DNA of 64,000 bases from Myxococcales bacterium (lineage in GTDB: Bacteria > Myxococcota > UBA727 > VGSZ01), in assembly GCA_023248635.1 (NCBI GenBank), contig JAHFED010000001.1:248001-312000 (forward strand), written 5' to 3'. Under the pieces are notes generated by a model. That model was not told where the DNA came from and made no database searches. It worked only from the letters and a program-made list of their open reading frames with translations. The position numbers were made by a program, and so were the translations under genes. Numbering within the stretch: the first letter of the stretch is position 1; each line of letters starts with the position of its first letter. Below, piece after piece: positions 1-64,000 of the stretch.

Positions 1-484
1 GAGTGCCGAACTCCAACGCAGTTCGCCCTTTCAATGCCAAGACAATGCGCGCAGCCTTGCTGGCAATCATTGTCTGGTGGTTGATGCACGAGAGCAAGAA
101 GGTCTCGACCAGCTGCGCTTCGCCGAGGTCGGCTTCGATGCGCACCAACGGCTCGTTTTCGAAGGCGATGGTGCCCTCGGGCATGGCCCACACGTCGCCG
201 CCGAAGCGAAAGCCGCGCAGGTACTCGACGAAGGCCGGGCTCATGGCTTTCTTCAGCCCGGGGATCTGGTGCAGCACGTCGATTTGTTCGTCGGTGAAGC
301 GCAGCTGTTCCAGATAGCGCAGCGCCCGCTCGAGGCCGGCGACGACCAGGAAGCGCCGGTTCTTGGGCAGGCGCCGCACGAACAGCTCGCAGGTCGCTTT
401 GCGGTGGGCCTCGCCATGGTGGAAGTAAGCAGCCAACATGGTCAGCTGGTAGAGGTCGGTGTGCAGCGCGTGCGTTGCGGTCAT
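1..484 (-). CDS. pncB: Nicotinate phosphoribosyltransferase, N-terminal part (cut by the left edge)
   Basis: The reverse strand reads MTATHALHTDLYQLTMLAAY from an ATG at 484 and stays open to base 1, giving about 161 residues. The start (TDLYQLTM), a RFLVVAGLERAL stretch, the FIAFENEPLVRIEA-like strand and the final ALEFGT are hallmarks of nicotinate phosphoribosyltransferase, which joins nicotinate to PRPP to make NaMN in the NAD salvage pathway in the cytoplasm. The catalytic histidine region lies beyond the edge. It is transcribed away from the zinc-ribbon gene that starts at 544, so the 59 bases between them should hold two promoters. Confidence 0.9.
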   Translation of the reverse strand, partial: MTATHALHTDLYQLTMLAAYFHHGEAHRKATCELFVRRLPKNRRFLVVAGLERALRYLEQLRFTDEQIDVLHQIPGLKKAMSPAFVEYLRGFRFGGDVWAMPEGTIAFENEPLVRIEADLGEAQLVETFLLSCINHQTMIASKAARIVLALKGRTALEFGT

Positions 485-543
485 GGCGCGAACCATACTG
501 CGGACGCGCCCTCAGGAGGCACAGAGAAGGGACCCTGCGCGAC

Positions 544-1944
544 ATGACCAACGACGTCATCGCTCTGTCCTGTCCCGCCTGCAGCGCTGGCGGTGCCCCC
601 CAGGCCCTGGCCGCGGGAGCGTCGTTGGACGGCGCATCTTGTCGACGCTGTGGGGGCACCCTGCTGCCGACGACGGGGTCTGAACGTCTGTTGCACGAGG
701 AGTTGGCCATGGATCGCGCCGCCCTCGTCGAACTCGCCGAATCCTTCGGCGGCCGGCGGTTCGCCTGTGGCCACTGCCAGGCCAAGATGCGCTCCCTGAT
801 TCTGCGCGGCGTCGACGTCGACCTCTGTTTTCACTGCGGAGCGCTCTGGCTCGATCGGGGCGAGCTCGAGCTCCTGTCGAACAACCGGCACCAAGGCTTG
901 ACGACGACGACGACGACGACGACGACCTTGCAGGTACGTCCCCAAGGGACCGTCCGCCTCGATGCTCGGCACCCTCTCTTGCGATCCGTCGGTAGGATCT
1001 TTTCCTACCTTGGCGGGCTGGTCGGCGCTGCCGTCGGCCTGCATCTCTTGGATCCGCCCAAGCTGATTCTCGCCGTGTTCTTGTTGCTGGCGGGGCTGGC
1101 GATGACGCGAAGGCGCATCGTCGACGTGTTTCCGCGCGCCCGTCGCTTCTTGCGCTCGCGTCGCTTCATGCCCACCGACGCCCGCGATGAAGACGCCGAG
1201 CGCCTCGACGACCGCACCTTTGTCGTCGTGCGCCCCCTGCTCCACCGCCACTTTGCGTTCTCGGTCTTTGCCGACAGCTGCGGGCGAACCCTCGCACCCC
1301 TGCACAGCGGGAGTGCGCGGAGCGTGGGACGTCAGGCGTTGATCCATGCCCGCCGCCTGGGTGCCGTCGTCGTCGTCGATCCGCGTTTGGGCGGCAGCGT
1401 GCCCGCGGGTCCGGCCCTGCCCGTCTTTCCCGACGCCTTCTCGATGGTCGTCGACCAGGGCTCATCGGCCTTCACCCTGTTCCAAGCCGTCGGAACCAGC
1501 GGAGCGCCGGTGTTCACGATGCAAAACGCGGTGCCGGCCCGAGGTGATGAATCGCGCGCCGAGCGACTGGCCTTGTGCTTTTGCATCGAGCTGCCCTCGC
1601 GCCTGGGCACGCCTGGAGCGCGCCTGCGGTTCCACGACGCGGGCCGGGACCACACCGTCGTCGTCGGCGATGCCGGCGAGCCTCTGGCTGCCATCCACCG
1701 CCGTTCCAACCGCGGGCTCGATTGGCTCACAGTGGCTCTGGCGGGGCGCGCGACTCGCATCCATCTGGTCTGGGCCCCCCTGGGCCTGAGGCTCCCCTTC
1801 TTCGATGACGCCGGCAGACGCCCCGGCCACCTCACGCTCGACGATCGGTGCCTCACAGTCGAGCTCGACGCCAACGCCGACGTCGACGTCCGCTTCGCGT
1901 GCTGCGTGCTCGCCGCCCACGCAGCACTCGAGGCCGGGGGCTGA
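544..1944 (+). CDS. Zinc-ribbon (TFIIB-type) membrane protein
   Basis: A 466-residue protein. The start at 544 is preferred over earlier codons because AGGAGG lies about 25 bases upstream and the protein then begins directly with a zinc ribbon. CPAC at residues 10-13 pairs with CRRC at 33-36, and a second ribbon has CGHC at 75-78 and CFHC at 95-98 followed by GALWLDRGEL, the typical zf-TFIIB ending. A run of nine threonines encoded by an ACG microsatellite follows. Next comes a hydrophobic stretch at about residues 150-190, probably one or two membrane helices, and then a soluble C-terminal domain that I do not recognise. The role is unknown; the family is usually linked to nucleic-acid or protein binding. 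Confidence 0.75.
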   Translation: MTNDVIALSCPACSAGGAPQALAAGASLDGASCRRCGGTLLPTTGSERLLHEELAMDRAALVELAESFGGRRFACGHCQAKMRSLILRGVDVDLCFHCGALWLDRGELELLSNNRHQGLTTTTTTTTTLQVRPQGTVRLDARHPLLRSVGRIFSYLGGLVGAAVGLHLLDPPKLILAVFLLLAGLAMTRRRIVDVFPRARRFLRSRRFMPTDARDEDAERLDDRTFVVVRPLLHRHFAFSVFADSCGRTLAPLHSGSARSVGRQALIHARRLGAVVVVDPRLGGSVPAGPALPVFPDAFSMVVDQGSSAFTLFQAVGTSGAPVFTMQNAVPARGDESRAERLALCFCIELPSRLGTPGARLRFHDAGRDHTVVVGDAGEPLAAIHRRSNRGLDWLTVALAGRATRIHLVWAPLGLRLPFFDDAGRRPGHLTLDDRCLTVELDANADVDVRFACCVLAAHAALEAGG

Positions 1945-1998
1945 CGACGAGGGCGGAAGGGCGACGACAGGCGGTGGAGGCCGGCGTAGAGTGAGCTC

Positions 1999-3087
1999 GT
2001 GCTTGGACCGCTGCTTCACCCCTTGGATCGACGCCAGCAAACGCTGCTGCTGACGACCTTGGCCTTCGCCGGCGCTCAAGCGGCCGACCTGTGGGCGCTC
2101 TTGCCCGACGAGCTGCGCGCGGCCCTGCACGAAAAACAGCAGAAGCTCGAGGAGATCCCGCGGGATCGTCGCGTGCCGCTGATGCTGCGCGAGCTCAAGG
2201 GCCTCATGAGCTTCCGATCCCAAAAGGGCATCGACGGCGTCGAACCTTCGTGGCTGGCGGCGGGCTTCAAAGGCGAAAACCCTCGCATTATTGCGGCTGT
2301 ACTGATGTATCTGCCCTCGTCCTTGTCCAAACAGATCGTGGCGCGCCTCCCGGAAAACGTGCAGCACGCCCTGCCCTCGCGCGAGCAAATGAAGGGTGTC
2401 CCTCTCGAGGTGGTGAAGCTGGTCCGGGCCCGCTTCGACGCGAAGTTCATCTCCATGCCCCTCGAAGGGGAGCTGTCGTCGTTGGCCTTCGCCGACCTCG
2501 TGCTCTTGTCGGCCAAGGAGCTGATCGTGCTGGTGCGCAACATCGGGGCCGACGAGGTGGCTTGTGCCTTTCTCGCCGTGGGCAAGCGCGCGCTCGCGGA
2601 ATTCCTGTCGAAGCTCTCGACCCAAGACGGTGAGGAGTTGATCGCCGCCGTTCGCCGCGCCGACATGAAGGACGGGATGGAGCTGAAGTCGGCGCAGGCC
2701 TTCCTCGGCAAGATTCTGGCAGCGCCGTCGACGTCGTCGCGTCCGGTGGGGCAGAACACCGCTCCCAAGGCCTCAGCCAACACCAGCGGCGTCGCCTTCA
2801 CCAACACCGACGAGCTCTTCCAAAAGGCCGGGCTGTACCGCTTGGCCCGCGCCGTCTGCGTCGACGAGCCCTTGCCCATTCGGCAAATCGTTCAGCGCTT
2901 TCCGCGGGCCCACGGGCGCTTGCTGCTCGAGTACATCGATCGAGTGCGCGAACGGGAGCCCGACGAGCAACAGGTTCGTCGGCTGCGCGATCAGATCGTC
3001 GACATGCTGGCCAACCTCTCCCGACGCGGAAAGATCGATCAGCGCTTCGGGGCGGTGCCGGCTCGCTTCGAGGTTCGTTCGGCCTGA
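1999..3087 (+). CDS. Helical-repeat protein with weak FliG-like character
   Basis: A 362-residue protein starting at a GTG at 1999. It is rich in helices. Two stretches, PRIIAAVLMYLPSSLSKQIV and a later EELIAAVRRA segment, recall the repeated armadillo-like units of FliG (flagellar rotor), but the conserved FliG C-terminal charged residues are not evident and no other motility gene lies in the window. There is no signal peptide or membrane segment. Its last 49 bases overlap the 3' end of the DUF1871-like gene on the other strand. The FliG resemblance is an impression from reading, so the function should be treated as unknown. Confidence 0.6.
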   Translation: MLGPLLHPLDRRQQTLLLTTLAFAGAQAADLWALLPDELRAALHEKQQKLEEIPRDRRVPLMLRELKGLMSFRSQKGIDGVEPSWLAAGFKGENPRIIAAVLMYLPSSLSKQIVARLPENVQHALPSREQMKGVPLEVVKLVRARFDAKFISMPLEGELSSLAFADLVLLSAKELIVLVRNIGADEVACAFLAVGKRALAEFLSKLSTQDGEELIAAVRRADMKDGMELKSAQAFLGKILAAPSTSSRPVGQNTAPKASANTSGVAFTNTDELFQKAGLYRLARAVCVDEPLPIRQIVQRFPRAHGRLLLEYIDRVREREPDEQQVRRLRDQIVDMLANLSRRGKIDQRFGAVPARFEVRSA

Positions 3088-3377
3088 TCGTCGACGAGCC
3101 CAGCGGCCTGCAGCTCGGCGAAGAGCTCAAGACCCACCGCGCGACAGCGTTCCACGGGAAAGTCCGTTGGCGTGAAATAGGCGGAGTAGACCTTGGCGAC
3201 CAGCGCCACGGCGGCGTCGGCGCTGTGCACGTTGGCAATCTCCCAGGCGATGGCCCGGATCTCGGGATGGAACTCGTCGGGCGGCGCGCCGCTGGCCAAG
3301 AGTCCATACGGGTCCCATTTGTTCACGACGCGGGCGATGACCGCGAAGCGCTGGGGGTCGACGGTCGTCGGGGCCAT
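3039..3377 (-). CDS. Small DUF1871-like protein
   Basis: A 112-residue protein starting at the ATG at 3377 (MAPTTVDPQRF). The core VVNKWDPYGLLASGAPPDEF followed by PEIRAIAWEI matches the pattern of DUF1871, small proteins with a WDP...GL...P..EY/F..E signature and no established role. It begins 8 bases after the gyrB stop codon on the same strand, so it is probably co-transcribed with gyrB. It overlaps tail-to-tail by 49 bases with the plus-strand gene ending at 3087. An earlier in-frame ATG exists, but it would lie inside gyrB and give an arginine-rich leader. Confidence 0.7.
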   Translation of the reverse strand: MAPTTVDPQRFAVIARVVNKWDPYGLLASGAPPDEFHPEIRAIAWEIANVHSADAAVALVAKVYSAYFTPTDFPVERCRAVGLELFAELQAAGLVDDQAERTSKRAGTAPKR

Positions 3378-3385
3378 GTGCGCGC

Positions 3386-5911
<2,526 letters not shown>

Positions 5912-6043
5912 GGCGTCCAAATTCAGGCCGCCGTCGTCGTCAAAACAGCCTTTCTCGTACCACGCGCATCGCAGTCGCAGAAGCTCGAACTTCGAGACGC
6001 GCCGTCGACAAGCGGCGGGTTTGTCAAGGGTCCGCGCGCGAAA

Positions 6044-7198
6044 TCAGGCCCGCGCCAGACGCAGACGCGTGATCTCCGAGGGAGCGCCGACCCGCACCGG
6101 CGGCCCCCAGTACCCAGTGCCCCTCGAGGTGTAGACCCACAAGTCCTTGAGCCGCTCCAGGCCGGCGGTGAAGGGCTGCTGCAGGCGCACGAAGAAGATC
6201 CACGGGAAGAACTGACCCCCGTGCGTGTGCCCTGAGAGCTGCAAGTCGTAGCCACATTCGGCGGCGACGAAGCAGGAGCGGGGTTGGTGGGCCAGCAAGA
6301 GCCGGAGGCCGGCGGGCGGAGCGCCGTCGATGGCCTTGCGCGGATCGGACCGGTGCTCGGGGACGATCGAGTGTGCATTGAAATCGGTGACCCCAGCGAC
6401 GACGACGTCGACGTCGCCGTGCCTCAACACCACGTGCTCGTTCATCAGCCCGCGCAGGCCCAGCCGCGAGAGCTCGGCGCACCACGCGTCGGCGCCGGAG
6501 TAATACTCGTGGTTGCCGGTGCAGAAAAAGACGCCGTGCTTGCCCGCCAGACGCCCCAGAGGTGCCACCTGCTCGGCGAGGTCGACCACGCTGCCGTCGA
6601 CGATGTCGCCGGTGACGGCCACCAGATCGGCATTCAGCGCGTTGACGCCGTCGACGATGGCCTCGAGGTAGCCCTTCTTGATGGTGGGTCCGACGTGGAT
6701 GTCGGTGATTTGCACGATGGTGAAGCCCTCGAGGCCTACCGGGAGATCGCGGATCGGGACGACGACGTCGACGACGGCGGCGCGCCGCCGGGCACCGAGG
6801 CCTCCGAGAGCTGTCAACGCCGTCGAGGTGCCGAGCAGCACCCAATTGGTGAGTTGTAGAAGCGACTGCCGCCGCGCGGGATCTTCCGGCAACGTCGACG
6901 ACGCCTTCATCACCAACCAGGCCACATCGCGCAGCACGGTGAAGGTCAACACGAACGAGAAGAGGCCCATGGCCGTGAATCCGAGCCACGAGACGACGTC
7001 GGCCGCGGGGCCACGCAATACGAAGCGAGCAGCGAAGGCCAGCGGCAGCAGCAGCGCGAAGGTGACGACGGCGCCCCAGGCCAGTGCACGCGTCGGTCCG
7101 GTCAAGCCAGGGGGAACCAAGCGCCACCCCAGGTAGGCATGCACCCCAAGGATGAGGCTCGTCACCACGGCGAAGAAAGCGATGAAGCGTCCGGGCAT
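6044..7198 (-). CDS. Membrane-anchored calcineurin-type metallophosphoesterase
   Basis: A 384-residue protein. Four hydrophobic helices lie at about 5-28, 38-60, 66-90 and 115-135, then a metallophosphoesterase domain with all its motifs: TDIHVG (D166, H168), GDIVDG (about 197), GNHEYY (228-233), LLAHQP and GHTHGGQ. These bind two metal ions. The four-helix anchor plus YkuE/YaeI-like domain fits the bacterial membrane phosphoesterase family, some members of which act on lipid-linked phosphates such as UDP-diacylglucosamine. The true substrate cannot be read from the sequence. It is read towards gyrB, from which it is separated by 186 bases. Confidence 0.88.
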   Translation of the reverse strand: MPGRFIAFFAVVTSLILGVHAYLGWRLVPPGLTGPTRALAWGAVVTFALLLPLAFAARFVLRGPAADVVSWLGFTAMGLFSFVLTFTVLRDVAWLVMKASSTLPEDPARRQSLLQLTNWVLLGTSTALTALGGLGARRRAAVVDVVVPIRDLPVGLEGFTIVQITDIHVGPTIKKGYLEAIVDGVNALNADLVAVTGDIVDGSVVDLAEQVAPLGRLAGKHGVFFCTGNHEYYSGADAWCAELSRLGLRGLMNEHVVLRHGDVDVVVAGVTDFNAHSIVPEHRSDPRKAIDGAPPAGLRLLLAHQPRSCFVAAECGYDLQLSGHTHGGQFFPWIFFVRLQQPFTAGLERLKDLWVYTSRGTGYWGPPVRVGAPSEITRLRLARA

Positions 7199-7283
7199 CC
7201 ACGCGACTACGAACGTGAGCTCAACCCCACAACGGGCTTGGGCTTCTGATGTTCAGCTGGCGGCCCGCGTTGATGCTCAAGAA

Positions 7284-7310
7284 CAAAAAAAGCGGGCCCT
7301 CAGGCCCGCT
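7284..7310 (-). terminator. Rho-independent terminator behind the cysteine-rich lipoprotein gene
   Basis: On the minus strand AGCGGGCC-TGAG-GGCCCGCT forms a perfect 8-bp stem (7291-7310) followed at once by TTTTTTTGTTC. It lies 31 bases after the stop codon of the lipoprotein gene at 7341. Confidence 0.88.
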
Positions 7311-7340
7311 CTTCAGCTGGAGAGCGCAGGCTCAACCAGT

Positions 7341-7688
7341 TCAGCCGGCGAGGCACTCGCCGAGCGCCTTGACCTGGTCCTCGCAGGCGCCGTCGGCGCC
7401 GCTGGCCTCAACGCCGAAGAACTTGCCGTCGACGCCATCGATCTCGTCGCAGGTGCCGTTGGCGACGAGGCAGGCGGAGGCGGCATCGCTCTCAGCCGCG
7501 CACGTGGCCTGGAGCTCTTTGCAATCAGCGTCGGCGTCGCAGTCGTCCTGGGCGTCTTGGCAGAACTTGGCCGGGTCGGCCTCTTCCGCGCACTCAGCGG
7601 ACTTGATGCACGCCTGGGCGGCGTTGCTGAGGCAGCCACCGGTGGTGGCGAGGGCGGCGAGGGCGAACAAAACGGCAATCTTCTTCAT
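7341..7688 (-). CDS. Small cysteine-rich lipoprotein
   Basis: A 115-residue protein starting at the ATG at 7688, six bases after a strong AGGAG ribosome-binding site (CAGGAGAGTTCC). MKKIAVLFALAALATTGGC is a signal peptide with a lipobox, so the mature protein starts at Cys19. About a dozen further cysteines are spread as C-x(7-12)-C over the whole mature part, with many Asp, Glu and Ala residues. This suggests a small disulphide-stabilised periplasmic or outer-membrane protein. The pattern is common among myxobacterial lipoproteins of unknown role. It has its own terminator and is divergent from atpG. Confidence 0.82.
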   Translation of the reverse strand: MKKIAVLFALAALATTGGCLSNAAQACIKSAECAEEADPAKFCQDAQDDCDADADCKELQATCAAESDAASACLVANGTCDEIDGVDGKFFGVEASGADGACEDQVKALGECLAG

Positions 7689-7958
7689 GGAACTCTCCTG
7701 TGCCTTGGATAGGGGGCGGCGCCTTCCTAACACAGAAGGTGGCAGGCAAGACAACTGGGGATCTCCAAATGCGCCCGGCCCGAATCAGGGCGCTCTGGAA
7801 GCTGCGTCGGCTTGCCGCACGGCAGCCTTGTCAGCCCAGCGTCGTCGTCGCCTTCGGTTCCGGCTGGCAGCGGGCACTGTGCCACAGGTGTTGGGGTGCG
7901 GCTTTACGACGTGGAGGCGATCCGATAGCGGCGGTCTTCCCTCCGATGGAGCGTTGCC

Positions 7959-8859
<901 letters not shown>

Positions 8860-8870
<11 letters not shown>

Positions 8871-9385
8871 CGTCGGGCAGAAACGGCCCCTCGAAGTCCG
8901 GTGGGTAGACGACTTCGTAACGGCATCACCCACCACCGCCACGGCCACACCGTGGTGCAGGTCGTTGCCCAGCACGGCGACGTTTTCGATGACGTCCCGG
9001 ATGCATGCCAAGGCGACGTCGAGCTCGCTGGTGAGGAGGTGAATCAGCATGAAAGGTGCTGCACCCAAGTACTCGTAGGCGTCGTCCACAATCGCCCCAT
9101 GATCCCCGATCTCGGGGAACTTCGGCCGCGGAGCGGTCTCGTACATCTCCCTCGGGGATGCTCTTCTGGGAGCTCTGGTGCAGACCTCCCCCCGCGCCGG
9201 CAGAGCCGGACGCGGGGCCCCCCACCAACTCCGCGTTCCGCGGGCGCGCTTCACGCGCACCATCCCGCAGAACATCAAGCGGACGCGGGATGAGAGCGTT
9301 CGACGAGGAGTTGGGGCAGCACGTAGCGGATGTCGAGATCCGGATTGTCGAGCCGTTCCGGATCGAGCCGGAGGAGGATCCGCAC
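8860..9385 (-). pseudogene. Interrupted small gene of unknown family
   Basis: A GTG at 9385 begins VRILLRLDPERLDNPDLDIR and ends at a TGA near 9275. About 110 bases of GC-rich, hairpin-forming DNA follow. Coding resumes in another frame as DDAYEYLGAAPFMLIHLLTS and continues through IRDVIENVAVLGNDL to VAVVGDA. One missing base then separates it from RYEVVYPPDFEGPFLPDVNP and a stop at 8860-8862. All three pieces have the codon bias of real genes and read well as one protein of about 130 residues. I therefore see a gene broken by a short insertion and a one-base deletion. It starts 3 bases after the epimerase stop codon, so it once closed that operon. Confidence 0.55.
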
Positions 9386-9387
9386 GC

Positions 9388-10314
9388 TCACGCGTACCGG
9401 AACGCAGTCAGCGTCTCGGTCTCGTCCCAGGTGTGGCGGAAACCCGTGGCCGCGCGAAACGCTGCGTCGTCGACGACGACGGGGTGTTTGAGGTGCTCGA
9501 TGGATTGCGCCGGGAGCCGTGGCAGGCCGAAGCGGCCAAACACCAAGGGCAACGCGGCCTCGGGCAAGGGCAGCGCGGTGCGACCCGCGAGCTTCACCAC
9601 CGACGAGAGCGGCAGCGGTAGGGGGCCAGCGACGTTGAATACCCCCTTGAGATCGCCCCCCGTCGACGCCGACGCTGCCAACACGATGGCCCGCGCCCCG
9701 TCTTCTTCGTGCATCACCTGAAAGAGGGGATCGAAGCCGAACACCATCGGCACGCGGCGACCCTCGAGAAAGCTCGCCAGGGTTCCTTTCCGAGACGAAC
9801 CTAGCATGTAGCAAATTCTCAGAATAACGGTCTTCAACTTCGGGGTGCGCCACAACGCCGACGCCGCAAACAAGTCGGCCGCGACAAGGTCCGCCAGCTC
9901 CGGGAAGGTGGCGACCGCCAGCGGGGGATCCGTCTCTTTATGATACAATGGAGCATCAGGAGCAGCGCCGTAAAAGGTGTGGCGTCCGACGAAGACGCAG
10001 GACTGCACCTCGTAGCGCTCGGCGTACTCGAACACGATGCGGGTGCCACCCAGGTTGATGCGGTAGCGCTCTTCGGCATCGGGGCTGAAGTGAGTGACGG
10101 TGGCGAGGTGCACGACGGCGTCGGGTCGGCGGGTGCGAAAGACGTCTTCGGCGGCGCGCTTGGTGAGGTCGACGGCGTGCATCTCGATGGCCTTGGGTGC
10201 ATCGGGCCACGGGCGTCGATCGATGCCGATGACCGTGTGCCGCTGCTCCAGCGCGACCTTGGCGACCAGCCGACCGAGGTTCGAAGAAATGCCCGTGATC
10301 AACAGCCGCATCAC
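9388..10314 (-). CDS. NAD-dependent epimerase/dehydratase (extended SDR)
   Basis: A 308-residue protein. The N-terminal Rossmann signature is [17 protein letters not shown] (a variant of GxxGxxG), followed by GIDRRPW and VDLTKRA. The sequence VVHLATVTHF fits the extended SDR fold. The usual YxxxK is replaced by a less clear YHKE segment, so activity is uncertain. It starts at GTG 10314 or ATG 10311, overlapping the stop codon of the acyltransferase gene, so the two are translationally coupled. This suggests a role in lipid or surface-sugar metabolism, but the substrate is unknown. Confidence 0.82.
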   Translation of the reverse strand: MMRLLITGISSNLGRLVAKVALEQRHTVIGIDRRPWPDAPKAIEMHAVDLTKRAAEDVFRTRRPDAVVHLATVTHFSPDAEERYRINLGGTRIVFEYAERYEVQSCVFVGRHTFYGAAPDAPLYHKETDPPLAVATFPELADLVAADLFAASALWRTPKLKTVILRICYMLGSSRKGTLASFLEGRRVPMVFGFDPLFQVMHEEDGARAIVLAASASTGGDLKGVFNVAGPLPLPLSSVVKLAGRTALPLPEAALPLVFGRFGLPRLPAQSIEHLKHPVVVDDAAFRAATGFRHTWDETETLTAFRYA

Positions 10315-11177
10315 TGTCCTCCGAGAAAGAACAGGGGACGCACGCGTTTTTCATGGCGCTTTCGGCCACCGTCGAGGAGAGCGCGAACCTCATTGCGCAC
10401 TTCATCGACCATTTTTTCGATGGTTTCATCGTCCTCTCGTCCAGTCCCCGAAAACACCATAGGTGAGCCAAAGTGGACCGAGCAGGGTCGCGGCAACGGC
10501 AGCGGCAGACCGTAAGCCGTCAGCGGGATGTAGGGCACGCCAAAGAGCCGGCCGAGCTTCTCGAGATTCATCACCGTGGGCAGCACGTCGCCGCCGCCGA
10601 TGAAGGCCATGGGGATGATGGGGCTCTTGGTCTGCAGCGCCAGACGCACGAAGCCTGTGCCGAAGCGCACCAACGACCAGCGCTCTTTGTACAGCTTGGC
10701 GGTGCCGCGGGCACCCTCGGGAAAGACCATCAACAAGCGGTCGTCGTTGAGCAGCTGCTGCGCATGCTCGGGCAGACCGGTGAGATGGCCCAGCTTCGCC
10801 GTCCACGACGACGACACCGGCAAGGCGGACAGGAATTTCTCGGCCATGCCCTGACACAAGCGTGGCGGTTCCAGCTCGAGGAAAGTGGCGCCCACGGTGA
10901 GGAGGCCGTCGATGGCGTAGCCGCCGGAGTGGTTGCCCACGATCATGGCGCGTCCGCGGGGAGGCACGTGCTCGATCCCCAGCGCCTCGACGCGGAAGTA
11001 CGAGCGGTAGAGCCTCTTCACGATGGTAAAGAAGACCTCGAGGTGGCGCTTGCTGGTTCCGTATTTGTCATAGCCCTGGGCCGAGAAGGGGATCTCGAGG
11101 CGAGCCACCCGAGCCGCAACGTCGTCGTCGATCAGAAGGGACAAGGCATCTCCTGCGGAGCCCGCAATGTACGCCAA
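10311..11177 (-). CDS. Lysophospholipid acyltransferase family protein (PlsC-like)
   Basis: A 288-residue protein. The catalytic block NHSGGYAID replaces the usual NHxxxxD spacing. The glycerolipid-binding [10 protein letters not shown] motif, the KYGTSKRH region and the [11 protein letters not shown] block are all present. The family moves acyl groups from acyl-CoA or acyl-ACP to lysophospholipids or related acceptors at the inner membrane. It is the first gene of a coupled pair with the epimerase at 9388. The upstream gap to the kinase (11178-11261) holds a degenerate hairpin repeat. Confidence 0.86.
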
Positions 11178-11189
11178 GACGCCCGCCCG

Positions 11190-11272
11190 TCTTGAAGTTC
11201 TGCTGGTTCAAGAGGCTGGCGCGTCTGAACATCAAAACGCCAATCGTTCTCTTGGCGCTTGCTATTGGCGGG
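11190..11272. repeat. Degenerate hairpin repeat
   Basis: The sequence CTTGAAGTTCTGCTGGTTCAAG, then GGCTGGCGCGTCTGAACATCAAAAC resembles the array units at 23998 in its right half and tail (GCG-TCT-GAACATCAAAAC). A second pairing, CGCCAATCGTTCTCTTGGCG, follows. It lies between the kinase and acyltransferase genes. Confidence 0.45.
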
Positions 11273-12503
11273 TGCGGGTGACGCGAACAGCAGGCTGTCG
11301 CTTCTTGCCAGTGGCAAGCCCGATGAGCCTTTCGACGCCGACACCCAGCCCCGAAAAGAGTGCTGCCGGCGCCATCAACGAGGCCCCGATCAAGCGCCCC
11401 ATCGTCGTCGGCGGCGGCCGCAGCTCGGGCTCGGAGTCAACGTCGTCGCCCCCCGCTGAGGGCGGCAGCGCGATCATCGTCGGCGCCAGCGGCACCGGGG
11501 GATCGAGCATCTCGAAGCCCGAGGCCAGAAAGTCCTCGCGCTCGGGCAAGGGGCGCTTCTGCGTGCGCGACGAATACTCGGCCACGGTGCCATCGAGCTC
11601 GGCGGAGACGTATTCGCCGACGAGCACGGCATTCGACGACGCCGGCAGCAGGCGCAGCGTCTCTTCGATCGAGAGGTGGAACTCGCGGGCGTTCTTGAAG
11701 CGCTTGTCCCGGTTGGGATGCAGCGCGCGCCTCAAGATCCGGTCGATGGTCTTGGGCAAGCCGCCGCGGTGGTCCGAAGCGTCAGGATAGTTTCCACCCC
11801 GGATGGCAGCGACGACGTCGTCTTCGTTGGCGTGATCGAAGAGGCGACGGCCCACCAAAAGCTCCCACAGCACGCAGCCGACGGCGAACACGTCGGCGCG
11901 GCGATCGAGGGGATCGGCGTTGATCTGCTCTGGCGACATGTAGCGGAACTTGCCTTTCACGATGCCGGCGCGGGTCATGACGCGCTGGATCTCGCTCTTG
12001 GCGACGCCGAAGTCGCAGACCTTGGCCTGACCCGAACGCGCGACCAGCACGTTTACGGGCGAGATGTCGCGGTGGATGAGCTTGAGCGGCTGGCCGTCGT
12101 CGTCGTTGCGCTCGTGCGCATAATGCAACCCGCAGAGCACGTCACCGGCGATGCGCAGCGCGTGTTGCACCGGGACGGGACGTCGGACGGCGTTGGCGTT
12201 GTCGATGACCCAACGCAGCGTCGCGCCAGAGATGTACTCCATGGCGATGAAGTAGGACCCGCGGTCTTCGCCGAAGTCGTAGATCTGCACGATGTGTGGG
12301 TGATCGAGCAGCGCCTGCACCCGCGCCTCGTCGACGAACATCGCTTCGATCTCGCGATCGCCCAGCAACTTCTTGTGGATGCGTTTGACGACCAGCGGTT
12401 TTTCGAAGCCCCCCGGGCCCGTTTTCTTGCCGACAAAAATCTCCGCCATCCCGCCGGCGGCGAGCAGCTCCGTCACTTCGTAGGGGCCGATCTTGTCGGA
12501 CAT
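11262..12503 (-). CDS. Hanks-type serine/threonine protein kinase
   Basis: A 413-residue kinase. The glycine loop is LLAAGGMAEIF (about 14-23), the ATP-anchoring Lys is K40 in PLVVKRIH, the helix-C Glu is near 59, the catalytic loop is HRDISPVN (D146, N151), DFG is at 164-166 and MSPEQ takes the place of APE. All residues needed for activity are there. After the kinase domain (ending near 290) comes a Pro-rich linker and a hydrophobic stretch at about 372-395 that may anchor it in the membrane. No PASTA or TPR sensor domain is present. Such kinases are numerous in myxobacteria; the target is unknown. Confidence 0.93.
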   Translation of the reverse strand: MSDKIGPYEVTELLAAGGMAEIFVGKKTGPGGFEKPLVVKRIHKKLLGDREIEAMFVDEARVQALLDHPHIVQIYDFGEDRGSYFIAMEYISGATLRWVIDNANAVRRPVPVQHALRIAGDVLCGLHYAHERNDDDGQPLKLIHRDISPVNVLVARSGQAKVCDFGVAKSEIQRVMTRAGIVKGKFRYMSPEQINADPLDRRADVFAVGCVLWELLVGRRLFDHANEDDVVAAIRGGNYPDASDHRGGLPKTIDRILRRALHPNRDKRFKNAREFHLSIEETLRLLPASSNAVLVGEYVSAELDGTVAEYSSRTQKRPLPEREDFLASGFEMLDPPVPLAPTMIALPPSAGGDDVDSEPELRPPPTTMGRLIGASLMAPAALFSGLGVGVERLIGLATGKKRQPAVRVTRTRQ

Positions 12504-12574
12504 CGTTCTGGGGTGTGCTCCTCGCTGTGGCCGAACGGGTGTGGGACGCGCTGGTTGGTTGTAGACTTGTGCGC

Positions 12575-12997
12575 ATGTCGACGGCCAGCGACGACGCGCC
12601 TTCGTCGGAGACGGTCACCCAGGGGATCCGCGTGCGGGTCTCTTGTGCTTTTCTCCCCGAGCACAGCGTCCAGGACGGTCCCGAAGCGGAGCGTCGCTGG
12701 GCTTTCTCCTACACCGTCACGATCACCAACGAGGGACGCGACGCCGCCACGCTCTTGGCCCGGCACTGGTTCATCACCGACGGCGCTGGACGCGTGGAGC
12801 AGGTGCGGGGCCCCGGCGTCGTCGGTTTCCAACCCGCTCTCGCCGACGGACAAGCCTTCACCTACACCTCGGGAGCGGTGTTGCGCACGGCCCACGGCAC
12901 CATGCACGGGACCTTTCTGATGGAGCGCGAAGACGGCGCCCGCTTCGACGCCAACATCGCTCCCTTCGCCCTGGTCACGCCCGATCACATCCAGTGA
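12575..12997 (+). CDS. apaG: ApaG family protein
   Basis: A 140-residue single-domain protein starting at the ATG at 12575. It has the ApaG signature: a VSCAFLPEHS beginning, FSYTVTITNEG, LARHWFITDGAG, GVVGFQPALADG, FTYTSGA and MHGTF. The fold is an Ig-like beta sandwich, also found in FBXO3. In enteric bacteria it is associated with Co2+ and Mg2+ efflux, but the molecular function is not settled. It is divergent from the kinase gene, with 71 bases between the starts. Confidence 0.92.
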   Translation: MSTASDDAPSSETVTQGIRVRVSCAFLPEHSVQDGPEAERRWAFSYTVTITNEGRDAATLLARHWFITDGAGRVEQVRGPGVVGFQPALADGQAFTYTSGAVLRTAHGTMHGTFLMEREDGARFDANIAPFALVTPDHIQ

Positions 12998-13061
12998 CTG
13001 TGCCTGCGCGGTGGCCAGCAACCCCTCTTGCCGACCCTGAGCAACGTGGAAGAGCAGCAGC

Positions 13062-13721
13062 ATGTCTGCCAGCTATTTCGACGTCGACGGCACGCTGACC
13101 CGCACCAACCTCTTCGACACCTTGTGGTTCTACCTGCTGAACCAGCAGAACCCCGTGCGAGGACTCTCGAAGGTCGTCAAGACGGTGGCCGGCATTCCGG
13201 CCTTCTTCGCCGCCGATCAGATTGACCGCAGCACCTTCAACGAGCTGCTCTTTCGCGGCTACGAGGGCTTCTCCGAAGATCGGCTGCTCGACCTCTCCGA
13301 CGACGTCTTTGAGTCCGTGCTGCGGCCGGCGCTCTACAAAGACGCGCTGAGCCTCGTGAAGCGCAGCAAGAGCGCCGGCCACCGCGTGGTCCTGCTCTCG
13401 GGCAGCCCCGATTTCTTGCTCCAGCGTCTGGCCAAGATGCTCGACGCCGACGACGTCATCGGCAACCGCCTTCAGTTCAGAGACGGCAAAGCCACGGGCA
13501 AGCTCGTGCCGCCCATCGTCGCAGGTCCCGAGAAGGCCAAGATCATCAAGGACCACGCGAAACACCACGGCTTCGACCTCGACGACTGCGCCGCCTACTC
13601 CGACTCGATGAGCGACGTGCCCATGCTCTCCGTCGTCGGCCGACCTGCTGCGGTGAACCCCGACTTCCGGCTGCGCGCGCTGGCGAAGACGCACCGTTGG
13701 CCCATCCTCGACCTGCACTGA
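13062..13721 (+). CDS. HAD-superfamily subfamily IB hydrolase (SerB-like)
   Basis: A 219-residue protein. Motif I is FDVDGTLT (residues 6-13, nucleophile and acid/base Asp), motif II LLSGSPDF, motif III a Lys in GPEKAKII, and motif IV AYSDSMSDVPML. A helical cap between motifs I and II (about 18-95) with LFDTLWFYLL and FNELLFRGYEG is typical of HAD-IB proteins, which include phosphoserine phosphatase and lysophospholipid phosphatases. It lacks a signal peptide. The stop codon abuts the convergent gene at 13722. The substrate cannot be told. Confidence 0.88.
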   Translation: MSASYFDVDGTLTRTNLFDTLWFYLLNQQNPVRGLSKVVKTVAGIPAFFAADQIDRSTFNELLFRGYEGFSEDRLLDLSDDVFESVLRPALYKDALSLVKRSKSAGHRVVLLSGSPDFLLQRLAKMLDADDVIGNRLQFRDGKATGKLVPPIVAGPEKAKIIKDHAKHHGFDLDDCAAYSDSMSDVPMLSVVGRPAAVNPDFRLRALAKTHRWPILDLH

Positions 13722-14240
13722 TCAGAGGATCTCGGCGGTGATCGAGAAGTTGAGGTCCACCTGCACCGTGGTGTCCTGGGGCGGGTGGATGGCGTCGGCT
13801 TGCGTCGTTACCGCCATGCTCGATGCGCGGATGTAGGGAGACAGGTCGACGTCGTCGAGGTCGCAGGCGAAGGCAGCCAGCCCGTTGTCGATGGTCTTGT
13901 CGCCAACTGGTGCATCTTCTTCGCCGTCGGCAGCGACGCTGAAGGCCACGCTGTCGAGCCAGTCGAAGTTGGCGCCCTGTGGTGCCTTGATGCTGAGGTT
14001 GAGCACGGTCAGGCGGGCGGTCACGACCTGCTCCCGGCGCACGTCTTCGTTCTCGAACTCGGAGGTGCCCTCGATATCGAGGTCGGCCAGCTCACCAAAG
14101 CCGAAGTCGCCGAGAATCTCCTCGAGCAGCGAGCCCTCCGTGACGAGGGTCTCAGCGCTGATGGGCACGTCGAACGTGACTGTGGGCGGAGCACAAGCGC
14201 AGGCCCCAACGACAACGGCGACGACGGCTGCGCGGATCAT
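13722..14240 (-). CDS. Secreted protein, probable lipoprotein, unknown function
   Basis: A 172-residue protein. The start MIRAAVVAVVVGACACAPP is a short signal peptide with a possible lipobox (GACAC). The mature part is acidic and beta-rich (VTARLTVLNLSIKAP, TVQVDLNFSITAEIL), ending without any C-terminal signal. No family is recognised. It ends tail-to-tail with the HAD gene with no gap. The alternating hydrophobic pattern is compatible with an LEA-14 or Ig-like beta sandwich, which is only a guess. Confidence 0.7.
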   Translation of the reverse strand: MIRAAVVAVVVGACACAPPTVTFDVPISAETLVTEGSLLEEILGDFGFGELADLDIEGTSEFENEDVRREQVVTARLTVLNLSIKAPQGANFDWLDSVAFSVAADGEEDAPVGDKTIDNGLAAFACDLDDVDLSPYIRASSMAVTTQADAIHPPQDTTVQVDLNFSITAEIL

Positions 14241-14431
14241 GGGTGCTCCAGGGACAGCAAGACCAGTGCTCTCTGCTGGCGCGCAGCAGGTGGCAAGGGG
14301 TGAGCAAACCCCACGCCCGCGGGGCTGCTCATCGCACTCCCGCCTGCGCCGGCGACCGCGACAGCACTGTCAGGCGACCCTCTCTTTGTTCCTCGACTGG
14401 CAAGAGCGCCGCGCGTCGGCCGACGGCTGCG
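14241..14431. other. Intergenic region before the first MITE-like copy
   Basis: These 190 bases lie between the divergent lipoprotein genes and hold short inverted repeats such as GGGGTGAGCAAACCCC and CCCGCGGGG, but no convincing coding sequence. Promoters for both flanking genes are expected here or inside the neighbouring element; none is clear. Confidence 0.4.
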
Positions 14432-14582
14432 CTAGCAGGGTGCGGAAAAACTCCGTTTTTCGCACCCTGCTGTACTTCCGGAGGGTCTGTCCCAGACCCT
14501 CCCTCGTCGAGGCGAAGCCTCGACGAGCCTCCCTCCCAAGGACGCGTCTGCCTCAAAACTTCGTTTTTCAGCAGCCTGCTAG
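14432..14582. mobile_element. MITE-like element, copy 1 (151 bp)
   Basis: The element begins CTAGCAGGGTGCGGAAAAAC and ends GTTTTTCAGCAGCCTGCTAG, imperfect terminal inverted repeats matching at 18 of 20 positions. Inside are three hairpins: GGGTGCG..AAAAAC with GTTTTTCGCACCC; GGAGGGTCTG-TCC-CAGACCCTCC; and CTCGTCGAGGC-GAA-GCCTCGACGAG. A second copy at 30688 is identical except for one base near the right end. It encodes no transposase. The CTAG at both ends could be a target duplication, an inverted-repeat tip, or both, since it is itself a palindrome. Confidence 0.85.
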
Positions 14583-14628
14583 GGTGGCACGGCCGTTGAG
14601 AAGCCCGGCGGACATTCAGGAGAAGACC

Positions 14629-15087
<459 letters not shown>

Positions 15088-15091
15088 TTCG

Positions 15092-15238
15092 GCGCTGGAG
15101 CGCACTGTGGAGTCCTATCTGGCCGCCCGCGACGAGGACCCGAAGCCATTCACCTAGACAGCGTCGACAGCGTCGGCGGACCTCATCCTCGATCGCGTGA
15201 AACGACACTGTGAGCAGATTTCTCGTTCAGGACACTGG
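15092..15238 (+). pseudogene. Remnant of an IS630-type transposase (C-terminal end)
   Basis: In one frame the sequence reads ALERTVESYLAARDEDPKPF, T, an in-frame stop, then a short duplicated TAS unit and ADLILDRVKRHCEQISRSGH. The block ...NxDPKPFVWTxTAD.IL..I.R.C...SGH is the C-terminal signature of IS630-family transposases, so the stop stands where a tryptophan codon is expected (TGG to TAG). Nothing upstream of this piece remains; the Gly-Glu tract runs directly into it. Clearly inactive. Confidence 0.75.
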
Positions 15239-15274
15239 ACGACAGCAGCGCCAGGGTCCGGTTAGCGTCGGGTC

Positions 15275-16021
15275 ATGGCGATCGCCAACGTCCGCAACAC
15301 CACTCCCATCTTCAGCACGACGACGACGACGACAGCGGCGCCGCCGACGACGACAGCGGTGCCAACGGTTGCTGGCGGCATCGTGCCTGTGGCTGGCGGC
15401 AACGTCATCAACGCGCGGCCGATCACCGCCTTCGGTTTGCAGGGCACCCCCAACAGGGCCGCTGGCACGAGCAACCGCTTCGCCCGCGATCCGAGCTTCG
15501 ACACCTACGCTGCCAGCGATCCCAGTGGTCCAGTCTCTCGCGGCTTCATCAAGGTCGACGCCCAGCCGCTGGCCAACGGTTGCCGCATCGAGGTCAGCTC
15601 CTTCCACGGCAACCACAACGACCGCATCACGCTGACGCTGCTCGCCGAGGTGCTCGACACCCAGAACAACCAGCTGCGCACCATCACTCTTTCCGTGCTG
15701 GCCAAGAGCGACGTACTCAATGGCGCAAGCTATCGGGGTAAGAACTATTTTGATGTGAATTATGACGATGTCAACAAGTTGCTTCAGGCGAAAGATCCCG
15801 CTCTGAAGTTGGTCCCAGGCCACACCAACCTCGCGGTCGCAGCCCAGTGGGACATCGGACACCAGGCCGGCGGCTTCGGTCGCGGCGGTGTCTTTCGCAT
15901 CCCGCCACCCCTGGGCGCCCAGAGCGTCAGCGCGATGCGGGGGGCTCCCAGTGCATCGACGGCGGCAACGGAGCAGACCGATCTGCCTCTCGACATGCAG
16001 GTCGCTTTCCGGCAACCCTGA
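15275..16021 (+). CDS. Unknown protein with a threonine-rich N-terminus
   Basis: A 248-residue protein without a signal peptide. Residues 14-32 are Thr, Ala and Pro rich, partly from an ACG microsatellite. A globular region follows with ITAFGLQGTPNRAAGTSNRF, then beta-rich stretches (GCRIEVSSFHGNHNDRITLT; LRTITLSVLAKSD) and NYFDVNYDDVNKLL. No family is recognised. The frame ends at 16021, where another frame with good codon bias takes over at an overlapping ATG. One extra base would join them, so the annotated C-terminus may be an artefact of a frameshift. Confidence 0.55.
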   Translation: MAIANVRNTTPIFSTTTTTTAAPPTTTAVPTVAGGIVPVAGGNVINARPITAFGLQGTPNRAAGTSNRFARDPSFDTYAASDPSGPVSRGFIKVDAQPLANGCRIEVSSFHGNHNDRITLTLLAEVLDTQNNQLRTITLSVLAKSDVLNGASYRGKNYFDVNYDDVNKLLQAKDPALKLVPGHTNLAVAAQWDIGHQAGGFGRGGVFRIPPPLGAQSVSAMRGAPSASTAATEQTDLPLDMQVAFRQP

Positions 16022-16161
16022 TGCAGCAGATTCCCCAGCTCAAGCCCACCGGGAGCATCCAGTCGCGTCTCGAGAGCGAGCTCAAGGGCAACACGTCGAA
16101 GCCCGAGGTGGTCGCCGCCGTACAAGAGATGCATCGACTTGCTGAGCTTTCACACGGTTGA
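16021..16161 (+). CDS. Short overlapping reading frame, likely the displaced C-terminus of the previous gene
   Basis: The ATG at 16021 shares its A with the stop codon of the gene before it (TGATG). The 46 residues MQQIPQLKPTGSIQSRLESE and KPEVVAAVQEMHRLAEL are helical and keep a GC-rich third codon position. Either it is a translationally coupled small protein, or a one-base deletion has split one protein of about 295 residues. I favour the second reading because the next gene shows the same kind of damage. Confidence 0.45.
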   Translation: MQQIPQLKPTGSIQSRLESELKGNTSKPEVVAAVQEMHRLAELSHG

Positions 16162-16227
16162 GATGATCGACAAATTGAGAAACTGATGGGCAAAGATTAG
16201 ACCGATTAGACTGTCAATCGCTGTTGA

Positions 16228-18248
16228 CTAAAAGGCGGTGGATCCGCGGGACAAGCGGGCGACGCCGGCACCGGCTACTTCAAGGGCTTCCGCGTCGACG
16301 GCAACGGACTGCCGCTGCAAGATCCCATGCGGGACAGCTACATGGACGACGGCAACCTCATGATGACGCGCCACGAAGGCGCCATCCGGCTGCGCACCAA
16401 CAAGCAGGCCACCGTCGTCAACGTGAAACCGGGCGGAGGACGCCGTGACGCCCAGACCCAGATCACCCAGCGCGTCGAGGTCGGCGTCGAGCTCAAGCCC
16501 AATTCCAACACCGCCGACGCCGCGCTCGCCATGCGCAATCTGGCCAGCGGCCAGTGGTCGGGGACGGTGTTCAACCACGCGCAAAAAGAGGTCGCCAAGC
16601 TCGACGCCGGCATGAATTTGTCGACGTGCCTGTTGCCCTGGGCTCGACGTCGTCCAGGACCGCCACAAGTTCACGGTCAAGAACAAGAAGACCGGCGTCG
16701 AAATAGAGCTGAGCCTCGACTTCGTGAAGGCCAAGACCCTGCGGCCGGGGCACGCCGACGCCTCGGGGGCTGCGCGCGAGGTGGAGTTCTGCACCCTCGA
16801 GGCCGAGCTCGATCACCTGCAGTTGCAGAGCGCCAACCAGTCCACCTTCGTCGCCGCGGGCAGCGTGCAGCCGGGCACCTTCAACAACGACGTCGACCAG
16901 GACACGTGGCTGAAGGCCAGCAGCGCCTCGGTCACCATGGACATCGACCCGCGCCTGCACGAGATCAAAGACCTGGACAACAAAAGCTTCCGCAGCACCG
17001 GCAGCTACAAGTCCTTCGAAGGCGTCGCCGCCAAGCTGGTGCCCGCTCTCTTCAAGAATGGGTTGGGCGAAGGACGACAGAAGGCAGCCCACGCCGCAGC
17101 TCTGCTCGGCCTGGTCAGCTTCGACGATGTCACGCTGACCAAGAACATCCACGAGCGCATCGCCGACGCCGGCTTCGTGGTCACGCCCGCCCTCGCCCAA
17201 TCCATCGACGCTGCCATCAAGCTGCCGCGTCAGCGTTTGCTCTTCGATCAGGGTTTGTCGTCGGGCACGGCCAAGAGCATCGCCGCGTGGTTGCAGCAGG
17301 GCCTCGGCGTCGCGCCCGCCCTCGACTATGAACTGCCAAAGACCAAGCGCCGCCTTCAACAAGCCCTCGAAGCCCTCGGCTACGTCGTCGACCCCACCAC
17401 CACGGCCCTGCTCGATTCCATGACGGCACAGAAGGTCCCGCCCGCGCAATTTGAGCAACAGCTGGCGCGCCTGCCGCAACTGAACGACGCCCAGATGCTC
17501 GCGGGCTTCGCTGGCTCAGCTCCTCGGTGTGCCGGCGCCAGGGCCCAAGGCCGACATCGTCGCCTACCTCCAGCGCACCGAGGTGAAAGACGCCCTCGTC
17601 AAGGCCCTGGACACCGCCGCCGTCGACAATCCAGCGTCGCCACCCTGGTGCCGACGCTCAAGCAGGTCCACGTCGCCTACTCCACCGACCTGCAAGCAAT
17701 GGTGCGCGCGGCCGTCGACGGAGGCGGGCCCGCCGCCATCTTGCTGCGGGCTTTTCAGCATCTGGGCACGCAGTCTCTGGCCCAGGCCCTCAGGATGGCC
17801 GGCGTCTACCTCGTGGGTGTGAAGATCCCCGCGCTGGAAGTCGACAAAGCCAGCGTGGCCCAGGCGCTGTCGACGACGTACCAAGGCTACACGGGGGTAT
17901 TCCCGAGCTGGACCGCCTTCGTCGATGACGCCACCAAGGCCGGACTACAGCCGACGCAGGCCATCCAGTACGCCCAGCAGGCAATGACCTACGGCAGTCT
18001 TAGCGCCGCCCGGAGCCGCCCCCAGCTCCTGAACCTGCCCGACCCCCCGGTCGACGTCGCCGCCTTCTGCGCCTTCGTGGCCGCGCCCGGGCGCCCAGTG
18101 GAGCAGCGGCATCGACGCCTTTGTCAAACAGCATTTCGCCGCGACGTTGCCGAGCTTGGGGGTGGCGCGGATGCTCCAGCTGCGGCCCCACGACGTCGCC
18201 GTCGCCGTCGCCACCGCCGCCAAAGTCCCCCTGCCGCCGGGCATCTGA
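16228..18248 (+). pseudogene. CYTH-like large protein gene broken by several frameshifts
   Basis: Coding sequence can be followed through this whole stretch only by changing frame. From 16228 to about 16622 it reads VDGNGLPLQDPMRDSYMDDG and RHEGAIRLRTNKQATVVNVK; from about 16624 a short DVPVALG; from 16643 LDVVQDRHKFTVKNKKTG and on to about 17508; then QLLGVPAPGPKADIVAYLQR to about 17630; then VATLVPTLKQVHVAYST to about 18000; and finally SGIDAFVKQHFAATLPSLGV to the stop at 18246-18248. The first 200 residues, with paired charged strands and a REVEFCTLEAELDHL segment, resemble the CYTH fold (triphosphate-binding tunnel). The rest is helical and unrecognised. No start codon is evident upstream of ATG 16327. 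Decay or sequence error cannot be told apart here. Confidence 0.6.
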
Positions 18249-18419
18249 GCGTCTTGGTGATCTGCATCCCGACGAATCTGGGGAGCCAGACCCTGGACGC
18301 CACCCCGTCGTTGGTTACCAGTGTGGGCGACCGACCCCTGCTGGGGCCACTTCAGTACCAATTGACAGGGCGTCCGCAGGCGGGTGACCACCCGTCTCCC
18401 CGCCGCAGGAGAGAGCACG

Positions 18420-18848
18420 ATGGTCACTGAGCAGGACATCGAGGGTTACCTCACCAAGATGGGCGTCACGTTCCAAGAGCTGGGTCGCAAGACATGGATG
18501 ATCCGCGACGCCGACGACGCCGTCGACAACCTCGTGGTCACCCTCAACGATCCCGTCATCGTGTTCCACGTCAAGCTGCTCGACATCCCCGAAGGCTGCG
18601 ACCGGTTGTCGCTGTATGAAGAGTTGCTGCGCCTCAACGCCAGCGAGATGCTGCACGGTGCCTACGGGCTTGCCGGCAACGCCATCGTCGCCACCGACAC
18701 GCTGCAGGCTGAAAACCTCGATTTCAACGAGTTCCAGGCCTCCGTCGACGCCCTCAACCTGTGCATCACCAGCCACTACAAGCAGCTCTCCCTTCTCACC
18801 AAGCCGCGCAAATCGAGCTCGGTGGCGAGCCAGGTCGGCAAGTCCTGA
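18420..18848 (+). CDS. YbjN-domain protein
   Basis: A 142-residue protein starting at the ATG at 18420 after CAGGAGAGA. The sequence IEGYLTKMGVTFQELGRKTW, then NLVVTLNDPVIVFHVKLLDI, LYEELLRLNASEMLHGAYGL and NAIVATDTLQAENLDFNEFQ fits the YbjN / type III secretion chaperone-like fold. Such proteins usually bind other proteins. It precedes pspA on the same strand by 187 bases; a joint stress role is plausible but not proven. The region 18249-18419 upstream contains no gene. Confidence 0.75.
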   Translation: MVTEQDIEGYLTKMGVTFQELGRKTWMIRDADDAVDNLVVTLNDPVIVFHVKLLDIPEGCDRLSLYEELLRLNASEMLHGAYGLAGNAIVATDTLQAENLDFNEFQASVDALNLCITSHYKQLSLLTKPRKSSSVASQVGKS

Positions 18849-19035
18849 AGCGTTCATTGCCTCGGGCGCTTGCGCGCCTGAAGTCTTGGTTTCAGACGCT
18901 GGCGCGTGTTGAACAGAGAAACTGCCCGGCCTGAGGGCACAGAATTTCGCGTAGACTCAAGCCCTTGCCCTGACCTTTGCCTGTTTTGCTCAAGTTGATC
19001 CTCAAGCCGTGTGTACGGCTTGTCGTGGAGCCCGG

Positions 19036-19797
19036 ATGACGATCTTCAGCCGCCTCGGGACACTGCTCAAGTCCAACGTCAACGACGCCATCAACAAAGC
19101 CGAAGACCCCGAGAAAATGCTGACGCAGATGCTGCTCGACATGCAGCAGCAGATGGTCGAGGCGCGCAAGCAGGTCGCCGTCGCCATCGCCGACGAGAAG
19201 CGTCTGGCCAAGCAGTACGAGCAAGAGAAAGCTCTCGCCGTCGAGTGGGAGAAGAAGGCCATGCTCGCCGTCAAAGCGGGCAACGACGACCTCGCCAAGC
19301 AGGCCCTGCAGCGAAAGACGGAGCACGAAAAGCTGGCCGTCGGCTACGAGCAGCAGTGGACGGCCCAAAAGACCGCCGTCGATCAGCTCAAGTCCGCGCT
19401 GCAGCAGCTCAACAACAAGATCGAAGAGGCCAAGAGAAAGAAGAACCTCCTCGTCGCCCGCGCCAAGCGCGCCGAAGCCCAAAAGACCATCGCCGAAACC
19501 ATGGACGGCATCTCGAACACCTCGGCCTTCGAGACCATGTCGCGCATGGAAGAGAAGATCGACAAAGCCGAAGCCGAAGCCCAGGCCACCTACGAGCTCG
19601 CCCAGACCGCCAACGGCGACGACCTCAAGGCCAAGTTCGACGCCCTGGCCAGCATCGACAACGAAGACGCACTCGCTGCTCTGAAGGCCAAGATGGGGGT
19701 CGCCCCCGCCGCCGTCGCCCAACCAGTTCAGCAGGAACAGCAGTCCCTCGAGGAGATCGAGAAGCAAATCGAAGCCGAGCTTTCAGCCAAGCGCTGA
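19036..19797 (+). CDS. pspA: PspA/IM30 family membrane-stress protein
   Basis: A 253-residue protein starting at the ATG at 19036 (MTIFSRLGTLLKSNVNDAIN). Almost the whole chain is coiled coil: EDPEKMLTQMLLDMQQQMVE, then alternating Lys/Glu/Ala heptads to about residue 195, with the amphipathic first helix that binds membranes. It ends in a short EEIEKQIEAEL helix after an Ala/Gln linker. ESCRT-III-like PspA proteins line damaged inner membranes and keep the proton gradient. No pspBC or pspF genes are nearby. A terminator follows. Confidence 0.92.
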   Translation: MTIFSRLGTLLKSNVNDAINKAEDPEKMLTQMLLDMQQQMVEARKQVAVAIADEKRLAKQYEQEKALAVEWEKKAMLAVKAGNDDLAKQALQRKTEHEKLAVGYEQQWTAQKTAVDQLKSALQQLNNKIEEAKRKKNLLVARAKRAEAQKTIAETMDGISNTSAFETMSRMEEKIDKAEAEAQATYELAQTANGDDLKAKFDALASIDNEDALAALKAKMGVAPAAVAQPVQQEQQSLEEIEKQIEAELSAKR

Positions 19798-19813
19798 GCG
19801 GGAGGTCGTCGAC

Positions 19814-19850
19814 AGCCCGTCTGGTGCGGGCTCCTCTCATTTTTCCTTTT
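19814..19850 (+). terminator. Terminator behind pspA
   Basis: AGCCCG-TCTGGTG-CGGGCT (19814-19832) is followed by CCTCTCATTTTTCCTTTT. It starts 16 bases after the pspA stop and reaches into the end of the convergent gene at 19837. Confidence 0.7.
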
Positions 19851-20631
19851 CGGTGCCGCGCAACTCGCTCACCTTGATCGCGCTGAGCCAGGTGCGGTCT
19901 TCGTCGTCGTCGAGATGGGCTCCCCACACCGCAAGCGCCCCACCAGGCCGGACGTGCTCACCGCCCACGAGGATCTCGTTGAGTCCCCGCGGTGGTGTCA
20001 CGATCCGGGTCTGGGCGAAGGCCTCGCGGTAGCCACGACGAGCCGCTGCCCGCACCGCCGCATGCTCGCCGACGTCGGTGATCAGGTTGGCGACGACGAC
20101 GCCGCCGTCTTTGACCCTCGAGCGCACGAGCTTGAGAGTGTCGCCGTCGGGGACCCGGCTGCGCACGACGTCGCTGGCGCCGCTCAGAAACAGGTCGTCG
20201 ATGACGGCGTCGAAGCGCTCTTTGCCCTCGGCCAGAAATTCGTAGGCGTCTTGAACGTGGACTTCGACGTCGTCGCCGAGATGCAGGTGGCGGCGGGCGA
20301 CGTCGACGACGCCGGGATCGATCTCGACGCCCACGATGCGGATGTCGGGCAAGAAGCGCCGCAGCTGCCGGGCCACCGTGCCGCCGCCGAGGCCCAAGAT
20401 CAGCACCGAGCGCGGGGGACCCTCGTGTCGCAGCAGGCAGCCCACAGCGAGGGCATCCCACGAGTAGCCTGTGAGGAAGCGCTTGGGGTGCCAGGTCGCG
20501 TAGGTGGCGCCTTCGACGTCGAGATCGACACGCAAGCCCACCTCGACGACGCTCATGGCGTTGAACGGCGTCTTCAGCGTCTCCCGAATGCGGGGGCGCG
20601 CCACGGTCGCGAGGGGCCTTACCACTGGCAC
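19837..20631 (-). CDS. Spermidine synthase-like methyltransferase-fold protein
   Basis: A 264-residue protein. The Rossmann-type core has SVLILGLGGGTVARQLRRF, VGVEIDPGVVDVARRHL, EVHVQDAYEFLAEGKERFDA and VIDDLFLSG, in the order found in spermidine synthases (SpeE) and their methyltransferase relatives. The Asp needed for aminopropyl transfer would lie in VIDD. The N-terminal beta domain is short, as in the SpeE-like proteins common in myxobacteria whose substrate is not known. It is divergent from purC with only 23 bases between the starts. Confidence 0.78.
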   Translation of the reverse strand: MPVVRPLATVARPRIRETLKTPFNAMSVVEVGLRVDLDVEGATYATWHPKRFLTGYSWDALAVGCLLRHEGPPRSVLILGLGGGTVARQLRRFLPDIRIVGVEIDPGVVDVARRHLHLGDDVEVHVQDAYEFLAEGKERFDAVIDDLFLSGASDVVRSRVPDGDTLKLVRSRVKDGGVVVANLITDVGEHAAVRAAARRGYREAFAQTRIVTPPRGLNEILVGGEHVRPGGALAVWGAHLDDDEDRTWLSAIKVSELRGTEKEK

Positions 20632-20654
20632 GAGCGGAGTGTAGCCCGAGGGTC

Positions 20655-21644
20655 ATGGACAAGAGCGAACACAATGGGCGCACCAGCGACGGCGTCCAGC
20701 GGCAAGCGATTGCCGCTGCCCTGAGCGACGCTGTCGTCTCTCTGCCGGCCGACCTCTTGCCTTCTCACCGAGGCAAAGTGCGCGACGTCTTTGCCAAGGG
20801 AAACGAGCTGCTGCTGGTCGCCACCGATCGCATCTCGGCCTTCGACGTCGTCTTGGGGACTGTTCCCCTCAAGGGTCAGTTGCTCACCGAGCAGAGCGCG
20901 TTTTGGTTGTCGCAGGTGGGCTCCATTGCCCCCACGCACCTCATCGAGCGCGTCGACGCCGCCATTTTGCGCTGCAAGATTGCCCAGGCTTTTCCCATCG
21001 AGCTCGTCGTGCGTGGCCACTTGGCGGGATCGCTGATGCGGGAGCCGTCGTCGTCGCGAGGCCAGGCTTATGGGTTGCGCGTCGACCCCGCGATCAAGGC
21101 TTTCGAGCCTTTCCCGCAGCCGATCATCACGCCGACGACGAAGGAGGCCGTCGGGGTGCACGATCAACCTTGCTCGCTGGCCGACCTCGTCTCATCGGGG
21201 CGCATCGAGGCGAAGCAGCTCGATCGCGTCGTTGAAATCGCCTTGGCTCTCTTCGAGCTGGGGCGCGCGCACGCCGATACCCAAGGCCTCATCCTGGTGG
21301 ACACCAAATACGAATTCGGCGTCGTCGACGGCGACGTCGTCGTCATCGACGAAGTCCATACAGCGGACTCCTCGCGCTTTTGGTTGAAGGAGAGTTACCG
21401 GGCACGGCTCGCGCGCGGCGAGGTCCCCGAGATGCTCGACAAGGAGAACCTGCGGCGTTGGCTGCTGGATCGCTCCTTCTCGGGGCAGGGGCCGGCTCCG
21501 GTCCTCGACGACGCCGTGCGCACCGATCTTGCCGCCCACTATTGGACGCTGACCGAGCGCGTGCTGGGCCGTTCCTTCACGCCCACCGCAGGCGGGCCCC
21601 AGCGCATGGCAGGAGTGGTGCGCCAATGGACAAGAGAACACTGA
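20655..21644 (+). CDS. purC: Phosphoribosylaminoimidazole-succinocarboxamide synthase (SAICAR synthase)
   Basis: A 329-residue enzyme joining CAIR and aspartate with ATP in purine synthesis. Signature parts are HRGKVRDVF, LLLVATDRISAFDVV, KGQLLTEQSAFW, PIELVVRGHLAGS, TPTTKEAVGVHD, ELGRAHADTQGLILVDTKYEFG and VVIDEVHTADSSRFW. The length fits the longer, yeast Ade1-like bacterial type (about 300) rather than the 240-residue form. It stands alone, with no other pur gene in view. The 110 bases to the next gene hold nothing obvious. Confidence 0.95.
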   Translation: MDKSEHNGRTSDGVQRQAIAAALSDAVVSLPADLLPSHRGKVRDVFAKGNELLLVATDRISAFDVVLGTVPLKGQLLTEQSAFWLSQVGSIAPTHLIERVDAAILRCKIAQAFPIELVVRGHLAGSLMREPSSSRGQAYGLRVDPAIKAFEPFPQPIITPTTKEAVGVHDQPCSLADLVSSGRIEAKQLDRVVEIALALFELGRAHADTQGLILVDTKYEFGVVDGDVVVIDEVHTADSSRFWLKESYRARLARGEVPEMLDKENLRRWLLDRSFSGQGPAPVLDDAVRTDLAAHYWTLTERVLGRSFTPTAGGPQRMAGVVRQWTREH

Positions 21645-21754
21645 ACAAGCTGACCCCGTCGCCCTCGGCTCGTCAGGCTCGCGCTGGGCCCAGTCCGTGG
21701 ACCTGATCGGCGTTCTCGCTTGAGAGCACGACGGATTTCGTCGACGATGTCGCC

Positions 21755-23026
21755 GTGCTAATCGTCATCGACAAAGGCGGCAACGTCGCGGCTGGCGATG
21801 CTGCCACCAAGCCCGAGCTCGCCAAGGCCGTGGGGCGCTACAAGGCCCACCGCGCGGGCTCCCTGCTCGTGTTGACGCTCGATGAGGGCACTGGTGCGGT
21901 GGCTCGTGAGGGTGAGGTGCTGGCTTTGGCTGGCAACGTCGAAGCCAGCGGCTTGCTCTCGCTGATGAATCTCTTTGGCCAAAACCGTGAGACCGGACGG
22001 CTGGTGCTCAAGAAGGGGCAGGTCGAGCGGGTGGTGCTCATGCACAACGGCGACGTCGCCAGCATCGGCAGCAACGTTCCCAGCGATCGTCTTGGGGTGT
22101 TTCTGGTGCGCATGGGCCAACTCACCGAGAGCGATCTCGAAGAGGCCCAACGTGAGGCCGAACGCACCGGCAAGCGCATCGGCCAGGCCCTGCTGCAGAA
22201 GGGTCTCATCGACGCCCACGAGCTGTGGAGCGCCATCCAAGAGCAGATCACCGAGCTCTTCGCCGACGTCATGCAGTGGGTCGAAGGCAGCTTCGTGCTC
22301 TATCGCTTGGCGCCGGGCTTCGCTTTTCCGACGACGCCGCCGCTGCAGATGACGGGCTTGTTGCTCGAGGCCGTGCGCCGCGCCGACGAGATGAGTGTGT
22401 ATCGCGTGCGCATCCCCTCGGTGAACACGCGCCTGCGCCGCACCAACAAGGAGGTCGGACGCATCCTCGACGATGCCGAGCTGAAGCAAGCCGGGGCGGC
22501 CTTCAAAGTGCTGGTGAAAGAGTGCTCCCTCGCCGACGTCGCCAAGATCCTGCACGTCGCCGAATTCGATGCCACGCGGGCCTGTTACGACCTGCTGAAG
22601 CGCGGGCTGGTCGAGATCGTCAAGGCGCAACCCAATGTGCCGGCGCTGAAGCTGAAGAAGGAAGACGAGGCGCGCATCGAGGTGTTCAACCTCGCCTTTC
22701 GCGAGATCAACGACGAGATCCTGCGCTCAGGACAGCAGGAGCGCTTTGGTCTTGGGGTCCGCAAGTTCCTCTCCGACGAAGGCCACACTTTCCATGCCCT
22801 CTTTCGCTCGGTGGTCCCCGACGCCACCGGCGCCCTCCCCATCGAGACCCTCGCCAGCAACCTGGGCGTGCTCGCCGCCGAAGGACACAACGCCAGCGAC
22901 GTCATCGGCGAAGCCCTCAACGAGCTGACCTTCTTCATGCTCTTTCAGTGCGGCGAGGTGCTCGACCCCCATGCCGACGAACACCTGGGACGCCGCGTGC
23001 GCCTCATTCACGCCTCCCTGCGGTGA
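21755..23026 (+). CDS. DUF4388-type protein
   Basis: A 423-residue protein from a GTG at 21755. Near residues 60-110, GNVEASGLLSLMNLFGQNRE followed by TGRLVLKKGQVERVVLMHNG is the start of DUF4388 (PATAN-like), a domain of bacterial gliding and signalling proteins. It is followed by GVFLVRMGQLTESDLEEAQR, a GspE-N/PilB-like helical segment, and a winged-helix-like stretch with CSLADVAKILHVAEFDATRA. The rest is helical. It is followed after four bases by the TPR gene, so the two form an operon. The role is probably as a scaffold in motility, secretion or signalling; this is inferred from the family. Confidence 0.82.
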   Translation: MLIVIDKGGNVAAGDAATKPELAKAVGRYKAHRAGSLLVLTLDEGTGAVAREGEVLALAGNVEASGLLSLMNLFGQNRETGRLVLKKGQVERVVLMHNGDVASIGSNVPSDRLGVFLVRMGQLTESDLEEAQREAERTGKRIGQALLQKGLIDAHELWSAIQEQITELFADVMQWVEGSFVLYRLAPGFAFPTTPPLQMTGLLLEAVRRADEMSVYRVRIPSVNTRLRRTNKEVGRILDDAELKQAGAAFKVLVKECSLADVAKILHVAEFDATRACYDLLKRGLVEIVKAQPNVPALKLKKEDEARIEVFNLAFREINDEILRSGQQERFGLGVRKFLSDEGHTFHALFRSVVPDATGALPIETLASNLGVLAAEGHNASDVIGEALNELTFFMLFQCGEVLDPHADEHLGRRVRLIHASLR

Positions 23027-23030
23027 GATT

Positions 23031-23984
23031 ATGAAGTGGATCAAGAAGGCGCTGGGCAAGACAGGGCGCAAGGTCGCCGAAGGCCTGGTGATGAAGGGCT
23101 ACATCGCCGCCCGTGAGGGCCGCCTCGTCGCCGCTCGACAGCATTACGCCGACGCCATCGACGCCGATGACACCCTGGCCGTCGCCTATTTCAACGCTGG
23201 ACAGGTCGAGCTCGAGCTCTTCAACAAGGCGGGCAGCGAAGCCCCCGAAGACGTCGACGACGCCCGCACGCGTCGCTTGCTCGCCGCCGCTGACCACCTG
23301 CGCAAAGGCCTCGATCGAGATCCGGGCCACGCTCCCTCGTGGCGCACATTGGCACGGGTCAGCGAACGCCAAGGGGACTACGTCGCCGCCGTCGACGCCT
23401 GGACCCAGGCCCGCGCGCGCCTCGCCGTCGCCGACCCACCCGCCGACCCCACCGAGCTCGAGGAGGCCCGCCGCGAAGCCTCCCGCTTGCAACCCTTCGC
23501 CGAGCTCGCTGCCGTCCTGCAAAAGGCCCGTGCCGCCTTGGCCACAGAGGTCGACGTCGACGCCACCGTCTTGGCCCTCAACGCGCTGCAGGCCACCTGG
23601 GAGCGCAGCCTCGTCTTCGGCGTCGCCGAACCTCCGCGCTTTTTCACGCTGGTGGGCGCCCTCGCGCGCAAGCTGGGCGACCTCGAGCAAGCCCGCACGT
23701 CCTTCGAAACCGCGATCGCGCGGGACAAGCACGACCTGGAAGCCCTGCGCGAGCTCGCCACCATCTGCCTGACCCAGGGAGACCTGAAAGCAGCGCTAGC
23801 GTCGTCGTTGGCGGCCTACCGCGCGGATCCTGTCGACGCCGGCCTGGTCTGCAACGTCGGCGTCTGCCACCTCGCGCTGGGCGAGCTCGAGCAGGCGCGC
23901 GAATTCATCGGCTTGGCTGCGGGGATGGCGCCCAAAGATCCCATCATCGTGAAAGCGGTCGCCGCCCTCGGCGCGGCGCGTTGA
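23031..23984 (+). CDS. Tetratricopeptide-repeat protein
   Basis: A 317-residue protein starting at the ATG at 23031, four bases after the preceding stop codon. At least five TPR-like helix pairs are visible: GYIAAREGRLVAARQHYADA, APSWRTLARVSERQGDYVAA, LVGALARKLGDLEQARTSFE, LEALRELATICLTQGDLKAA and NVGVCHLALGELEQAREFIG. There is no signal peptide; the N-terminus (MKWIKKALGKTGRKVAEGL) is basic and amphipathic. It probably binds the DUF4388 partner or a shared target. Confidence 0.85.
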   Translation: MKWIKKALGKTGRKVAEGLVMKGYIAAREGRLVAARQHYADAIDADDTLAVAYFNAGQVELELFNKAGSEAPEDVDDARTRRLLAAADHLRKGLDRDPGHAPSWRTLARVSERQGDYVAAVDAWTQARARLAVADPPADPTELEEARREASRLQPFAELAAVLQKARAALATEVDVDATVLALNALQATWERSLVFGVAEPPRFFTLVGALARKLGDLEQARTSFETAIARDKHDLEALRELATICLTQGDLKAALASSLAAYRADPVDAGLVCNVGVCHLALGELEQAREFIGLAAGMAPKDPIIVKAVAALGAAR

Positions 23985-23997
23985 AGTCTCGATGATT

Positions 23998-24199
23998 CAA
24001 GACGCGCCAGCGTCTTGAACATCAAAACTTCAAGACGCGCCAGCGTCTTGAACATCAAAACTTCAAGACGCGCCAGCGTCTTGAATCATCAAAACTTCAA
24101 GACGCGCCAGCGTCTTGAATCATCAAAACTTCAAGACGCGCCAGCGTCTTGAAGATCAAACTTCAAGACGCGCCAGCGCCTTGAACATCAAAACTTCAA
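23998..24199. repeat. Hairpin-repeat array, six units
   Basis: Units start at 23998, 24031, 24064, 24098, 24132 and 24164. Each has the perfect palindrome CAAGACGC-GCCA-GCGTCTTG, then AACATCAAAACTT or a close variant (AATCATCAAAACTT). The last unit has one stem change (GCGCCTTG). The array fills the space between two convergent genes (TPR gene and hydroxylase). The rest of the gap up to 24282 has no gene. It is not CRISPR, as the spacers are constant. Confidence 0.92.
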
Positions 24200-24282
24200 A
24201 GCGCGGGCGCGAGCTGAGCGCCTTGACCTGCTGTGTTGGGTCCTGTCACGACAGACTTTCTTGCTCGATGGTTGAGAGCCGA

Positions 24283-24861
24283 TCAGGCGGTGCGTGCAAG
24301 AGATGGTGAATCAGCGACGACGAAGTCAGGCAATTGATAGGTGCCCTCGAGTCCGGCGGCGATGTGGCCGTCGTGCAGCAGCCAGGGGAGCTTGGCGGCC
24401 TGGCGCGCAGGCACGCGCACGATTTCGACGCTGACGAAGGTGCCAAAGACCACGTCCCACAAGGGAGTCGAGACGCCGTGGTTCTTGCGGGGATCGGCGA
24501 AGTGGTGGTGCAGGTGGTGGCGGCGGGCCCAATGTCCATAGGCCGACCGGGGACCAGCGACGTGAATCGCCCGGTGCAAGGCCTCGTAGGTCAGCCAGCC
24601 GGCGACGATGCCGCCCACCAGCGAGAGGCCAACAACGGCACCTCCCAGGGGCACAGTGACCAGTCCGACGCCGCCCAAGACGACGGCGGCGGCCTTCAGC
24701 TTGCTCGACCAGGGCGGAAACCAGTTTACTTTGGCGTGGTGCTCGAGGTGCTCGTGCGAGGCCCGCCGGCCGAGGATGCGCTCGTGAAACACCCAACGAT
24801 GCAGTGTATATTCAAGCAGGCTCCACACAAAAGCACCCACGAGAAACAACGCCATCATCAT
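24283..24861 (-). CDS. Membrane fatty acid hydroxylase / sterol desaturase superfamily protein
   Basis: A 192-residue protein starting at the first of three ATG codons (24861), behind GGAGG. Hydrophobic helices occur at 1-20 and in the middle (AVVLGGVGLVTVPLGGAVVG, LVGGIVAGWLTYEALH). The eight-histidine di-iron motif is present as HRWVFH, HEHLEHH, HRAIHVAG and YGHWARRHHLHHHF with DPRKNHG. This fits enzymes that hydroxylate or desaturate fatty acyl chains or sterols at the membrane. Its start overlaps the stop codon of the TetR gene by four bases (ATGA), so regulator and enzyme are coupled. Confidence 0.88.
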   Translation of the reverse strand: MMMALFLVGAFVWSLLEYTLHRWVFHERILGRRASHEHLEHHAKVNWFPPWSSKLKAAAVVLGGVGLVTVPLGGAVVGLSLVGGIVAGWLTYEALHRAIHVAGPRSAYGHWARRHHLHHHFADPRKNHGVSTPLWDVVFGTFVSVEIVRVPARQAAKLPWLLHDGHIAAGLEGTYQLPDFVVADSPSLARTA

Positions 24862-25505
24862 GGTGTCCTCCAACCCAAAAGCAAAGTGTCTACGGCTTCC
24901 CGGGCGATGCGCTCGACCCGCACTTCGGGCGAAAAGCGCCCGAGCTTGCCGAGCTGAATCGCGCCATGCACGGCGGCCCACAGCGCCAACACCCGCAGCA
25001 TGTCGTCGCCGTCGCCGAGGGTTCCGTTGTTGCGGGCGGTGGTGAAGAGGTCCCGCACTCGACCAGCGGCGGCGAAGGCCAGAGCCATGGATTCAGCGGC
25101 TTCGTCGTCGCCGACCAGGGGCCGGGGCACCGCGAACATGCGCGACAACATTGAGTAGGCCACCGGTTCGCGCGAGGCGAAGGCCACGATCGCGTCGCCG
25201 ACAGCAACGATGCGCGATCGATCATCGGCGGGAGCCGCGGCCACGCCGGCGTCGACGGCGGCAGCGACGCGGGCGATCACCCGCCGTTGTACGGCGGCGA
25301 CGATGGCGTCGCGGGACGGGAAATAGCGGTAGAGCGCGCCGGCGGTGAGACCGATGGCGTCGGCGAGAGCAGCCACGGTGAGGCCCTCGAGATCGGCGGC
25401 CTGCACGATCTGTTCGGCGGCGTCGACGATGTCGGCCGCAGTCTCCAGACGCCGGCGATCGCGTCGCCCGCTGGGTGCAGAAAGGAGGGCGCGCCTGGGA
25501 ACCAT
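24858..25505 (-). CDS. TetR-family repressor, probable autoregulator of the hydroxylase operon
   Basis: A 215-residue protein from ATG 25505 (MVPRRALLSAPSGRRDRRRL). The N-terminal helix-turn-helix is ADIVDAAEQIVQAADLEGLT with VAALADAIGLTAGALYRYFP and SRDAIV, a standard TetR pattern; the C-terminal two-thirds is the ligand-binding helical domain. A TTG two codons upstream (25511) would also be in frame, but it lies in the palindrome that begins at the ATG, so the ATG fits better. The palindrome at 25506-25535 makes self-repression likely. Confidence 0.88.
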   Translation of the reverse strand: MVPRRALLSAPSGRRDRRRLETAADIVDAAEQIVQAADLEGLTVAALADAIGLTAGALYRYFPSRDAIVAAVQRRVIARVAAAVDAGVAAAPADDRSRIVAVGDAIVAFASREPVAYSMLSRMFAVPRPLVGDDEAAESMALAFAAAGRVRDLFTTARNNGTLGDGDDMLRVLALWAAVHGAIQLGKLGRFSPEVRVERIAREAVDTLLLGWRTP

Positions 25506-25535
25506 GAACAACGTTTACATCTGTAAACATTGTTC
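25506..25535. promoter_or_regulatory. Palindromic operator of the TetR-hydroxylase operon
   Basis: GAACAA-C-GTTTACA-TC-TGTAAAC-A-TTGTTC is a 30-bp dyad with one mismatched pair around a two-base centre. It directly abuts the ATG of the TetR gene and is AT-rich compared with its surroundings, so it probably overlaps the promoter or the ribosome-binding region. Confidence 0.8.
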
Positions 25536-25609
25536 ACGCAAGAGCCAAAGAGCGCCAGCGGACGCGTGCCGATGCGGTGTCGCCCTGGAGCGCGTCGCGC
25601 TCGACGGGC

Positions 25610-26233
25610 CTATTTCGCGAGGGTCCGGCCGTTGGCGAGGAAGTAGAGGAAGCTCGCCACCGCCGCCTTGCCGAGGGCCAGGGCTTGTTCGCGGTTGCCC
25701 ATCTGGGCGTTCCAATTCAACGAGAGGCCCACACCCGTCGCCCAAAAGGCCACGGACTCACCCGTCGTGCTGACCGTGATCTCTTTGCGGGCGATGGCGT
25801 CGTCGACGGCGTCCTTGATTTCGCGATTCCACATGGCGAGGAATACACCCAAGCGATCACGCACCAAGCCCGGACGACCATCGAACTCGTGGACGGCGGC
25901 AGCGAAGAAGCAGCCCCCCTGAAACAAGGTGCCGCCGGCGTAGTTGGTGTACCCCTCGATCAACGCGGTCAGGCGCGCAAAGCCAGCCATCCCCATCGCC
26001 GGCTCGATGACGGCAGCGCGGAACATGCGCTCGGCCTCGTCGACGATGGCGATCTGCAACGCTTCCTTGCTGCGGAAGTGTGCGAACAGTCCCGACTTCG
26101 ACATCTGCGTGGCTTCGGCCAACGTCGCCAGGCTCATCGCGTCGAGGCCCTCCACGGAAGCAATCTGAACGGCGCACTCCAGGATTCGCGATTGCGTCTC
26201 CGTGCCGCGCGGGCGGTGGTGGGGCGTGCTCAT
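25610..26233 (-). CDS. TetR-family regulator with a TetR_C_33-like ligand domain
   Basis: A 207-residue protein from ATG 26233 behind AGGAGG. The HTH reads TQSRILECAVQIASVEGLDA, MSLATLAEATQMSKSGLFAH and FRSKEALQIAI. The C-terminal domain with GCFFAAAVHEFDGRPGLVRD has the conserved GCFF..A..E.D.R.G signature of a large TetR group. It lies 105 bases upstream of the first TetR gene on the same strand, but has its own ribosome-binding site. No operator palindrome as clear as the first one was seen. The target is unknown. Confidence 0.87.
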   Translation of the reverse strand: MSTPHHRPRGTETQSRILECAVQIASVEGLDAMSLATLAEATQMSKSGLFAHFRSKEALQIAIVDEAERMFRAAVIEPAMGMAGFARLTALIEGYTNYAGGTLFQGGCFFAAAVHEFDGRPGLVRDRLGVFLAMWNREIKDAVDDAIARKEITVSTTGESVAFWATGVGLSLNWNAQMGNREQALALGKAAVASFLYFLANGRTLAK

Positions 26234-26361
26234 GTCGGGCCTCCTTCTGTCGATCGATGGGCGGACTGTTCCACTCCACGCTCCTGGTTGAACGGTCGTT
26301 GTGAAAGAAATTGTCCGGTTCTGATCAGGCACTTTGCCCGCGCGGCGTTCGGCGGCGGCCA

Positions 26362-26835
26362 TCAGGGGGCCGCGGCCGCCAGTCCCAGAAAGTCGCCGCT
26401 GTCGTCGTCTTCAATGGCGGCGCGCAGTTCCTCGCGGGGCAGCACCAGCGCGACCGTCCACAGGCCGCCGCAGGTTTCGTCGCGGGATTCTTCGTCGAGA
26501 AAAACCACACGCAAGCCGTCGTCGCAGACGTCGACGTTCTCGGCTTCACGGGTTTGGATGCAACGCGAGATGCCCTGACGAACCCCGCGAGCGACGAACA
26601 CCGCTTGCTGGGTGAAGTCGACGGCGGCGACGAGGGCGTCGATCTCGGCGGGGGCGGCGTCTGTCAAACAGCGGTCCGAGAGAAAGCTGCGATAGGAGCC
26701 GGCGGTGTCGAAATGCAGCTCGCCGACGAAGTCGGAGTTCGCGGTGCAATCGATCTCGACGGGAGTGGTCTCGATGCGGCGGCACGGGCTGCACGCGACG
26801 ACGAGGACCAGGGTGAAGACGAGGAAGGCGCGCAC
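26362..26835 (-). CDS. Lipoprotein of unknown function
   Basis: A 157-residue protein. MRAFLVFTLVLVVAC is a signal peptide with lipobox (Cys15). The mature part has five further cysteines, an acidic region and the stretch VDFTQQAVFVARGVRQGISR followed by NVDVCDDGLRVVFLDEESRD. That may be a PrcB-like domain, in which a similar D-F-x-x-x-x-V-(l/f)-V-x-x-G pattern occurs, but the match is only suggestive. It ends 128 bases before the TetR gene start. Confidence 0.7.
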   Translation of the reverse strand: MRAFLVFTLVLVVACSPCRRIETTPVEIDCTANSDFVGELHFDTAGSYRSFLSDRCLTDAAPAEIDALVAAVDFTQQAVFVARGVRQGISRCIQTREAENVDVCDDGLRVVFLDEESRDETCGGLWTVALVLPREELRAAIEDDDSGDFLGLAAAAP

Positions 26836-26876
26836 GCGGGCTTCGTAGCACCACCCGCCGCGGCGCGCTCGTCCCC

Positions 26877-27560
26877 TCAGGCCCCGATGGCGTGAAGCTT
26901 GTCGTTCTCGACGAAGCGCACCCGCTCCTGGGTGGAATCAAAGGCGAGGCGCACCATGGCGCGGGCGACGACGTCGACGGAGATGGGGGCCCAGCGGTGG
27001 GTCTTGCCCACCACGGAGAAGATCGCCCGGGCAACCGGCAGGGCCAGCTTCTCGCCGGGGCGTTGCTCCTTGCGCCGGCCTTCATCGTCGAGCAGGGCGG
27101 GTCGCAAGACCACCAAGGTGGGAAATCCCAGGCTCTCGATCGCTTCTTCGGCTTCGCCTTTGGTCTTGAGGTAGAAATTCCCGGACTTCGCCGAAGCCCT
27201 CGCCGACGTCAGCAAGAGGAAGCGCTGGGCGCCCTTGTCCCGCATGGCCCGTGCAAAGGCCGTGGCGGCGTCGAAGTCGACGGCGCGGAAGGCCGCTTTG
27301 CTGCCGGCCGCTTTCATGGTCGTGCCCAAGCAGCAGAAGGCGAGGGCGACGTCGTCGGGTGTGCTGCGTGCGACGGAAGACGGGCTGTCGAGGTCGACGA
27401 CGGCGGAGACGAGCTTGCCGTGTTTTTGCTGCAGCTGCCGACGGCCGATGGCCGTCACGCGCCCGACGCGGGGATGCTCGAGCAGGTGGTGCAGCACCCG
27501 GCCGCCGACGACGCCGGAGGCCCCAGCAATCACCACACTCTGCAGGTTCGGGGCGATCAT
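26877..27560 (-). CDS. NAD(P)-binding oxidoreductase, TIP30-like
   Basis: A 227-residue atypical short-chain dehydrogenase. It starts MIAPNLQSVVIAGASGVVGG with the GxxGxxG nucleotide motif, then RVTAIGRRQLQQKHGKL, AFCCLGTTMKAAGSKAAFRA and FLLLTSARASAKSGNFYLKT, where Y and K of the YxxxK motif are recast as YLKTKGEAEE, typical of the HTATIP2/TIP30-like bacterial proteins. The first codons overlap the stop of the alpha/beta hydrolase gene by four bases, so the pair is translationally coupled. The substrate is unknown. Confidence 0.84.
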   Translation of the reverse strand: MIAPNLQSVVIAGASGVVGGRVLHHLLEHPRVGRVTAIGRRQLQQKHGKLVSAVVDLDSPSSVARSTPDDVALAFCCLGTTMKAAGSKAAFRAVDFDAATAFARAMRDKGAQRFLLLTSARASAKSGNFYLKTKGEAEEAIESLGFPTLVVLRPALLDDEGRRKEQRPGEKLALPVARAIFSVVGKTHRWAPISVDVVARAMVRLAFDSTQERVRFVENDKLHAIGA

Positions 27561-28567
27561 GCTGGTTCTCCAAAGACGCCATGGCGCTGCCAGAAGGAGA
27601 GCAGGGCGTCGTGAAACAGGTCGGGGACTTCGAGGGCGGCGTAGTGCGATCCGGCTGGGAGCACCGCGAGCTCGCCGCGGGGCATGAGGGCGGCCATGCG
27701 CCTCATGGTGGACAGCGGGGTCATGCGATCATTGGCGCCAGCGACGACGACGACGGGGCTGCGGATCTCCGCCAGGGCGTCCCAGCCGTCGTGGCGCCCG
27801 AGGTGACGAAGGATGGCGACGAAGACGTCGATGTCGACGTCCTTGAAGCCTTGGGCCGCCGCGCGAAAGGTGGGCGCGTGAATGTCTGGGTGGGCCAGTC
27901 CCAAGCGCACCGCCACCAGCACGAAGAGACGGTGGTCGACGGCCGCGGCGACGGCGCGCTCGATGGGCCGGGCCACGGTGGCGACGTTGCGATCGAAGCC
28001 CGCCAGCAGGGGATCGACCAGCCGCCCCAAGCCTTTGTTGCCCAGAACATCGTCGAAGGTCCGGCCGGCGACGCCGTTGTGCAGCGCAAGAGTGATCAGC
28101 CGATCGCGCAGGATGCGGGTGGCCTCAATGAGCACTTGCACGCCCATCGACCACCCCAAGGCATGAAAGCGCTGCCAGCCCATGGCATCGGCCACAGCGA
28201 CGACGTCGCGCGCATGATCGACGACGTCGAGGGCTGCCTTGCCGCCCAAGGGACGGCCCGATCGGTGCAGGCCGCGCGTGTCGAAGCAAACGATGCGGAA
28301 AGAAGATCGGAAGCGCGCGATCACCAGCCGCCAGGTGGTGATGGTCGCTCCCAAGCCGTTGACCAGGAGCAGATTCGGCCGTCGCTCATCGGGCGCGTCG
28401 TCGACGATCTGCACGTGCAAAGGCGTGCCGTCGAAGGAGGCGACCGACCGCTGGGCCACGCCCGGGATGTCCAGGTCATCAATCACTGCGGCAGCATCGT
28501 CGTCGACCCGCCGAGGGCGCAAGCGGGGCGCTGGTGGCGCCGCAGTCGAGCCTTGCCAAGGGCTCAA
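27557..28567 (-). CDS. Alpha/beta-hydrolase
   Basis: Up to 336 residues; the start is uncertain. A TTG at 28567 opens the frame inside a hairpin repeat, and no ATG or good ribosome-binding site precedes the fold, which begins near SFDGTPLHVQIVDD. Signature parts are LLLVNGLGATITTWRL (oxyanion loop), FRIVCFDTRGLHRSGRP, the nucleophile elbow GWSMGV with Ser, a late Asp in VVVAGANDRMTPL and the catalytic His in AGSHYAAL. It looks active. Coupled to the oxidoreductase gene at 26877. Confidence 0.85.
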   Translation of the reverse strand: MSPWQGSTAAPPAPRLRPRRVDDDAAAVIDDLDIPGVAQRSVASFDGTPLHVQIVDDAPDERRPNLLLVNGLGATITTWRLVIARFRSSFRIVCFDTRGLHRSGRPLGGKAALDVVDHARDVVAVADAMGWQRFHALGWSMGVQVLIEATRILRDRLITLALHNGVAGRTFDDVLGNKGLGRLVDPLLAGFDRNVATVARPIERAVAAAVDHRLFVLVAVRLGLAHPDIHAPTFRAAAQGFKDVDIDVFVAILRHLGRHDGWDALAEIRSPVVVVAGANDRMTPLSTMRRMAALMPRGELAVLPAGSHYAALEVPDLFHDALLSFWQRHGVFGEPA

Positions 28568-28622
28568 ACCGTCGGCGTTGTGAGCCGGCCCAAGGGCTCA
28601 AACCATCGGCGTAGCGAGCCCT
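28548..28622. repeat. Hairpin repeats between divergent genes
   Basis: GAGCCTT-GCCA-AGGGCTC (28548-28565, with one G-T pair) has the same GCCA loop as the large arrays; GAGCCGGCCCAAGGGCTC (28582-28599) is a decayed copy, and both are followed by AAACCRTCGGCGT. They occupy the start region of the alpha/beta-hydrolase gene and the promoter region of the divergent transglutaminase gene. Confidence 0.6.
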
Positions 28623-28642
28623 TCTGCTAGCGTCGCGCGAGT

Positions 28643-30691
28643 ATGTGGACCCGCGCCGTCGTCGTCGTCTTTTTGCTTTCGGCCCTCTTTTCGCTGGGCT
28701 GTCCCTCGCGGCTGCGCCCCGAACGAGAACGCTTGGGCAGCTCCGAGCTGGCCGCCGCCGCCGACTTTCCCGATGCCCGAGCGGTGATCCTCCTCGATCG
28801 CACCGAAGTCACCTTTGCCCAGATGCAAAAGGCCCCGCTGCCGCTGGCCGAGGTGGTGCACACGCGCCGCATCCAGGTTCTCACCGAGGCCGGTCGCGAT
28901 CTGGCGCGGGTGCTGGTGCCCTTCGACGAACGCAGTCGCGTGTTTTCGATCCAGGGCCGCACCTACAAAAACGGGGGCAGCGAGTTCGTCGAGATGAACG
29001 AGGGCGCCATCGTCGACGTCGATCGCTTTGCCTCTGGGGTTCCCGCTGCTCGCATCTATGGCGGTCCGGGCTTTCGCATGGCCAAGGTGCCCGACGTCGA
29101 AGTCGGCGACGTCTTCGAGGTCACGACCTTGTTGCGGGTGCGCGATCCGCGCTGGCTCGAGCCCGTCGTCGTCGGCGGCGACCTGCCGCTGCTGCGGGGG
29201 GAGGTCATCATCAATGTGCAGAAGAACCTCGACGTCGACATGCGCGTCTCGAGCCAGGCCACCGTCGTCGATGTCAAACCCACGCGCATTCCCACGACGA
29301 TCAAGCTGCTCACCGAGAAGGCGGCGCTGCGCGAAGGCGAAGACCAGGGCACCCGCTACGCCTACGTCTTCGATCGCACGCCGGCGGTTTTTCCCGAGGG
29401 AGAGGCCGCCGATGGGCGCGCGCTGGCCACGCAGGTTCACCTCTTGTTGAAGTCCGGGCCAGGGGCCTTTCGCAGCATCGACGACATCGCTGCCTGGTAC
29501 CGGGAGATCGTCGGCGTCAATGAACAGCCCGATGCGGCGACGAGGGAAGAGCTCAAGCGCATCGGGTTGGGCAAGGGTTCCAAGAGCGAAAAGGTGGCCC
29601 TCATCCAGCGCTACCTGCAGGACGAGATCAAGGACGCCCCGGCATTTTCGAACTTGGCCGCGCTGCGGGCGCGCACGCCGGGCGACGTCATTCGCTTTCA
29701 GGTCGGCGATGCCAAGGATCAGGCGAGCCTCTGTCTCGCATTGCTGCGCGCCGCCGGTCTCGACGGGCTGCCTGTGCTCGTCTCGCGACACGGGAGCTTC
29801 GCCTCGATTCCCGACCTCCCGACGCCCGCACCCTTCAACCACGTCGTCATCGCGGTGCCCGCCGGGGGCAGTTACGCCTGGATCGATCCAGCGACGCCAG
29901 GCTTGCCCACGGGTCGACTGCCGGGCTTGCTGCAGGGGGCCGTCGGGGTCCTCGTCACGCCGGCAGGAGGCGAGCTCATCAACTTGCCCGAAGACGATGC
30001 GCACAAGAACACCGTCGACGTCCGGCTCGAGCTCGCGCTTGCTGCTGATGGACAGGTGACCGGCGACATCCGCGGCGTCTTGAGCGGGGTTCCGGCCGCG
30101 CGTGGCCGGGAGATCTTCGAGTTGCCCGAAGAGCAGCAGCTGTCGGCGATGAAGACCCTGCTGCTGGGCGATGCCAGCGGGGATCCAGACGCCAAGCCGG
30201 GCGTCGTCTTCAGCGATGTGTTCCGCGTCGCGGGCACCGTGCCGCGCGGCAACATCGATGAAGCGCTCAAGGTGCAGGTGCGGCTGCAACCGCTCAAGCT
30301 CAAGAACACCAACGTGGTCTTCGACGACGTCGTTGGCCGCCCGCTGGGCTTCTTGTGGCGCGAGGGCCGCCGTTCGTCCGTGTTTCTCGGCGCGCGCACC
30401 GTCTGGAAGATCCGCGTGGACCTCAAGATGCCCGAGGGCATGGGCATCGCCGAGCTGCCGGTCAGCGTCGACAAGCCCGGATCGGTGGTCAACGTCGAAG
30501 AGCGGTGGGCGGTGGCCGACGGCGTGCTGAGCTTTCAGCGCACCTTCACCTTCAACGAGCGCATCGTCCCGCCGGCCCGCTACGATGAGCTGCGCAGCCC
30601 GGTGGTGGCGTCGTGGACCCGTGCCCGCCAGATCGTGCGCGTTCAGCCCGGCGGCGACCGCGGCGCGGCCTACGGCTCCGATCAGTTCTAG
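28643..30691 (+). CDS. DUF3857/transglutaminase-like lipoprotein lacking the catalytic cysteine
   Basis: A 682-residue protein. MWTRAVVVVFLLSALFSLGC is a lipoprotein signal. Residues about 45-250 form the beta-rich DUF3857 domain (HTRRIQVLTEAGRDLA, FSIQGRTYKNGG). The transglutaminase-like core follows at about 285-420: RTPGDVIRFQVGDAKDQASL, FNHVVIAVP and YAWIDPATP. The usual GDCKD is GDAKD here, so the nucleophile Cys is Ala, while the His and Asp of the triad remain. The C-terminal third resembles the matching beta domain of DUF3858-type proteins. Probably a binding or structural role in the periplasm. The stop codon TAG lies in the end of a MITE-like element. Confidence 0.85.
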   Translation: MWTRAVVVVFLLSALFSLGCPSRLRPERERLGSSELAAAADFPDARAVILLDRTEVTFAQMQKAPLPLAEVVHTRRIQVLTEAGRDLARVLVPFDERSRVFSIQGRTYKNGGSEFVEMNEGAIVDVDRFASGVPAARIYGGPGFRMAKVPDVEVGDVFEVTTLLRVRDPRWLEPVVVGGDLPLLRGEVIINVQKNLDVDMRVSSQATVVDVKPTRIPTTIKLLTEKAALREGEDQGTRYAYVFDRTPAVFPEGEAADGRALATQVHLLLKSGPGAFRSIDDIAAWYREIVGVNEQPDAATREELKRIGLGKGSKSEKVALIQRYLQDEIKDAPAFSNLAALRARTPGDVIRFQVGDAKDQASLCLALLRAAGLDGLPVLVSRHGSFASIPDLPTPAPFNHVVIAVPAGGSYAWIDPATPGLPTGRLPGLLQGAVGVLVTPAGGELINLPEDDAHKNTVDVRLELALAADGQVTGDIRGVLSGVPAARGREIFELPEEQQLSAMKTLLLGDASGDPDAKPGVVFSDVFRVAGTVPRGNIDEALKVQVRLQPLKLKNTNVVFDDVVGRPLGFLWREGRRSSVFLGARTVWKIRVDLKMPEGMGIAELPVSVDKPGSVVNVEERWAVADGVLSFQRTFTFNERIVPPARYDELRSPVVASWTRARQIVRVQPGGDRGAAYGSDQF

Positions 30692-30838
30692 CAGGGTGCG
30701 GAAAAACTCCGTTTTTCGCACCCTGCTGTACTTCCGGAGGGTCTGTCCCAGACCCTCCCTCGTCGAGGCGAAGCCTCGACGAGCCTCCCTCCCAAGGACG
30801 CGTCTGCCTCAAAACTTCGTTTTTCAGCAGCCCGCTAG
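30688..30838. mobile_element. MITE-like element, copy 2 (151 bp)
   Basis: Same length and sequence as the copy at 14432 except for one base (CCCGCTAG instead of CCTGCTAG). Its first TAG is the stop codon of the preceding gene. After it, 30839-30988 contains no gene I can support. Confidence 0.87.
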
Positions 30839-30988
30839 AGCGCATCAGATGAGCTCGAAGCGGGAATGGCGTCGTCGGCGTCGTCGTTGTCGTTTCGTCG
30901 CCTGTGTCGCAGGCCGAGATCCGCCTGTCCGCTCCTTGTGCCCGCCCTTCACAAACGCGACGATCGCCCAGGTGTCTGGAGGTTCTGC

Positions 30989-31717
30989 ATGCGCACCGAC
31001 CGACCTGCCTTTGGTGTCGCTGCCGTCGACGGCGGCGGCAGCGTAATGATCTCGCGGCCCAACGTGGTGCGACGCGGCGCCCTCGACGACGACGTCCTCA
31101 TTGCGGGCCGCCGGGTGGGGCGGGTGCTCTTTGGCTCGGTGCTGGTGGTGGGCGCGGTGGTCACCGTCGTCGCCGCTCTTCTGTGCACCAAATACGAAGC
31201 CCTCGAGGCCGCGCCGACGCCGTCGATCTTTGCCACCACCTGGTTGGCCGCGCTGGTCGCCTACGTCGCCGGCCGCATCGGCGGCAGCGTCTGGGTGCGG
31301 GTGCGGGGCGTGCCGCTGCAAGACGGGATGCTCTTTCCGAGCCTCGCCTTGCCGCTCGTGGGGATGAGCCTCGTCACGCCTCTCTCGCTGCACGCGCTCA
31401 TCAGCCTGTTCATGAACGATCGCCTGGGCTTCGAAGAGTGGACCCGCATGGCCCTCGTCGTCGTCGGCCACGTGCATGTGGCGTTGGCGCTGATGGCGGC
31501 GCGGGCCGCCTGGCGCATGTCGCGTGGCGAGCAGCACCTCTCGGGGGTGAAGATTCTCTTTCTCACCGTCGGCGTCTCCTGTGTGCCGGGCGTGCTCCTG
31601 CTGGCTTTGCCACCGACCATCGTGCTGGCCACCGGTGCTGTGTTCGTGCCGGCGATGATCGCAGCGATGAGCCGCATCTCCGACGACGAAATCTGGAAGA
31701 CCCGCGTCGATGGCTGA
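30989..31717 (+). CDS. Integral membrane protein, unknown function
   Basis: A 242-residue protein from the ATG at 30989 behind TGGAGG. At least five hydrophobic helices can be seen: RVLFGSVLVVGAVVTVVAAL, FATTWLAALVAYVAGRIGG, SLALPLVGMSLVTPLSLHAL, TRMALVVVGHVHVALALMAA and ILFLTVGVSCVPGVLLLALP. No catalytic motif or family is recognised. The next gene, for a peptide-type binding protein, starts 15 bases downstream on the same strand, so the two may be transcribed together, although it does not look like an Opp permease. Confidence 0.72.
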   Translation: MRTDRPAFGVAAVDGGGSVMISRPNVVRRGALDDDVLIAGRRVGRVLFGSVLVVGAVVTVVAALLCTKYEALEAAPTPSIFATTWLAALVAYVAGRIGGSVWVRVRGVPLQDGMLFPSLALPLVGMSLVTPLSLHALISLFMNDRLGFEEWTRMALVVVGHVHVALALMAARAAWRMSRGEQHLSGVKILFLTVGVSCVPGVLLLALPPTIVLATGAVFVPAMIAAMSRISDDEIWKTRVDG

Positions 31718-31732
31718 GCGCTCGCCCCCCCG

Positions 31733-33370
31733 ATGACCCGTGCGGCGTCCCTGGTCTTTGCCACGCTCGTGATCCCCTGGTTGCACAGCGGTTGCAGTGC
31801 GTCGACGACGACGCCGAAGCGCTTGACCTTTGGGATCACCAGCGAGCCGCCTTCGCTGTGTCCGCTCTTTGCCGATGGCGGCGCCACCGCCGAAGTCCAG
31901 GGTCTGCTTTTTCGCGAGCTGGTGCGATCGACTCCCGACGGGCGGGTGGGGGACCTCGCGGTCTCTCTCCCTCGACTTGGTCAGGGCGCAGTCGTCGCCC
32001 CCGACGGCACCCTCGTCGTCGATTGGACCCTGCGATCCGATGCGCGCTGGCAAGACGGCACCCCAGTCACCGCCGTCGACGTCGTCGCGGGCTGGAAGAT
32101 CGCCGCCGATCCCGCGCAACAAACGACCTCGGGCAACGCCCTGGCGCAGCAGATCGAGCGCATCGACGTCGTCGACCCCCTGCATTTTCGCGTGGTGTGG
32201 AAGACGCAGCAGCCCTCCTTCGCCGACGTGCGCGTGCACCGCGTGTTGCCGGCCCATCTGGTGCTCAACGCCGACGGCAGCGCCAAGAACCTCACGCGGG
32301 ATGCTTTTTGTCGACGTCCCATCGGCAACGGGCCTTTTCGCCTCGTCGAGTGGACGCCGGGCGCCCACCTGCTCTTTGCCCGCAGTGGCGCTTTCGAGCC
32401 CCGCCCCCTTCTCGACGAAGTGCTGGTGAAGCTCGTGCCTTCGACCGACGCCCTGCAGAGCGCCCTGCTCGCCGGCGACGTCGACGCCACCTTCGGCAAC
32501 GGCGGTCTCGCACCGACGGAGGCCCTGCGGGTGGCCGAGGGCACCACCCTGCAGACCTTTCTCACGCCGGGCACGACCTGGGTGCATTTGGACTTCCGCC
32601 TCGACGATCCCTGGCTGGCCGATGTGCGGGTGCGTCGCGCTCTTGCCCTCGCCCTCGATCGAAATGCGCTGGTGCAGGCCATCGGCGGCGACGCTTACGA
32701 CGTCGACGATACTTTCTTTCCGCGCTCTCACTGGGCCCGCGCTTCGGTGCCCACCATTCCCTTCGACCCCAAAGAGAGCGCCCGTCTCCTCGACGCCGCG
32801 GGCTTCACGCTCGCGCCCGGCGCTGCGCTGCGCACCAATGCTGCGGGCGAGATCTTGCGCCTCGAGCTGGCCGCGGCGAGTGGTCAAAAAGACACCGAAA
32901 GGCTGTTGCAGATGATGCAGGCCCGCTGGCGCGAGGTCGGCGTCGACGTCGTCTTGGACCTCAAACCCTTCAAAGTGTTCTTTGGTGAAAACGCCAAGAA
33001 GCGAAAGCTCAAGCACCTGAGCTTCTACTCCTGGGTCGTCGACGAGAGTTCCATCGGCACGGGGCTCTGGCGCAGCGATCGCATTCCCACCGAGGCCAAC
33101 GGCTTCACCGGTCAGAACTTCCCCGGGTGGAAGAACGACGAGGTCACCCGGTTGCTGCAAGAGGCCGACACCACCCTCGACACCAACGCCCGCCAGATGA
33201 AGCTCGCGCGCGTGCAGCAGCTCTTCATCGACGAGATGCCGGCGTTGTCGTTCTATTTTCGCAAGACCTCCGTGGTGGCCCGCGAAGGCGTCACCGGCTT
33301 GGCGCCCACGGGCACGCTGACGCCGCTGGCCTGGAACGCCGAGCGCTGGGACATCCAGGGAACGAAATGA
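31733..33370 (+). CDS. Oligopeptide-type ABC transporter substrate-binding lipoprotein
   Basis: A 545-residue family 5 solute-binding protein. A signal peptide with lipobox (LHSGC) is followed by PKRLTFGITSEPPSLCPLFA. Family landmarks are DGTLVVDWTLRSDARWQDGT, PVTAVDVVAGWK, RPIGNGPFRLVEWTPG, VRVRRALALALDRNALVQAI and AARLLDAAGF-like PKESARLLDAAGF. It would present peptides or similar ligands to an OppBCDF-type permease, but no such permease lies in the window. It ends 42 bases before the convergent mlaF gene. Confidence 0.9.
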   Translation: MTRAASLVFATLVIPWLHSGCSASTTTPKRLTFGITSEPPSLCPLFADGGATAEVQGLLFRELVRSTPDGRVGDLAVSLPRLGQGAVVAPDGTLVVDWTLRSDARWQDGTPVTAVDVVAGWKIAADPAQQTTSGNALAQQIERIDVVDPLHFRVVWKTQQPSFADVRVHRVLPAHLVLNADGSAKNLTRDAFCRRPIGNGPFRLVEWTPGAHLLFARSGAFEPRPLLDEVLVKLVPSTDALQSALLAGDVDATFGNGGLAPTEALRVAEGTTLQTFLTPGTTWVHLDFRLDDPWLADVRVRRALALALDRNALVQAIGGDAYDVDDTFFPRSHWARASVPTIPFDPKESARLLDAAGFTLAPGAALRTNAAGEILRLELAAASGQKDTERLLQMMQARWREVGVDVVLDLKPFKVFFGENAKKRKLKHLSFYSWVVDESSIGTGLWRSDRIPTEANGFTGQNFPGWKNDEVTRLLQEADTTLDTNARQMKLARVQQLFIDEMPALSFYFRKTSVVAREGVTGLAPTGTLTPLAWNAERWDIQGTK

Positions 33371-33412
33371 GGGTCAAACGCGTGGTGTGGCGCCACCGCC
33401 GCCGGTGGTCCG

Positions 33413-34237
33413 TCAAAGATTCTTGTGGCTCCAAGTTGCGAAGAACTCGCGAACAAAGGCGTGTTGAGAGCTCAACATTTCGGCCTTCAATCCTTCAGCG
33501 ACGATCTCGCCCTCGTACACAAAGATGATGTGGTCGGCGATCTTGAAGGCGCTGGCGATGTCGTGGCTGATGACGATGCTGGTGACACCCAGGTGGCGCT
33601 TGGCGTCGAGGATCATTTCGTCGACCTGGTCCGTCGTAATGGGGTCCAGCCCCGTGGTCGGCTCGTCGTAGAGCACGATCTGGGGCTCGAGGGCGACGGC
33701 GCGGGCGAGGGCCACGCGCTTGCGCTGACCGCCTGAGATCTCCGAGGGGAAGCGCGGTCCAAGTTGATCTGGATCGAGGGAGAAGATCTTGAATAACTCA
33801 CGAACTCGCTCGTCGAGCGCGGTACCTTTCAGCTTCTTTCGATGCTCGCGCAAAGGGAAAGCAACATTGTCCCAATTGCTCATGGAGTCGAAGAGCGCGC
33901 CGCTCTGAAAGACCATCCCGAATTTGCTGCGCACCCTCTTCAAGGCCGCTGCACCCATGCGCGAGATGTCTTCGCCGTCGACGATGATCTGGCCGCTGTC
34001 GGGCTGCAGCAGACCGATCATGTGCTTCATGAGCACGCTCTTGCCCATGCCCGAGCCACCGAGGATCACGAGGATCGATCCTTTGGCGACGTCGAGATTC
34101 ATGCCCCTGAGCACCTCGTGATCGCCAAAGCTCTTGTGCACGTCGACGACGCGGATGATGGGCTGGATCTTTTGATCCGCTGCCGCTGCAGTCGCGCTTC
34201 CTTCGGACTTTGCCGGGCTTTGGGCGACATCGCTCAT
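33413..34237 (-). CDS. mlaF: ABC transporter ATPase of the Mla/Ttg2 phospholipid system
   Basis: A 274-residue ATPase from ATG 34237. Walker A is GGSGMGKS, the Q-loop FQSGALFDSM, the signature SEISGGQRKRVALARA, Walker B IVLYDEP with TTGLDPITTDQ, and the H-loop SHDI. FQSGALFDS..V..NV.FPLREH is a hallmark of MlaF/Mkl ATPases, which maintain outer-membrane lipid asymmetry. It starts inside the stop of mlaE (ATGA). The N-terminal 25 residues are Ala- and Ser-rich. No MlaD or MlaC gene follows; the next gene downstream is convergent. Confidence 0.93.
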   Translation of the reverse strand: MSDVAQSPAKSEGSATAAAADQKIQPIIRVVDVHKSFGDHEVLRGMNLDVAKGSILVILGGSGMGKSVLMKHMIGLLQPDSGQIIVDGEDISRMGAAALKRVRSKFGMVFQSGALFDSMSNWDNVAFPLREHRKKLKGTALDERVRELFKIFSLDPDQLGPRFPSEISGGQRKRVALARAVALEPQIVLYDEPTTGLDPITTDQVDEMILDAKRHLGVTSIVISHDIASAFKIADHIIFVYEGEIVAEGLKAEMLSSQHAFVREFFATWSHKNL

Positions 34238-35148
34238 TTGGGCATCGCGTCGAACCAGATGTAGGCATGGATGAGCGGGTCGAGCATTTCGGCGAGCAGA
34301 TATGTTCCGACCAAGATCGAGACCGAAGAGAGCACCACCGCTCGCGTCGCTGCTTCGCCCACGCCCCGTGCACCGCCCGCCGCCTGGAAGCCCTGGCAAG
34401 AAGAAATCAGCGAGATCTGCGCGCCAAAAAATGCTGCTTTGATCCACCCCTCGTAGAAGTCGTCGGGATCTGCAGCCTGCCAGGTCTCGAAGAAGAAGAC
34501 GCCGGGATCGACGCCTTCTCGTCCCACGCCGATCAGATAGCAGCCGAAGAAGCCGCAGCCCGTGAAGATGGCCGTCAGCAGCGGCATCATCAAAGTCGCG
34601 GCCAAGACGCGCGGAACCACCAGGTATTGAACCGGCTCCACCGCGAGGGTCGCCAGGGCGTCGATCTGCTCGGTGACCTTCATGGTCCCAAGCTCCGTCG
34701 CCATGCCCGAGCCCGAGCGCCCCGCCACCATCAATCCCGTGAGCACAGGGCCGAGCTCCCGCGACAAGGTCAGCAACGTCGCCGGACCCACCAGCGCCTC
34801 GGCGCCGAAGCGGCGAAAGCCCTGCAGGGTCTGAAAGCCAAAGACGAGGCCCGTGAAAAAGCCCGTCAGGACGACGATGAACAGGGAGCCAAAGCCGACG
34901 TCGCGCATGTGGCGGAAGAGCTGCGCCCAGCGAAAAGGACGGCGGGGCAACCACCACAGCGTGTTCAGACAGAACAAGAGCAGCTTGCCGGACTCGTTGA
35001 CGAAGGCGAGGGGTCCGCGTCCGATGGCGGCGACGGTGCCTTCGAGTCCGGACACCAGGGGATGACGTCGCGCGGGCGTGACCGGTTGGGCGGGCAAGGG
35101 CGCCGGCGCAGCCGGGTTCGGGTCGGGGAGGGAAGGCCGTTCAACCAC
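34234..35148 (-). CDS. mlaE: ABC transporter permease of the Mla/Ttg2 phospholipid system
   Basis: A 304-residue membrane protein, about 40 longer at the N-terminus than E. coli MlaE because of a Pro- and Ala-rich lead. The MlaE domain is clear: SLFIVVLTGFFTGLVFGFQT, SRELGPVLTGLMVAGRSGSG, MATELGTMKVTEQIDALATL, VEPVQYLVVPRVLAATLMMP and GARGVGEAATRAVVLSS. Five to six membrane helices are expected. It couples with the ATPase gene by a four-base overlap. An insertion (VGREGVDPGVFFFETWQAAD) sits between the last helices. Confidence 0.93.
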   Translation of the reverse strand: MVERPSLPDPNPAAPAPLPAQPVTPARRHPLVSGLEGTVAAIGRGPLAFVNESGKLLLFCLNTLWWLPRRPFRWAQLFRHMRDVGFGSLFIVVLTGFFTGLVFGFQTLQGFRRFGAEALVGPATLLTLSRELGPVLTGLMVAGRSGSGMATELGTMKVTEQIDALATLAVEPVQYLVVPRVLAATLMMPLLTAIFTGCGFFGCYLIGVGREGVDPGVFFFETWQAADPDDFYEGWIKAAFFGAQISLISSCQGFQAAGGARGVGEAATRAVVLSSVSILVGTYLLAEMLDPLIHAYIWFDAMPK

Positions 35149-35196
35149 GACGTCGACGTTGGCAGGAGCTGGGGATCACAGCAAGCGCATCGGGCC

Positions 35197-36645
35197 TCAC
35201 TTCAGCAGGTGCTCGATGAGATCGATCTTGGTGAGCAGGCCGATGACCGAAACCTGATCGCCCTTGCGGTCGACGACGACGGCGACCTTGCCCCGTGCAA
35301 AGTGCTGGCTGAGCGTGGCCAGGGTGGTGTCGCGTTCGACGGTGGCGGCGTCTTCGAGATCGGCCAGGGGCCCGACAGGGGACTTCATGGTCGCCTCGCC
35401 GCGCACGAGCGCATTGAGCACTTTCACCTCGCTGACGAGGCCGAGGAGCTTGCCGGGCTCGGTGACAGGCAGCTGCGAAATGCCGTGCTGTTTCATGCGA
35501 TCGATGACGCTGCCGAGGGCGTCGGTCGGGGCGGCCGAGATCAACGCTCCCTTTTTCTTGGCCACTATGTCGTCGACGGTGCCGGCCATGGGCTCGCGGT
35601 CGAGCAGTCCCGCGTCTTTGAGCCATTCGTCGTTGAGAAACTTGGAGAGGTAGCGGGACGAGCTGTCGGGGATGATCACCAGCACCCGATAGGGGACGGC
35701 GCGTGGGTTGGCGGCCGCCGCTTCAGCGCGGGCGATGCGCTCGGCAAACTTGAGAGCACCAGCGACGGCCGATCCCGAGGAGCCGCCGCACAGCAGCCCC
35801 TCCTCACGGATCAGGCGTCGGGCCATGGTGAAGGACTCGCGGTCGTTGACCTGCACGCAGTCGTCCATGGCTTTGAGGTCCATGGTCGTCGGCATGAAAT
35901 CCTCGCCGAAGCCTTCGACGAAGTAGCTGTGTGGCTTGGGCCATTTTCCCGTGTGAAAAAGATCGTAGTAAATCGAGCCAACGGGGTCGACGCCGACGAC
36001 TTTGATATTGGGGTTCTTGCTCTTCAAGAAGCGAGAATTCCCGACCATGGTGCCGCCGGTGCCGACGCAGCTGACGAAGGCGTCGAGCTCGCCGCCGGTT
36101 TGCTCCCAGATCTCGGGTCCCGTCGACAAAGCGTGGGCTTCGGGGTTGTCGGGATTCCAGTATTGGCGAGCATAGAAAGAGTTGGGTGTCTCTTCGGACA
36201 GGCGGTTGGCCACCGAATAATAAGATCGTGGATCTTCGGGTTCGACGTTGGTGGGACAGATGACGACCTGGGCACCCACCGAGCGCAAAGCGATACGCTT
36301 TTCTTCGCTCTGCTTGTCGGCCATCACAAAGATGCATTTGTAGCCTTTGACGGCGGCGGCGATGGCCAGGCCCATGCCCGTGTTGCCGCTGGTGGCTTCG
36401 ATGATGGTGCCGCCGGGTTTGATCTTGCCCTCGCGCTCGGCCTTTTCGAGCATGAAGTTGCCGATGCGGTCTTTGACGGAGCCGCCGGGGTTCATGAACT
36501 CGAGCTTGGCGTAGACCTCGACGTGGGGCGCCACGTGGGCGGCGACCTTGTTGAGCTTCACGATCGGCGTGCCGCCGATGCAGTGGATCACATTGGCCCG
36601 GGCGCCGCGCATGAGACGCGCCGAAGACGAAGCGGTGCTGGTCAT
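35197..36645 (-). CDS. Cystathionine beta-synthase-like PLP enzyme with a CBS pair
   Basis: A 482-residue protein from ATG 36645. The fold II PLP domain includes IGGTPIVKLNKVA, NPGGSVKDRIGNFMLE with the PLP lysine, EATSGNTGMGLAIAAAVKGY, CVGTGGTMVGNSRFL and the GGSSGSAVAGAL region. Residues about 350-482 form two CBS motifs (GSVIDRMKQHGISQLPVTEP; LLTKIDLIEHLL). In this arrangement it matches animal-type cystathionine beta-synthase, which makes cystathionine from serine and homocysteine, though O-acetylserine-dependent activity is also possible. CBS modules often bind adenosyl ligands. Confidence 0.9.
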   Translation of the reverse strand: MTSTASSSARLMRGARANVIHCIGGTPIVKLNKVAAHVAPHVEVYAKLEFMNPGGSVKDRIGNFMLEKAEREGKIKPGGTIIEATSGNTGMGLAIAAAVKGYKCIFVMADKQSEEKRIALRSVGAQVVICPTNVEPEDPRSYYSVANRLSEETPNSFYARQYWNPDNPEAHALSTGPEIWEQTGGELDAFVSCVGTGGTMVGNSRFLKSKNPNIKVVGVDPVGSIYYDLFHTGKWPKPHSYFVEGFGEDFMPTTMDLKAMDDCVQVNDRESFTMARRLIREEGLLCGGSSGSAVAGALKFAERIARAEAAAANPRAVPYRVLVIIPDSSSRYLSKFLNDEWLKDAGLLDREPMAGTVDDIVAKKKGALISAAPTDALGSVIDRMKQHGISQLPVTEPGKLLGLVSEVKVLNALVRGEATMKSPVGPLADLEDAATVERDTTLATLSQHFARGKVAVVVDRKGDQVSVIGLLTKIDLIEHLLK

Positions 36646-36684
36646 CCGCAAGACGTAGCGCCTTCGCCGTCGACGTCAAAGCGT

Positions 36685-37830
36685 TCAGCCCCGCACCAGG
36701 CACAACAAGGCTCCCTCGCGCCGGAGGCTGCCGTCGACCTCGAGGGCGGCGGCGTCGACCAGCAGCTCGCGCATGGTGGTGTGCAGCCTGGCTGCGGCGT
36801 CGTCGATCAGCACAGACCCCCCGGCGGCTCGCAGCAGGCGCAGCAAGGCGGGGGCGTCGTCGCCGAGCAGAGGCAAAGGCAGCTCCTGTTGCTGCGGGCG
36901 GCCCTTCAAAAAGGCGGTCCAGGCCTCGCGCGCCTGGGGCCGGGCCTTCAGCTGCAGCAGGGCAGCGACGTTCACGTCGTCGTCGACGACATGGCCGACC
37001 CCATGGGCGAGCAGGGCCCGGGGGATCACGCTCAGCGGGCCGTCGTCGCGGGCGGCCAAGGTCACCACCGGACGGCCCAGGCGCAGTGCAGCGTCGACGG
37101 TGTGGCGGGTCCCCGAGGTTGCGTCCCCGCAAACGACGACGACGATGTCGGCGGCGGCGGCGATCCAGGTGTTGCGCTCGACGCAGAGCCAGCGCCCCGG
37201 TCGGGTCCAGGGGGCAAAGGGGGAGAGCCAGCACAGGCCGGGGTCGACGTCGACGTCGTCGGGGCGGCGGCTGGCAATCTCGGGACTGACGACGACGACG
37301 GATCCCTGGTGCAAGCGGGCGCTTTTTTGGGCGGCTTTGTCGACGCCGCGGGCGCCGCCGGAGACGACGACGACGCCCGCCTCGGCCAGGGCTGAGCTGA
37401 GGCGGGCCGTGCGCTCGATGTAGGAGAGATCGGCAGCGCGGCTGCCGACGACGGCGACGGTGGGGGTCTGGGGATCGGGAATCGTTCCCGCGCCGGCGCC
37501 GTAAAAGCACATCACGGGAGCCCCGGCGAAGCGCCGCATAGACCCAGGGTCAGCGACAACGCGGCCGCCCACGCGCAGCCAGGGATCGAGCAAGGCCACC
37601 CGCGTGGCGATGCCCTGGTGATCGAGCAGGCGGGTGCGCCGCGATGGTTCGGCGAAGGCGGGTACGGCACCTTTCTCGAGCACGCAGGCAGGTCCGCCGG
37701 CGGCGATGATGGCTTCGCGCCAGTTCCCTGTGATGCCCGCGGCGTCGAGGGCTGCCCACAGCAGGGCTTCGTCGACGTCGTCGAACCCCGATCCACGATC
37801 CAGGGCTTGCAGCAGGTGATCGATGGTCAC
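36685..37830 (-). CDS. dprA: DNA-processing protein DprA-like
   Basis: A 381-residue protein. The GTG at 37830 is chosen because GGAGGC lies just upstream. The Rossmann-like core reads TPTVAVVGSRAADLSYIERT, VVVSGGARGVDKAAQKSARL and then RNTWIAAAADIVVVVCGDAT with SGTRHTVDAALRLGRPV, the DprA/Smf pattern with SGxARGID changed to SGGARGVD. DprA loads RecA on incoming single strands in natural transformation. The C-terminal region (about 315-381) looks like a winged helix. The N-terminal helical part is poorly conserved. Confidence 0.86.
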   Translation of the reverse strand: MTIDHLLQALDRGSGFDDVDEALLWAALDAAGITGNWREAIIAAGGPACVLEKGAVPAFAEPSRRTRLLDHQGIATRVALLDPWLRVGGRVVADPGSMRRFAGAPVMCFYGAGAGTIPDPQTPTVAVVGSRAADLSYIERTARLSSALAEAGVVVVSGGARGVDKAAQKSARLHQGSVVVVSPEIASRRPDDVDVDPGLCWLSPFAPWTRPGRWLCVERNTWIAAAADIVVVVCGDATSGTRHTVDAALRLGRPVVTLAARDDGPLSVIPRALLAHGVGHVVDDDVNVAALLQLKARPQAREAWTAFLKGRPQQQELPLPLLGDDAPALLRLLRAAGGSVLIDDAAARLHTTMRELLVDAAALEVDGSLRREGALLCLVRG

Positions 37831-38002
37831 GTGAGCCTCCGCTGGGCCACCGAAGGGGCCGCTCTTTCTGTGCACGGATCAGCGGGGATGGCGGCTTTCG
37901 TCGTCGACGAAAGGGATCGACTGTGCGACCGCAGAAGTCATACAGCGATTACTATGTAACAAGTGGCTGGTCGATGGCGGTCGCGAAGGGTACGGGCTGC
38001 CC

Positions 38003-39487
38003 ATGGAAGAGACCTTGAGGGTGCGGGTCATCGGTGGCGGGCTGGCGGGCTGTGAGGCTGCTTGGCAACTCGCGCAGGCTGGGGTCGGCGTCACTCTTCA
38101 CGAGCAGAAGCCGGAGAAGCGCACGCCGGCGCAGACCTCGGACCGCCTCGCTGAGCTGGTGTGCAGCAACTCCTTTCGCTCGTCGAACGTCGACAACGCC
38201 GTGGGGCTGCTCAAAGAGGAGATGAGGCGCGCGGGCTCTTTCCTCATGGCCTGCGCCGAAGTCGCCAAAGTCCCCGCCGGCGACGCCTTGGCCGTGGATC
38301 GCGTCATCTTCGCCGACGTCGTCGAAACGCGGCTGCGCGCCCATCCCCTCATCAGCCTGGTGCCCGGCGAAGTGCAGTGCCTGCCCGACGACGACGTCAC
38401 CACTCTGGTTGCCACGGGGCCCCTCACGTCGGAGGCGCTGGCCAAAGACATCGCGCGCTTGTGTGGCCAAGAAAGGCTGGCCTTCTACGACGCCATCGCC
38501 CCCATCGTGGACGCCGAATCCATCACCACCGACGACGAAGACCCCCAGGGCGGGGCCTATTTCAAATCCCGCTGGAACAAGGGAGATTCAGCAGACTATT
38601 TGAACTGTCCAATGACGCCAGAAGAATACGACGTCTTCTACGACGCCTTGCGCGCCGCCGATCTGGCCACCGCCCATGAATTCGAAGAGCTGCACTACTT
38701 CGACGGCTGCTTGCCCATCGAGGTCATGGCCGAACGCGGCAAGGATACGTTGCGCTTTGGTCCCATGAAGCCGGTGGGACTCTTTCACCCTGTGACCAAC
38801 CGGCGCGCCCACGCGGTATTGCAGCTGCGCAAAGAGGACATCCATGGCTCATCCTACAATCTGGTTGGATGCCAGACCCGGATGAAGCAGAGAGCGCAGC
38901 GCGACGTCTTTGCTCTCATCCCCGCGCTCAAGAACGTGCGCTTCTTGCGCTATGGCGCCATCCACCGGAACACCTACGTCGACGCTCCCACCGTGCTCGA
39001 TGCGCAGGGGCGCTTGAAGGCCCGACCGAGCGTCTTTTTCGCCGGCCAGATCACCGGCGTCGAGGGCTACGTCGAATCCACCGCCTCGGGCTTGCTGACG
39101 GCCCTGGTGCTCATCGATCAGCTGCAAGGACGCGCCCTCGACGTCCCGCCGCCGACGACGGCGCTGGGTGGGCTGTGGCGCCACTGCCGGGGCGTGTTGC
39201 GGGCCGCGGGCAACACCGCGTTTTCGCCGAGCAATGTGATCTGGTCGATGATGCCCCCCGTCGACGCCGTCCCCGTGATCAACGCCCGGGGAAAAAAGCA
39301 GAAGCCCGACAAGGCCGGGCGCAAGAAGCAGGCGTCAGAACGCGCGCTGATCGATCTCGACCAATGGCTGGGCCGCCGTCGACAAGAGGGGCGCTTTGTC
39401 GGCGCGATCACCAAAGTGCTGGTCGCTGCGCCCGAGGTGACTACCACAGGAGCAGCAACGTCGTCGGCGACGACAGGAGGTTCGTGA
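38003..39487 (+). CDS. trmFO: Methylenetetrahydrofolate-tRNA-(uracil-5-)-methyltransferase
   Basis: A 494-residue enzyme that makes m5U54 in tRNA using folate and FAD. The FAD-binding start is RVRVIGGGLAGCEAAWQLAQ. Further landmarks are ELVCSNSFRSSNVDNAVGLL, CPMTPEEYDVFYDALR, FEELHYFDGCLPIEVMAERG, LRFGPMKPVGL, YNLVGCQTRMK and FFAGQITGVEGYVESTASGL. The length exceeds the usual 440 because of a Lys-rich C-terminal extension (KKQKPDKAGRKKQ). It is divergent from dprA, with 172 bases between starts, and is coupled to the next gene (TGATG). Confidence 0.95.
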   Translation: MEETLRVRVIGGGLAGCEAAWQLAQAGVGVTLHEQKPEKRTPAQTSDRLAELVCSNSFRSSNVDNAVGLLKEEMRRAGSFLMACAEVAKVPAGDALAVDRVIFADVVETRLRAHPLISLVPGEVQCLPDDDVTTLVATGPLTSEALAKDIARLCGQERLAFYDAIAPIVDAESITTDDEDPQGGAYFKSRWNKGDSADYLNCPMTPEEYDVFYDALRAADLATAHEFEELHYFDGCLPIEVMAERGKDTLRFGPMKPVGLFHPVTNRRAHAVLQLRKEDIHGSSYNLVGCQTRMKQRAQRDVFALIPALKNVRFLRYGAIHRNTYVDAPTVLDAQGRLKARPSVFFAGQITGVEGYVESTASGLLTALVLIDQLQGRALDVPPPTTALGGLWRHCRGVLRAAGNTAFSPSNVIWSMMPPVDAVPVINARGKKQKPDKAGRKKQASERALIDLDQWLGRRRQEGRFVGAITKVLVAAPEVTTTGAATSSATTGGS

Positions 39488-39735
39488 TGGGCATTCTCGC
39501 GTGGATCATCTTTGGCTTCTTCGCGGGTTTGGTGGCGCGGGCGATCACCCCGGGCAACCAGCGCATGGGCTTCATCAACACCACGCTGCTCGGCGTCGCG
39601 GGCTCGTTCACGGGCGGCACCATCGCCAACCTGCTCGCGGGCCATCCCTTCCAGTCCCTCGAATCGGCGGGCTTCATCGGCAGCGTCATCGGCGCCATCG
39701 TCTTGATGTTCGTCGTCCGTCTCGTGCGTCGCTGA
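39487..39735 (+). CDS. GlsB/YeaQ/YmgE-family membrane protein
   Basis: An 82-residue protein whose ATG shares a base with the trmFO stop codon. The sequence MGILAWIIFGFFAGLVARAI, GSFTGGTIANLL and GFIGSVIGAIVLMFVVRLVR shows three short glycine-rich helices, as in the transglycosylase-associated (Tag) / GlsB family of small stress membrane proteins. The function is not established. A four-unit hairpin repeat array starts one base after the stop codon. Confidence 0.9.
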   Translation: MGILAWIIFGFFAGLVARAITPGNQRMGFINTTLLGVAGSFTGGTIANLLAGHPFQSLESAGFIGSVIGAIVLMFVVRLVRR

Positions 39736-39864
39736 TTTGAGCCGTGCCAACGGCGCAAAGCAGGAAGCCCTTTGCGCCGTGCCAACGGCGCAAAGCAGGA
39801 AGCCCTTTGCGCCGTGCCAACGGCGCAAAGCAGGAAGCACTTTGAGCCGTGCCAACGGCTCAAA
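39736..39864. repeat. Hairpin-repeat array with covarying stems, four units
   Basis: Units are TTTGAGCCGT-GCCA-ACGGCGCAAA, two of TTTGCGCCGT-GCCA-ACGGCGCAAA, and TTTGAGCCGT-GCCA-ACGGCTCAAA, separated by GCAGGAAGCCC or a near copy. The change A-T for C-G in the fifth stem pair is compensated in the last unit but not the first. The array lies between convergent genes. Confidence 0.88.
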
Positions 39865-39901
39865 AATCGGCACTGCGCGTCCGAAGGTGGCCCCTCGGCT
39901 C

Positions 39902-40645
39902 TCAGGAGGCCTGAGCGGCCCGGATCACAGCGACAGCGCCGTCGACGTCGACGACGCTGGTGTCGATGTGCAATTCGGCCTGGGCATAGAGAGGGGCGCG
40001 GGCGTTCCAGAGCGCGTCGAGCTCGGCGCGGGCGCGGGAACGGCTGGCCATCGGCCTCTCATCGCCTTGGGCCCGCACGCGATCCCAGTGTTCCTGGGGA
40101 GTGGCCTTCAACCACACCGTCAACGCGCGCGCCTTCAGCAGGGCCCAAGTCTCGGGCCAGGTGACCAAGCCACCGCCCACAGCGACGACGACGCCCCCGT
40201 CGACGCCGGCGCCAGCGACGACGTCGGCCAGCACGCGCGCTTCGAGGGTGCGCACATGCGGTTCGCCGTGCAGCTCGAACAAGGCCTGCAGCGAGAGCCC
40301 GCTTTCGCGTTCGATGAGCCGATCGAGCTCGACGAAAGCCCAGCCGGCGTCGTCGGCCAGGCGTTTGCCGACAGTGGACTTCCCGGCACCGCGCAGTCCC
40401 AGCAGCGCCACCGGTCGCTTTCTCCCCGCCGGGCGCAGCAGCTCGATGACGTCGACGCCGAGGGCCGTGGCCAGTTCCTGCAGTGAGGCCAGCGTCGGGT
40501 TGGCGGCGTCGGCTTCGATGGCAGCAAGGGATCGCAACGACAGTCCGCTGCGTTGGGCCAGATCGCGCACGGTGAAACCACCAGCGGCCCGGAGCGCGCG
40601 CGTCCGACGTCCAAGCAGGGCATTGAGCGGGGTCTTCGTTGTCAC
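39902..40645 (-). CDS. Helix-turn-helix regulator fused to a shikimate-kinase-like domain (BzdR/BoxR type)
   Basis: A 247-residue protein from GTG 40645; a start at 40708 cannot be excluded. Residues about 5-70 are an XRE-type HTH (RALRAAGGFTVRDLAQRSGL, SLRSLAAIEADAANPTLASL). Residues about 75-245 resemble shikimate kinase: LLGLRGAGKSTVGKRLADDA (Walker A), FVELDRLIERESGLS, VVAVGGGLVTWPE and RAQGDERPMASRSRARAELD. This layout is that of BzdR and BoxR, repressors of anaerobic or box-pathway benzoate degradation that bind benzoyl-CoA with this domain. No such degradation genes lie nearby. Confidence 0.88.
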   Translation of the reverse strand: MTTKTPLNALLGRRTRALRAAGGFTVRDLAQRSGLSLRSLAAIEADAANPTLASLQELATALGVDVIELLRPAGRKRPVALLGLRGAGKSTVGKRLADDAGWAFVELDRLIERESGLSLQALFELHGEPHVRTLEARVLADVVAGAGVDGGVVVAVGGGLVTWPETWALLKARALTVWLKATPQEHWDRVRAQGDERPMASRSRARAELDALWNARAPLYAQAELHIDTSVVDVDGAVAVIRAAQAS

Positions 40646-40825
40646 CTTGCTGCGATAGCGCGGGCGCCTGATGCGCGGGAGCTCCCGATTCAGGGTTTGA
40701 GCCCTCATCGCCCCAGGAGGCGTCGACGCCGCTGCAGCGCAGGGTTAGACGGACGCCGCGTCGACACCTTGGCGCAGAAGACGCCGGGTCTTGGGCACTG
40801 ACACCCGCGACCGGCCGGGGCTGCC

Positions 40826-43003
40826 ATGCGATTCCTCACCTTGATTCCTCTCCTCGCGTGCGCACAGGCTTGTCCAGCCCAGCAGCCCGCAGTCCAGCAG
40901 CCACCACCCGTCATCGACGACGACGCCGACATCGCTCGTCCGCCGCCGTCGCCGCCGCCGCCGCGGGAGCTCGCCACCGACCTGGGCGACCTCGATGCCA
41001 TCAAGAAGCGCGGGAGCCTGCGGGTGCTCGTCTTTGGTCACGGCGAGGACGTGCTGCCCCGGGCCGGCGCCTCGATGAGCGAAAACGAGTCGACAGCAGT
41101 GGCCTTGGCCGAGCACCTCGGCGTCAGACCCGAGCTCATCTCCGTCGACCATTTCAACGATCTCATTCCCCTGCTGCTACAGGGCAAGGGCGACCTGATC
41201 GCGGCCCGCATGTCGGTGACCGACGCCCGCAAGAAGCTCGTGGCCTTCACCCGCGCCACCGCCGTCGTCGACGAAGTGCTCGTGGCCCAAGTGGGCGACG
41301 CCAACGCCCCCAAGACCCTGGCCGAGCTCGCCGGCAAGACCGTCACCATCCGAGCATCTTCTGCTTATCGTGAAACGCTCGATGCACTCGGCGAAAAAGA
41401 GGCGAAAGGCGTGGTGGTGACCTCCGCCGCCGAAGACCGCGACACCGAAAGACTCGTCTTCGACGTCGGGCAGGGCAAGCTCCCGTACACCGTATGCGAC
41501 AGCGATTGGTTTTCTCAGATTTTGGCATACAACAATCTAGTCAAATCGCCGCTGGTATTGCGCAACAATCGTGAAATCGCCTTCGCCGTGCGTCCGGGCA
41601 ACGGCAAGCTCAAGACGGCGGCCGACGCCTGGCTCATCGAGCGCACGCTCTCGGCTCACGCCAAAGAGGCCGAGAAGCTCGACCTCGACGCCATCCTGAA
41701 GCGGGGCAGCATCCGCATGCTGACGCGCAACAACGCGGTCAGCTACTTCCTCTACAAAGGCACTCAACAAGGCTTCGACTACGAATGGGTGAAGCTGTTT
41801 GCCAAAGAAAACGGCTTGCGCCTCGACGTCGTCGTGCCGCCCGAGTCCAAGGATCTGATCCCCTGGCTCAACGAAGGACGTGGGGACGTCATCGCTGCCG
41901 AGATGACCGTCAACAGCGCGCGCGCCGCCGACGTTTGGTTCAGCTCGCCCTACAACTTCGTCGACGAAGTGATCGTGCAACGCGCGGGCGAAGCGCCGCT
42001 CACCTCGGTGTCCCAGCTCAAGGGCAAGACCATCCATGTGCGTCCGTCGTCGTCGTACCGCCGCACGCTCGATGCGCTACAGCCCAGCGCCGGCCCCTTC
42101 ACCCTCGTCGACGCCGCCGAAGACGACGAGACTGAGGCCCTCATCGCTCAGGTCGCCGCGGGCACCATCCCGCTGACCGTGGCCGACAGCACCATCGCCG
42201 CCGTCGAAAAGAGCTGGCGCGACGACATTCAGACCTCGCTGCCGCTGGCGTCGTCGGAGATCGCCCTGGCTGCGCGCAAGGACAGCCCGAAATTGCAGCG
42301 AGCCCTGGACGCTTTCGTGCGGAAGCACGTGACCCGCGGCGAGGGCAGGATCAAAGGATCCGTCGAGTACAACCTGCTGAAGCACCAGTACTTTGAGTCC
42401 ACTCATCGGGCCAATGAAGCCCAGGAAGATTTCAAAGAGACCGGGCAGATTTCACGATACGATAACCTGATTCGTAATCAGTCGACTAATTATGGCTTGG
42501 ATTGGCGGCTGATGGCGGCGCAGGCCTATCAAGAATCTCGCTTCAATCCCGAAGCCAAAAGCTGGGTGGGCGCCCTGGGCCTGTTCCAAGTCATGCCCCG
42601 CACTGGCGCCGAGATGGGCTTCGTCGATCTCAAGGACCCCGAGACCGGCATTGGCGCCGGCGTGTCCTACATGGCGCAGATGATCGAATCCTTCGACAAG
42701 GACATCCCCTTCAAGCATCGGGTGCGTTTTGCGCTGGCTTCCTACAACGCTGGGCGCGGCCATGTCGAAGACGCCCGACGGCTGGCTGCGGAGCTGGGGC
42801 TCAATCCGAACAAGTGGTTCAAGAATGTCGAAGTGGCGATGTTGAAGCTGCAAGATCAGCGCGTAGCCAAGAAGATGAAGCACGGATATTGTCGCGGCGA
42901 AGAGCCGGTTAAATATGTAAGCGAAATCCAATCTCGCTACGATAATTACATCACGATTGTGCCGGACCCAGGTCTCGACGCCGCGGCGAAAAAAGGGCCG
43001 TGA
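40826..43003 (+). CDS. MltF-like lytic transglycosylase with two solute-binding domains
   Basis: A 725-residue secreted protein. MRFLTLIPLLACAQAC is a likely lipoprotein signal, followed by a Pro-rich linker. Two family 3 solute-binding domains follow: about 55-275 (LDAIKKRGSLRVLVFGHGED) and about 285-525 (LDAILKRGSIRMLTRNNAVS, VVPPESKDLIPWLNEGRGDV). The C-terminal SLT domain has WRLMAAQAYQESRFNPEAKS with the catalytic Glu, GALGLFQVMPRTGAEMG and FALASYNAGRGHV. E. coli MltF has one such sensor domain; the tandem here is unusual. It cleaves peptidoglycan glycan strands. Confidence 0.92.
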   Translation: MRFLTLIPLLACAQACPAQQPAVQQPPPVIDDDADIARPPPSPPPPRELATDLGDLDAIKKRGSLRVLVFGHGEDVLPRAGASMSENESTAVALAEHLGVRPELISVDHFNDLIPLLLQGKGDLIAARMSVTDARKKLVAFTRATAVVDEVLVAQVGDANAPKTLAELAGKTVTIRASSAYRETLDALGEKEAKGVVVTSAAEDRDTERLVFDVGQGKLPYTVCDSDWFSQILAYNNLVKSPLVLRNNREIAFAVRPGNGKLKTAADAWLIERTLSAHAKEAEKLDLDAILKRGSIRMLTRNNAVSYFLYKGTQQGFDYEWVKLFAKENGLRLDVVVPPESKDLIPWLNEGRGDVIAAEMTVNSARAADVWFSSPYNFVDEVIVQRAGEAPLTSVSQLKGKTIHVRPSSSYRRTLDALQPSAGPFTLVDAAEDDETEALIAQVAAGTIPLTVADSTIAAVEKSWRDDIQTSLPLASSEIALAARKDSPKLQRALDAFVRKHVTRGEGRIKGSVEYNLLKHQYFESTHRANEAQEDFKETGQISRYDNLIRNQSTNYGLDWRLMAAQAYQESRFNPEAKSWVGALGLFQVMPRTGAEMGFVDLKDPETGIGAGVSYMAQMIESFDKDIPFKHRVRFALASYNAGRGHVEDARRLAAELGLNPNKWFKNVEVAMLKLQDQRVAKKMKHGYCRGEEPVKYVSEIQSRYDNYITIVPDPGLDAAAKKGP

Positions 43004-43007
43004 TCCA

Positions 43008-44399
43008 TCAGGCGCGGGAGAGGGCTTTCAACTGGGCGAGCAGGGGCTGCACCAGGGAGTTGAACTCGCCGCGGTAGCCGGCCGGGATGGGCTTGGCGTT
43101 GGGGAACTTCTGTTTGTTCGGATCGACGTGGGAGCCACCGCGAAGCATGCCGAAGTGCAAGTGGGGACCCGTCGAGAGTCCCGTGGAGCCGACGTAGCCG
43201 ATGAGCTGCTTTTGCTTCACGCGCTCGCCCTTCTTCAGTCCGTCGACGAAGCGGGAGAGGTGGAAGTACTCGGTCACGATGCCGTTCATGTGTTGGATCA
43301 TCACCATGTTGCCCGCGCTCTTGGAGAAGCGCGCATCGAGCACGATGCCGTCGGCGACGGTCCAAATCGGGGTGCCGCTGGGAGCGCCGTAGTCGACGCC
43401 TTCGTGGGTGGAGTTGCGGTTGAGGATGGGATGAAAGCGCATGCCATAGCTCGAGGTGACGTTGGCGACTTCCATGGGGCTCTTCAGGAAGGTGCGCTCG
43501 AGGGCGTCGCCGGCCTCGTCGAACCAGCCGCCGAATTTGTTGTCGGCGGTCTGGAAAGCGAAGCCCCGAAAGGTGGTGCCGGCGTTGACGTATTCGGCGG
43601 CCTTGACCTTGCCGTAGCCGAGGAAGCGCCGTTCGTCGCCGACGCCGGCATATTTCTTCTCGACGACCACGCGGAACTCGTCGCCGCTGTGGGTTTGGCG
43701 GTAAAAATCGATGTTCCAGGCGAAGACGTCGACGAACTTGTTGACGAGGTTGGGATCGCCGCCGGCGTCGAGGACGGCGTTGTACAGGCTGCCCCGAATG
43801 GTGCCGGCCAGGCCCTCCAGGGTGGTCTCGACCTTGGCATCGACGACGCCGACACCGAAGCGCTTCGTCGCTGTGCCTTCGGCGAGCCGATCGGCGGTGA
43901 TGCGTCGTGGCAGGCCTTCGGGCGAGATCGCCTGGAAGGTGAAGCGTGTCAGGGCGCGCCCCTCGACTTTGACCGAGAAACGCGCGCCCGCTCGCAGCGA
44001 GCGCACATCGAGCACGCCCTTGAGATCGCGCACCAGGTCCGAGACGTCGTCGGCGGCCACGTTGTTGCGGGCCAGCGCCTGGGAGAGGGCTTCGCTGCTG
44101 CGCAAGGTGTCGCGCACGGTGGGATCCGGAGGCGGCAGGGGCTCCGCTGCTGGTGGCGGTGCTGGTGCGGCGGCCTTGGTCGGGGTGGCCACGAGCGCCA
44201 GGGTCGCGGGGGGGGCAGGTGGGATGTCTGCGCGCGGGGTTTGGTGCGACAAGGAGAGAGCGAGGATGGTGGGGGCCAAGGCGGCGAGCGAGACGACGCC
44301 GACGCGCGCCCTGGTGCTGGGATTCGACACCCGCTCGAGGCGGGTCTGCTCCAGGTCGTCGCCGCGTTTGAGGTGCCCGCTCTGGGCGTAGCGCATCAT
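43008..44399 (-). CDS. M23-family murein endopeptidase
   Basis: A 463-residue protein from the ATG at 44399. One membrane helix at about 33-48 (GVVSLAALAPTILALSL) and a Pro- and Ala-rich stalk precede an OapA/LysM-like region (about 90-190), a SH3-like middle segment and the peptidase domain with the zinc ligands in THEGVDYGAPSGTPI (H and D) and HLHFGMLRGG. YGMRFHPILNRNSTHEG is typical of MepM-like enzymes that cut peptide cross-links. It is convergent with the transglycosylase gene, four bases apart, forming a cell-wall pair. Confidence 0.92.
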   Translation of the reverse strand: MMRYAQSGHLKRGDDLEQTRLERVSNPSTRARVGVVSLAALAPTILALSLSHQTPRADIPPAPPATLALVATPTKAAAPAPPPAAEPLPPPDPTVRDTLRSSEALSQALARNNVAADDVSDLVRDLKGVLDVRSLRAGARFSVKVEGRALTRFTFQAISPEGLPRRITADRLAEGTATKRFGVGVVDAKVETTLEGLAGTIRGSLYNAVLDAGGDPNLVNKFVDVFAWNIDFYRQTHSGDEFRVVVEKKYAGVGDERRFLGYGKVKAAEYVNAGTTFRGFAFQTADNKFGGWFDEAGDALERTFLKSPMEVANVTSSYGMRFHPILNRNSTHEGVDYGAPSGTPIWTVADGIVLDARFSKSAGNMVMIQHMNGIVTEYFHLSRFVDGLKKGERVKQKQLIGYVGSTGLSTGPHLHFGMLRGGSHVDPNKQKFPNAKPIPAGYRGEFNSLVQPLLAQLKALSRA

Positions 44400-44618
44400 G
44401 ACGTCCTCGCCGGGCAACCTCGGCCACCGAGCGGCCAAGGGTCGAAAAGCAAGCGACCGTCGCCTGCCAACGCCACTCCTGTCAAAAAAACGACGGGGAG
44501 TCGGGCGGAGAGCGCACTCGTTCAGAAGCGCCGGGGTGCTCGTGGGTGCCGTTTCAGGTACTGGATCGGAGGGATCGGGATCACCTCCCTCTCGTCACCC
44601 CCAGCTCGTAGATCAAAG

Positions 44619-45128
44619 ATGAAGCGTCGAACCCTCTTGTCTCTGTCCATCCTCTTGGTGCCGGCTCTCGCCGCCTGCGCCGCCGCCGCGGAGCCTGTCA
44701 ACGGAGCTCGCGTGAAACGTGAAATCGAAAAGACGCCAGAGCAGTGGAAGAAACAGCTCTCCCCTGAGGCCTACAACGTACTCTTTGAAAAGGGCACGGA
44801 ACGCGCGTTTTCTGGAAAGTACTGGAACGAGCACCGCGACGGCGTCTACGCCTGCGCCGCCTGCGCCTTGCTGCTCTTTTCATCCGCTGACAAGTTTGAG
44901 TCCGGCACGGGATGGCCCAGCTTCACCCGCCCCCTCGACGAGAAGGCGACGGAGATCGTCAAGGACATCTCCTACGGCATGGTGCGCGAAGAAGTGGTGT
45001 GTCGGCGCTGCGGGGGCCACCTCGGCCACGTCTTCGACGACGGCCCCAAGCCGACGGGCAAACGTTATTGTATGAACTCCGTTTCGCTCGCCTTTACCCC
45101 AAAGCTGGAGGCGGTGGCGAAACCCTAG
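44619..45128 (+). CDS. msrB: Peptide methionine-R-sulfoxide reductase, lipoprotein form
   Basis: A 169-residue protein from ATG 44619. The leader MKRRTLLSLSILLVPALAAC is a lipoprotein signal, so the enzyme should be exported. The MsrB domain shows EKGTERAFSGKYWNEHRDGV, ESGTGWPSFTRPL, VVCRRCGGHLGHVFDDGPKP and RYCMNSVSL with the catalytic Cys. Zinc ligands CAAC and CRRC are in place, although CAAC is followed by ALLLF instead of the usual GxPLF. It repairs R-sulfoxides of methionine. The 219 bases upstream hold no gene. Confidence 0.93.
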   Translation: MKRRTLLSLSILLVPALAACAAAAEPVNGARVKREIEKTPEQWKKQLSPEAYNVLFEKGTERAFSGKYWNEHRDGVYACAACALLLFSSADKFESGTGWPSFTRPLDEKATEIVKDISYGMVREEVVCRRCGGHLGHVFDDGPKPTGKRYCMNSVSLAFTPKLEAVAKP

Positions 45129-45133
45129 GCCTC

Positions 45134-45264
45134 AAGACGCGCCAGCGTCTTGAACATCCAAGCTTCAAGACGCGCCAGCGTCTTGAACATCCAAGCTTCA
45201 AGACGCGCCAGCGTCTTGAACATCCAAGCTTCAAGACGCGCCAGCGTCTTGAACATCCGAACTT
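45134..45264. repeat. Hairpin-repeat array, four units
   Basis: Four exact copies of CAAGACGC-GCCA-GCGTCTTG-AACATCCAAGCTT start at 45134, 45167, 45199 and 45232 with a period of 33; the last tail reads CCGAACTTC. It sits between the convergent msrB gene and the gene at 45264. Compared with the array at 23998 the palindromes are identical but the tail differs (CCAAGCTT instead of CAAAACTT). Confidence 0.92.
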
Positions 45265-45746
45265 CAAACCATCGGAAAACCTGGCAGCCCGCGCGGCGGC
45301 GGCTCTTCGCCCAAAAGGCGGGCGGCCTCTTCTTCGGCGCAGTAGTCCCGACGTTCCCCACGCACGAAGACGACGTGGTCGCCGAGGGTCTCCCCTTGCC
45401 AATCCAAGGGGGCGGGGCGGCGTTCGTCGGCCGCAAGAGCGAGCAGCAGTGCGTCGGCGGCGTCGATGGCTGCGGCGAGCGGTCCAGCCAGGCCGCTCCC
45501 GGGCCCGCGGGCAAAGACAAAGAGCTCATGGGCCCGGGTCGGGGTGCCGACGACGACGACGACGGCTGCTGCTTTGGATCCGGTGTGGGCGCGGAGATCG
45601 AGGTCCGAACCGTGGCGTGCGCGCCAGGTGGAGCGGAGCTCGTTGGTGATCGCGGGCTCGACCGGGTAGGCGCACTCGGAGAGATCGGGTGGCCGCCGCG
45701 GAGATTCCTGGACCATGGCAGAGATCTCTACCGGAACGGAAATCAT
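45264..45746 (-). CDS. Unknown protein divergent from the RecA-like gene
   Basis: A 160-residue protein from the ATG at 45746 (a second ATG at 45716 is possible). It has no signal peptide. The middle has a hydrophobic strand and loop (KAAAVVVVVGTPTRAHELFV), then GLAGPLAAAIDAADALLLAL and a C-terminal segment DYCAEEEAARLLGEEPPPRG. No family is recognised. Its 3' end meets the repeat array and its start lies 81 bases from that of the RecA-like gene, so both could share a control region. Confidence 0.6.
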   Translation of the reverse strand: MISVPVEISAMVQESPRRPPDLSECAYPVEPAITNELRSTWRARHGSDLDLRAHTGSKAAAVVVVVGTPTRAHELFVFARGPGSGLAGPLAAAIDAADALLLALAADERRPAPLDWQGETLGDHVVFVRGERRDYCAEEEAARLLGEEPPPRGLPGFPMV

Positions 45747-45827
45747 CTCAGAAGCCGTGTCTAGCGCATGGGGGTGCGACGACGGCGGCGGCATGGGGGG
45801 TGAGTCATCTGGCCCCAGGAGGTCTGG

Positions 45828-46607
45828 ATGAAAGAAAGCAATAAAGGTCCTGTTTTCTCGGCTTGGAAGCGGCTCGAGGCGCTGGTCGGCCGCGGAGGGG
45901 TTCGCTTGTTCGCGGCGGACCCGGCGCTGACACGTTTGGCGACCGGCGTCGCTGGGCTCGATGAGCTCCTCGATGGCGGGCTGCCGCGCGGGCGGCTGGT
46001 CGAGCTCTTTGGTCCACCTGGATCGGGCAAGACGACCTTGGCCTTGCGCTGGTGCGCAGCGGTGCACCGGCAAGGAGGCGTCGCCGCCGTCGTCGACGTC
46101 GACCATGGCATCGATCGACGGGTGCTGCAGCGGGCCGGCGTCGACGTAGACAAGCTGGTGATCGCGCGTCCCGAGGGAGGGGAAGCCGCCTTGCACATCG
46201 TCGACGAGCTGCTGGGCTCTCGGGCCGCCGACGTCGTCGTGGTGGATTCGGTTGCTGCACTGGTGCCCAAGGCCGAGCTCCTGTCGCTGACCGGTGGGGC
46301 GCCGGCGGGGCATCATGCGCGCTTGATGAGCCAGGCGTTGCGTCGGTTGACCTTGCAAGCCGCCAAGTCCCGTTGCGTCGTCGTCTTCGTCAACCAGCTG
46401 CGGCGCAATTGGGGAGAGGATGGCAAAGGCGTCGACATCACCACGGGAGGCAACGCCTTGCCCTACGCGGCGGCCACGCGCATCGCGTTGCAGCGGAGCG
46501 GAGTGTGTACGCGCGTGACGCTGGTGAAGGCACGCTTTGGGCGACAGGGCCACAGCGTCATCGTCGACGACGGCGTCGCTGCGCTGGAGGCTCGGAACGC
46601 GGCGTGA
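45828..46607 (+). CDS. Short RecA-like ATPase
   Basis: A 259-residue RecA paralogue against about 350 for RecA. Landmarks are LATGVAGLDELLDGGLPRGR, the Walker A GPPGSGKTTLALRW, VDVDHGIDRRVLQRAGVDVD, VVVVDSVAALVPKAELLSLT (Walker B), ARLMSQALRRLTLQAAKSR and VNQLR...TTGGNALPYAA. RecA has GPESSGKTT and a catalytic Glu in D-A-E-H; here the Glu is replaced by Asp. The N-terminal filament helix is short and the C-terminal domain is missing. It may be an ImuA-like or regulatory RecA relative; the partners imuB and dnaE2 are not in the window. Confidence 0.85.
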   Translation: MKESNKGPVFSAWKRLEALVGRGGVRLFAADPALTRLATGVAGLDELLDGGLPRGRLVELFGPPGSGKTTLALRWCAAVHRQGGVAAVVDVDHGIDRRVLQRAGVDVDKLVIARPEGGEAALHIVDELLGSRAADVVVVDSVAALVPKAELLSLTGGAPAGHHARLMSQALRRLTLQAAKSRCVVVFVNQLRRNWGEDGKGVDITTGGNALPYAAATRIALQRSGVCTRVTLVKARFGRQGHSVIVDDGVAALEARNAA

Positions 46608-46688
46608 TGCTCAAAGTTCAGCCGGCGGCGCGTCTGATGGTTGAAGCTCCGATGGTTCAATACGCTGGCGCGTCGTGAACGGCTGAGC

Positions 46689-49595
46689 TCAGGGCTCGGT
46701 GCCTTCCTCGAGCATGTCCACGAAATGTTCGGGCGTGCGGCGTTCGTCGCCCGTGGCCGTCGTGCCGTCGCGGTGGCTGCCGCCGACGACGACGGCGCGG
46801 CCGAAGATGTCGGCCTGGATGAGGTCTGCGCGGCCGTAGCTGAGCGGAATCTCGATGGCTTCGAAGGTGCCGATGCCGGTGGGACCTGGGTTGTAGAGCT
46901 CGCTCTCGATGACGGCGATGAAGGGGAAGCCGGACTCGCCGAGGCTCTTGGTCCCGCCCGACACCAGCACCTGCCCGTCGGAGAGAAGGAAGGTTGCCGG
47001 CTTCGTGCGAGGCTCCTCCATGTCTTCGACGGCGGTGAAGGTCTCGTTGCCCCGGCTGTACACCTCGGCGGTGCGGGTGGGGGCGGTGCCGCCGACGAAG
47101 ACGTCGCCGCCGACCAGGAGGACGCGACCTCCACCGATGGCGATGGCGGCGTGATCGCGACGCGCGCGGATGGGGACGCCGCTGGCGACGACGCGGGGAT
47201 CGTCGGGATCGGGGATGAAGAGATCGGCCGCCACCTGATCGTTTTCGATGTCGCCGCCGCCGACGATGAGGACTTCGCCGTTGCTGAACGGGGTGGCGGT
47301 GTGTCCGACGCGGCCGGTGGAGAGTCGGTTGGCGACGAGAGTGAACGAGGCCGTGGCGAAGGTTTGGACGTCGCGCGGGTTGTCGGGCGCCTGGAAGATC
47401 TCACAGGTGTCGAGGGGTTCGCCGCCAGAGCCGCTGCCGCCGCACAGCAGGATCGCGTTGTCGCCGAAGCCGGCGGCCTCGGGCAGGAGGGTGGCGGTGT
47501 GTCCGGCGCGGGGGCGGCGCAGGGACACGGGCAAGGGGAGATCCTGGCCGTCGACGTCGAGGATCGACGCGGAGCCGATGACGTTGCCCGTCGCATCGCG
47601 GCCGCCAATGACGACGATGAGGTCGGCGGCGATGGAAGTCGCTGTGTGATCGCGGCGGGGAGCGCGCAAGGAAGTGACGTCGACGAAGGCTCCGTTTTCG
47701 GCGTCGAAGGCGCGGGATCGAGCCGAGGTCGCTCCCGTGTGGGGGTCGACGCCGCCGACAGACACGAGAGCTGCGCCCGAGACATCGAGGATGGCGGCGG
47801 CGGCGACGGCGGTCCCGGCTCCCATCAGACCGAAGGAAGAAAAAACGTTGTCGACGAGGCGGTATTGCTCGGCGTGGGGTTGGGCGGACTTGCGGGGCTG
47901 GGTCGCGTAGCCGCCGACGAAGGTGACGATGTCGTCGTCGTCGTTGGTGACCACTGCGGCTCCACCGATGCGACCCTGGGCCAGGTCGTTGTCGGTGGCA
48001 AAACGGGCGAAGCCGGCGGCGCCGAAGGGCACGAGGACTTCGGCGGAGGTAAGGGGCACCACGCTGTCGTCGTCGTCGACGCCGATGACTTGGCTGGGCA
48101 AGCCGCCGGCGATGACGACGATGTCGCCGGGCAGGGCGACCACCGTGGGCTCGACGCGGGCATCGAGGGTGAGGGTCAGGGGCTGCAGCGACGGCGTGCC
48201 GAAGGGATCGTGCAAGAGCAGCGCATCACTCAGGACGGCGCCGGTGCCGCCGGTGCCGCCGCTGACGATGACGGTGCCGTCTTCGAGGGTGGCGACGCCG
48301 GCGGCCGCGCGCGTGCCGGGCAGGTCGATCAACGAGCCGGCCGTGCGGGAGGCGCCGACGAAGCGGACGACGTCGAGCTGGGGCACGCCGTTGATGTTGC
48401 GTCCGCCGATGAGCAGGAAATCGCCGCCAGCGCCTGTCACGCGGGCTTCGTCGAAGCGCGCCGGGAGTCCCGTGATCGGCGTGAGGGTACCGTTGAGGAC
48501 GTCGACGACGTCGCCGCCGGCGCTGGCGATCTCGATGCCCATGCCGTTGAGCTCCTTGCCGTTGGCCACCGCGATGAGGTTGCCGCCCAGCGAGGTCACG
48601 ATGGGGTGAATGCGACCCGCGGGCAGAAAGCCGAGGCCGTTGTCGGAACACACCCCGGCCGTGGCCTGCAGGCCCGGGCAGCTGAGGGTCTCTGCGGCTG
48701 GATCGAAGATCTCGATGGTGCTGACGACGACGCCGCCGACGCTCTGGGTGCGTCCGCCGACGATGGCGATGCGGCCGTCGCCCAGCATGACCGCCCCCGG
48801 CTCGGCTCGAGCAAGAGCCATGCGACCAACGACTCGCGAGCGGCCGTTGAGAGGATCGAAGCGCTCGATGGAGTCGAGGGTGGTGCCGTTTTCGCCGTAG
48901 CCACCCACGAGCAGCAGGGAACCATCGAGGAGCTCGACGGTGGCTGCTCCGCCGCGGGCCTCCTCGAGCCCTCCGTAGGCGCGCCACGCTGCATTCACGG
49001 GCAGAATCACCCCACCATCGGGATCGCCCACAAAGCCGGCGTCGTCGACGCCGCCGTCGACGAAGAAGCCGCCGTCGGGGAAGCCTGCATCGGGGAAGCC
49101 GGCGTCGACGGGGGCTTCGGCGACCCCTTCTCCCAAGAGAGTGATGGTGCGGACCGGGCAGCCGTTGGCGCCGAGGTCGACGTGGCTGACGCGCATCTCG
49201 GCGTTGAGCGTGGTCTCTTGCGTGGGCCGAAAGACGACGATCAGCGCTTCGTCGTCGCCAGGGGTCACCTGGAAGTCGGCAGGGACGTCGACGTCGTATT
49301 GGCTGCCGTTGCCCGTGAAATCGATGGTGAAGGCGTTGAGGGGGCGATTGCCCGTGTTTTCAATGACGAAGCTGGCCGAGCGCTCACCGCCGTTCACGGC
49401 CACGGTGCCGAAGTCGACGGTCCCGCCACGTAGGGCCTGCACTGTGAAGTCGCAGTTGATTTGATCGACGGGCTCGACGTCGCACTGACAGCCACCGACG
49501 AGAGTGAGACACAGCGCCACCGCCGAGGTACGGCCCTTGGTTGGTGGAGCGCATCGCTGCGAGGGGGCCGCCCGGCCTGAGGGCTCAGAATTCAT
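46689..49595 (-). CDS. Kelch-repeat outer-surface lipoprotein
   Basis: A 968-residue protein from ATG 49595. Its signal peptide ends SAVALCLTLVGGC. Residues about 45-165 resemble an ASPM/SPD-2-type Ig domain (VDFGTVAVNGGERSASFVIE). A flexible stretch rich in DAGFPDGG follows. The rest consists of about a dozen kelch-like units of the form LLDGSLLLVGGYGENGTTLD, MLGDGRIAIVGGRTQSVGGV and ATLEDGTVIVSGGTGGTG, which fold as beta-propeller blades. It is probably exposed on the surface and binds another molecule. It converges on the RecA-like gene. Confidence 0.88.
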   Translation of the reverse strand: MNSEPSGRAAPSQRCAPPTKGRTSAVALCLTLVGGCQCDVEPVDQINCDFTVQALRGGTVDFGTVAVNGGERSASFVIENTGNRPLNAFTIDFTGNGSQYDVDVPADFQVTPGDDEALIVVFRPTQETTLNAEMRVSHVDLGANGCPVRTITLLGEGVAEAPVDAGFPDAGFPDGGFFVDGGVDDAGFVGDPDGGVILPVNAAWRAYGGLEEARGGAATVELLDGSLLLVGGYGENGTTLDSIERFDPLNGRSRVVGRMALARAEPGAVMLGDGRIAIVGGRTQSVGGVVVSTIEIFDPAAETLSCPGLQATAGVCSDNGLGFLPAGRIHPIVTSLGGNLIAVANGKELNGMGIEIASAGGDVVDVLNGTLTPITGLPARFDEARVTGAGGDFLLIGGRNINGVPQLDVVRFVGASRTAGSLIDLPGTRAAAGVATLEDGTVIVSGGTGGTGAVLSDALLLHDPFGTPSLQPLTLTLDARVEPTVVALPGDIVVIAGGLPSQVIGVDDDDSVVPLTSAEVLVPFGAAGFARFATDNDLAQGRIGGAAVVTNDDDDIVTFVGGYATQPRKSAQPHAEQYRLVDNVFSSFGLMGAGTAVAAAAILDVSGAALVSVGGVDPHTGATSARSRAFDAENGAFVDVTSLRAPRRDHTATSIAADLIVVIGGRDATGNVIGSASILDVDGQDLPLPVSLRRPRAGHTATLLPEAAGFGDNAILLCGGSGSGGEPLDTCEIFQAPDNPRDVQTFATASFTLVANRLSTGRVGHTATPFSNGEVLIVGGGDIENDQVAADLFIPDPDDPRVVASGVPIRARRDHAAIAIGGGRVLLVGGDVFVGGTAPTRTAEVYSRGNETFTAVEDMEEPRTKPATFLLSDGQVLVSGGTKSLGESGFPFIAVIESELYNPGPTGIGTFEAIEIPLSYGRADLIQADIFGRAVVVGGSHRDGTTATGDERRTPEHFVDMLEEGTEP

Positions 49596-49712
49596 GGGCG
49601 CTTGTTGCCACGCCGACGTCGTCTTCGCGAGGGCGCGCGGCCCACCCACAAGAGGGCGCTGAAAAAACCGACCACGCCGCAGGCGAGCTGCAAAGCGCCC
49701 GATAGATGCATT

Positions 49713-50804
49713 TCAGCGGCTTTTCTTCGTCTGAAAGAGATCGAGCTGGGGCCGCACCCGCACCGATCGCGGTTTGAGCGAGCCGTCGACGAGGTGGTCG
49801 AACTCGCGCTCGTCGACGGGATCCAGGATTTCGACGACGACGCCGTGGTGGGCCCCGATCTCGATCAGGCGCTCGTGTCCGCGCATGCGCAGGGAGGGGG
49901 GGATGCGCTTGTGGAGCTCCCGAGGCCCGCTGGTGTCGGGCGAAGTGGCCGCCCGGCCTGGGGGCAGGGAACTGCGCCAGGGCTCATCCGCAAAGACGCC
50001 CTGCAACAGCGCCTTCTGCATGCCCGCCAGCCGTGCCGCGATCACCTTGGCCCGCTCGCGGGTCAGGGTGATGTAGCGGGCACCGAGCTTCTTCACGCCA
50101 GCTTCGGCGAGGGCCGTGACGAGGTCGTCGAGGGCGCCTTGTTGATCGGTGAGCATGGGGACCAGCGGATCGACCAGCGCGCGCACGCTGACACCGCGGG
50201 CCACCAGCGCCGCCGCCAAACGCACCCGGGCAGCAGCCGGCGTGGCGTGGTCGCCTTCGAGGGCGCGGGCGTCGTCGTTGTCGACGGTGGCGACCCCCAG
50301 CTCGACGGTGCACAGCGGGCCCGCGGCCATTAGCGCATTGGCGATCAAAGGCGGAAGCCCGCCGGCCTCGATGCCTGCGCGCGTGCGCCACAGAAAGGAG
50401 ACGTGGGCGTCGGCCAGGGCCCCGATGACGTCGACGAAGGTGCTGCGCGCTTCCTCGAGCCCCTGGGGAACGTCTGTGCCTTCGGGCAAGAGCAGAGCGT
50501 CGGCGCCGACGATGACGGCGCGGTGCACGGGCTCTCCTCGCTCCTTGGCTTGGTGCACGATGGCCGCGACGGCATCGCCAGCAGCGGGGAGGACGGCGAC
50601 GACGTCGGATCCGCGCGTGCGGGGCGCGCTGAGGCGGATGTAGAGCACGTCGCGCTCATGATCCGGACGGACCAACGAGGGGACCGGCAGGGTTTCGTGC
50701 ACGAACTCCAACACGGGTGCAGGTCCTCCACTCCCCACGTCCTCGGAACGGTTGTTCAGGGGGCGGGCAGGCGTCTGATACAAGGTATAGCCGGCGAATT
50801 GCAT
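49713..50804 (-). CDS. Radical-SAM-like protein without the iron-sulfur cysteines
   Basis: A 363-residue protein from ATG 50804. The middle and end recall the Rv2578c/SplB-type radical SAM proteins: a cross-strand pattern FLWRTRAGIEAGGLPPLIAN, VELGVATVDNDDARALEGDH, AARVRLAAALVARGVSVRAL, VDPLVPMLTDQQGALDDLVT and GVKKLGARYITLT. But the CxxxCxxC motif that holds the 4Fe-4S cluster is absent; the only cysteine I can find is in GPLCTVELG. If the fold assignment is right, the protein has lost the chemistry and may act as a partner protein. The resemblance is read by eye and needs checking. Confidence 0.6.
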   Translation of the reverse strand: MQFAGYTLYQTPARPLNNRSEDVGSGGPAPVLEFVHETLPVPSLVRPDHERDVLYIRLSAPRTRGSDVVAVLPAAGDAVAAIVHQAKERGEPVHRAVIVGADALLLPEGTDVPQGLEEARSTFVDVIGALADAHVSFLWRTRAGIEAGGLPPLIANALMAAGPLCTVELGVATVDNDDARALEGDHATPAAARVRLAAALVARGVSVRALVDPLVPMLTDQQGALDDLVTALAEAGVKKLGARYITLTRERAKVIAARLAGMQKALLQGVFADEPWRSSLPPGRAATSPDTSGPRELHKRIPPSLRMRGHERLIEIGAHHGVVVEILDPVDEREFDHLVDGSLKPRSVRVRPQLDLFQTKKSR

Positions 50805-50989
50805 ACGACCACCATCCCTGGGAGCGCCCGGCCGCAGTCCGTGAAAGCGGGACGGCGCGCACCTGCTGCTCAACCGTTCAGGCCCGAAAATCGTGCACGT
50901 CCGCCGGGAGGCGGCGGGAATTGGGGCGTAGCAATGCGGAGATCCGCTGCACAGCAGTGGTGGCTTCGATCATTTATGTAAGTAACGAG

Positions 50990-51016
50990 AAAAAAGCGGG
51001 CCCCGCAGGACCCGCT
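50990..51016 (-). terminator. Terminator behind the thioredoxin-fold lipoprotein gene
   Basis: On the minus strand AGCGGG-T-CC-TGCGG-GG-C-CCGCT-like pairing (50995-51016) is followed by a run of T residues (TTTTTTCTCG). It lies 27 bases after the stop codon at 51043 and resembles the one at 7284. Confidence 0.82.
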
Positions 51017-51042
51017 CTTTGCTCCCTTGGATGGGATCTGCC

Positions 51043-51771
51043 TCAGCCGCCGAGGTTCTTTTCCTTGATCAGCTGCTTCACGCCGTCGACGGAGCGCTGG
51101 CGCAGTTCCCAGCCGTTGACGAAGAGGGAGGGGGTGCCGCGGACTTTGGCTTCCTTGGCGCCCAGCTCGGATTCGGTCTTGATGATGTCTTCGAATTTGG
51201 CGTCGTTGTCCTTGAGCGACTTCTCGAACTTGGCGACGTTGATGTCGATCTCCTTGGCCCACACCGAGTAGTTCTCGGGGGTGAGCGCGCGCTGGTTGGC
51301 GTAGGCCTTCTCAGAAAAGTCCCAGAAGGCTTTGTCGCCGCCGACGTCGCGGGCTGCGAGTGCAGCCTTGGCCGTGGGCTTGGCGTCCTTGTGGAAGGAG
51401 AGCGGGAACTGCTTGAAGACGACCTTGACCTTGTCCTTCAGCTCCGGATCTTTGACGACGTCGCGGAGCATGGGGTCGATGCGCGAGCAGAAGGGGCATT
51501 GGTAGTCGGAGAAGATCACGAGCTCGACCTTGGCCGACTTGGCGCCGAGCACCGGGCTGTCGCCGGCGGGGATCTTGTAGGCCTCGGTCTGGGGCGGCGG
51601 GGCTTCGCGCGGGGCAGCGGCGGCGGCGGCGGGGCGCTTCTCGAGGGCTTCGACCTTTTTCTCGAGTTTCTCGATGCGCTCGACGAGCTCCTTGCTGCCT
51701 CCGGCGGAGGGCGGTTGGCAGGCGGCGAGCGCGCCGATGAGGGCGACGGGGACGAGGAGTTGCTTGAACAT
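51043..51771 (-). CDS. DsbA/DsbG-family thioredoxin-fold lipoprotein
   Basis: A 242-residue protein. MFKQLLVPVALIGALAAC is a lipoprotein signal. A coiled coil at about 27-45 (LVERIEKLEKKVEALEKR) could form a dimer. The thioredoxin domain shows KVELVIFSDYQCPFCSRIDP with the CPFC active site, FKQFPLSFHKDAKP, and the cis-proline block VRGTPSLFVNG. DAKPTAKAALAARDVGGDKA fits the DsbA-type helical insert. It would shuffle disulfides in the periplasm. Its own terminator follows. Confidence 0.92.
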   Translation of the reverse strand: MFKQLLVPVALIGALAACQPPSAGGSKELVERIEKLEKKVEALEKRPAAAAAAPREAPPPQTEAYKIPAGDSPVLGAKSAKVELVIFSDYQCPFCSRIDPMLRDVVKDPELKDKVKVVFKQFPLSFHKDAKPTAKAALAARDVGGDKAFWDFSEKAYANQRALTPENYSVWAKEIDINVAKFEKSLKDNDAKFEDIIKTESELGAKEAKVRGTPSLFVNGWELRQRSVDGVKQLIKEKNLGG

Positions 51772-51883
51772 GTGGCTTCTCTCTTCTTGCAGTGGTTCAG
51801 AGACCCGGCGCTGAAGGCACCGGCCGGAGGACGCTGAGGAGACGGAGGGTGTGGCGACGACGTAGGACGTCGACGCCGCGCGC

Positions 51884-52378
51884 TTAGGAGGGTCGAGGCC
51901 GGTCGCTGAGGTGGGCGTCGGCAGCTTGGAGCAGGGCTCCTGGTCTCAAGGGGGCCAGCTCGCGCACCGAACCGGCGGGCAGCGAGGGCGGCAGCAAGGG
52001 GACAAGGGCGACGACGACGGAGGAGCCGTGGTTGGTGGTGGTCGACGCCGGCGCCCGCTCGACCAGAGGTGAGGACGCACTTTGTGTGAACACCGCGAGC
52101 TCAAGCCGGCAGAGCAGGGTGCCGTGCTGGTTGACGACGTAGAAGGTGGCGTCTTGACAGGCGGGTCCGAGCAAGCCGCTCTCGGCCATGGCGCAGGGGA
52201 CGACGACGTCGGCGGGTTGCAGGGCTTCGAGCTCGGCGGCGATGTCGACGTCGGCCCGATCTTCAGCCCGCTCGCTCGGCAGGCTCATGGTTTCGCACTC
52301 ATCGACGTCGCTGGCGACGGCGGGCCCTGCGACCAGCAAGGTCGCGCAGGAGAGCAGTGCGAGGAACCGGAGGGTCAT
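51884..52378 (-). CDS. Secreted protein of unknown function
   Basis: A 164-residue protein from ATG 52378. MTLRFLALLSCATLLVAGPAV ends in a type I signal cleavage site near VASDV (no lipobox). The mature part is acidic at first (ERAEDRADVDIAAELEALQP) and has four cysteines that may pair. VVVALVPLLPPSLPAGSVRE near the end is hydrophobic and Pro-rich. No family is recognised. It lies 59 bases after the ACMSD gene on the same strand, so it may share its transcript. Confidence 0.65.
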   Translation of the reverse strand: MTLRFLALLSCATLLVAGPAVASDVDECETMSLPSERAEDRADVDIAAELEALQPADVVVPCAMAESGLLGPACQDATFYVVNQHGTLLCRLELAVFTQSASSPLVERAPASTTTNHGSSVVVALVPLLPPSLPAGSVRELAPLRPGALLQAADAHLSDRPRPS

Positions 52379-52437
52379 CGGCCCGACGGGTATAGCAGCC
52401 GTCTTTCCCGACGCCAGCGGGGTTTGGAGGTTCAGGG

Positions 52438-53469
52438 TCACGGAGCTTTGAGCCACGCCTGCGCGTTGTCGGCGAGCAGCTTGCGAGCGGTGACGTCGTC
52501 GAGACCCGCAGCGCGGATGCTCGCGCCGGGGCACGCCTCGCCCAGGGGAAAGGGGTAGTCGCTGCCCAGCGCGATCTTGTCGACGCCGTAGACCTCGAGG
52601 ATCTGCCGCAGCGCCTTTGGATCGTGCACGAGCGAATCGACCCAGAAGCGGCCCAGGTAGCTCGACGGCGGATGTGGGTTGTCGACGGCGACCAGGTCCG
52701 GGCGCGCCTGGAATCCGTGCTCGATGCGGCCCAGCGTCGCGGCGAAGGAGCCGCCGCCGTGGGCCACGCACACCCGCAGATCGGGCAGCCGCTGAAAGAC
52801 ACCGCCGAAGATCAAGGAGCAGATCGCGAGGGACTCCTCTGCTGGCATGCCCACGAGCCAAGGGAGCCAATACCTCTGCATTCTCCCTTCGCCCATCATG
52901 TCCCAGGGGTGAATGAAGATCGCAGCACCCAGCGCGCTCGCTCTTTGGAACACCGGGAAGAGGCGGGGATCGCTGAGATTCCAGCGCTCATCGTTGGCGC
53001 TGGGTCCGCGCTCGATATGACTGCCGATTTGGACGCCGGATAGCCCCAACGATCCAATACAGTATTCGAGCTCGCGACAGGCAAGATCAGGGTCTTGCAT
53101 GGGCAGCGTTCCCAAGCCGTAGAAACGATCTGGATGCCGCTGCACTGTGGCGGCGAGGTCTTCGTTCAAGAAGCGGGACACGACGGCGCCGTGCTCGGGC
53201 TTGCTCCAGTAGGAGAACATCACGGGCACCGTCGAGAGCACCTGACGGGTGACCCCTGCGACGTCGCAGTCTCCCAGCCGCCGCGCCGGATCCCACAAGG
53301 TGTCCTCGATGTCGCGAAAGAAGCGGCCGTCGTCGGTGACCATCTTGGCCCTGCAGGTGTTCGGCACGTGCTCGAGGGTCATGAACCCCCGCGCTCCGGG
53401 CAGCTGCTCGGCCCAGCGCGGGATGTGCCGCGGCAAGATGTGCGTGTGGACGTCGATGACCTCGCTCAC
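52438..53469 (-). CDS. 2-Amino-3-carboxymuconate-6-semialdehyde decarboxylase (ACMSD)
   Basis: A 343-residue amidohydrolase. Zinc ligands appear as IDVHTHILPRH (H-x-H), FIHPWDM, CVAHGGGSF and the Asp in ALGSDYPFPLGE. Blocks LSTVPVMFSYWSKPEH, GLGTLPMQDPDLACRELEYC, LSGVQIGSHI, RYWLPWLVGMPAEESLAICS and VDSLVHDPKALR are nearly the same as in animal and bacterial ACMSD, which diverts tryptophan or 3-hydroxyanthranilate breakdown from quinolinate. A more distant decarboxylase of the same family is possible but less likely. No kynurenine-pathway gene lies next to it. Confidence 0.86.
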   Translation of the reverse strand: MSEVIDVHTHILPRHIPRWAEQLPGARGFMTLEHVPNTCRAKMVTDDGRFFRDIEDTLWDPARRLGDCDVAGVTRQVLSTVPVMFSYWSKPEHGAVVSRFLNEDLAATVQRHPDRFYGLGTLPMQDPDLACRELEYCIGSLGLSGVQIGSHIERGPSANDERWNLSDPRLFPVFQRASALGAAIFIHPWDMMGEGRMQRYWLPWLVGMPAEESLAICSLIFGGVFQRLPDLRVCVAHGGGSFAATLGRIEHGFQARPDLVAVDNPHPPSSYLGRFWVDSLVHDPKALRQILEVYGVDKIALGSDYPFPLGEACPGASIRAAGLDDVTARKLLADNAQAWLKAP

Positions 53470-53759
53470 GCGATCACGACGTCGACAGCGACCAACGCCA
53501 GGAAGCTTCGGGACATGCTCACATTGTGTTCCGCGCGCAGAGAAACGGTGGGCGCGTGATACACCGCCGCGCCCTGCGCTCCTCTCGATTCCACTGCCCG
53601 TTGTTCGTCGTCGTCGTCAGGTACGGATCCCCCGGCCAGGCGATGGGCGGCGGCACTCTGCCCGCCTGCCAGGCTGCCGGAGGCGGTGCGTCGCCGGCTT
53701 TCCACGACGAAAACTCGTGCTAGGCAGCGGCCACTGTCGCTCACCACCGAGGTCATGCC
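53470..53759. other. Divergent intergenic region
   Basis: About 290 bases between the starts of the ACMSD and superoxide dismutase genes. No reading frame with the codon bias of the neighbours. It should carry both promoters; I saw no clear operator. A ribosome-binding GAGGTC precedes the sod start. Confidence 0.4.
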
Positions 53760-54392
53760 ATGTCGAAGTACGCCCTGCCCGAGCTTGGTTACCCCCACGA
53801 CGCCCTCGAGCCCCACGTGAAGAAGGAGATCCTCGAGCTCCACCACGGCAAGCACCACGCCGCCTACGTCACCAACGCCAACGTCGCCCTCGACAAGCTC
53901 GAGGAGTGCCGCACCAAGGGCGACTTCGCCGCCGTCCCGGCCCTGCAACGCGCCCTCGCCTTCAACGTCGCCGGCCACGTCCTGCACTCGATCTTCTGGA
54001 AGAACATGAAGAAGGGTGGTGGCGGCGCGCCGACCGGTGCACTGGGAGATCAAATCAACAAAGATTTCGGCTCCTTTGATAACTTCAAGAAACAGATGAA
54101 TGCCGCCGCCTCTACGGTTTTTGGTTCAGGCTGGGGTGCCCTGGTATGGGAGCCTGTTCTGGGCCGTTTGATTACCACGCAAATCTATGATCACCAAAGC
54201 AGCTTCGCCGTCGGAGGCACGCCCGTGATGGTGATGGATGCCTGGGAACATGCCTGGTATCTGCAGTATCAAAACCGCAAAGCAGAGTTCTTCGACGCCT
54301 TGTGGAACGTTTGGAATTGGGACGACATTGGCGCCCGCCTCAGCGAAGCGCAGAAGCACAATGCGGGTCTCCCGGGCGCCGTCGCCGCCTGA
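53760..54392 (+). CDS. Superoxide dismutase (Fe/Mn type)
   Basis: A 210-residue enzyme converting superoxide to peroxide and oxygen. It starts MSKYALPELGYPHDALEPHV with no signal peptide, so it is cytoplasmic. The metal ligands are His in LELHHGKHHAAYV, His in AGHVLHSIFWKNM, and Asp and His in VMDAWEHAWYLQYQNRK. Residues in FGSGWGALVW and GGTPVMVMDAWEHAWY fit the family. Whether Fe or Mn is used cannot be decided with confidence. A stretch of this gene (54040-54340) is AT-richer than its surroundings. Confidence 0.95.
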   Translation: MSKYALPELGYPHDALEPHVKKEILELHHGKHHAAYVTNANVALDKLEECRTKGDFAAVPALQRALAFNVAGHVLHSIFWKNMKKGGGGAPTGALGDQINKDFGSFDNFKKQMNAAASTVFGSGWGALVWEPVLGRLITTQIYDHQSSFAVGGTPVMVMDAWEHAWYLQYQNRKAEFFDALWNVWNWDDIGARLSEAQKHNAGLPGAVAA

Positions 54393-54408
54393 ACCGGGAC
54401 CCCAGCAC

Positions 54409-54435
54409 GTTGTCCGAGACGCGGTCTTGGACAAC
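54409..54435. terminator. Hairpin behind the superoxide dismutase gene
   Basis: GTTGTCC-G-AGAC-GCG-GTCT-T-GGACAAC can pair over 11 to 12 bases with one G-T pair. It starts 16 bases after the stop codon but has no T run, so it may be a weak terminator or an mRNA-stabilising hairpin. Confidence 0.5.
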
Positions 54436-54484
54436 GCCGCGGTGTTGATATAAAATAGCGCTTTGCCACCGAGACCGTGAGGAT

Positions 54485-55006
54485 ATGATGTCCGTTGGAA
54501 TGCTGCACGTTCACAATATTCTTCGCTGGGTCGTCCTGATCGCAGGCTTGATCGCAGTTGTGAGAGCGGTTGCGGCGAGCAGCACCGCAAAGCCATACAG
54601 CAAAATGCCTGGTCTTATTTTCCTTGGATCGCTGCATTTGCAGGTCATTCTCGGTCTTATTCTATATTTTGGAATCTCTGGAATCACCCAAGCATTCCTC
54701 AGCGATCCCGGCGCGTCGATGAAGAACCCGATGCTGCGCTTTTACGGCGTCGAGCATCTCGTCGGCATGCTCGTCGCCGCCATCGTCGCCACCATCGGGA
54801 GCGCTCGCACCCGCCGGGCCGCCGACGACGCCAAGAAGAACAAGACCGCGGCTATCTTTTTCGGGATCGCGCTGCTCTTGATCCTCGCTTCGATCCCCTG
54901 GCCCTTCCGCGGTGAGGGCGTGGGTCGTGGCCTCTTTCCTGGCGGGTCAAACATCGGCACGCCGCCGCCGATGCCGAGCGAAGCCCCGCCCCTGCCGGTC
55001 GGCTGA
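54485..55006 (+). CDS. Four-helix membrane protein with conserved histidines
   Basis: A 173-residue protein from ATG 54485 behind GTGAGGA. Hydrophobic helices appear at about 8-31 (HVHNILRWVVLIAGLIAVVR), 43-65 (GLIFLGSLHLQVILGLILYF), 85-105 (FYGVEHLVGMLVAAIVATIG) and 121-138 (AAIFFGIALLLILASIP). A His occurs in three of the helices (HVHN, SLHLQ, VEHLV), which could bind heme as in cytochrome b561-like proteins; this is a suggestion. The C-terminus is a short Pro- and Gly-rich tail. Confidence 0.72.
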   Translation: MMSVGMLHVHNILRWVVLIAGLIAVVRAVAASSTAKPYSKMPGLIFLGSLHLQVILGLILYFGISGITQAFLSDPGASMKNPMLRFYGVEHLVGMLVAAIVATIGSARTRRAADDAKKNKTAAIFFGIALLLILASIPWPFRGEGVGRGLFPGGSNIGTPPPMPSEAPPLPVG

Positions 55007-55010
55007 GCTG

Positions 55011-55316
55011 TTGCGGCGGTCATCGGCGCTGCTGCTCGGTGTCGTGCTCGGCTGCGACGGTCCTGGGCTCTTGACGCCGGCCGAGCTGCGCTGGCGCTGG
55101 CGCTACGGCTCGCTGCTTGACGTGCAGCCCGCCGACGACGGCGTCGATGTGGTTGTTGCGTGTCCCTTGGAGCATGGCCCCGGTGTGATCGCGCGTTTTC
55201 ACATCGAAACACGCGAAGTGCGCGAGCTGGAGCGACGGGACCCCCTGCAGCGCCGCGACACTTTGCAGTTCATCGGCTGGCGTCGCTGCCAAGATGCGGC
55301 GGCACCGCGGCCCTGA
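55011..55316 (+). CDS. Small lipoprotein
   Basis: About 101 residues if started at the TTG at 55011; no other codon gives a complete signal peptide. MRRSSALLLGVVLGC reads as a lipobox leader. The mature part (GPGLLTPAELRWRWRYGSLL, ARFHIETREVRELERR) is basic and unrecognised. It begins five bases after the membrane gene stop codon, so it probably belongs to the same transcript. Confidence 0.55.
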   Translation: MRRSSALLLGVVLGCDGPGLLTPAELRWRWRYGSLLDVQPADDGVDVVVACPLEHGPGVIARFHIETREVRELERRDPLQRRDTLQFIGWRRCQDAAAPRP

Positions 55317-55327
55317 CGGCGGCGACG

Positions 55328-55984
55328 CTACCCGAGCAGGTCGGCCACGCCGTCGCCGTTGTCGTCGGGCAGCGCCTCCAAGATCTGCTGCGCGTCGTCG
55401 ACGCCGTCGCCGGCCACATCGGTGTCGGTGCCGTCAGGGGTGCCGTCGTCGTCGTCGTCCGCGTCGGCGGCATCGTTGATGCCGTCTCCATCGCTGTCGA
55501 CCTGGGCGAGGGGCGAGTTGCCGGCGCTGCTCGAAAGCACCGTGTCCGCCGGAACCCGCGCGCCTTTTTTCAGCGTGACCGCACCGAGGTCGATGTCGTC
55601 TTCGCCGCGCGGCAGCAGGCTTTGATCGGCGTCGAAGCGAAGCTGGGCGACGAAGCTGCCAATGCCCCGCGCGCTCGCCGAGGGCACCTGCAACACCAAG
55701 ACGACGTCGACATCGCCGCGCACCGGCGCCACGAACGCAGCCTCGCCGCGCTGAGCGGCGGGATCAAAGACCGAAGACACGAAGGGCTCGACGCCGCCGT
55801 CGCCGTCGACGAACAAAGCCGCCATCTGCAGCCCAGTGACCTGCCGGCCCAATAGGTCTTCGTCTGGCACCAACAGGCGTCCCTCGATGAGACGAAAACC
55901 CTCGGGACGGTCGCCGGCACCACCGCTGAACGCGCTGCACCCTGTCGCCGCGACGCCGACCAAGCACCAGGCGCGCAGCATCAT
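55328..55984 (-). CDS. Lipoprotein with calcium-binding (thrombospondin type 3-like) repeats
   Basis: A 218-residue protein. The leader MLRAWCLVGVAATGC is a lipobox signal. Residues about 30-140 look like a beta sandwich. The end carries VDSDGDGINDAADADDDDDG and TPDGTDTDVAGDGVDDAQQI, Asp-rich calcium loops of the TSP3/type I dockerin-like sort. Its start overlaps the stop of the amylase gene (ATGA), so it is translated as the last gene of the alpha-glucan operon and may bind calcium or tether the enzyme. Confidence 0.78.
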   Translation of the reverse strand: MMLRAWCLVGVAATGCSAFSGGAGDRPEGFRLIEGRLLVPDEDLLGRQVTGLQMAALFVDGDGGVEPFVSSVFDPAAQRGEAAFVAPVRGDVDVVLVLQVPSASARGIGSFVAQLRFDADQSLLPRGEDDIDLGAVTLKKGARVPADTVLSSSAGNSPLAQVDSDGDGINDAADADDDDDGTPDGTDTDVAGDGVDDAQQILEALPDDNGDGVADLLG

Positions 55985-58900
55985 CGGCGCTTCCGGCGGC
56001 CCAAGAGCGCCAGCACCGAGAGCCCCAGCGCCAACGACGACGACGACGACGACGTGCAGGCGCAGGACTCCGTTTGGAGCGGCGGGGTCGCGTCGGCATC
56101 GACGACGCGGGGCGTGGGACGCGTGAGGTCGGCGGGCTGACCCGAGTCGCGGGCGCCGCAGCCGTTGGCGTCGACGGTGACGCCCGGGGCGGTGAGGGGA
56201 CAGTGGTCGCAGCCGTCGCCCAGGCCGTCGCTGTCGGCGTCGGCTTGGGAGGAGTTGAAGAGAGACGGGCAGTTGTCGACGAGGTTCTCGATGCCGTCGC
56301 CGTCGACGTCACCGGGCTGGGTGATGATGGGATCGTCGCCTTCGCCCTCTCCTTCGCCTTCCGCGGGCTCGCCTTCGCCTTCGCCCTCCCCCTCGGAGAT
56401 CACCGGATCGATCTCGGTGGTGAGATCGAAGGCCAAGAGCTCGGCGGCGTCGACGTTGCCGTCGCCGTTGCCCCCGGGCGCCTGGGCCAGGATCGCGCCG
56501 CCGTCTGCGCCGTCGTAGCGCACCGCTGCAATAAAAATACGATCGGGAACGGCGCCGAATTCTTCGATGAGATTGAGCGTTCCTTCGACGACGCCCCGAC
56601 CGGGAATCGGTTCGGTGACGGCGACGGATTCGCCCGTTGTCCCGAACCATTTGGCGAAATCGTTCTCACCTTCGTCACCGATGAACACAGCACCAGAAGC
56701 GACCGTTCCGGCCTTTCCAAAAGGCGCGATGCTGCTGCGTCCATTGCTGTCGCTGACCAGGAGAAAGGTGTCTTGTCCACGAGCCGCGGCCTCGGTGGCG
56801 ACATAGAGCTCGCTGCCATTGAACGAGGCATAGAGGGAAATGCCCGCGCTCTCCGACCGGCGATACGCCGCGTCGTCAACGGCGCCGTCCAGCAGGTAGC
56901 GGGCGTGAGAGCGGCCTGGGGCGGCAGCGCAACCATCGCGGCCGACGACGGCATCGCGCAGGGTGTTGGCGCAGACATCGCAACGATCGCCGATGCCATC
57001 TCGGTCGAGATCGGTCTGGGCAGCGTTGGCGGCGCCGCGACAATTGTCCCAGCTGTCGAGGATCTTGTCGCCGTCGTCGTCAGGAATCCCATTCTTCGTG
57101 ACCTGAAAGATGCGGCTGCCAAAGCCCGGCACCGAAAAGACCGCGCCCCCCGCCGCCGTGAGTTGCTGGCGTGTGAGGCTCACCCGCACCGCGGGATCGA
57201 GTTGGTCGACGAGGATCAGCGTCTGGTCCGGGAAGTCGGCGAAGAGTTGCGCCGGCGGAAACACGCGGGCGCTGGTGCCAATGGCCGTCGAGTCGGCGCG
57301 GTTGCTGAGCACGATGAAGCGCTGTCCATCGCCAAAGCGCATGAAGCTGTAGACGTTGCCGCCGCCTTCGTCGCCGTTGCCGGCGATGCGCAGGTAGCTG
57401 TTGCCCGTTTGAAAATTCAGGGCCGTGTCGGGCAGCGCGAGCCCGCGGTTGCTGCGGCGGAGATTGATCAGCTTGCGGTACTGCTTGCGCAGCGCATCAA
57501 TGCCTCCGTCGGAGAAGGTGTCGGTGCCTTCGTTGTAGAGCGCGAAGGGGTAGCGGCCGCGCAGCTCTTCGATGCCCACCTCGTCGCCGTAGGTCACCAG
57601 GGGAACTCCGGGCAAGGTCATCAGCACCGTGGCCACCGCGCGGGCCTTGCGCACGTCGCTGCCGGCGGTGAGCAGGAAACGGTCTTCGTCTTGGTTGTCG
57701 ACGTAGCGCATGAAGAGCACGTCGTCGGCGCGCACGCTGCTGCGCGTGCGCTCGCCTTGGGCCCGCTCGACGAAGCGAGTGGCGTCTTCGAGGGACCCGT
57801 CAACGGCGTCGAAGTTGCCGCCTTTGGCGAAGCTCTCGACGGTATTGAAGTAGGTGGTGGAGTCGTAGGCGAGGTCGAAGCCGTGGTCGAAGTACTCCGG
57901 CAGCGGCGGGATAATTTCGGCAAGCATGATGGCCTGATCGGCGCGGGCCTTCACATGACGTCGAACCAGCTTCCAAAACGAGGGCGGAGAGAAGGCCGCG
58001 ATGTCGCAGCGCAGCCCCTCGATGCCGCGGTCGAGGTGCCAGTCGATGACCTGCAGCAGGTTCTGCCGGACCATGGGGTTGTTCTGGTTGTTGTCGGGCA
58101 AGGCGACGAAGCCGAAGGCGAAGCGGTAGGTGCCGTCGGGGTTGAAGGAATACCAGTCGCGCAAGGGAGAGTCGGGGTTCTGGCGGGCGGCCTTGAAGAA
58201 GGGATGGCTGTCGGCGGTGTGGTTGGCGACGAAGTCCATGATGACCTCGAGACCGAAGGAGCGGGCGGCCTCGACGAGGAGCTCGAGATCCTCGGGGGTG
58301 CCGTAATCTTCTTCGACGCCGAAGTAGCCACTGGCGGCGTAGCCGTGGGTCGTGGGTCCGGGCGCCAGGGGCATCAACCAGATCGAGGTGACGCCGAGGT
58401 CGCTCAAGTAGTCGAGCTTGTCGATCATGCCCAGCAGATCGCCCTCGCCGTCGCCGTCGCTGTCGACGAACTCCCGCACGAAGCCGAGGTAGAGCACCTT
58501 GTCCGTCTTCCAGGCCTTGGGCGGACGCGCGAGATCGAAGCCCCGCACGGACAGGTCGTTGTCGACGACGATCATGGCCGTCGCTGGATAGGAGTCGCTC
58601 GCCGACAAGTGCACCAAATAGGCGCCGGGGGTGGTGGGTTTGGCGAAGCTGGCCACCGCGCCGTCGACGTTGAGGTTCAGGGCAGCCGGGTTGTCGTCGT
58701 CGGCGACAAAGACGAAGCTCGAAGCGCCATCGCTGAGGCTGCCGTCGACCCGCACGCTGCCTCCATCGACTACGACCTCGATGCGGGCCCGTGCTGCTGT
58801 GTTGAAGGCGGGGAGCACGTGGATGGTGACGGTGTCTTCGGCCGACAGCGTGCCGCCGAAGTCGCGCACGCGAAGTCCGAGGCGGTAGTCCCCGGCAACC

Positions 58901-59994
58901 GTCGTCGAAAAGCGCGGCATGGCCCCGGGATCGCTGCGGGTGCAGGGGTCACCGAGCAGATTGCCGTGCTCGTCGACCTGAGGCCGACCATCACCGCCGC
59001 GGGGAATGAGCTCCTCGTCTACGCAGCGCAGCGTGGGATTGGCTGCCGCTGGCTTGTCGATGAAGCGCCATTGGTATTCGGTGAAGCCGATGAAATCGGG
59101 ATCTTCGGACAGGCTGCCATCGACGACGACCTCTTGGTTGACCTCGGTGAAGAGGGTGGTGCCCGCGCGGGCGACGGGCGCCAGGTTATTGCGGTTGACG
59201 AGCAAGCTCCCTTCGAAACGATCGGCAGCCAAGCCTTCGTCGTCGGCGACATCGAAGAAGACGCGGTGAAAGCCCTCGGGCGCATCGGTGATGGTGGCGC
59301 GCAGCGTGCCTCCGCTCGCCGTCGTCGTCAGCGTTGCGCCCGGCAGCTCGACGAGCACCGGCGTCGGCAGATCGATCGTGGCGGCGTAGCGCAGGTCGAC
59401 GGGCTCTTTGTCCTCGAAGAAGGCCCGGACGCTGCCCGCCGCGAGGGGGCGGTTGGTGTTGCCCTTTTGCACGTCGACCGAGATGGCCACCGACGCCGAT
59501 GTCACCAGCGCACCGTGGCCGGGGGTGAACGTGGCGGACTGGAAGACAGGACGAGCGGGATTGCGCACGAAGAGGCAATTGTCAGTAGAGAATTGTCCAC
59601 AGAAGCCGCTATCGCGCGCGTTTGGATCCCGGAAAAAGAAGGAGTCTGGAATATCGTCTGGATTCAGCAGGGGATCGGAGAGATCGACACGTTCGTCGGC
59701 GTTGACGACGTAGACGTAGATGTAATTTCCTTCTTCGACGTCCACTGATAGCGAGCATTGCTTCGGATTTGCATTGTCACAAGCCATGCGCCGCGCGTTG
59801 TTTACTTTGTTGCGACCACCCTCGACATCCAGCATCAAGAATGCAGAGTGGATGTCGCCGCTGAAGCCAACTTCATTGCTGCGGAAGGTGAAGGTGACGC
59901 GCTCGGTGAACTGCGCCGCGGAGCTGCTCGAGGCCAGGGAGGCGAGCACCAAGACGACGACGCTCCAGGCGCTGGAAGAACTGCGCGCGCTCAT
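55981..59994 (-). CDS. Large cell-surface GH13 alpha-amylase-family enzyme with MYXO-CTERM-type end
   Basis: A 1337-residue protein. Signal peptide 1-27; beta-rich domains to about 490, one of which has a PKD-like core (SGSFDPDFI-like pattern DGSLSEDPDFIGFTEYQWRF). The GH13 barrel runs from about 493 to 860: EFVDSDGDGEGDLLGMIDKL, MDFVANHTADSHPFF (region I), GLRCDIAAF (nucleophile Asp, about 661), IMLAEIIPP (acid/base Glu, about 692) and YVDNQDEDR (about 767), where NHD is NQD. Beyond are TSP3-like calcium loops, a (Gly-Glu)n linker near 1208 and a C-terminus CACTSSSSSSLALGLSVLAL ending in RRKRR. It probably cleaves alpha-1,4-glucans at the outer surface. Confidence 0.9.
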   Translation of the reverse strand: MSARSSSSAWSVVVLVLASLASSSSAAQFTERVTFTFRSNEVGFSGDIHSAFLMLDVEGGRNKVNNARRMACDNANPKQCSLSVDVEEGNYIYVYVVNADERVDLSDPLLNPDDIPDSFFFRDPNARDSGFCGQFSTDNCLFVRNPARPVFQSATFTPGHGALVTSASVAISVDVQKGNTNRPLAAGSVRAFFEDKEPVDLRYAATIDLPTPVLVELPGATLTTTASGGTLRATITDAPEGFHRVFFDVADDEGLAADRFEGSLLVNRNNLAPVARAGTTLFTEVNQEVVVDGSLSEDPDFIGFTEYQWRFIDKPAAANPTLRCVDEELIPRGGDGRPQVDEHGNLLGDPCTRSDPGAMPRFSTTVAGDYRLGLRVRDFGGTLSAEDTVTIHVLPAFNTAARARIEVVVDGGSVRVDGSLSDGASSFVFVADDDNPAALNLNVDGAVASFAKPTTPGAYLVHLSASDSYPATAMIVVDNDLSVRGFDLARPPKAWKTDKVLYLGFVREFVDSDGDGEGDLLGMIDKLDYLSDLGVTSIWLMPLAPGPTTHGYAASGYFGVEEDYGTPEDLELLVEAARSFGLEVIMDFVANHTADSHPFFKAARQNPDSPLRDWYSFNPDGTYRFAFGFVALPDNNQNNPMVRQNLLQVIDWHLDRGIEGLRCDIAAFSPPSFWKLVRRHVKARADQAIMLAEIIPPLPEYFDHGFDLAYDSTTYFNTVESFAKGGNFDAVDGSLEDATRFVERAQGERTRSSVRADDVLFMRYVDNQDEDRFLLTAGSDVRKARAVATVLMTLPGVPLVTYGDEVGIEELRGRYPFALYNEGTDTFSDGGIDALRKQYRKLINLRRSNRGLALPDTALNFQTGNSYLRIAGNGDEGGGNVYSFMRFGDGQRFIVLSNRADSTAIGTSARVFPPAQLFADFPDQTLILVDQLDPAVRVSLTRQQLTAAGGAVFSVPGFGSRIFQVTKNGIPDDDGDKILDSWDNCRGAANAAQTDLDRDGIGDRCDVCANTLRDAVVGRDGCAAAPGRSHARYLLDGAVDDAAYRRSESAGISLYASFNGSELYVATEAAARGQDTFLLVSDSNGRSSIAPFGKAGTVASGAVFIGDEGENDFAKWFGTTGESVAVTEPIPGRGVVEGTLNLIEEFGAVPDRIFIAAVRYDGADGGAILAQAPGGNGDGNVDAAELLAFDLTTEIDPVISEGEGEGEGEPAEGEGEGEGDDPIITQPGDVDGDGIENLVDNCPSLFNSSQADADSDGLGDGCDHCPLTAPGVTVDANGCGARDSGQPADLTRPTPRVVDADATPPLQTESCACTSSSSSSLALGLSVLALLGRRKRR

Positions 59995-61868
59995 GGCTCC
60001 TCCCTCGAGGGCGGAAAGCGGCCGATGAAGCCGTCGTCGTAGTCGGCCAGGCCGAGGTCGATGGCGAGGTTGTCCTCGAGGATCTGCGCCGGGGTCACGC
60101 CAAGGTTGACGTCGCGCCACGTGCCCACGTGCACCACGCGGGTCCTCAGGGCCTGGTTGCCGACGACAACCACGAGGTCGGGCACCTCTTGCTTGAACAT
60201 GCGCGCACCATCGGGCGTGCCGGCGGGGTCGGGCTCCCCGCCGGCTCCAGCGCCCTGAAACACGGCGGCGGCGCTGTAATCGAGGGTCTGGGCCCCGGCC
60301 TGGGTCGTGGCGGGAGCGATGGGATCGACGATCCCGCAGGCGGCGTCGGCGAACGCGTCGACGTTGTCGGTGGCGAGGTTCTTCATCACGGTGGCGAAGG
60401 CTCGACCCGACGACGCCACCAAGCGGTTGAGCGGGGCACAACCAGTCGCAGCATCACAGCGCACCGCCTTCCATCCATAAGGACGACCCGGCGGCAGCCA
60501 GACCGTGCGCGTCCACACGCCCGGCTTGTCGTCGAGCTCCTTCATTTTCAGGCAGGTCTGCTCACCGCCGGAGAAGGCGTCGCCGCAGTTGGATCCCAGG
60601 GCGTCGACGGCTTGCTGCCACTCGCCGGTGAGGAACACCGCTTCGCCGGTGCGCACGCCGCGCTCGCTGCCGCTGCTGTTCAAATATGCCTGCGATGAGT
60701 CCACCCTGAAGGTCACCGGTGTCCAATCCGGATTGCCCAGAGGCAGGCGCACCGTTTGCGGCGTCTCGTCGGGAGCCGTCACGCTCACGCTCAAGGCCTC
60801 GAGCTCAAGGCCTTCTTCGACGAGGAAAGCGAAGTAGGGAAAGGTGTCTGGCGTCGTGCCGTCGACGACGCGGGCGGCATCGACGCGGACGGCGACCACC
60901 AGCTCCCAATAACCGGCGTCGGCGCCGCTCATCGGGCTCAGCGCCACAGTGCGAGGAAAGCCGGCATCGAAGGATCCGTCGAGGGCAAAGCTGAGCTTCA
61001 GCTGCGGCGCCACCAGCTCTCGGGAGGCGCGATCGTCGACGACGATGCGCACCTGCCGCAAGCCGTCGCCGACGTTGGCATCAAGAGGTGGCGCTGGCAG
61101 CGGATCGACCAGGGGCTCGTCGATGATCTCCAAGGGAGGCAAAACCGCTACGTCGACGTCGACCGCGGGCGCCGCTGGCACCGCGAAGGGCACCAGGGCC
61201 GAGGCCAGGCGCCCCGCGCCATCCACCAACAGCAGGGCGTAGGACCGGCGATCCAAGGCGGCGTCGCCATCGTCGGCCCGGTCGAGCGTGCGGGCGGCGT
61301 CGACGACAACGGTCAGCTCGGCGGCAAAGACGGTGCCGTCGTCGACGAGCGCATAGGGAACGAGCTCTTCGGAAAAGGACCCATCGGCGCCCACGGTCGC
61401 AAAGAGCGCGAGATCCTGGTGGCGGCGGGCGGTCTCGACGTCAGCGACCACCACGCGCACCAGGGTCGTCGTCGCTGTCCCCACACCGGTGAAATTCAAG
61501 GTGCCGGCGAGGGAGCGCCCACTCGCAGCCTTCACCCCGTCGACGATGATGGTGTAGCGGGTGCCAGCCACCAGCGGCTGGGCAGCGGTGAGCGTGACTT
61601 CGTCGTCACCGGAGGCGCGGGCTTCGGTGTCCACGACGCGGGGTGGCACCACCGTGAAGTTCTGCACGGAGAAGCTGCCGGCCACCGTCGCTGCCTCGAT
61701 GGGCTCGCTGAAGCGCACCAGCACCGTGCTCTCGTCGATGGGCACGACGTTGCCGAAGCCGTCGCCGAGCACCTCGAGGGGATCGACGATGGGCGCCCCG
61801 CATTGGCAAGCCGAGAGGGCCCCGACGCTCAGGGCAAGGATGACCGGGCCGGCGCATCTCGACGTCAT
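59991..61868 (-). CDS. Ig-like (Big_5-type) surface lipoprotein of the alpha-glucan operon
   Basis: A 625-residue protein from ATG 61868. Its leader ILALSVGALSAC is a lipobox signal. Residues about 30-125 are an SbsA-type Ig domain: DESTVLVRFSEPIEAATVAG, LVAGTRYTIIVDGVKAASGR. A second beta-rich domain and a C-terminal domain with cysteines follow. The last 50 residues hold VVVVGN...VGTWRD...ADYDDGFIG, a pattern also found in the gene upstream. It overlaps both neighbours by four bases. Probably a glucan-binding or scaffold protein; binding is inferred. Confidence 0.75.
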   Translation of the reverse strand: MTSRCAGPVILALSVGALSACQCGAPIVDPLEVLGDGFGNVVPIDESTVLVRFSEPIEAATVAGSFSVQNFTVVPPRVVDTEARASGDDEVTLTAAQPLVAGTRYTIIVDGVKAASGRSLAGTLNFTGVGTATTTLVRVVVADVETARRHQDLALFATVGADGSFSEELVPYALVDDGTVFAAELTVVVDAARTLDRADDGDAALDRRSYALLLVDGAGRLASALVPFAVPAAPAVDVDVAVLPPLEIIDEPLVDPLPAPPLDANVGDGLRQVRIVVDDRASRELVAPQLKLSFALDGSFDAGFPRTVALSPMSGADAGYWELVVAVRVDAARVVDGTTPDTFPYFAFLVEEGLELEALSVSVTAPDETPQTVRLPLGNPDWTPVTFRVDSSQAYLNSSGSERGVRTGEAVFLTGEWQQAVDALGSNCGDAFSGGEQTCLKMKELDDKPGVWTRTVWLPPGRPYGWKAVRCDAATGCAPLNRLVASSGRAFATVMKNLATDNVDAFADAACGIVDPIAPATTQAGAQTLDYSAAAVFQGAGAGGEPDPAGTPDGARMFKQEVPDLVVVVGNQALRTRVVHVGTWRDVNLGVTPAQILEDNLAIDLGLADYDDGFIGRFPPSREEP

Positions 61869-64000
61869 TCGACCCTCTGAGCGCGACCAATGGCCATGTG
61901 AAATGCGGGAAATCCGGTCTTCCGCTTGAATGTGATCTCGTCGCCGAACAAGCATTCGATCGTCACCAATCCATCGGCGTCGTCGTCGCCGATGATGCGG
62001 ACGGCGTTGTCGTTGCCGGGGTATTCCTGACCGTCGCCAAACGCCGAGGGTCCCCGAGGAGCATCGGCGAAGGCGGCACCTGGCACGCCCGGGTTTGCGG
62101 TGCCGAAGGCTGTGGTGAAGGAGGCGAAGGCCTTCCACGACAGCGTGCTGCCGAGGGGAACGTCGGCGATGCGCAGGCTGAAGATCCGGTCGCCGGCGGT
62201 GCGATCGCCGCCGGTGCCGTCGTCTTTGAGCTCGGGCTCGAGCCCGGCGAGGGGTGCGCCCTCGTCGGGGAAGCCGGAAAGAGCCACGGTAAAGGGATGG
62301 CTCGCCAGCTCCGTGACGCCGTCGCTCGAGAGCGCGGTGCCAAGCGCGAACACGCCTTCGCGTTGCTGAGAGAGAGTCGCCGCCGAGAGGGCGCGGGCGG
62401 GCGGTGCTGCCGCGCCCCCGGCGCCGACGCCGACGACGGCCGCCGAGTCAGAGACGAGATAGGTCAAGAGCACATCCACTGTGGGCGGCGCGGCGACGGC
62501 TGTGAAGTCGACGACGACCTCACTTTCATTGCCTGATAAATCGGCAACGCCATCGACGGCCAAAGTGTAGGTCCCCCCCCCCGTCATCGGCGTCGTCGTG
62601 AGGATCACGATGTCGGAGCTCAGCGGCGCGAAGTTCGCATTGAAGGCGGCGCCGTGGAGCTCATCTGAGGCGCCGAAGGTCACAGCGGTGATGTCGACTT
62701 CAGTGAGCACATAGCTGGTGATGCGCGAGGCCGAATCGGCGGTCACCGGCTCGTTCCACAGCACCGCCACCGAGGTGGGCGAGAACGGAAACACCCTTTC
62801 GATCTCGGGTGGATCGAACTCGCCGAAGCCGGGAAAGGGCAAAGAGGCCGAGACCAAGGTGTTGCCGGCGACGTCGTCGACGCCAGCGACGGTCAGGGTG
62901 TAGGCGGCCTGCCGCGTCTGCAGCGTCGTCGTCAAAAGCGCCCGGGACCCACCACCCAACACGCGCACGGCGCTGATGGTCGGCGGTGCGTCGGCGGCGG
63001 CGATGCTGAAGTCGGTGATGGACACCGAGGCCTCGGCGAGACGCTCGGAAAAGACCACCTCGATTTCGGTGGGCGACGTCGGGCGCACCGTGCCGAGCGC
63101 GGGCGGAACGTCATCGACCAGGGGTTGGAAAGGCTGAAAAAAGGCCGGGCTGGTGAAGCCGGCGGTCAGCGGCCCGGGCAGCGCGTTGCCGAAAGCGTCG
63201 GCGAGCCCCGAGATGACGACGGCGTAGGCTTGGTCGTTCTGCATGGGCCCCGTGCGCACGACGACTTGGGTGGCAAGCGGTTGCCCGACGACGCTCTCGA
63301 CCACGGGCAGCGCGGCACCGCTGTCATCGGCGACGCCAACGTTCAAGCTGCCTTCGACGACGACGGCTTCGTCGAAGCTCAGCAGCGCGCTCTCGCTGTC
63401 GCGGGCACGGGCGGCCAGCAGACGAGGAGCGTCGTCGTCGACCGCGCCAGAGACGAAGGCCGGCAGCTCGATGAGACCGTCATCGTAGTCGGTGCCGCGT
63501 CCAAAGGGCGTGTCGCGCCACGTTCCGACGATCTCTGGTTCGAGCGCGCGATCGGTCTCGCCGACGATGACGACGCTGTCGGGGTTCTCGCGTTTGAAGA
63601 TCACGCCCGGCCCCGGAAGGTCGGCGCCGTTGGTCGAGAGCCGCGCGCCCAAGTACGAGGTGCCGTCGCGGCCGCTGAGGGTGACGGGGTCGACGGCGAC
63701 GCCGCCCAGATCGTTGCGGGTGGCGAGCCCCTTGCTCACCGTCTCGAGGGTGATCGGCGGGTCGACGGCGTCTTCGGCGTCGCCATAAGCAAGCTTGAAG
63801 GCGTAGGCGCCGGCCGGCAGGCGCAGCGTCAAGCTGAGCACGTCATCGTCGCCAGTGCGGGCGAAGCGGAAACCCTCACGACCCGCGACATCGGTGCGCG
63901 CAAACACGCGCAGGTCCTGGCCGTCGACACCTCGGGCGTCGCGCAGCGCTGTTCCCGTCAAATAGAGGTCCTTGCCGGGCGGCAGTCCCTTGGTGGCGCC
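61865..64000 (-). CDS. Large secreted Ig-like protein, first visible gene of the alpha-glucan operon (cut by the right edge)
   Basis: At least 711 residues; the start lies beyond base 64000, the frame being open there (LPPGKDLYLTGTALRDARGV). The N-terminal visible part is carbohydrate-binding-like (SLTLRLPAGAYAFKLAYGDA), then SVVIVGE...VGTWRDTPFGRG, DYDDGLIEL, and at least two SbsA/Big_5 domains: EVVFSERLAEASVSITDFSI with AYTLTVAGVDDVAGNTLVSA, and AVLWNEPVTADSASRITSYV with YTLAVDGVADLSGNESEV. It ends with a CBM-like region (ISLRIADVPLGSTLSWKAFA in part). The stop overlaps the next start (ATGA). Confidence 0.75.
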   Translation of the reverse strand, partial: GATKGLPPGKDLYLTGTALRDARGVDGQDLRVFARTDVAGREGFRFARTGDDDVLSLTLRLPAGAYAFKLAYGDAEDAVDPPITLETVSKGLATRNDLGGVAVDPVTLSGRDGTSYLGARLSTNGADLPGPGVIFKRENPDSVVIVGETDRALEPEIVGTWRDTPFGRGTDYDDGLIELPAFVSGAVDDDAPRLLAARARDSESALLSFDEAVVVEGSLNVGVADDSGAALPVVESVVGQPLATQVVVRTGPMQNDQAYAVVISGLADAFGNALPGPLTAGFTSPAFFQPFQPLVDDVPPALGTVRPTSPTEIEVVFSERLAEASVSITDFSIAAADAPPTISAVRVLGGGSRALLTTTLQTRQAAYTLTVAGVDDVAGNTLVSASLPFPGFGEFDPPEIERVFPFSPTSVAVLWNEPVTADSASRITSYVLTEVDITAVTFGASDELHGAAFNANFAPLSSDIVILTTTPMTGGGTYTLAVDGVADLSGNESEVVVDFTAVAAPPTVDVLLTYLVSDSAAVVGVGAGGAAAPPARALSAATLSQQREGVFALGTALSSDGVTELASHPFTVALSGFPDEGAPLAGLEPELKDDGTGGDRTAGDRIFSLRIADVPLGSTLSWKAFASFTTAFGTANPGVPGAAFADAPRGPSAFGDGQEYPGNDNAVRIIGDDDADGLVTIECLFGDEITFKRKTGFPAFHMAIGRAQRVE

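Follow-up and report, generated by a model that had tools for sequence, protein, structure and literature searches.

The hairpin repeats of the window, i.e., the whole stretch of 64,000 nucleotides analyzed here (G000:C9:248001-312000; the genome, 6.53 Mb on 135 contigs, is of Myxococcota type judging by its relatives), probably belong to a non-autonomous palindromic repeat family of REP/RPE-like character, with a copied unit of approximately 33-35 bp that spreads via its folded form. Because copies were found in spacers, in genes, and within another transposable element, we regard the family as a self-spreading repeat and not as a gene-end terminator.

The first-pass annotation had listed arrays at 23998, 39736, and 45134 as well as single copies at 5876 and 28548, with stems of 7-8 bp. 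The stems measured 10 bp, flanking a 4-base loop in a 24-bp hairpin (TTCAAGACGC-GCCA-GCGTCTTGAA for the A type). While the arrays and the unit at 5876 were recovered, the supposed single copy at 28548 comprises two B2 units, both decayed, and three further sites (11173-11230, 18890-18913, and 46656-46679) had been missed. The features of the window are as follows:

5874-5897, + strand: lone unit, a variant of A (CTCGAGACGC-GACA-GCGTCTCGAA), whose linker is of the A type (CATCAGTAC) and whose core is TTCGA; co-directional neighbors.
11173-11230, - strand: two decayed A units with 5 and 4 mismatches; co-directional neighbors.
18890-18913, - strand: lone A unit with 3 mismatches; co-directional neighbors.
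23996-24185, + strand: A-type array of six 24-bp hairpins, five perfect and the last with 1 mismatch; linkers CATCAAAAC / TCATCAAAAC / GATCAAAC; on its 3' side a core-like TTCAA, then a strongly decayed unit (24195-24218); convergent flanking genes 23031-23984 (+, TPR) and 24283-24861 (-, fatty acid hydroxylase).
28545-28568 and 28579-28602, + strand: two decayed B2 units between the divergent genes 27557-28486 (-) and 28643-30691 (+).
39736-39864, + strand: B-type array of 4 units with a 35-bp period and linker GCAGGAAGCMC, in the order B2-left/B1-right hybrid, two B1 (TTTGCGCCGT-GCCA-ACGGCGCAAA), one B2 (TTTGAGCCGT-GCCA-ACGGCTCAAA); it abuts the stop of 39487-39735 (+) and is followed by 39902-40570 (-, HTH-shikimate kinase).
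45131-45253, + strand: A-type array of four units with linker CATCCAAGC and a 33-bp period, between an msrB-domain gene at 44619-45128 (+) and 45264-45716 (-).
46656-46679, - strand: lone A unit with 2 mismatches; convergent neighbors.

In the whole 6.53-Mb genome, near-copies at up to 3 mismatches numbered 459 for the A hairpin (TTCAAGACGC-GCCA) and 327 for the B hairpin (TTTGMGCCGT-GCCA), compared to 0 genome-wide matches for a reversed control pattern at the same threshold. The copies are therefore not a chance product, and the hairpin family proposed from the window, whose loop hardly varies (GCCA, once GACA there), indeed comprises hundreds of copies. For a detailed survey, 1.97 Mb of the genome were covered (~30%, in stretches partly picked by contigs with matches), with genes called by a codon-usage caller made for this analysis (which gave a coding fraction of 0.88 for the first sample). 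Allowing up to 6 mismatches, the survey yielded 605 hairpin copies, which form 251 clusters; its first 1.63 Mb accounted for 529 copies and 220 clusters, of which 104 have at least 2 units. In this 1.63-Mb sample, GCCA/TGGC was the loop of 231 of the 479 hairpins with stems of at least 9 bp, the runner-up loop occurring 22 times. By family, the GCCA loop was present in 163/205 A, 172/198 B, and 61/69 C copies, and it is common to all main stems (A, TTCAAGACGC; B1, TTTGCGCCGT; B2, TTTGAGCCGT; C, TTCATCGCC; D, TTCAAACCGC).

The repeat unit consists of the 24-bp hairpin and a linker of 9-11 bp, which is specific to the family (CATCNAAAC in A, GCAGGAAGCAC or CATCGGCAC in B, CTGTAGACA in C), giving 33-35 bp in total. 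Units follow each other head to tail at a spacing of 33/34 (A), 33-35 (B), or 33/63 bp (C), the 63-bp period arising where C alternates with another hairpin, E (AATTCACCGACACGCGAAGCGCTGTCGGTGAATTC), as it often does. Some arrays hold units of more than one family, and unit similarity is 0.89 within arrays vs 0.79 between them. The arrays are not CRISPR arrays, as their intervals are conserved 9-11-mers common to several arrays instead of unique spacers, and a search of Rfam gave no match. Hairpin E has the core GCGAAGC, a known DNA mini-hairpin of unusual stability; the 63-bp C/E arrays are exemplified by locus L141 (G000:C11:53214), and within genes such units translate in-frame as FTDSASRVGELSTGSSPGGDE repeats.

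The first-pass annotation had read paired stem changes as a sign of selection on a folded RNA or a cruciform. Across subfamilies, such changes are well supported: 75 cells were changed on both sides vs 23.6 in shuffles, with 0/500 shuffles as high, and 89% of cells were paired compared to 67% in shuffles. Inside subfamilies, changes were mostly one-sided. Counted over distinct sequences, compensated changes showed no excess over shuffles within B1 (9 vs 7.4 expected) and B2 (6 vs 5.1), and a marginal one within A (18 vs a shuffle mean of 9.3 and a maximum of 18). B1 and B2 are one compensated pair apart, and arrays contain hybrids that resemble B1 x B2 recombinants, among them the unit at the start of the 39736 array. 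Since the covariation lies mostly between a few amplified subfamilies and little of it within them, it fits the amplification of a few well-paired source units whose copies then decayed, not per-locus selection on pairing. As a caution, covariation among dispersed hairpins need not imply a functional RNA at every locus.

Evidence for mobility comes from hairpin units present in-frame inside coding genes. An mlaE-like gene (C102:67978-68592) encodes 11 additional residues at the unit compared to its homologues in both congeners, and a hybrid histidine kinase gene (C41:37434-40916) likewise encodes 11 additional residues compared to the homologue in genome G015 and a paralogue in its own genome. 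Removing the 33-mer (TTCAGGACGCGCCAGCGTCTTGAACCTCAACAC or ATCAAGCCGCGCCAGCGGCTTGAACATCAAAAC) in silico from the mlaE and histidine kinase genes left an open frame of homologue length. For the mlaE-like protein, no match to solved structures was found. A lytic transglycosylase gene carries a C unit as well, with poor alignment across the unit region.

Furthermore, units have entered MITEs. For a MITE of ~213 bp, we found dozens of empty copies and one filled copy (C18:71175), which has a 33-bp insertion with the target variant AACATCAAG kept on both sides. In a second MITE type, C11:9835, C18:55251, and C59:26043 are filled with an A unit at the equivalent position compared to six empty matches; these three may descend from one insertion. 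The filled copies, 4 in all, share the position of the insertion and its length of exactly 33 bp, and 8-9 bases (AACATCAAG or AACTTCAA) are common to the MITE targets and the unit junction. At their ends, 46/71 A, 41/44 C, and 13/42 B arrays repeat a 5-bp core (TTCAA in A, ATTC(A) in C), against a null of 3-5%. Direct cores thus border most A and C arrays, but targeting is not strict, since the duplicated core is missing from several of the single copies, among them both coding insertions. With a defined unit, subfamilies under one loop, and filled and empty sites precise to the nucleotide, this genome offers a clean case for the spread of such repeats.

In the mechanism that we propose, single units would land at new sites, often with the 5-bp core on both sides, and each insertion would restore the inter-unit junction; because the junction is recreated every time, arrays could grow head to tail, and they would afterwards be homogenized locally. 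Copying would require a perfect stem and the loop, while a landed copy may lose its pairing. The folded strand would be the substrate and the GCCA loop a candidate recognition tag, with the repeat presumably serving no host function. Probably, the folded single strand is handled either by an enzyme acting on ssDNA hairpins or by template switching during replication. Its recognition is suggested by a loop that stays constant while the stems are interchangeable, similar to some TnpAREP enzymes, which recognize certain perfect palindromes partly via the loop (PMC8266576). More tentatively, and with considerable doubt, the repeats may point to a RAYT-independent mobility system that reads the constant GCCA tetraloop on ssDNA hairpins, tolerates varied paired stems, and adds 33-35-bp units serially beside a short core, resulting in head-to-tail arrays and in-frame protein inserts.

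RAYT is absent from this genome (see below), and enzyme-free spread by template switching stays a real rival, which we consider possible if somewhat unlikely. Here, the hairpins would provoke slippage or template switching at short shared sequences, forming minisatellite-like arrays from which units jump by microhomology. The bases shared between MITE targets and unit junction and the local homogenization of arrays are consistent with this process, and templated correction could alter both arms together. However, it accounts poorly for hundreds of scattered insertions with near-identical unit ends, for the constancy of the loop, on which template switching would not depend, and for two coding targets without a core, and the orientation relative to the replication strand is even (58 vs 57 clusters, on contigs with weak GC skew). 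The same lack of orientation bias speaks against chromosome-organizing binding sites, maintained for a nucleoid protein or a gyrase-like factor as proposed for BIMEs. Although scatter across the genome, a mostly intergenic location, and regular 33-35-bp spacing would suit that role, the stems, which a duplex binder would read, vary between subfamilies while the loop is constant, congeners lack comparable arrays, and units also lie within genes, so that we hold it to be very improbable.

The role in transcription favored by the first-pass annotation, in which hairpins at convergent gene ends halt the polymerase or block 3' exonucleases, was suggested by the three arrays of the window, all of which do lie between convergent genes. 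The hairpins are predicted to fold stably (-14 to -20 kcal/mol), A hairpins on the minus strand precede GTTTTGATG, and terminator-like matches at the first array number 5 vs 0.7 in shuffles. However, even within the window the units at 5874 and 18890 lie between co-directional and the pair at 28545 between divergent genes. Across the 1.97 Mb, the 193 clusters with a good copy comprised 35 convergent, 98 co-directional, 34 divergent, and 19 genic ones; a further 7 lay at sequence ends. Convergent spacers accounted for 35 of the 167 intergenic clusters (21%), not significantly more than the 17% expected by intergenic length (p=0.15), and divergent spacers were mildly under-occupied (p=0.02). Orientation was even, at 45 sense and 45 antisense (16 and 23 for family A alone), and there was no clear stop preference (54 on the stop side vs 43 on the start side). 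Furthermore, B and C linkers lack a T run on either strand, A has a short one only in the antisense reading, and the combination of hairpin and T run oriented with the gene, as in an intrinsic terminator, was not found. Together with units inside coding genes and pairing that is not upheld by compensation within B1 and B2, this makes a terminator or mRNA-end function improbable. Among spacers of 60 bp or more, 29% of convergent vs 18% of co-directional ones were occupied (p=0.02), a comparison in which the array itself lengthens its spacer; this mild excess leaves scope for some locational selection. The earlier interpretation is thus supported in part, namely for the paired stem changes and the resemblance to REPs, but not for the bias to gene ends.

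It is a different repeat, the ~213-bp MITE, that favors convergent ends: among its 46 paired copies in the surveyed 1.97 Mb, 30 have convergent genes on their two sides (p=3e-13), and 25 have an edge within 6 bp of a neighboring gene's stop codon. This element, with a copy in the window at 9103-9291 (+), consists of several hairpins with inner ends TCCCCGATC and GCGGGA and has a TNA target duplication (TGA/TCA/TAA); full-length copies were seen in G000 alone. The second MITE type, which is related to the first and has the right end ...TTCAACTGGACTTGGGAT, occurs in tandem around G000:C9 336,000.

REPs are palindromes of 20-40 bp that occur in hundreds of copies, mostly intergenic, with complementary stem changes among subfamilies, few loop types, and occasional in-frame genic copies (PMC3733652, PMC8266576). 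The present family shares these traits, including the high copy number of a 24-bp hairpin and the extragenic location (167 intergenic vs 19 genic clusters), so that its description as REP-like held as to family resemblance, but not as to a role at gene ends. Unlike REPs, its hairpins lack the GTAG/CGTC tag at the foot, which is absent from the A and B flank profiles, while C has GTAG only inside the 3' linker. A search for the RAYT gene (TnpAREP, PF01797), which the first-pass annotation had recommended, gave 0 matches in G000, a 96.7% complete assembly, whereas control genomes gave matches. Arrays are mainly head to tail, with a single orientation in 77 of the 104 multi-unit clusters, instead of the inverted pairs of BIMEs and REPINs, and gene 3' ends are not preferred. 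CGTC REPs, too, have been reported without a dedicated transposase, and the question of how palindromic repeats spread without one has been posed for them (PMC3733652).

The in-frame units in the mlaE-like, histidine kinase, and other genes recall the Rickettsia palindromic elements, which are found in-frame in unrelated protein genes (PMC10969869, PMC3733652). However, the classical RPEs measure ~150 bp, whereas one unit of the present family spans 33 bp (11 codons); its copies are mostly intergenic and tandem, and the phylum is a different one. The family therefore resembles REPs and RPEs in behavior, but departs from REPs and BIMEs in tag, RAYT, and orientation and from RPEs in size. Palindromes of Volvox organelles, likewise described as selfish DNA, have a preferred loop (TAAA/TTTA) with variable stems and are nested; they are organellar, AT-rich in their mitochondrial copies, and the parts of that report consulted describe no regular 33-35-bp tandem unit (PMC2670323). 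Like TNA-duplicating MITEs, inside which units even occur, the repeats are short, non-autonomous, and numerous; in contrast to MITEs, the only terminal inverted repeats of a unit are its own stem, and target duplication is inconsistent.

The A hairpin had 0 near-copies in two congeners, and a covariance model gave at least 208 matches in G000, where only part of the first-look candidates was scored, vs 0-3 in 18 relatives. A generic search for tandem CGCCAG across 195 genomes of the phylum gave 133 matches in G000 and at most 28 in any other; those inspected resembled repeats within coding sequence or chance hits in scattered places. No exact A palindrome was found in GTDB contigs, a set that may leave out the genome itself, no exact A, B, or C hairpins in viral contigs, and no copy of the 211-bp array in plasmids or phages. 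At orthologous gene ends in a congener, spacers are too diverged to act as empty sites. In the same-genus genome G002, an unrelated 13-bp minisatellite (ACGCGCTGTGGTC x 14.6; L143, 2235-2424) lies 3' of the HTH-shikimate kinase gene and so occupies the same gene end as the B array of the window. The window itself also contains a 12-bp tandem repeat at 14938-15080 (GAAGGTGAGGGT x 12), and similar GAAGGC-type repeats recur in the contig.
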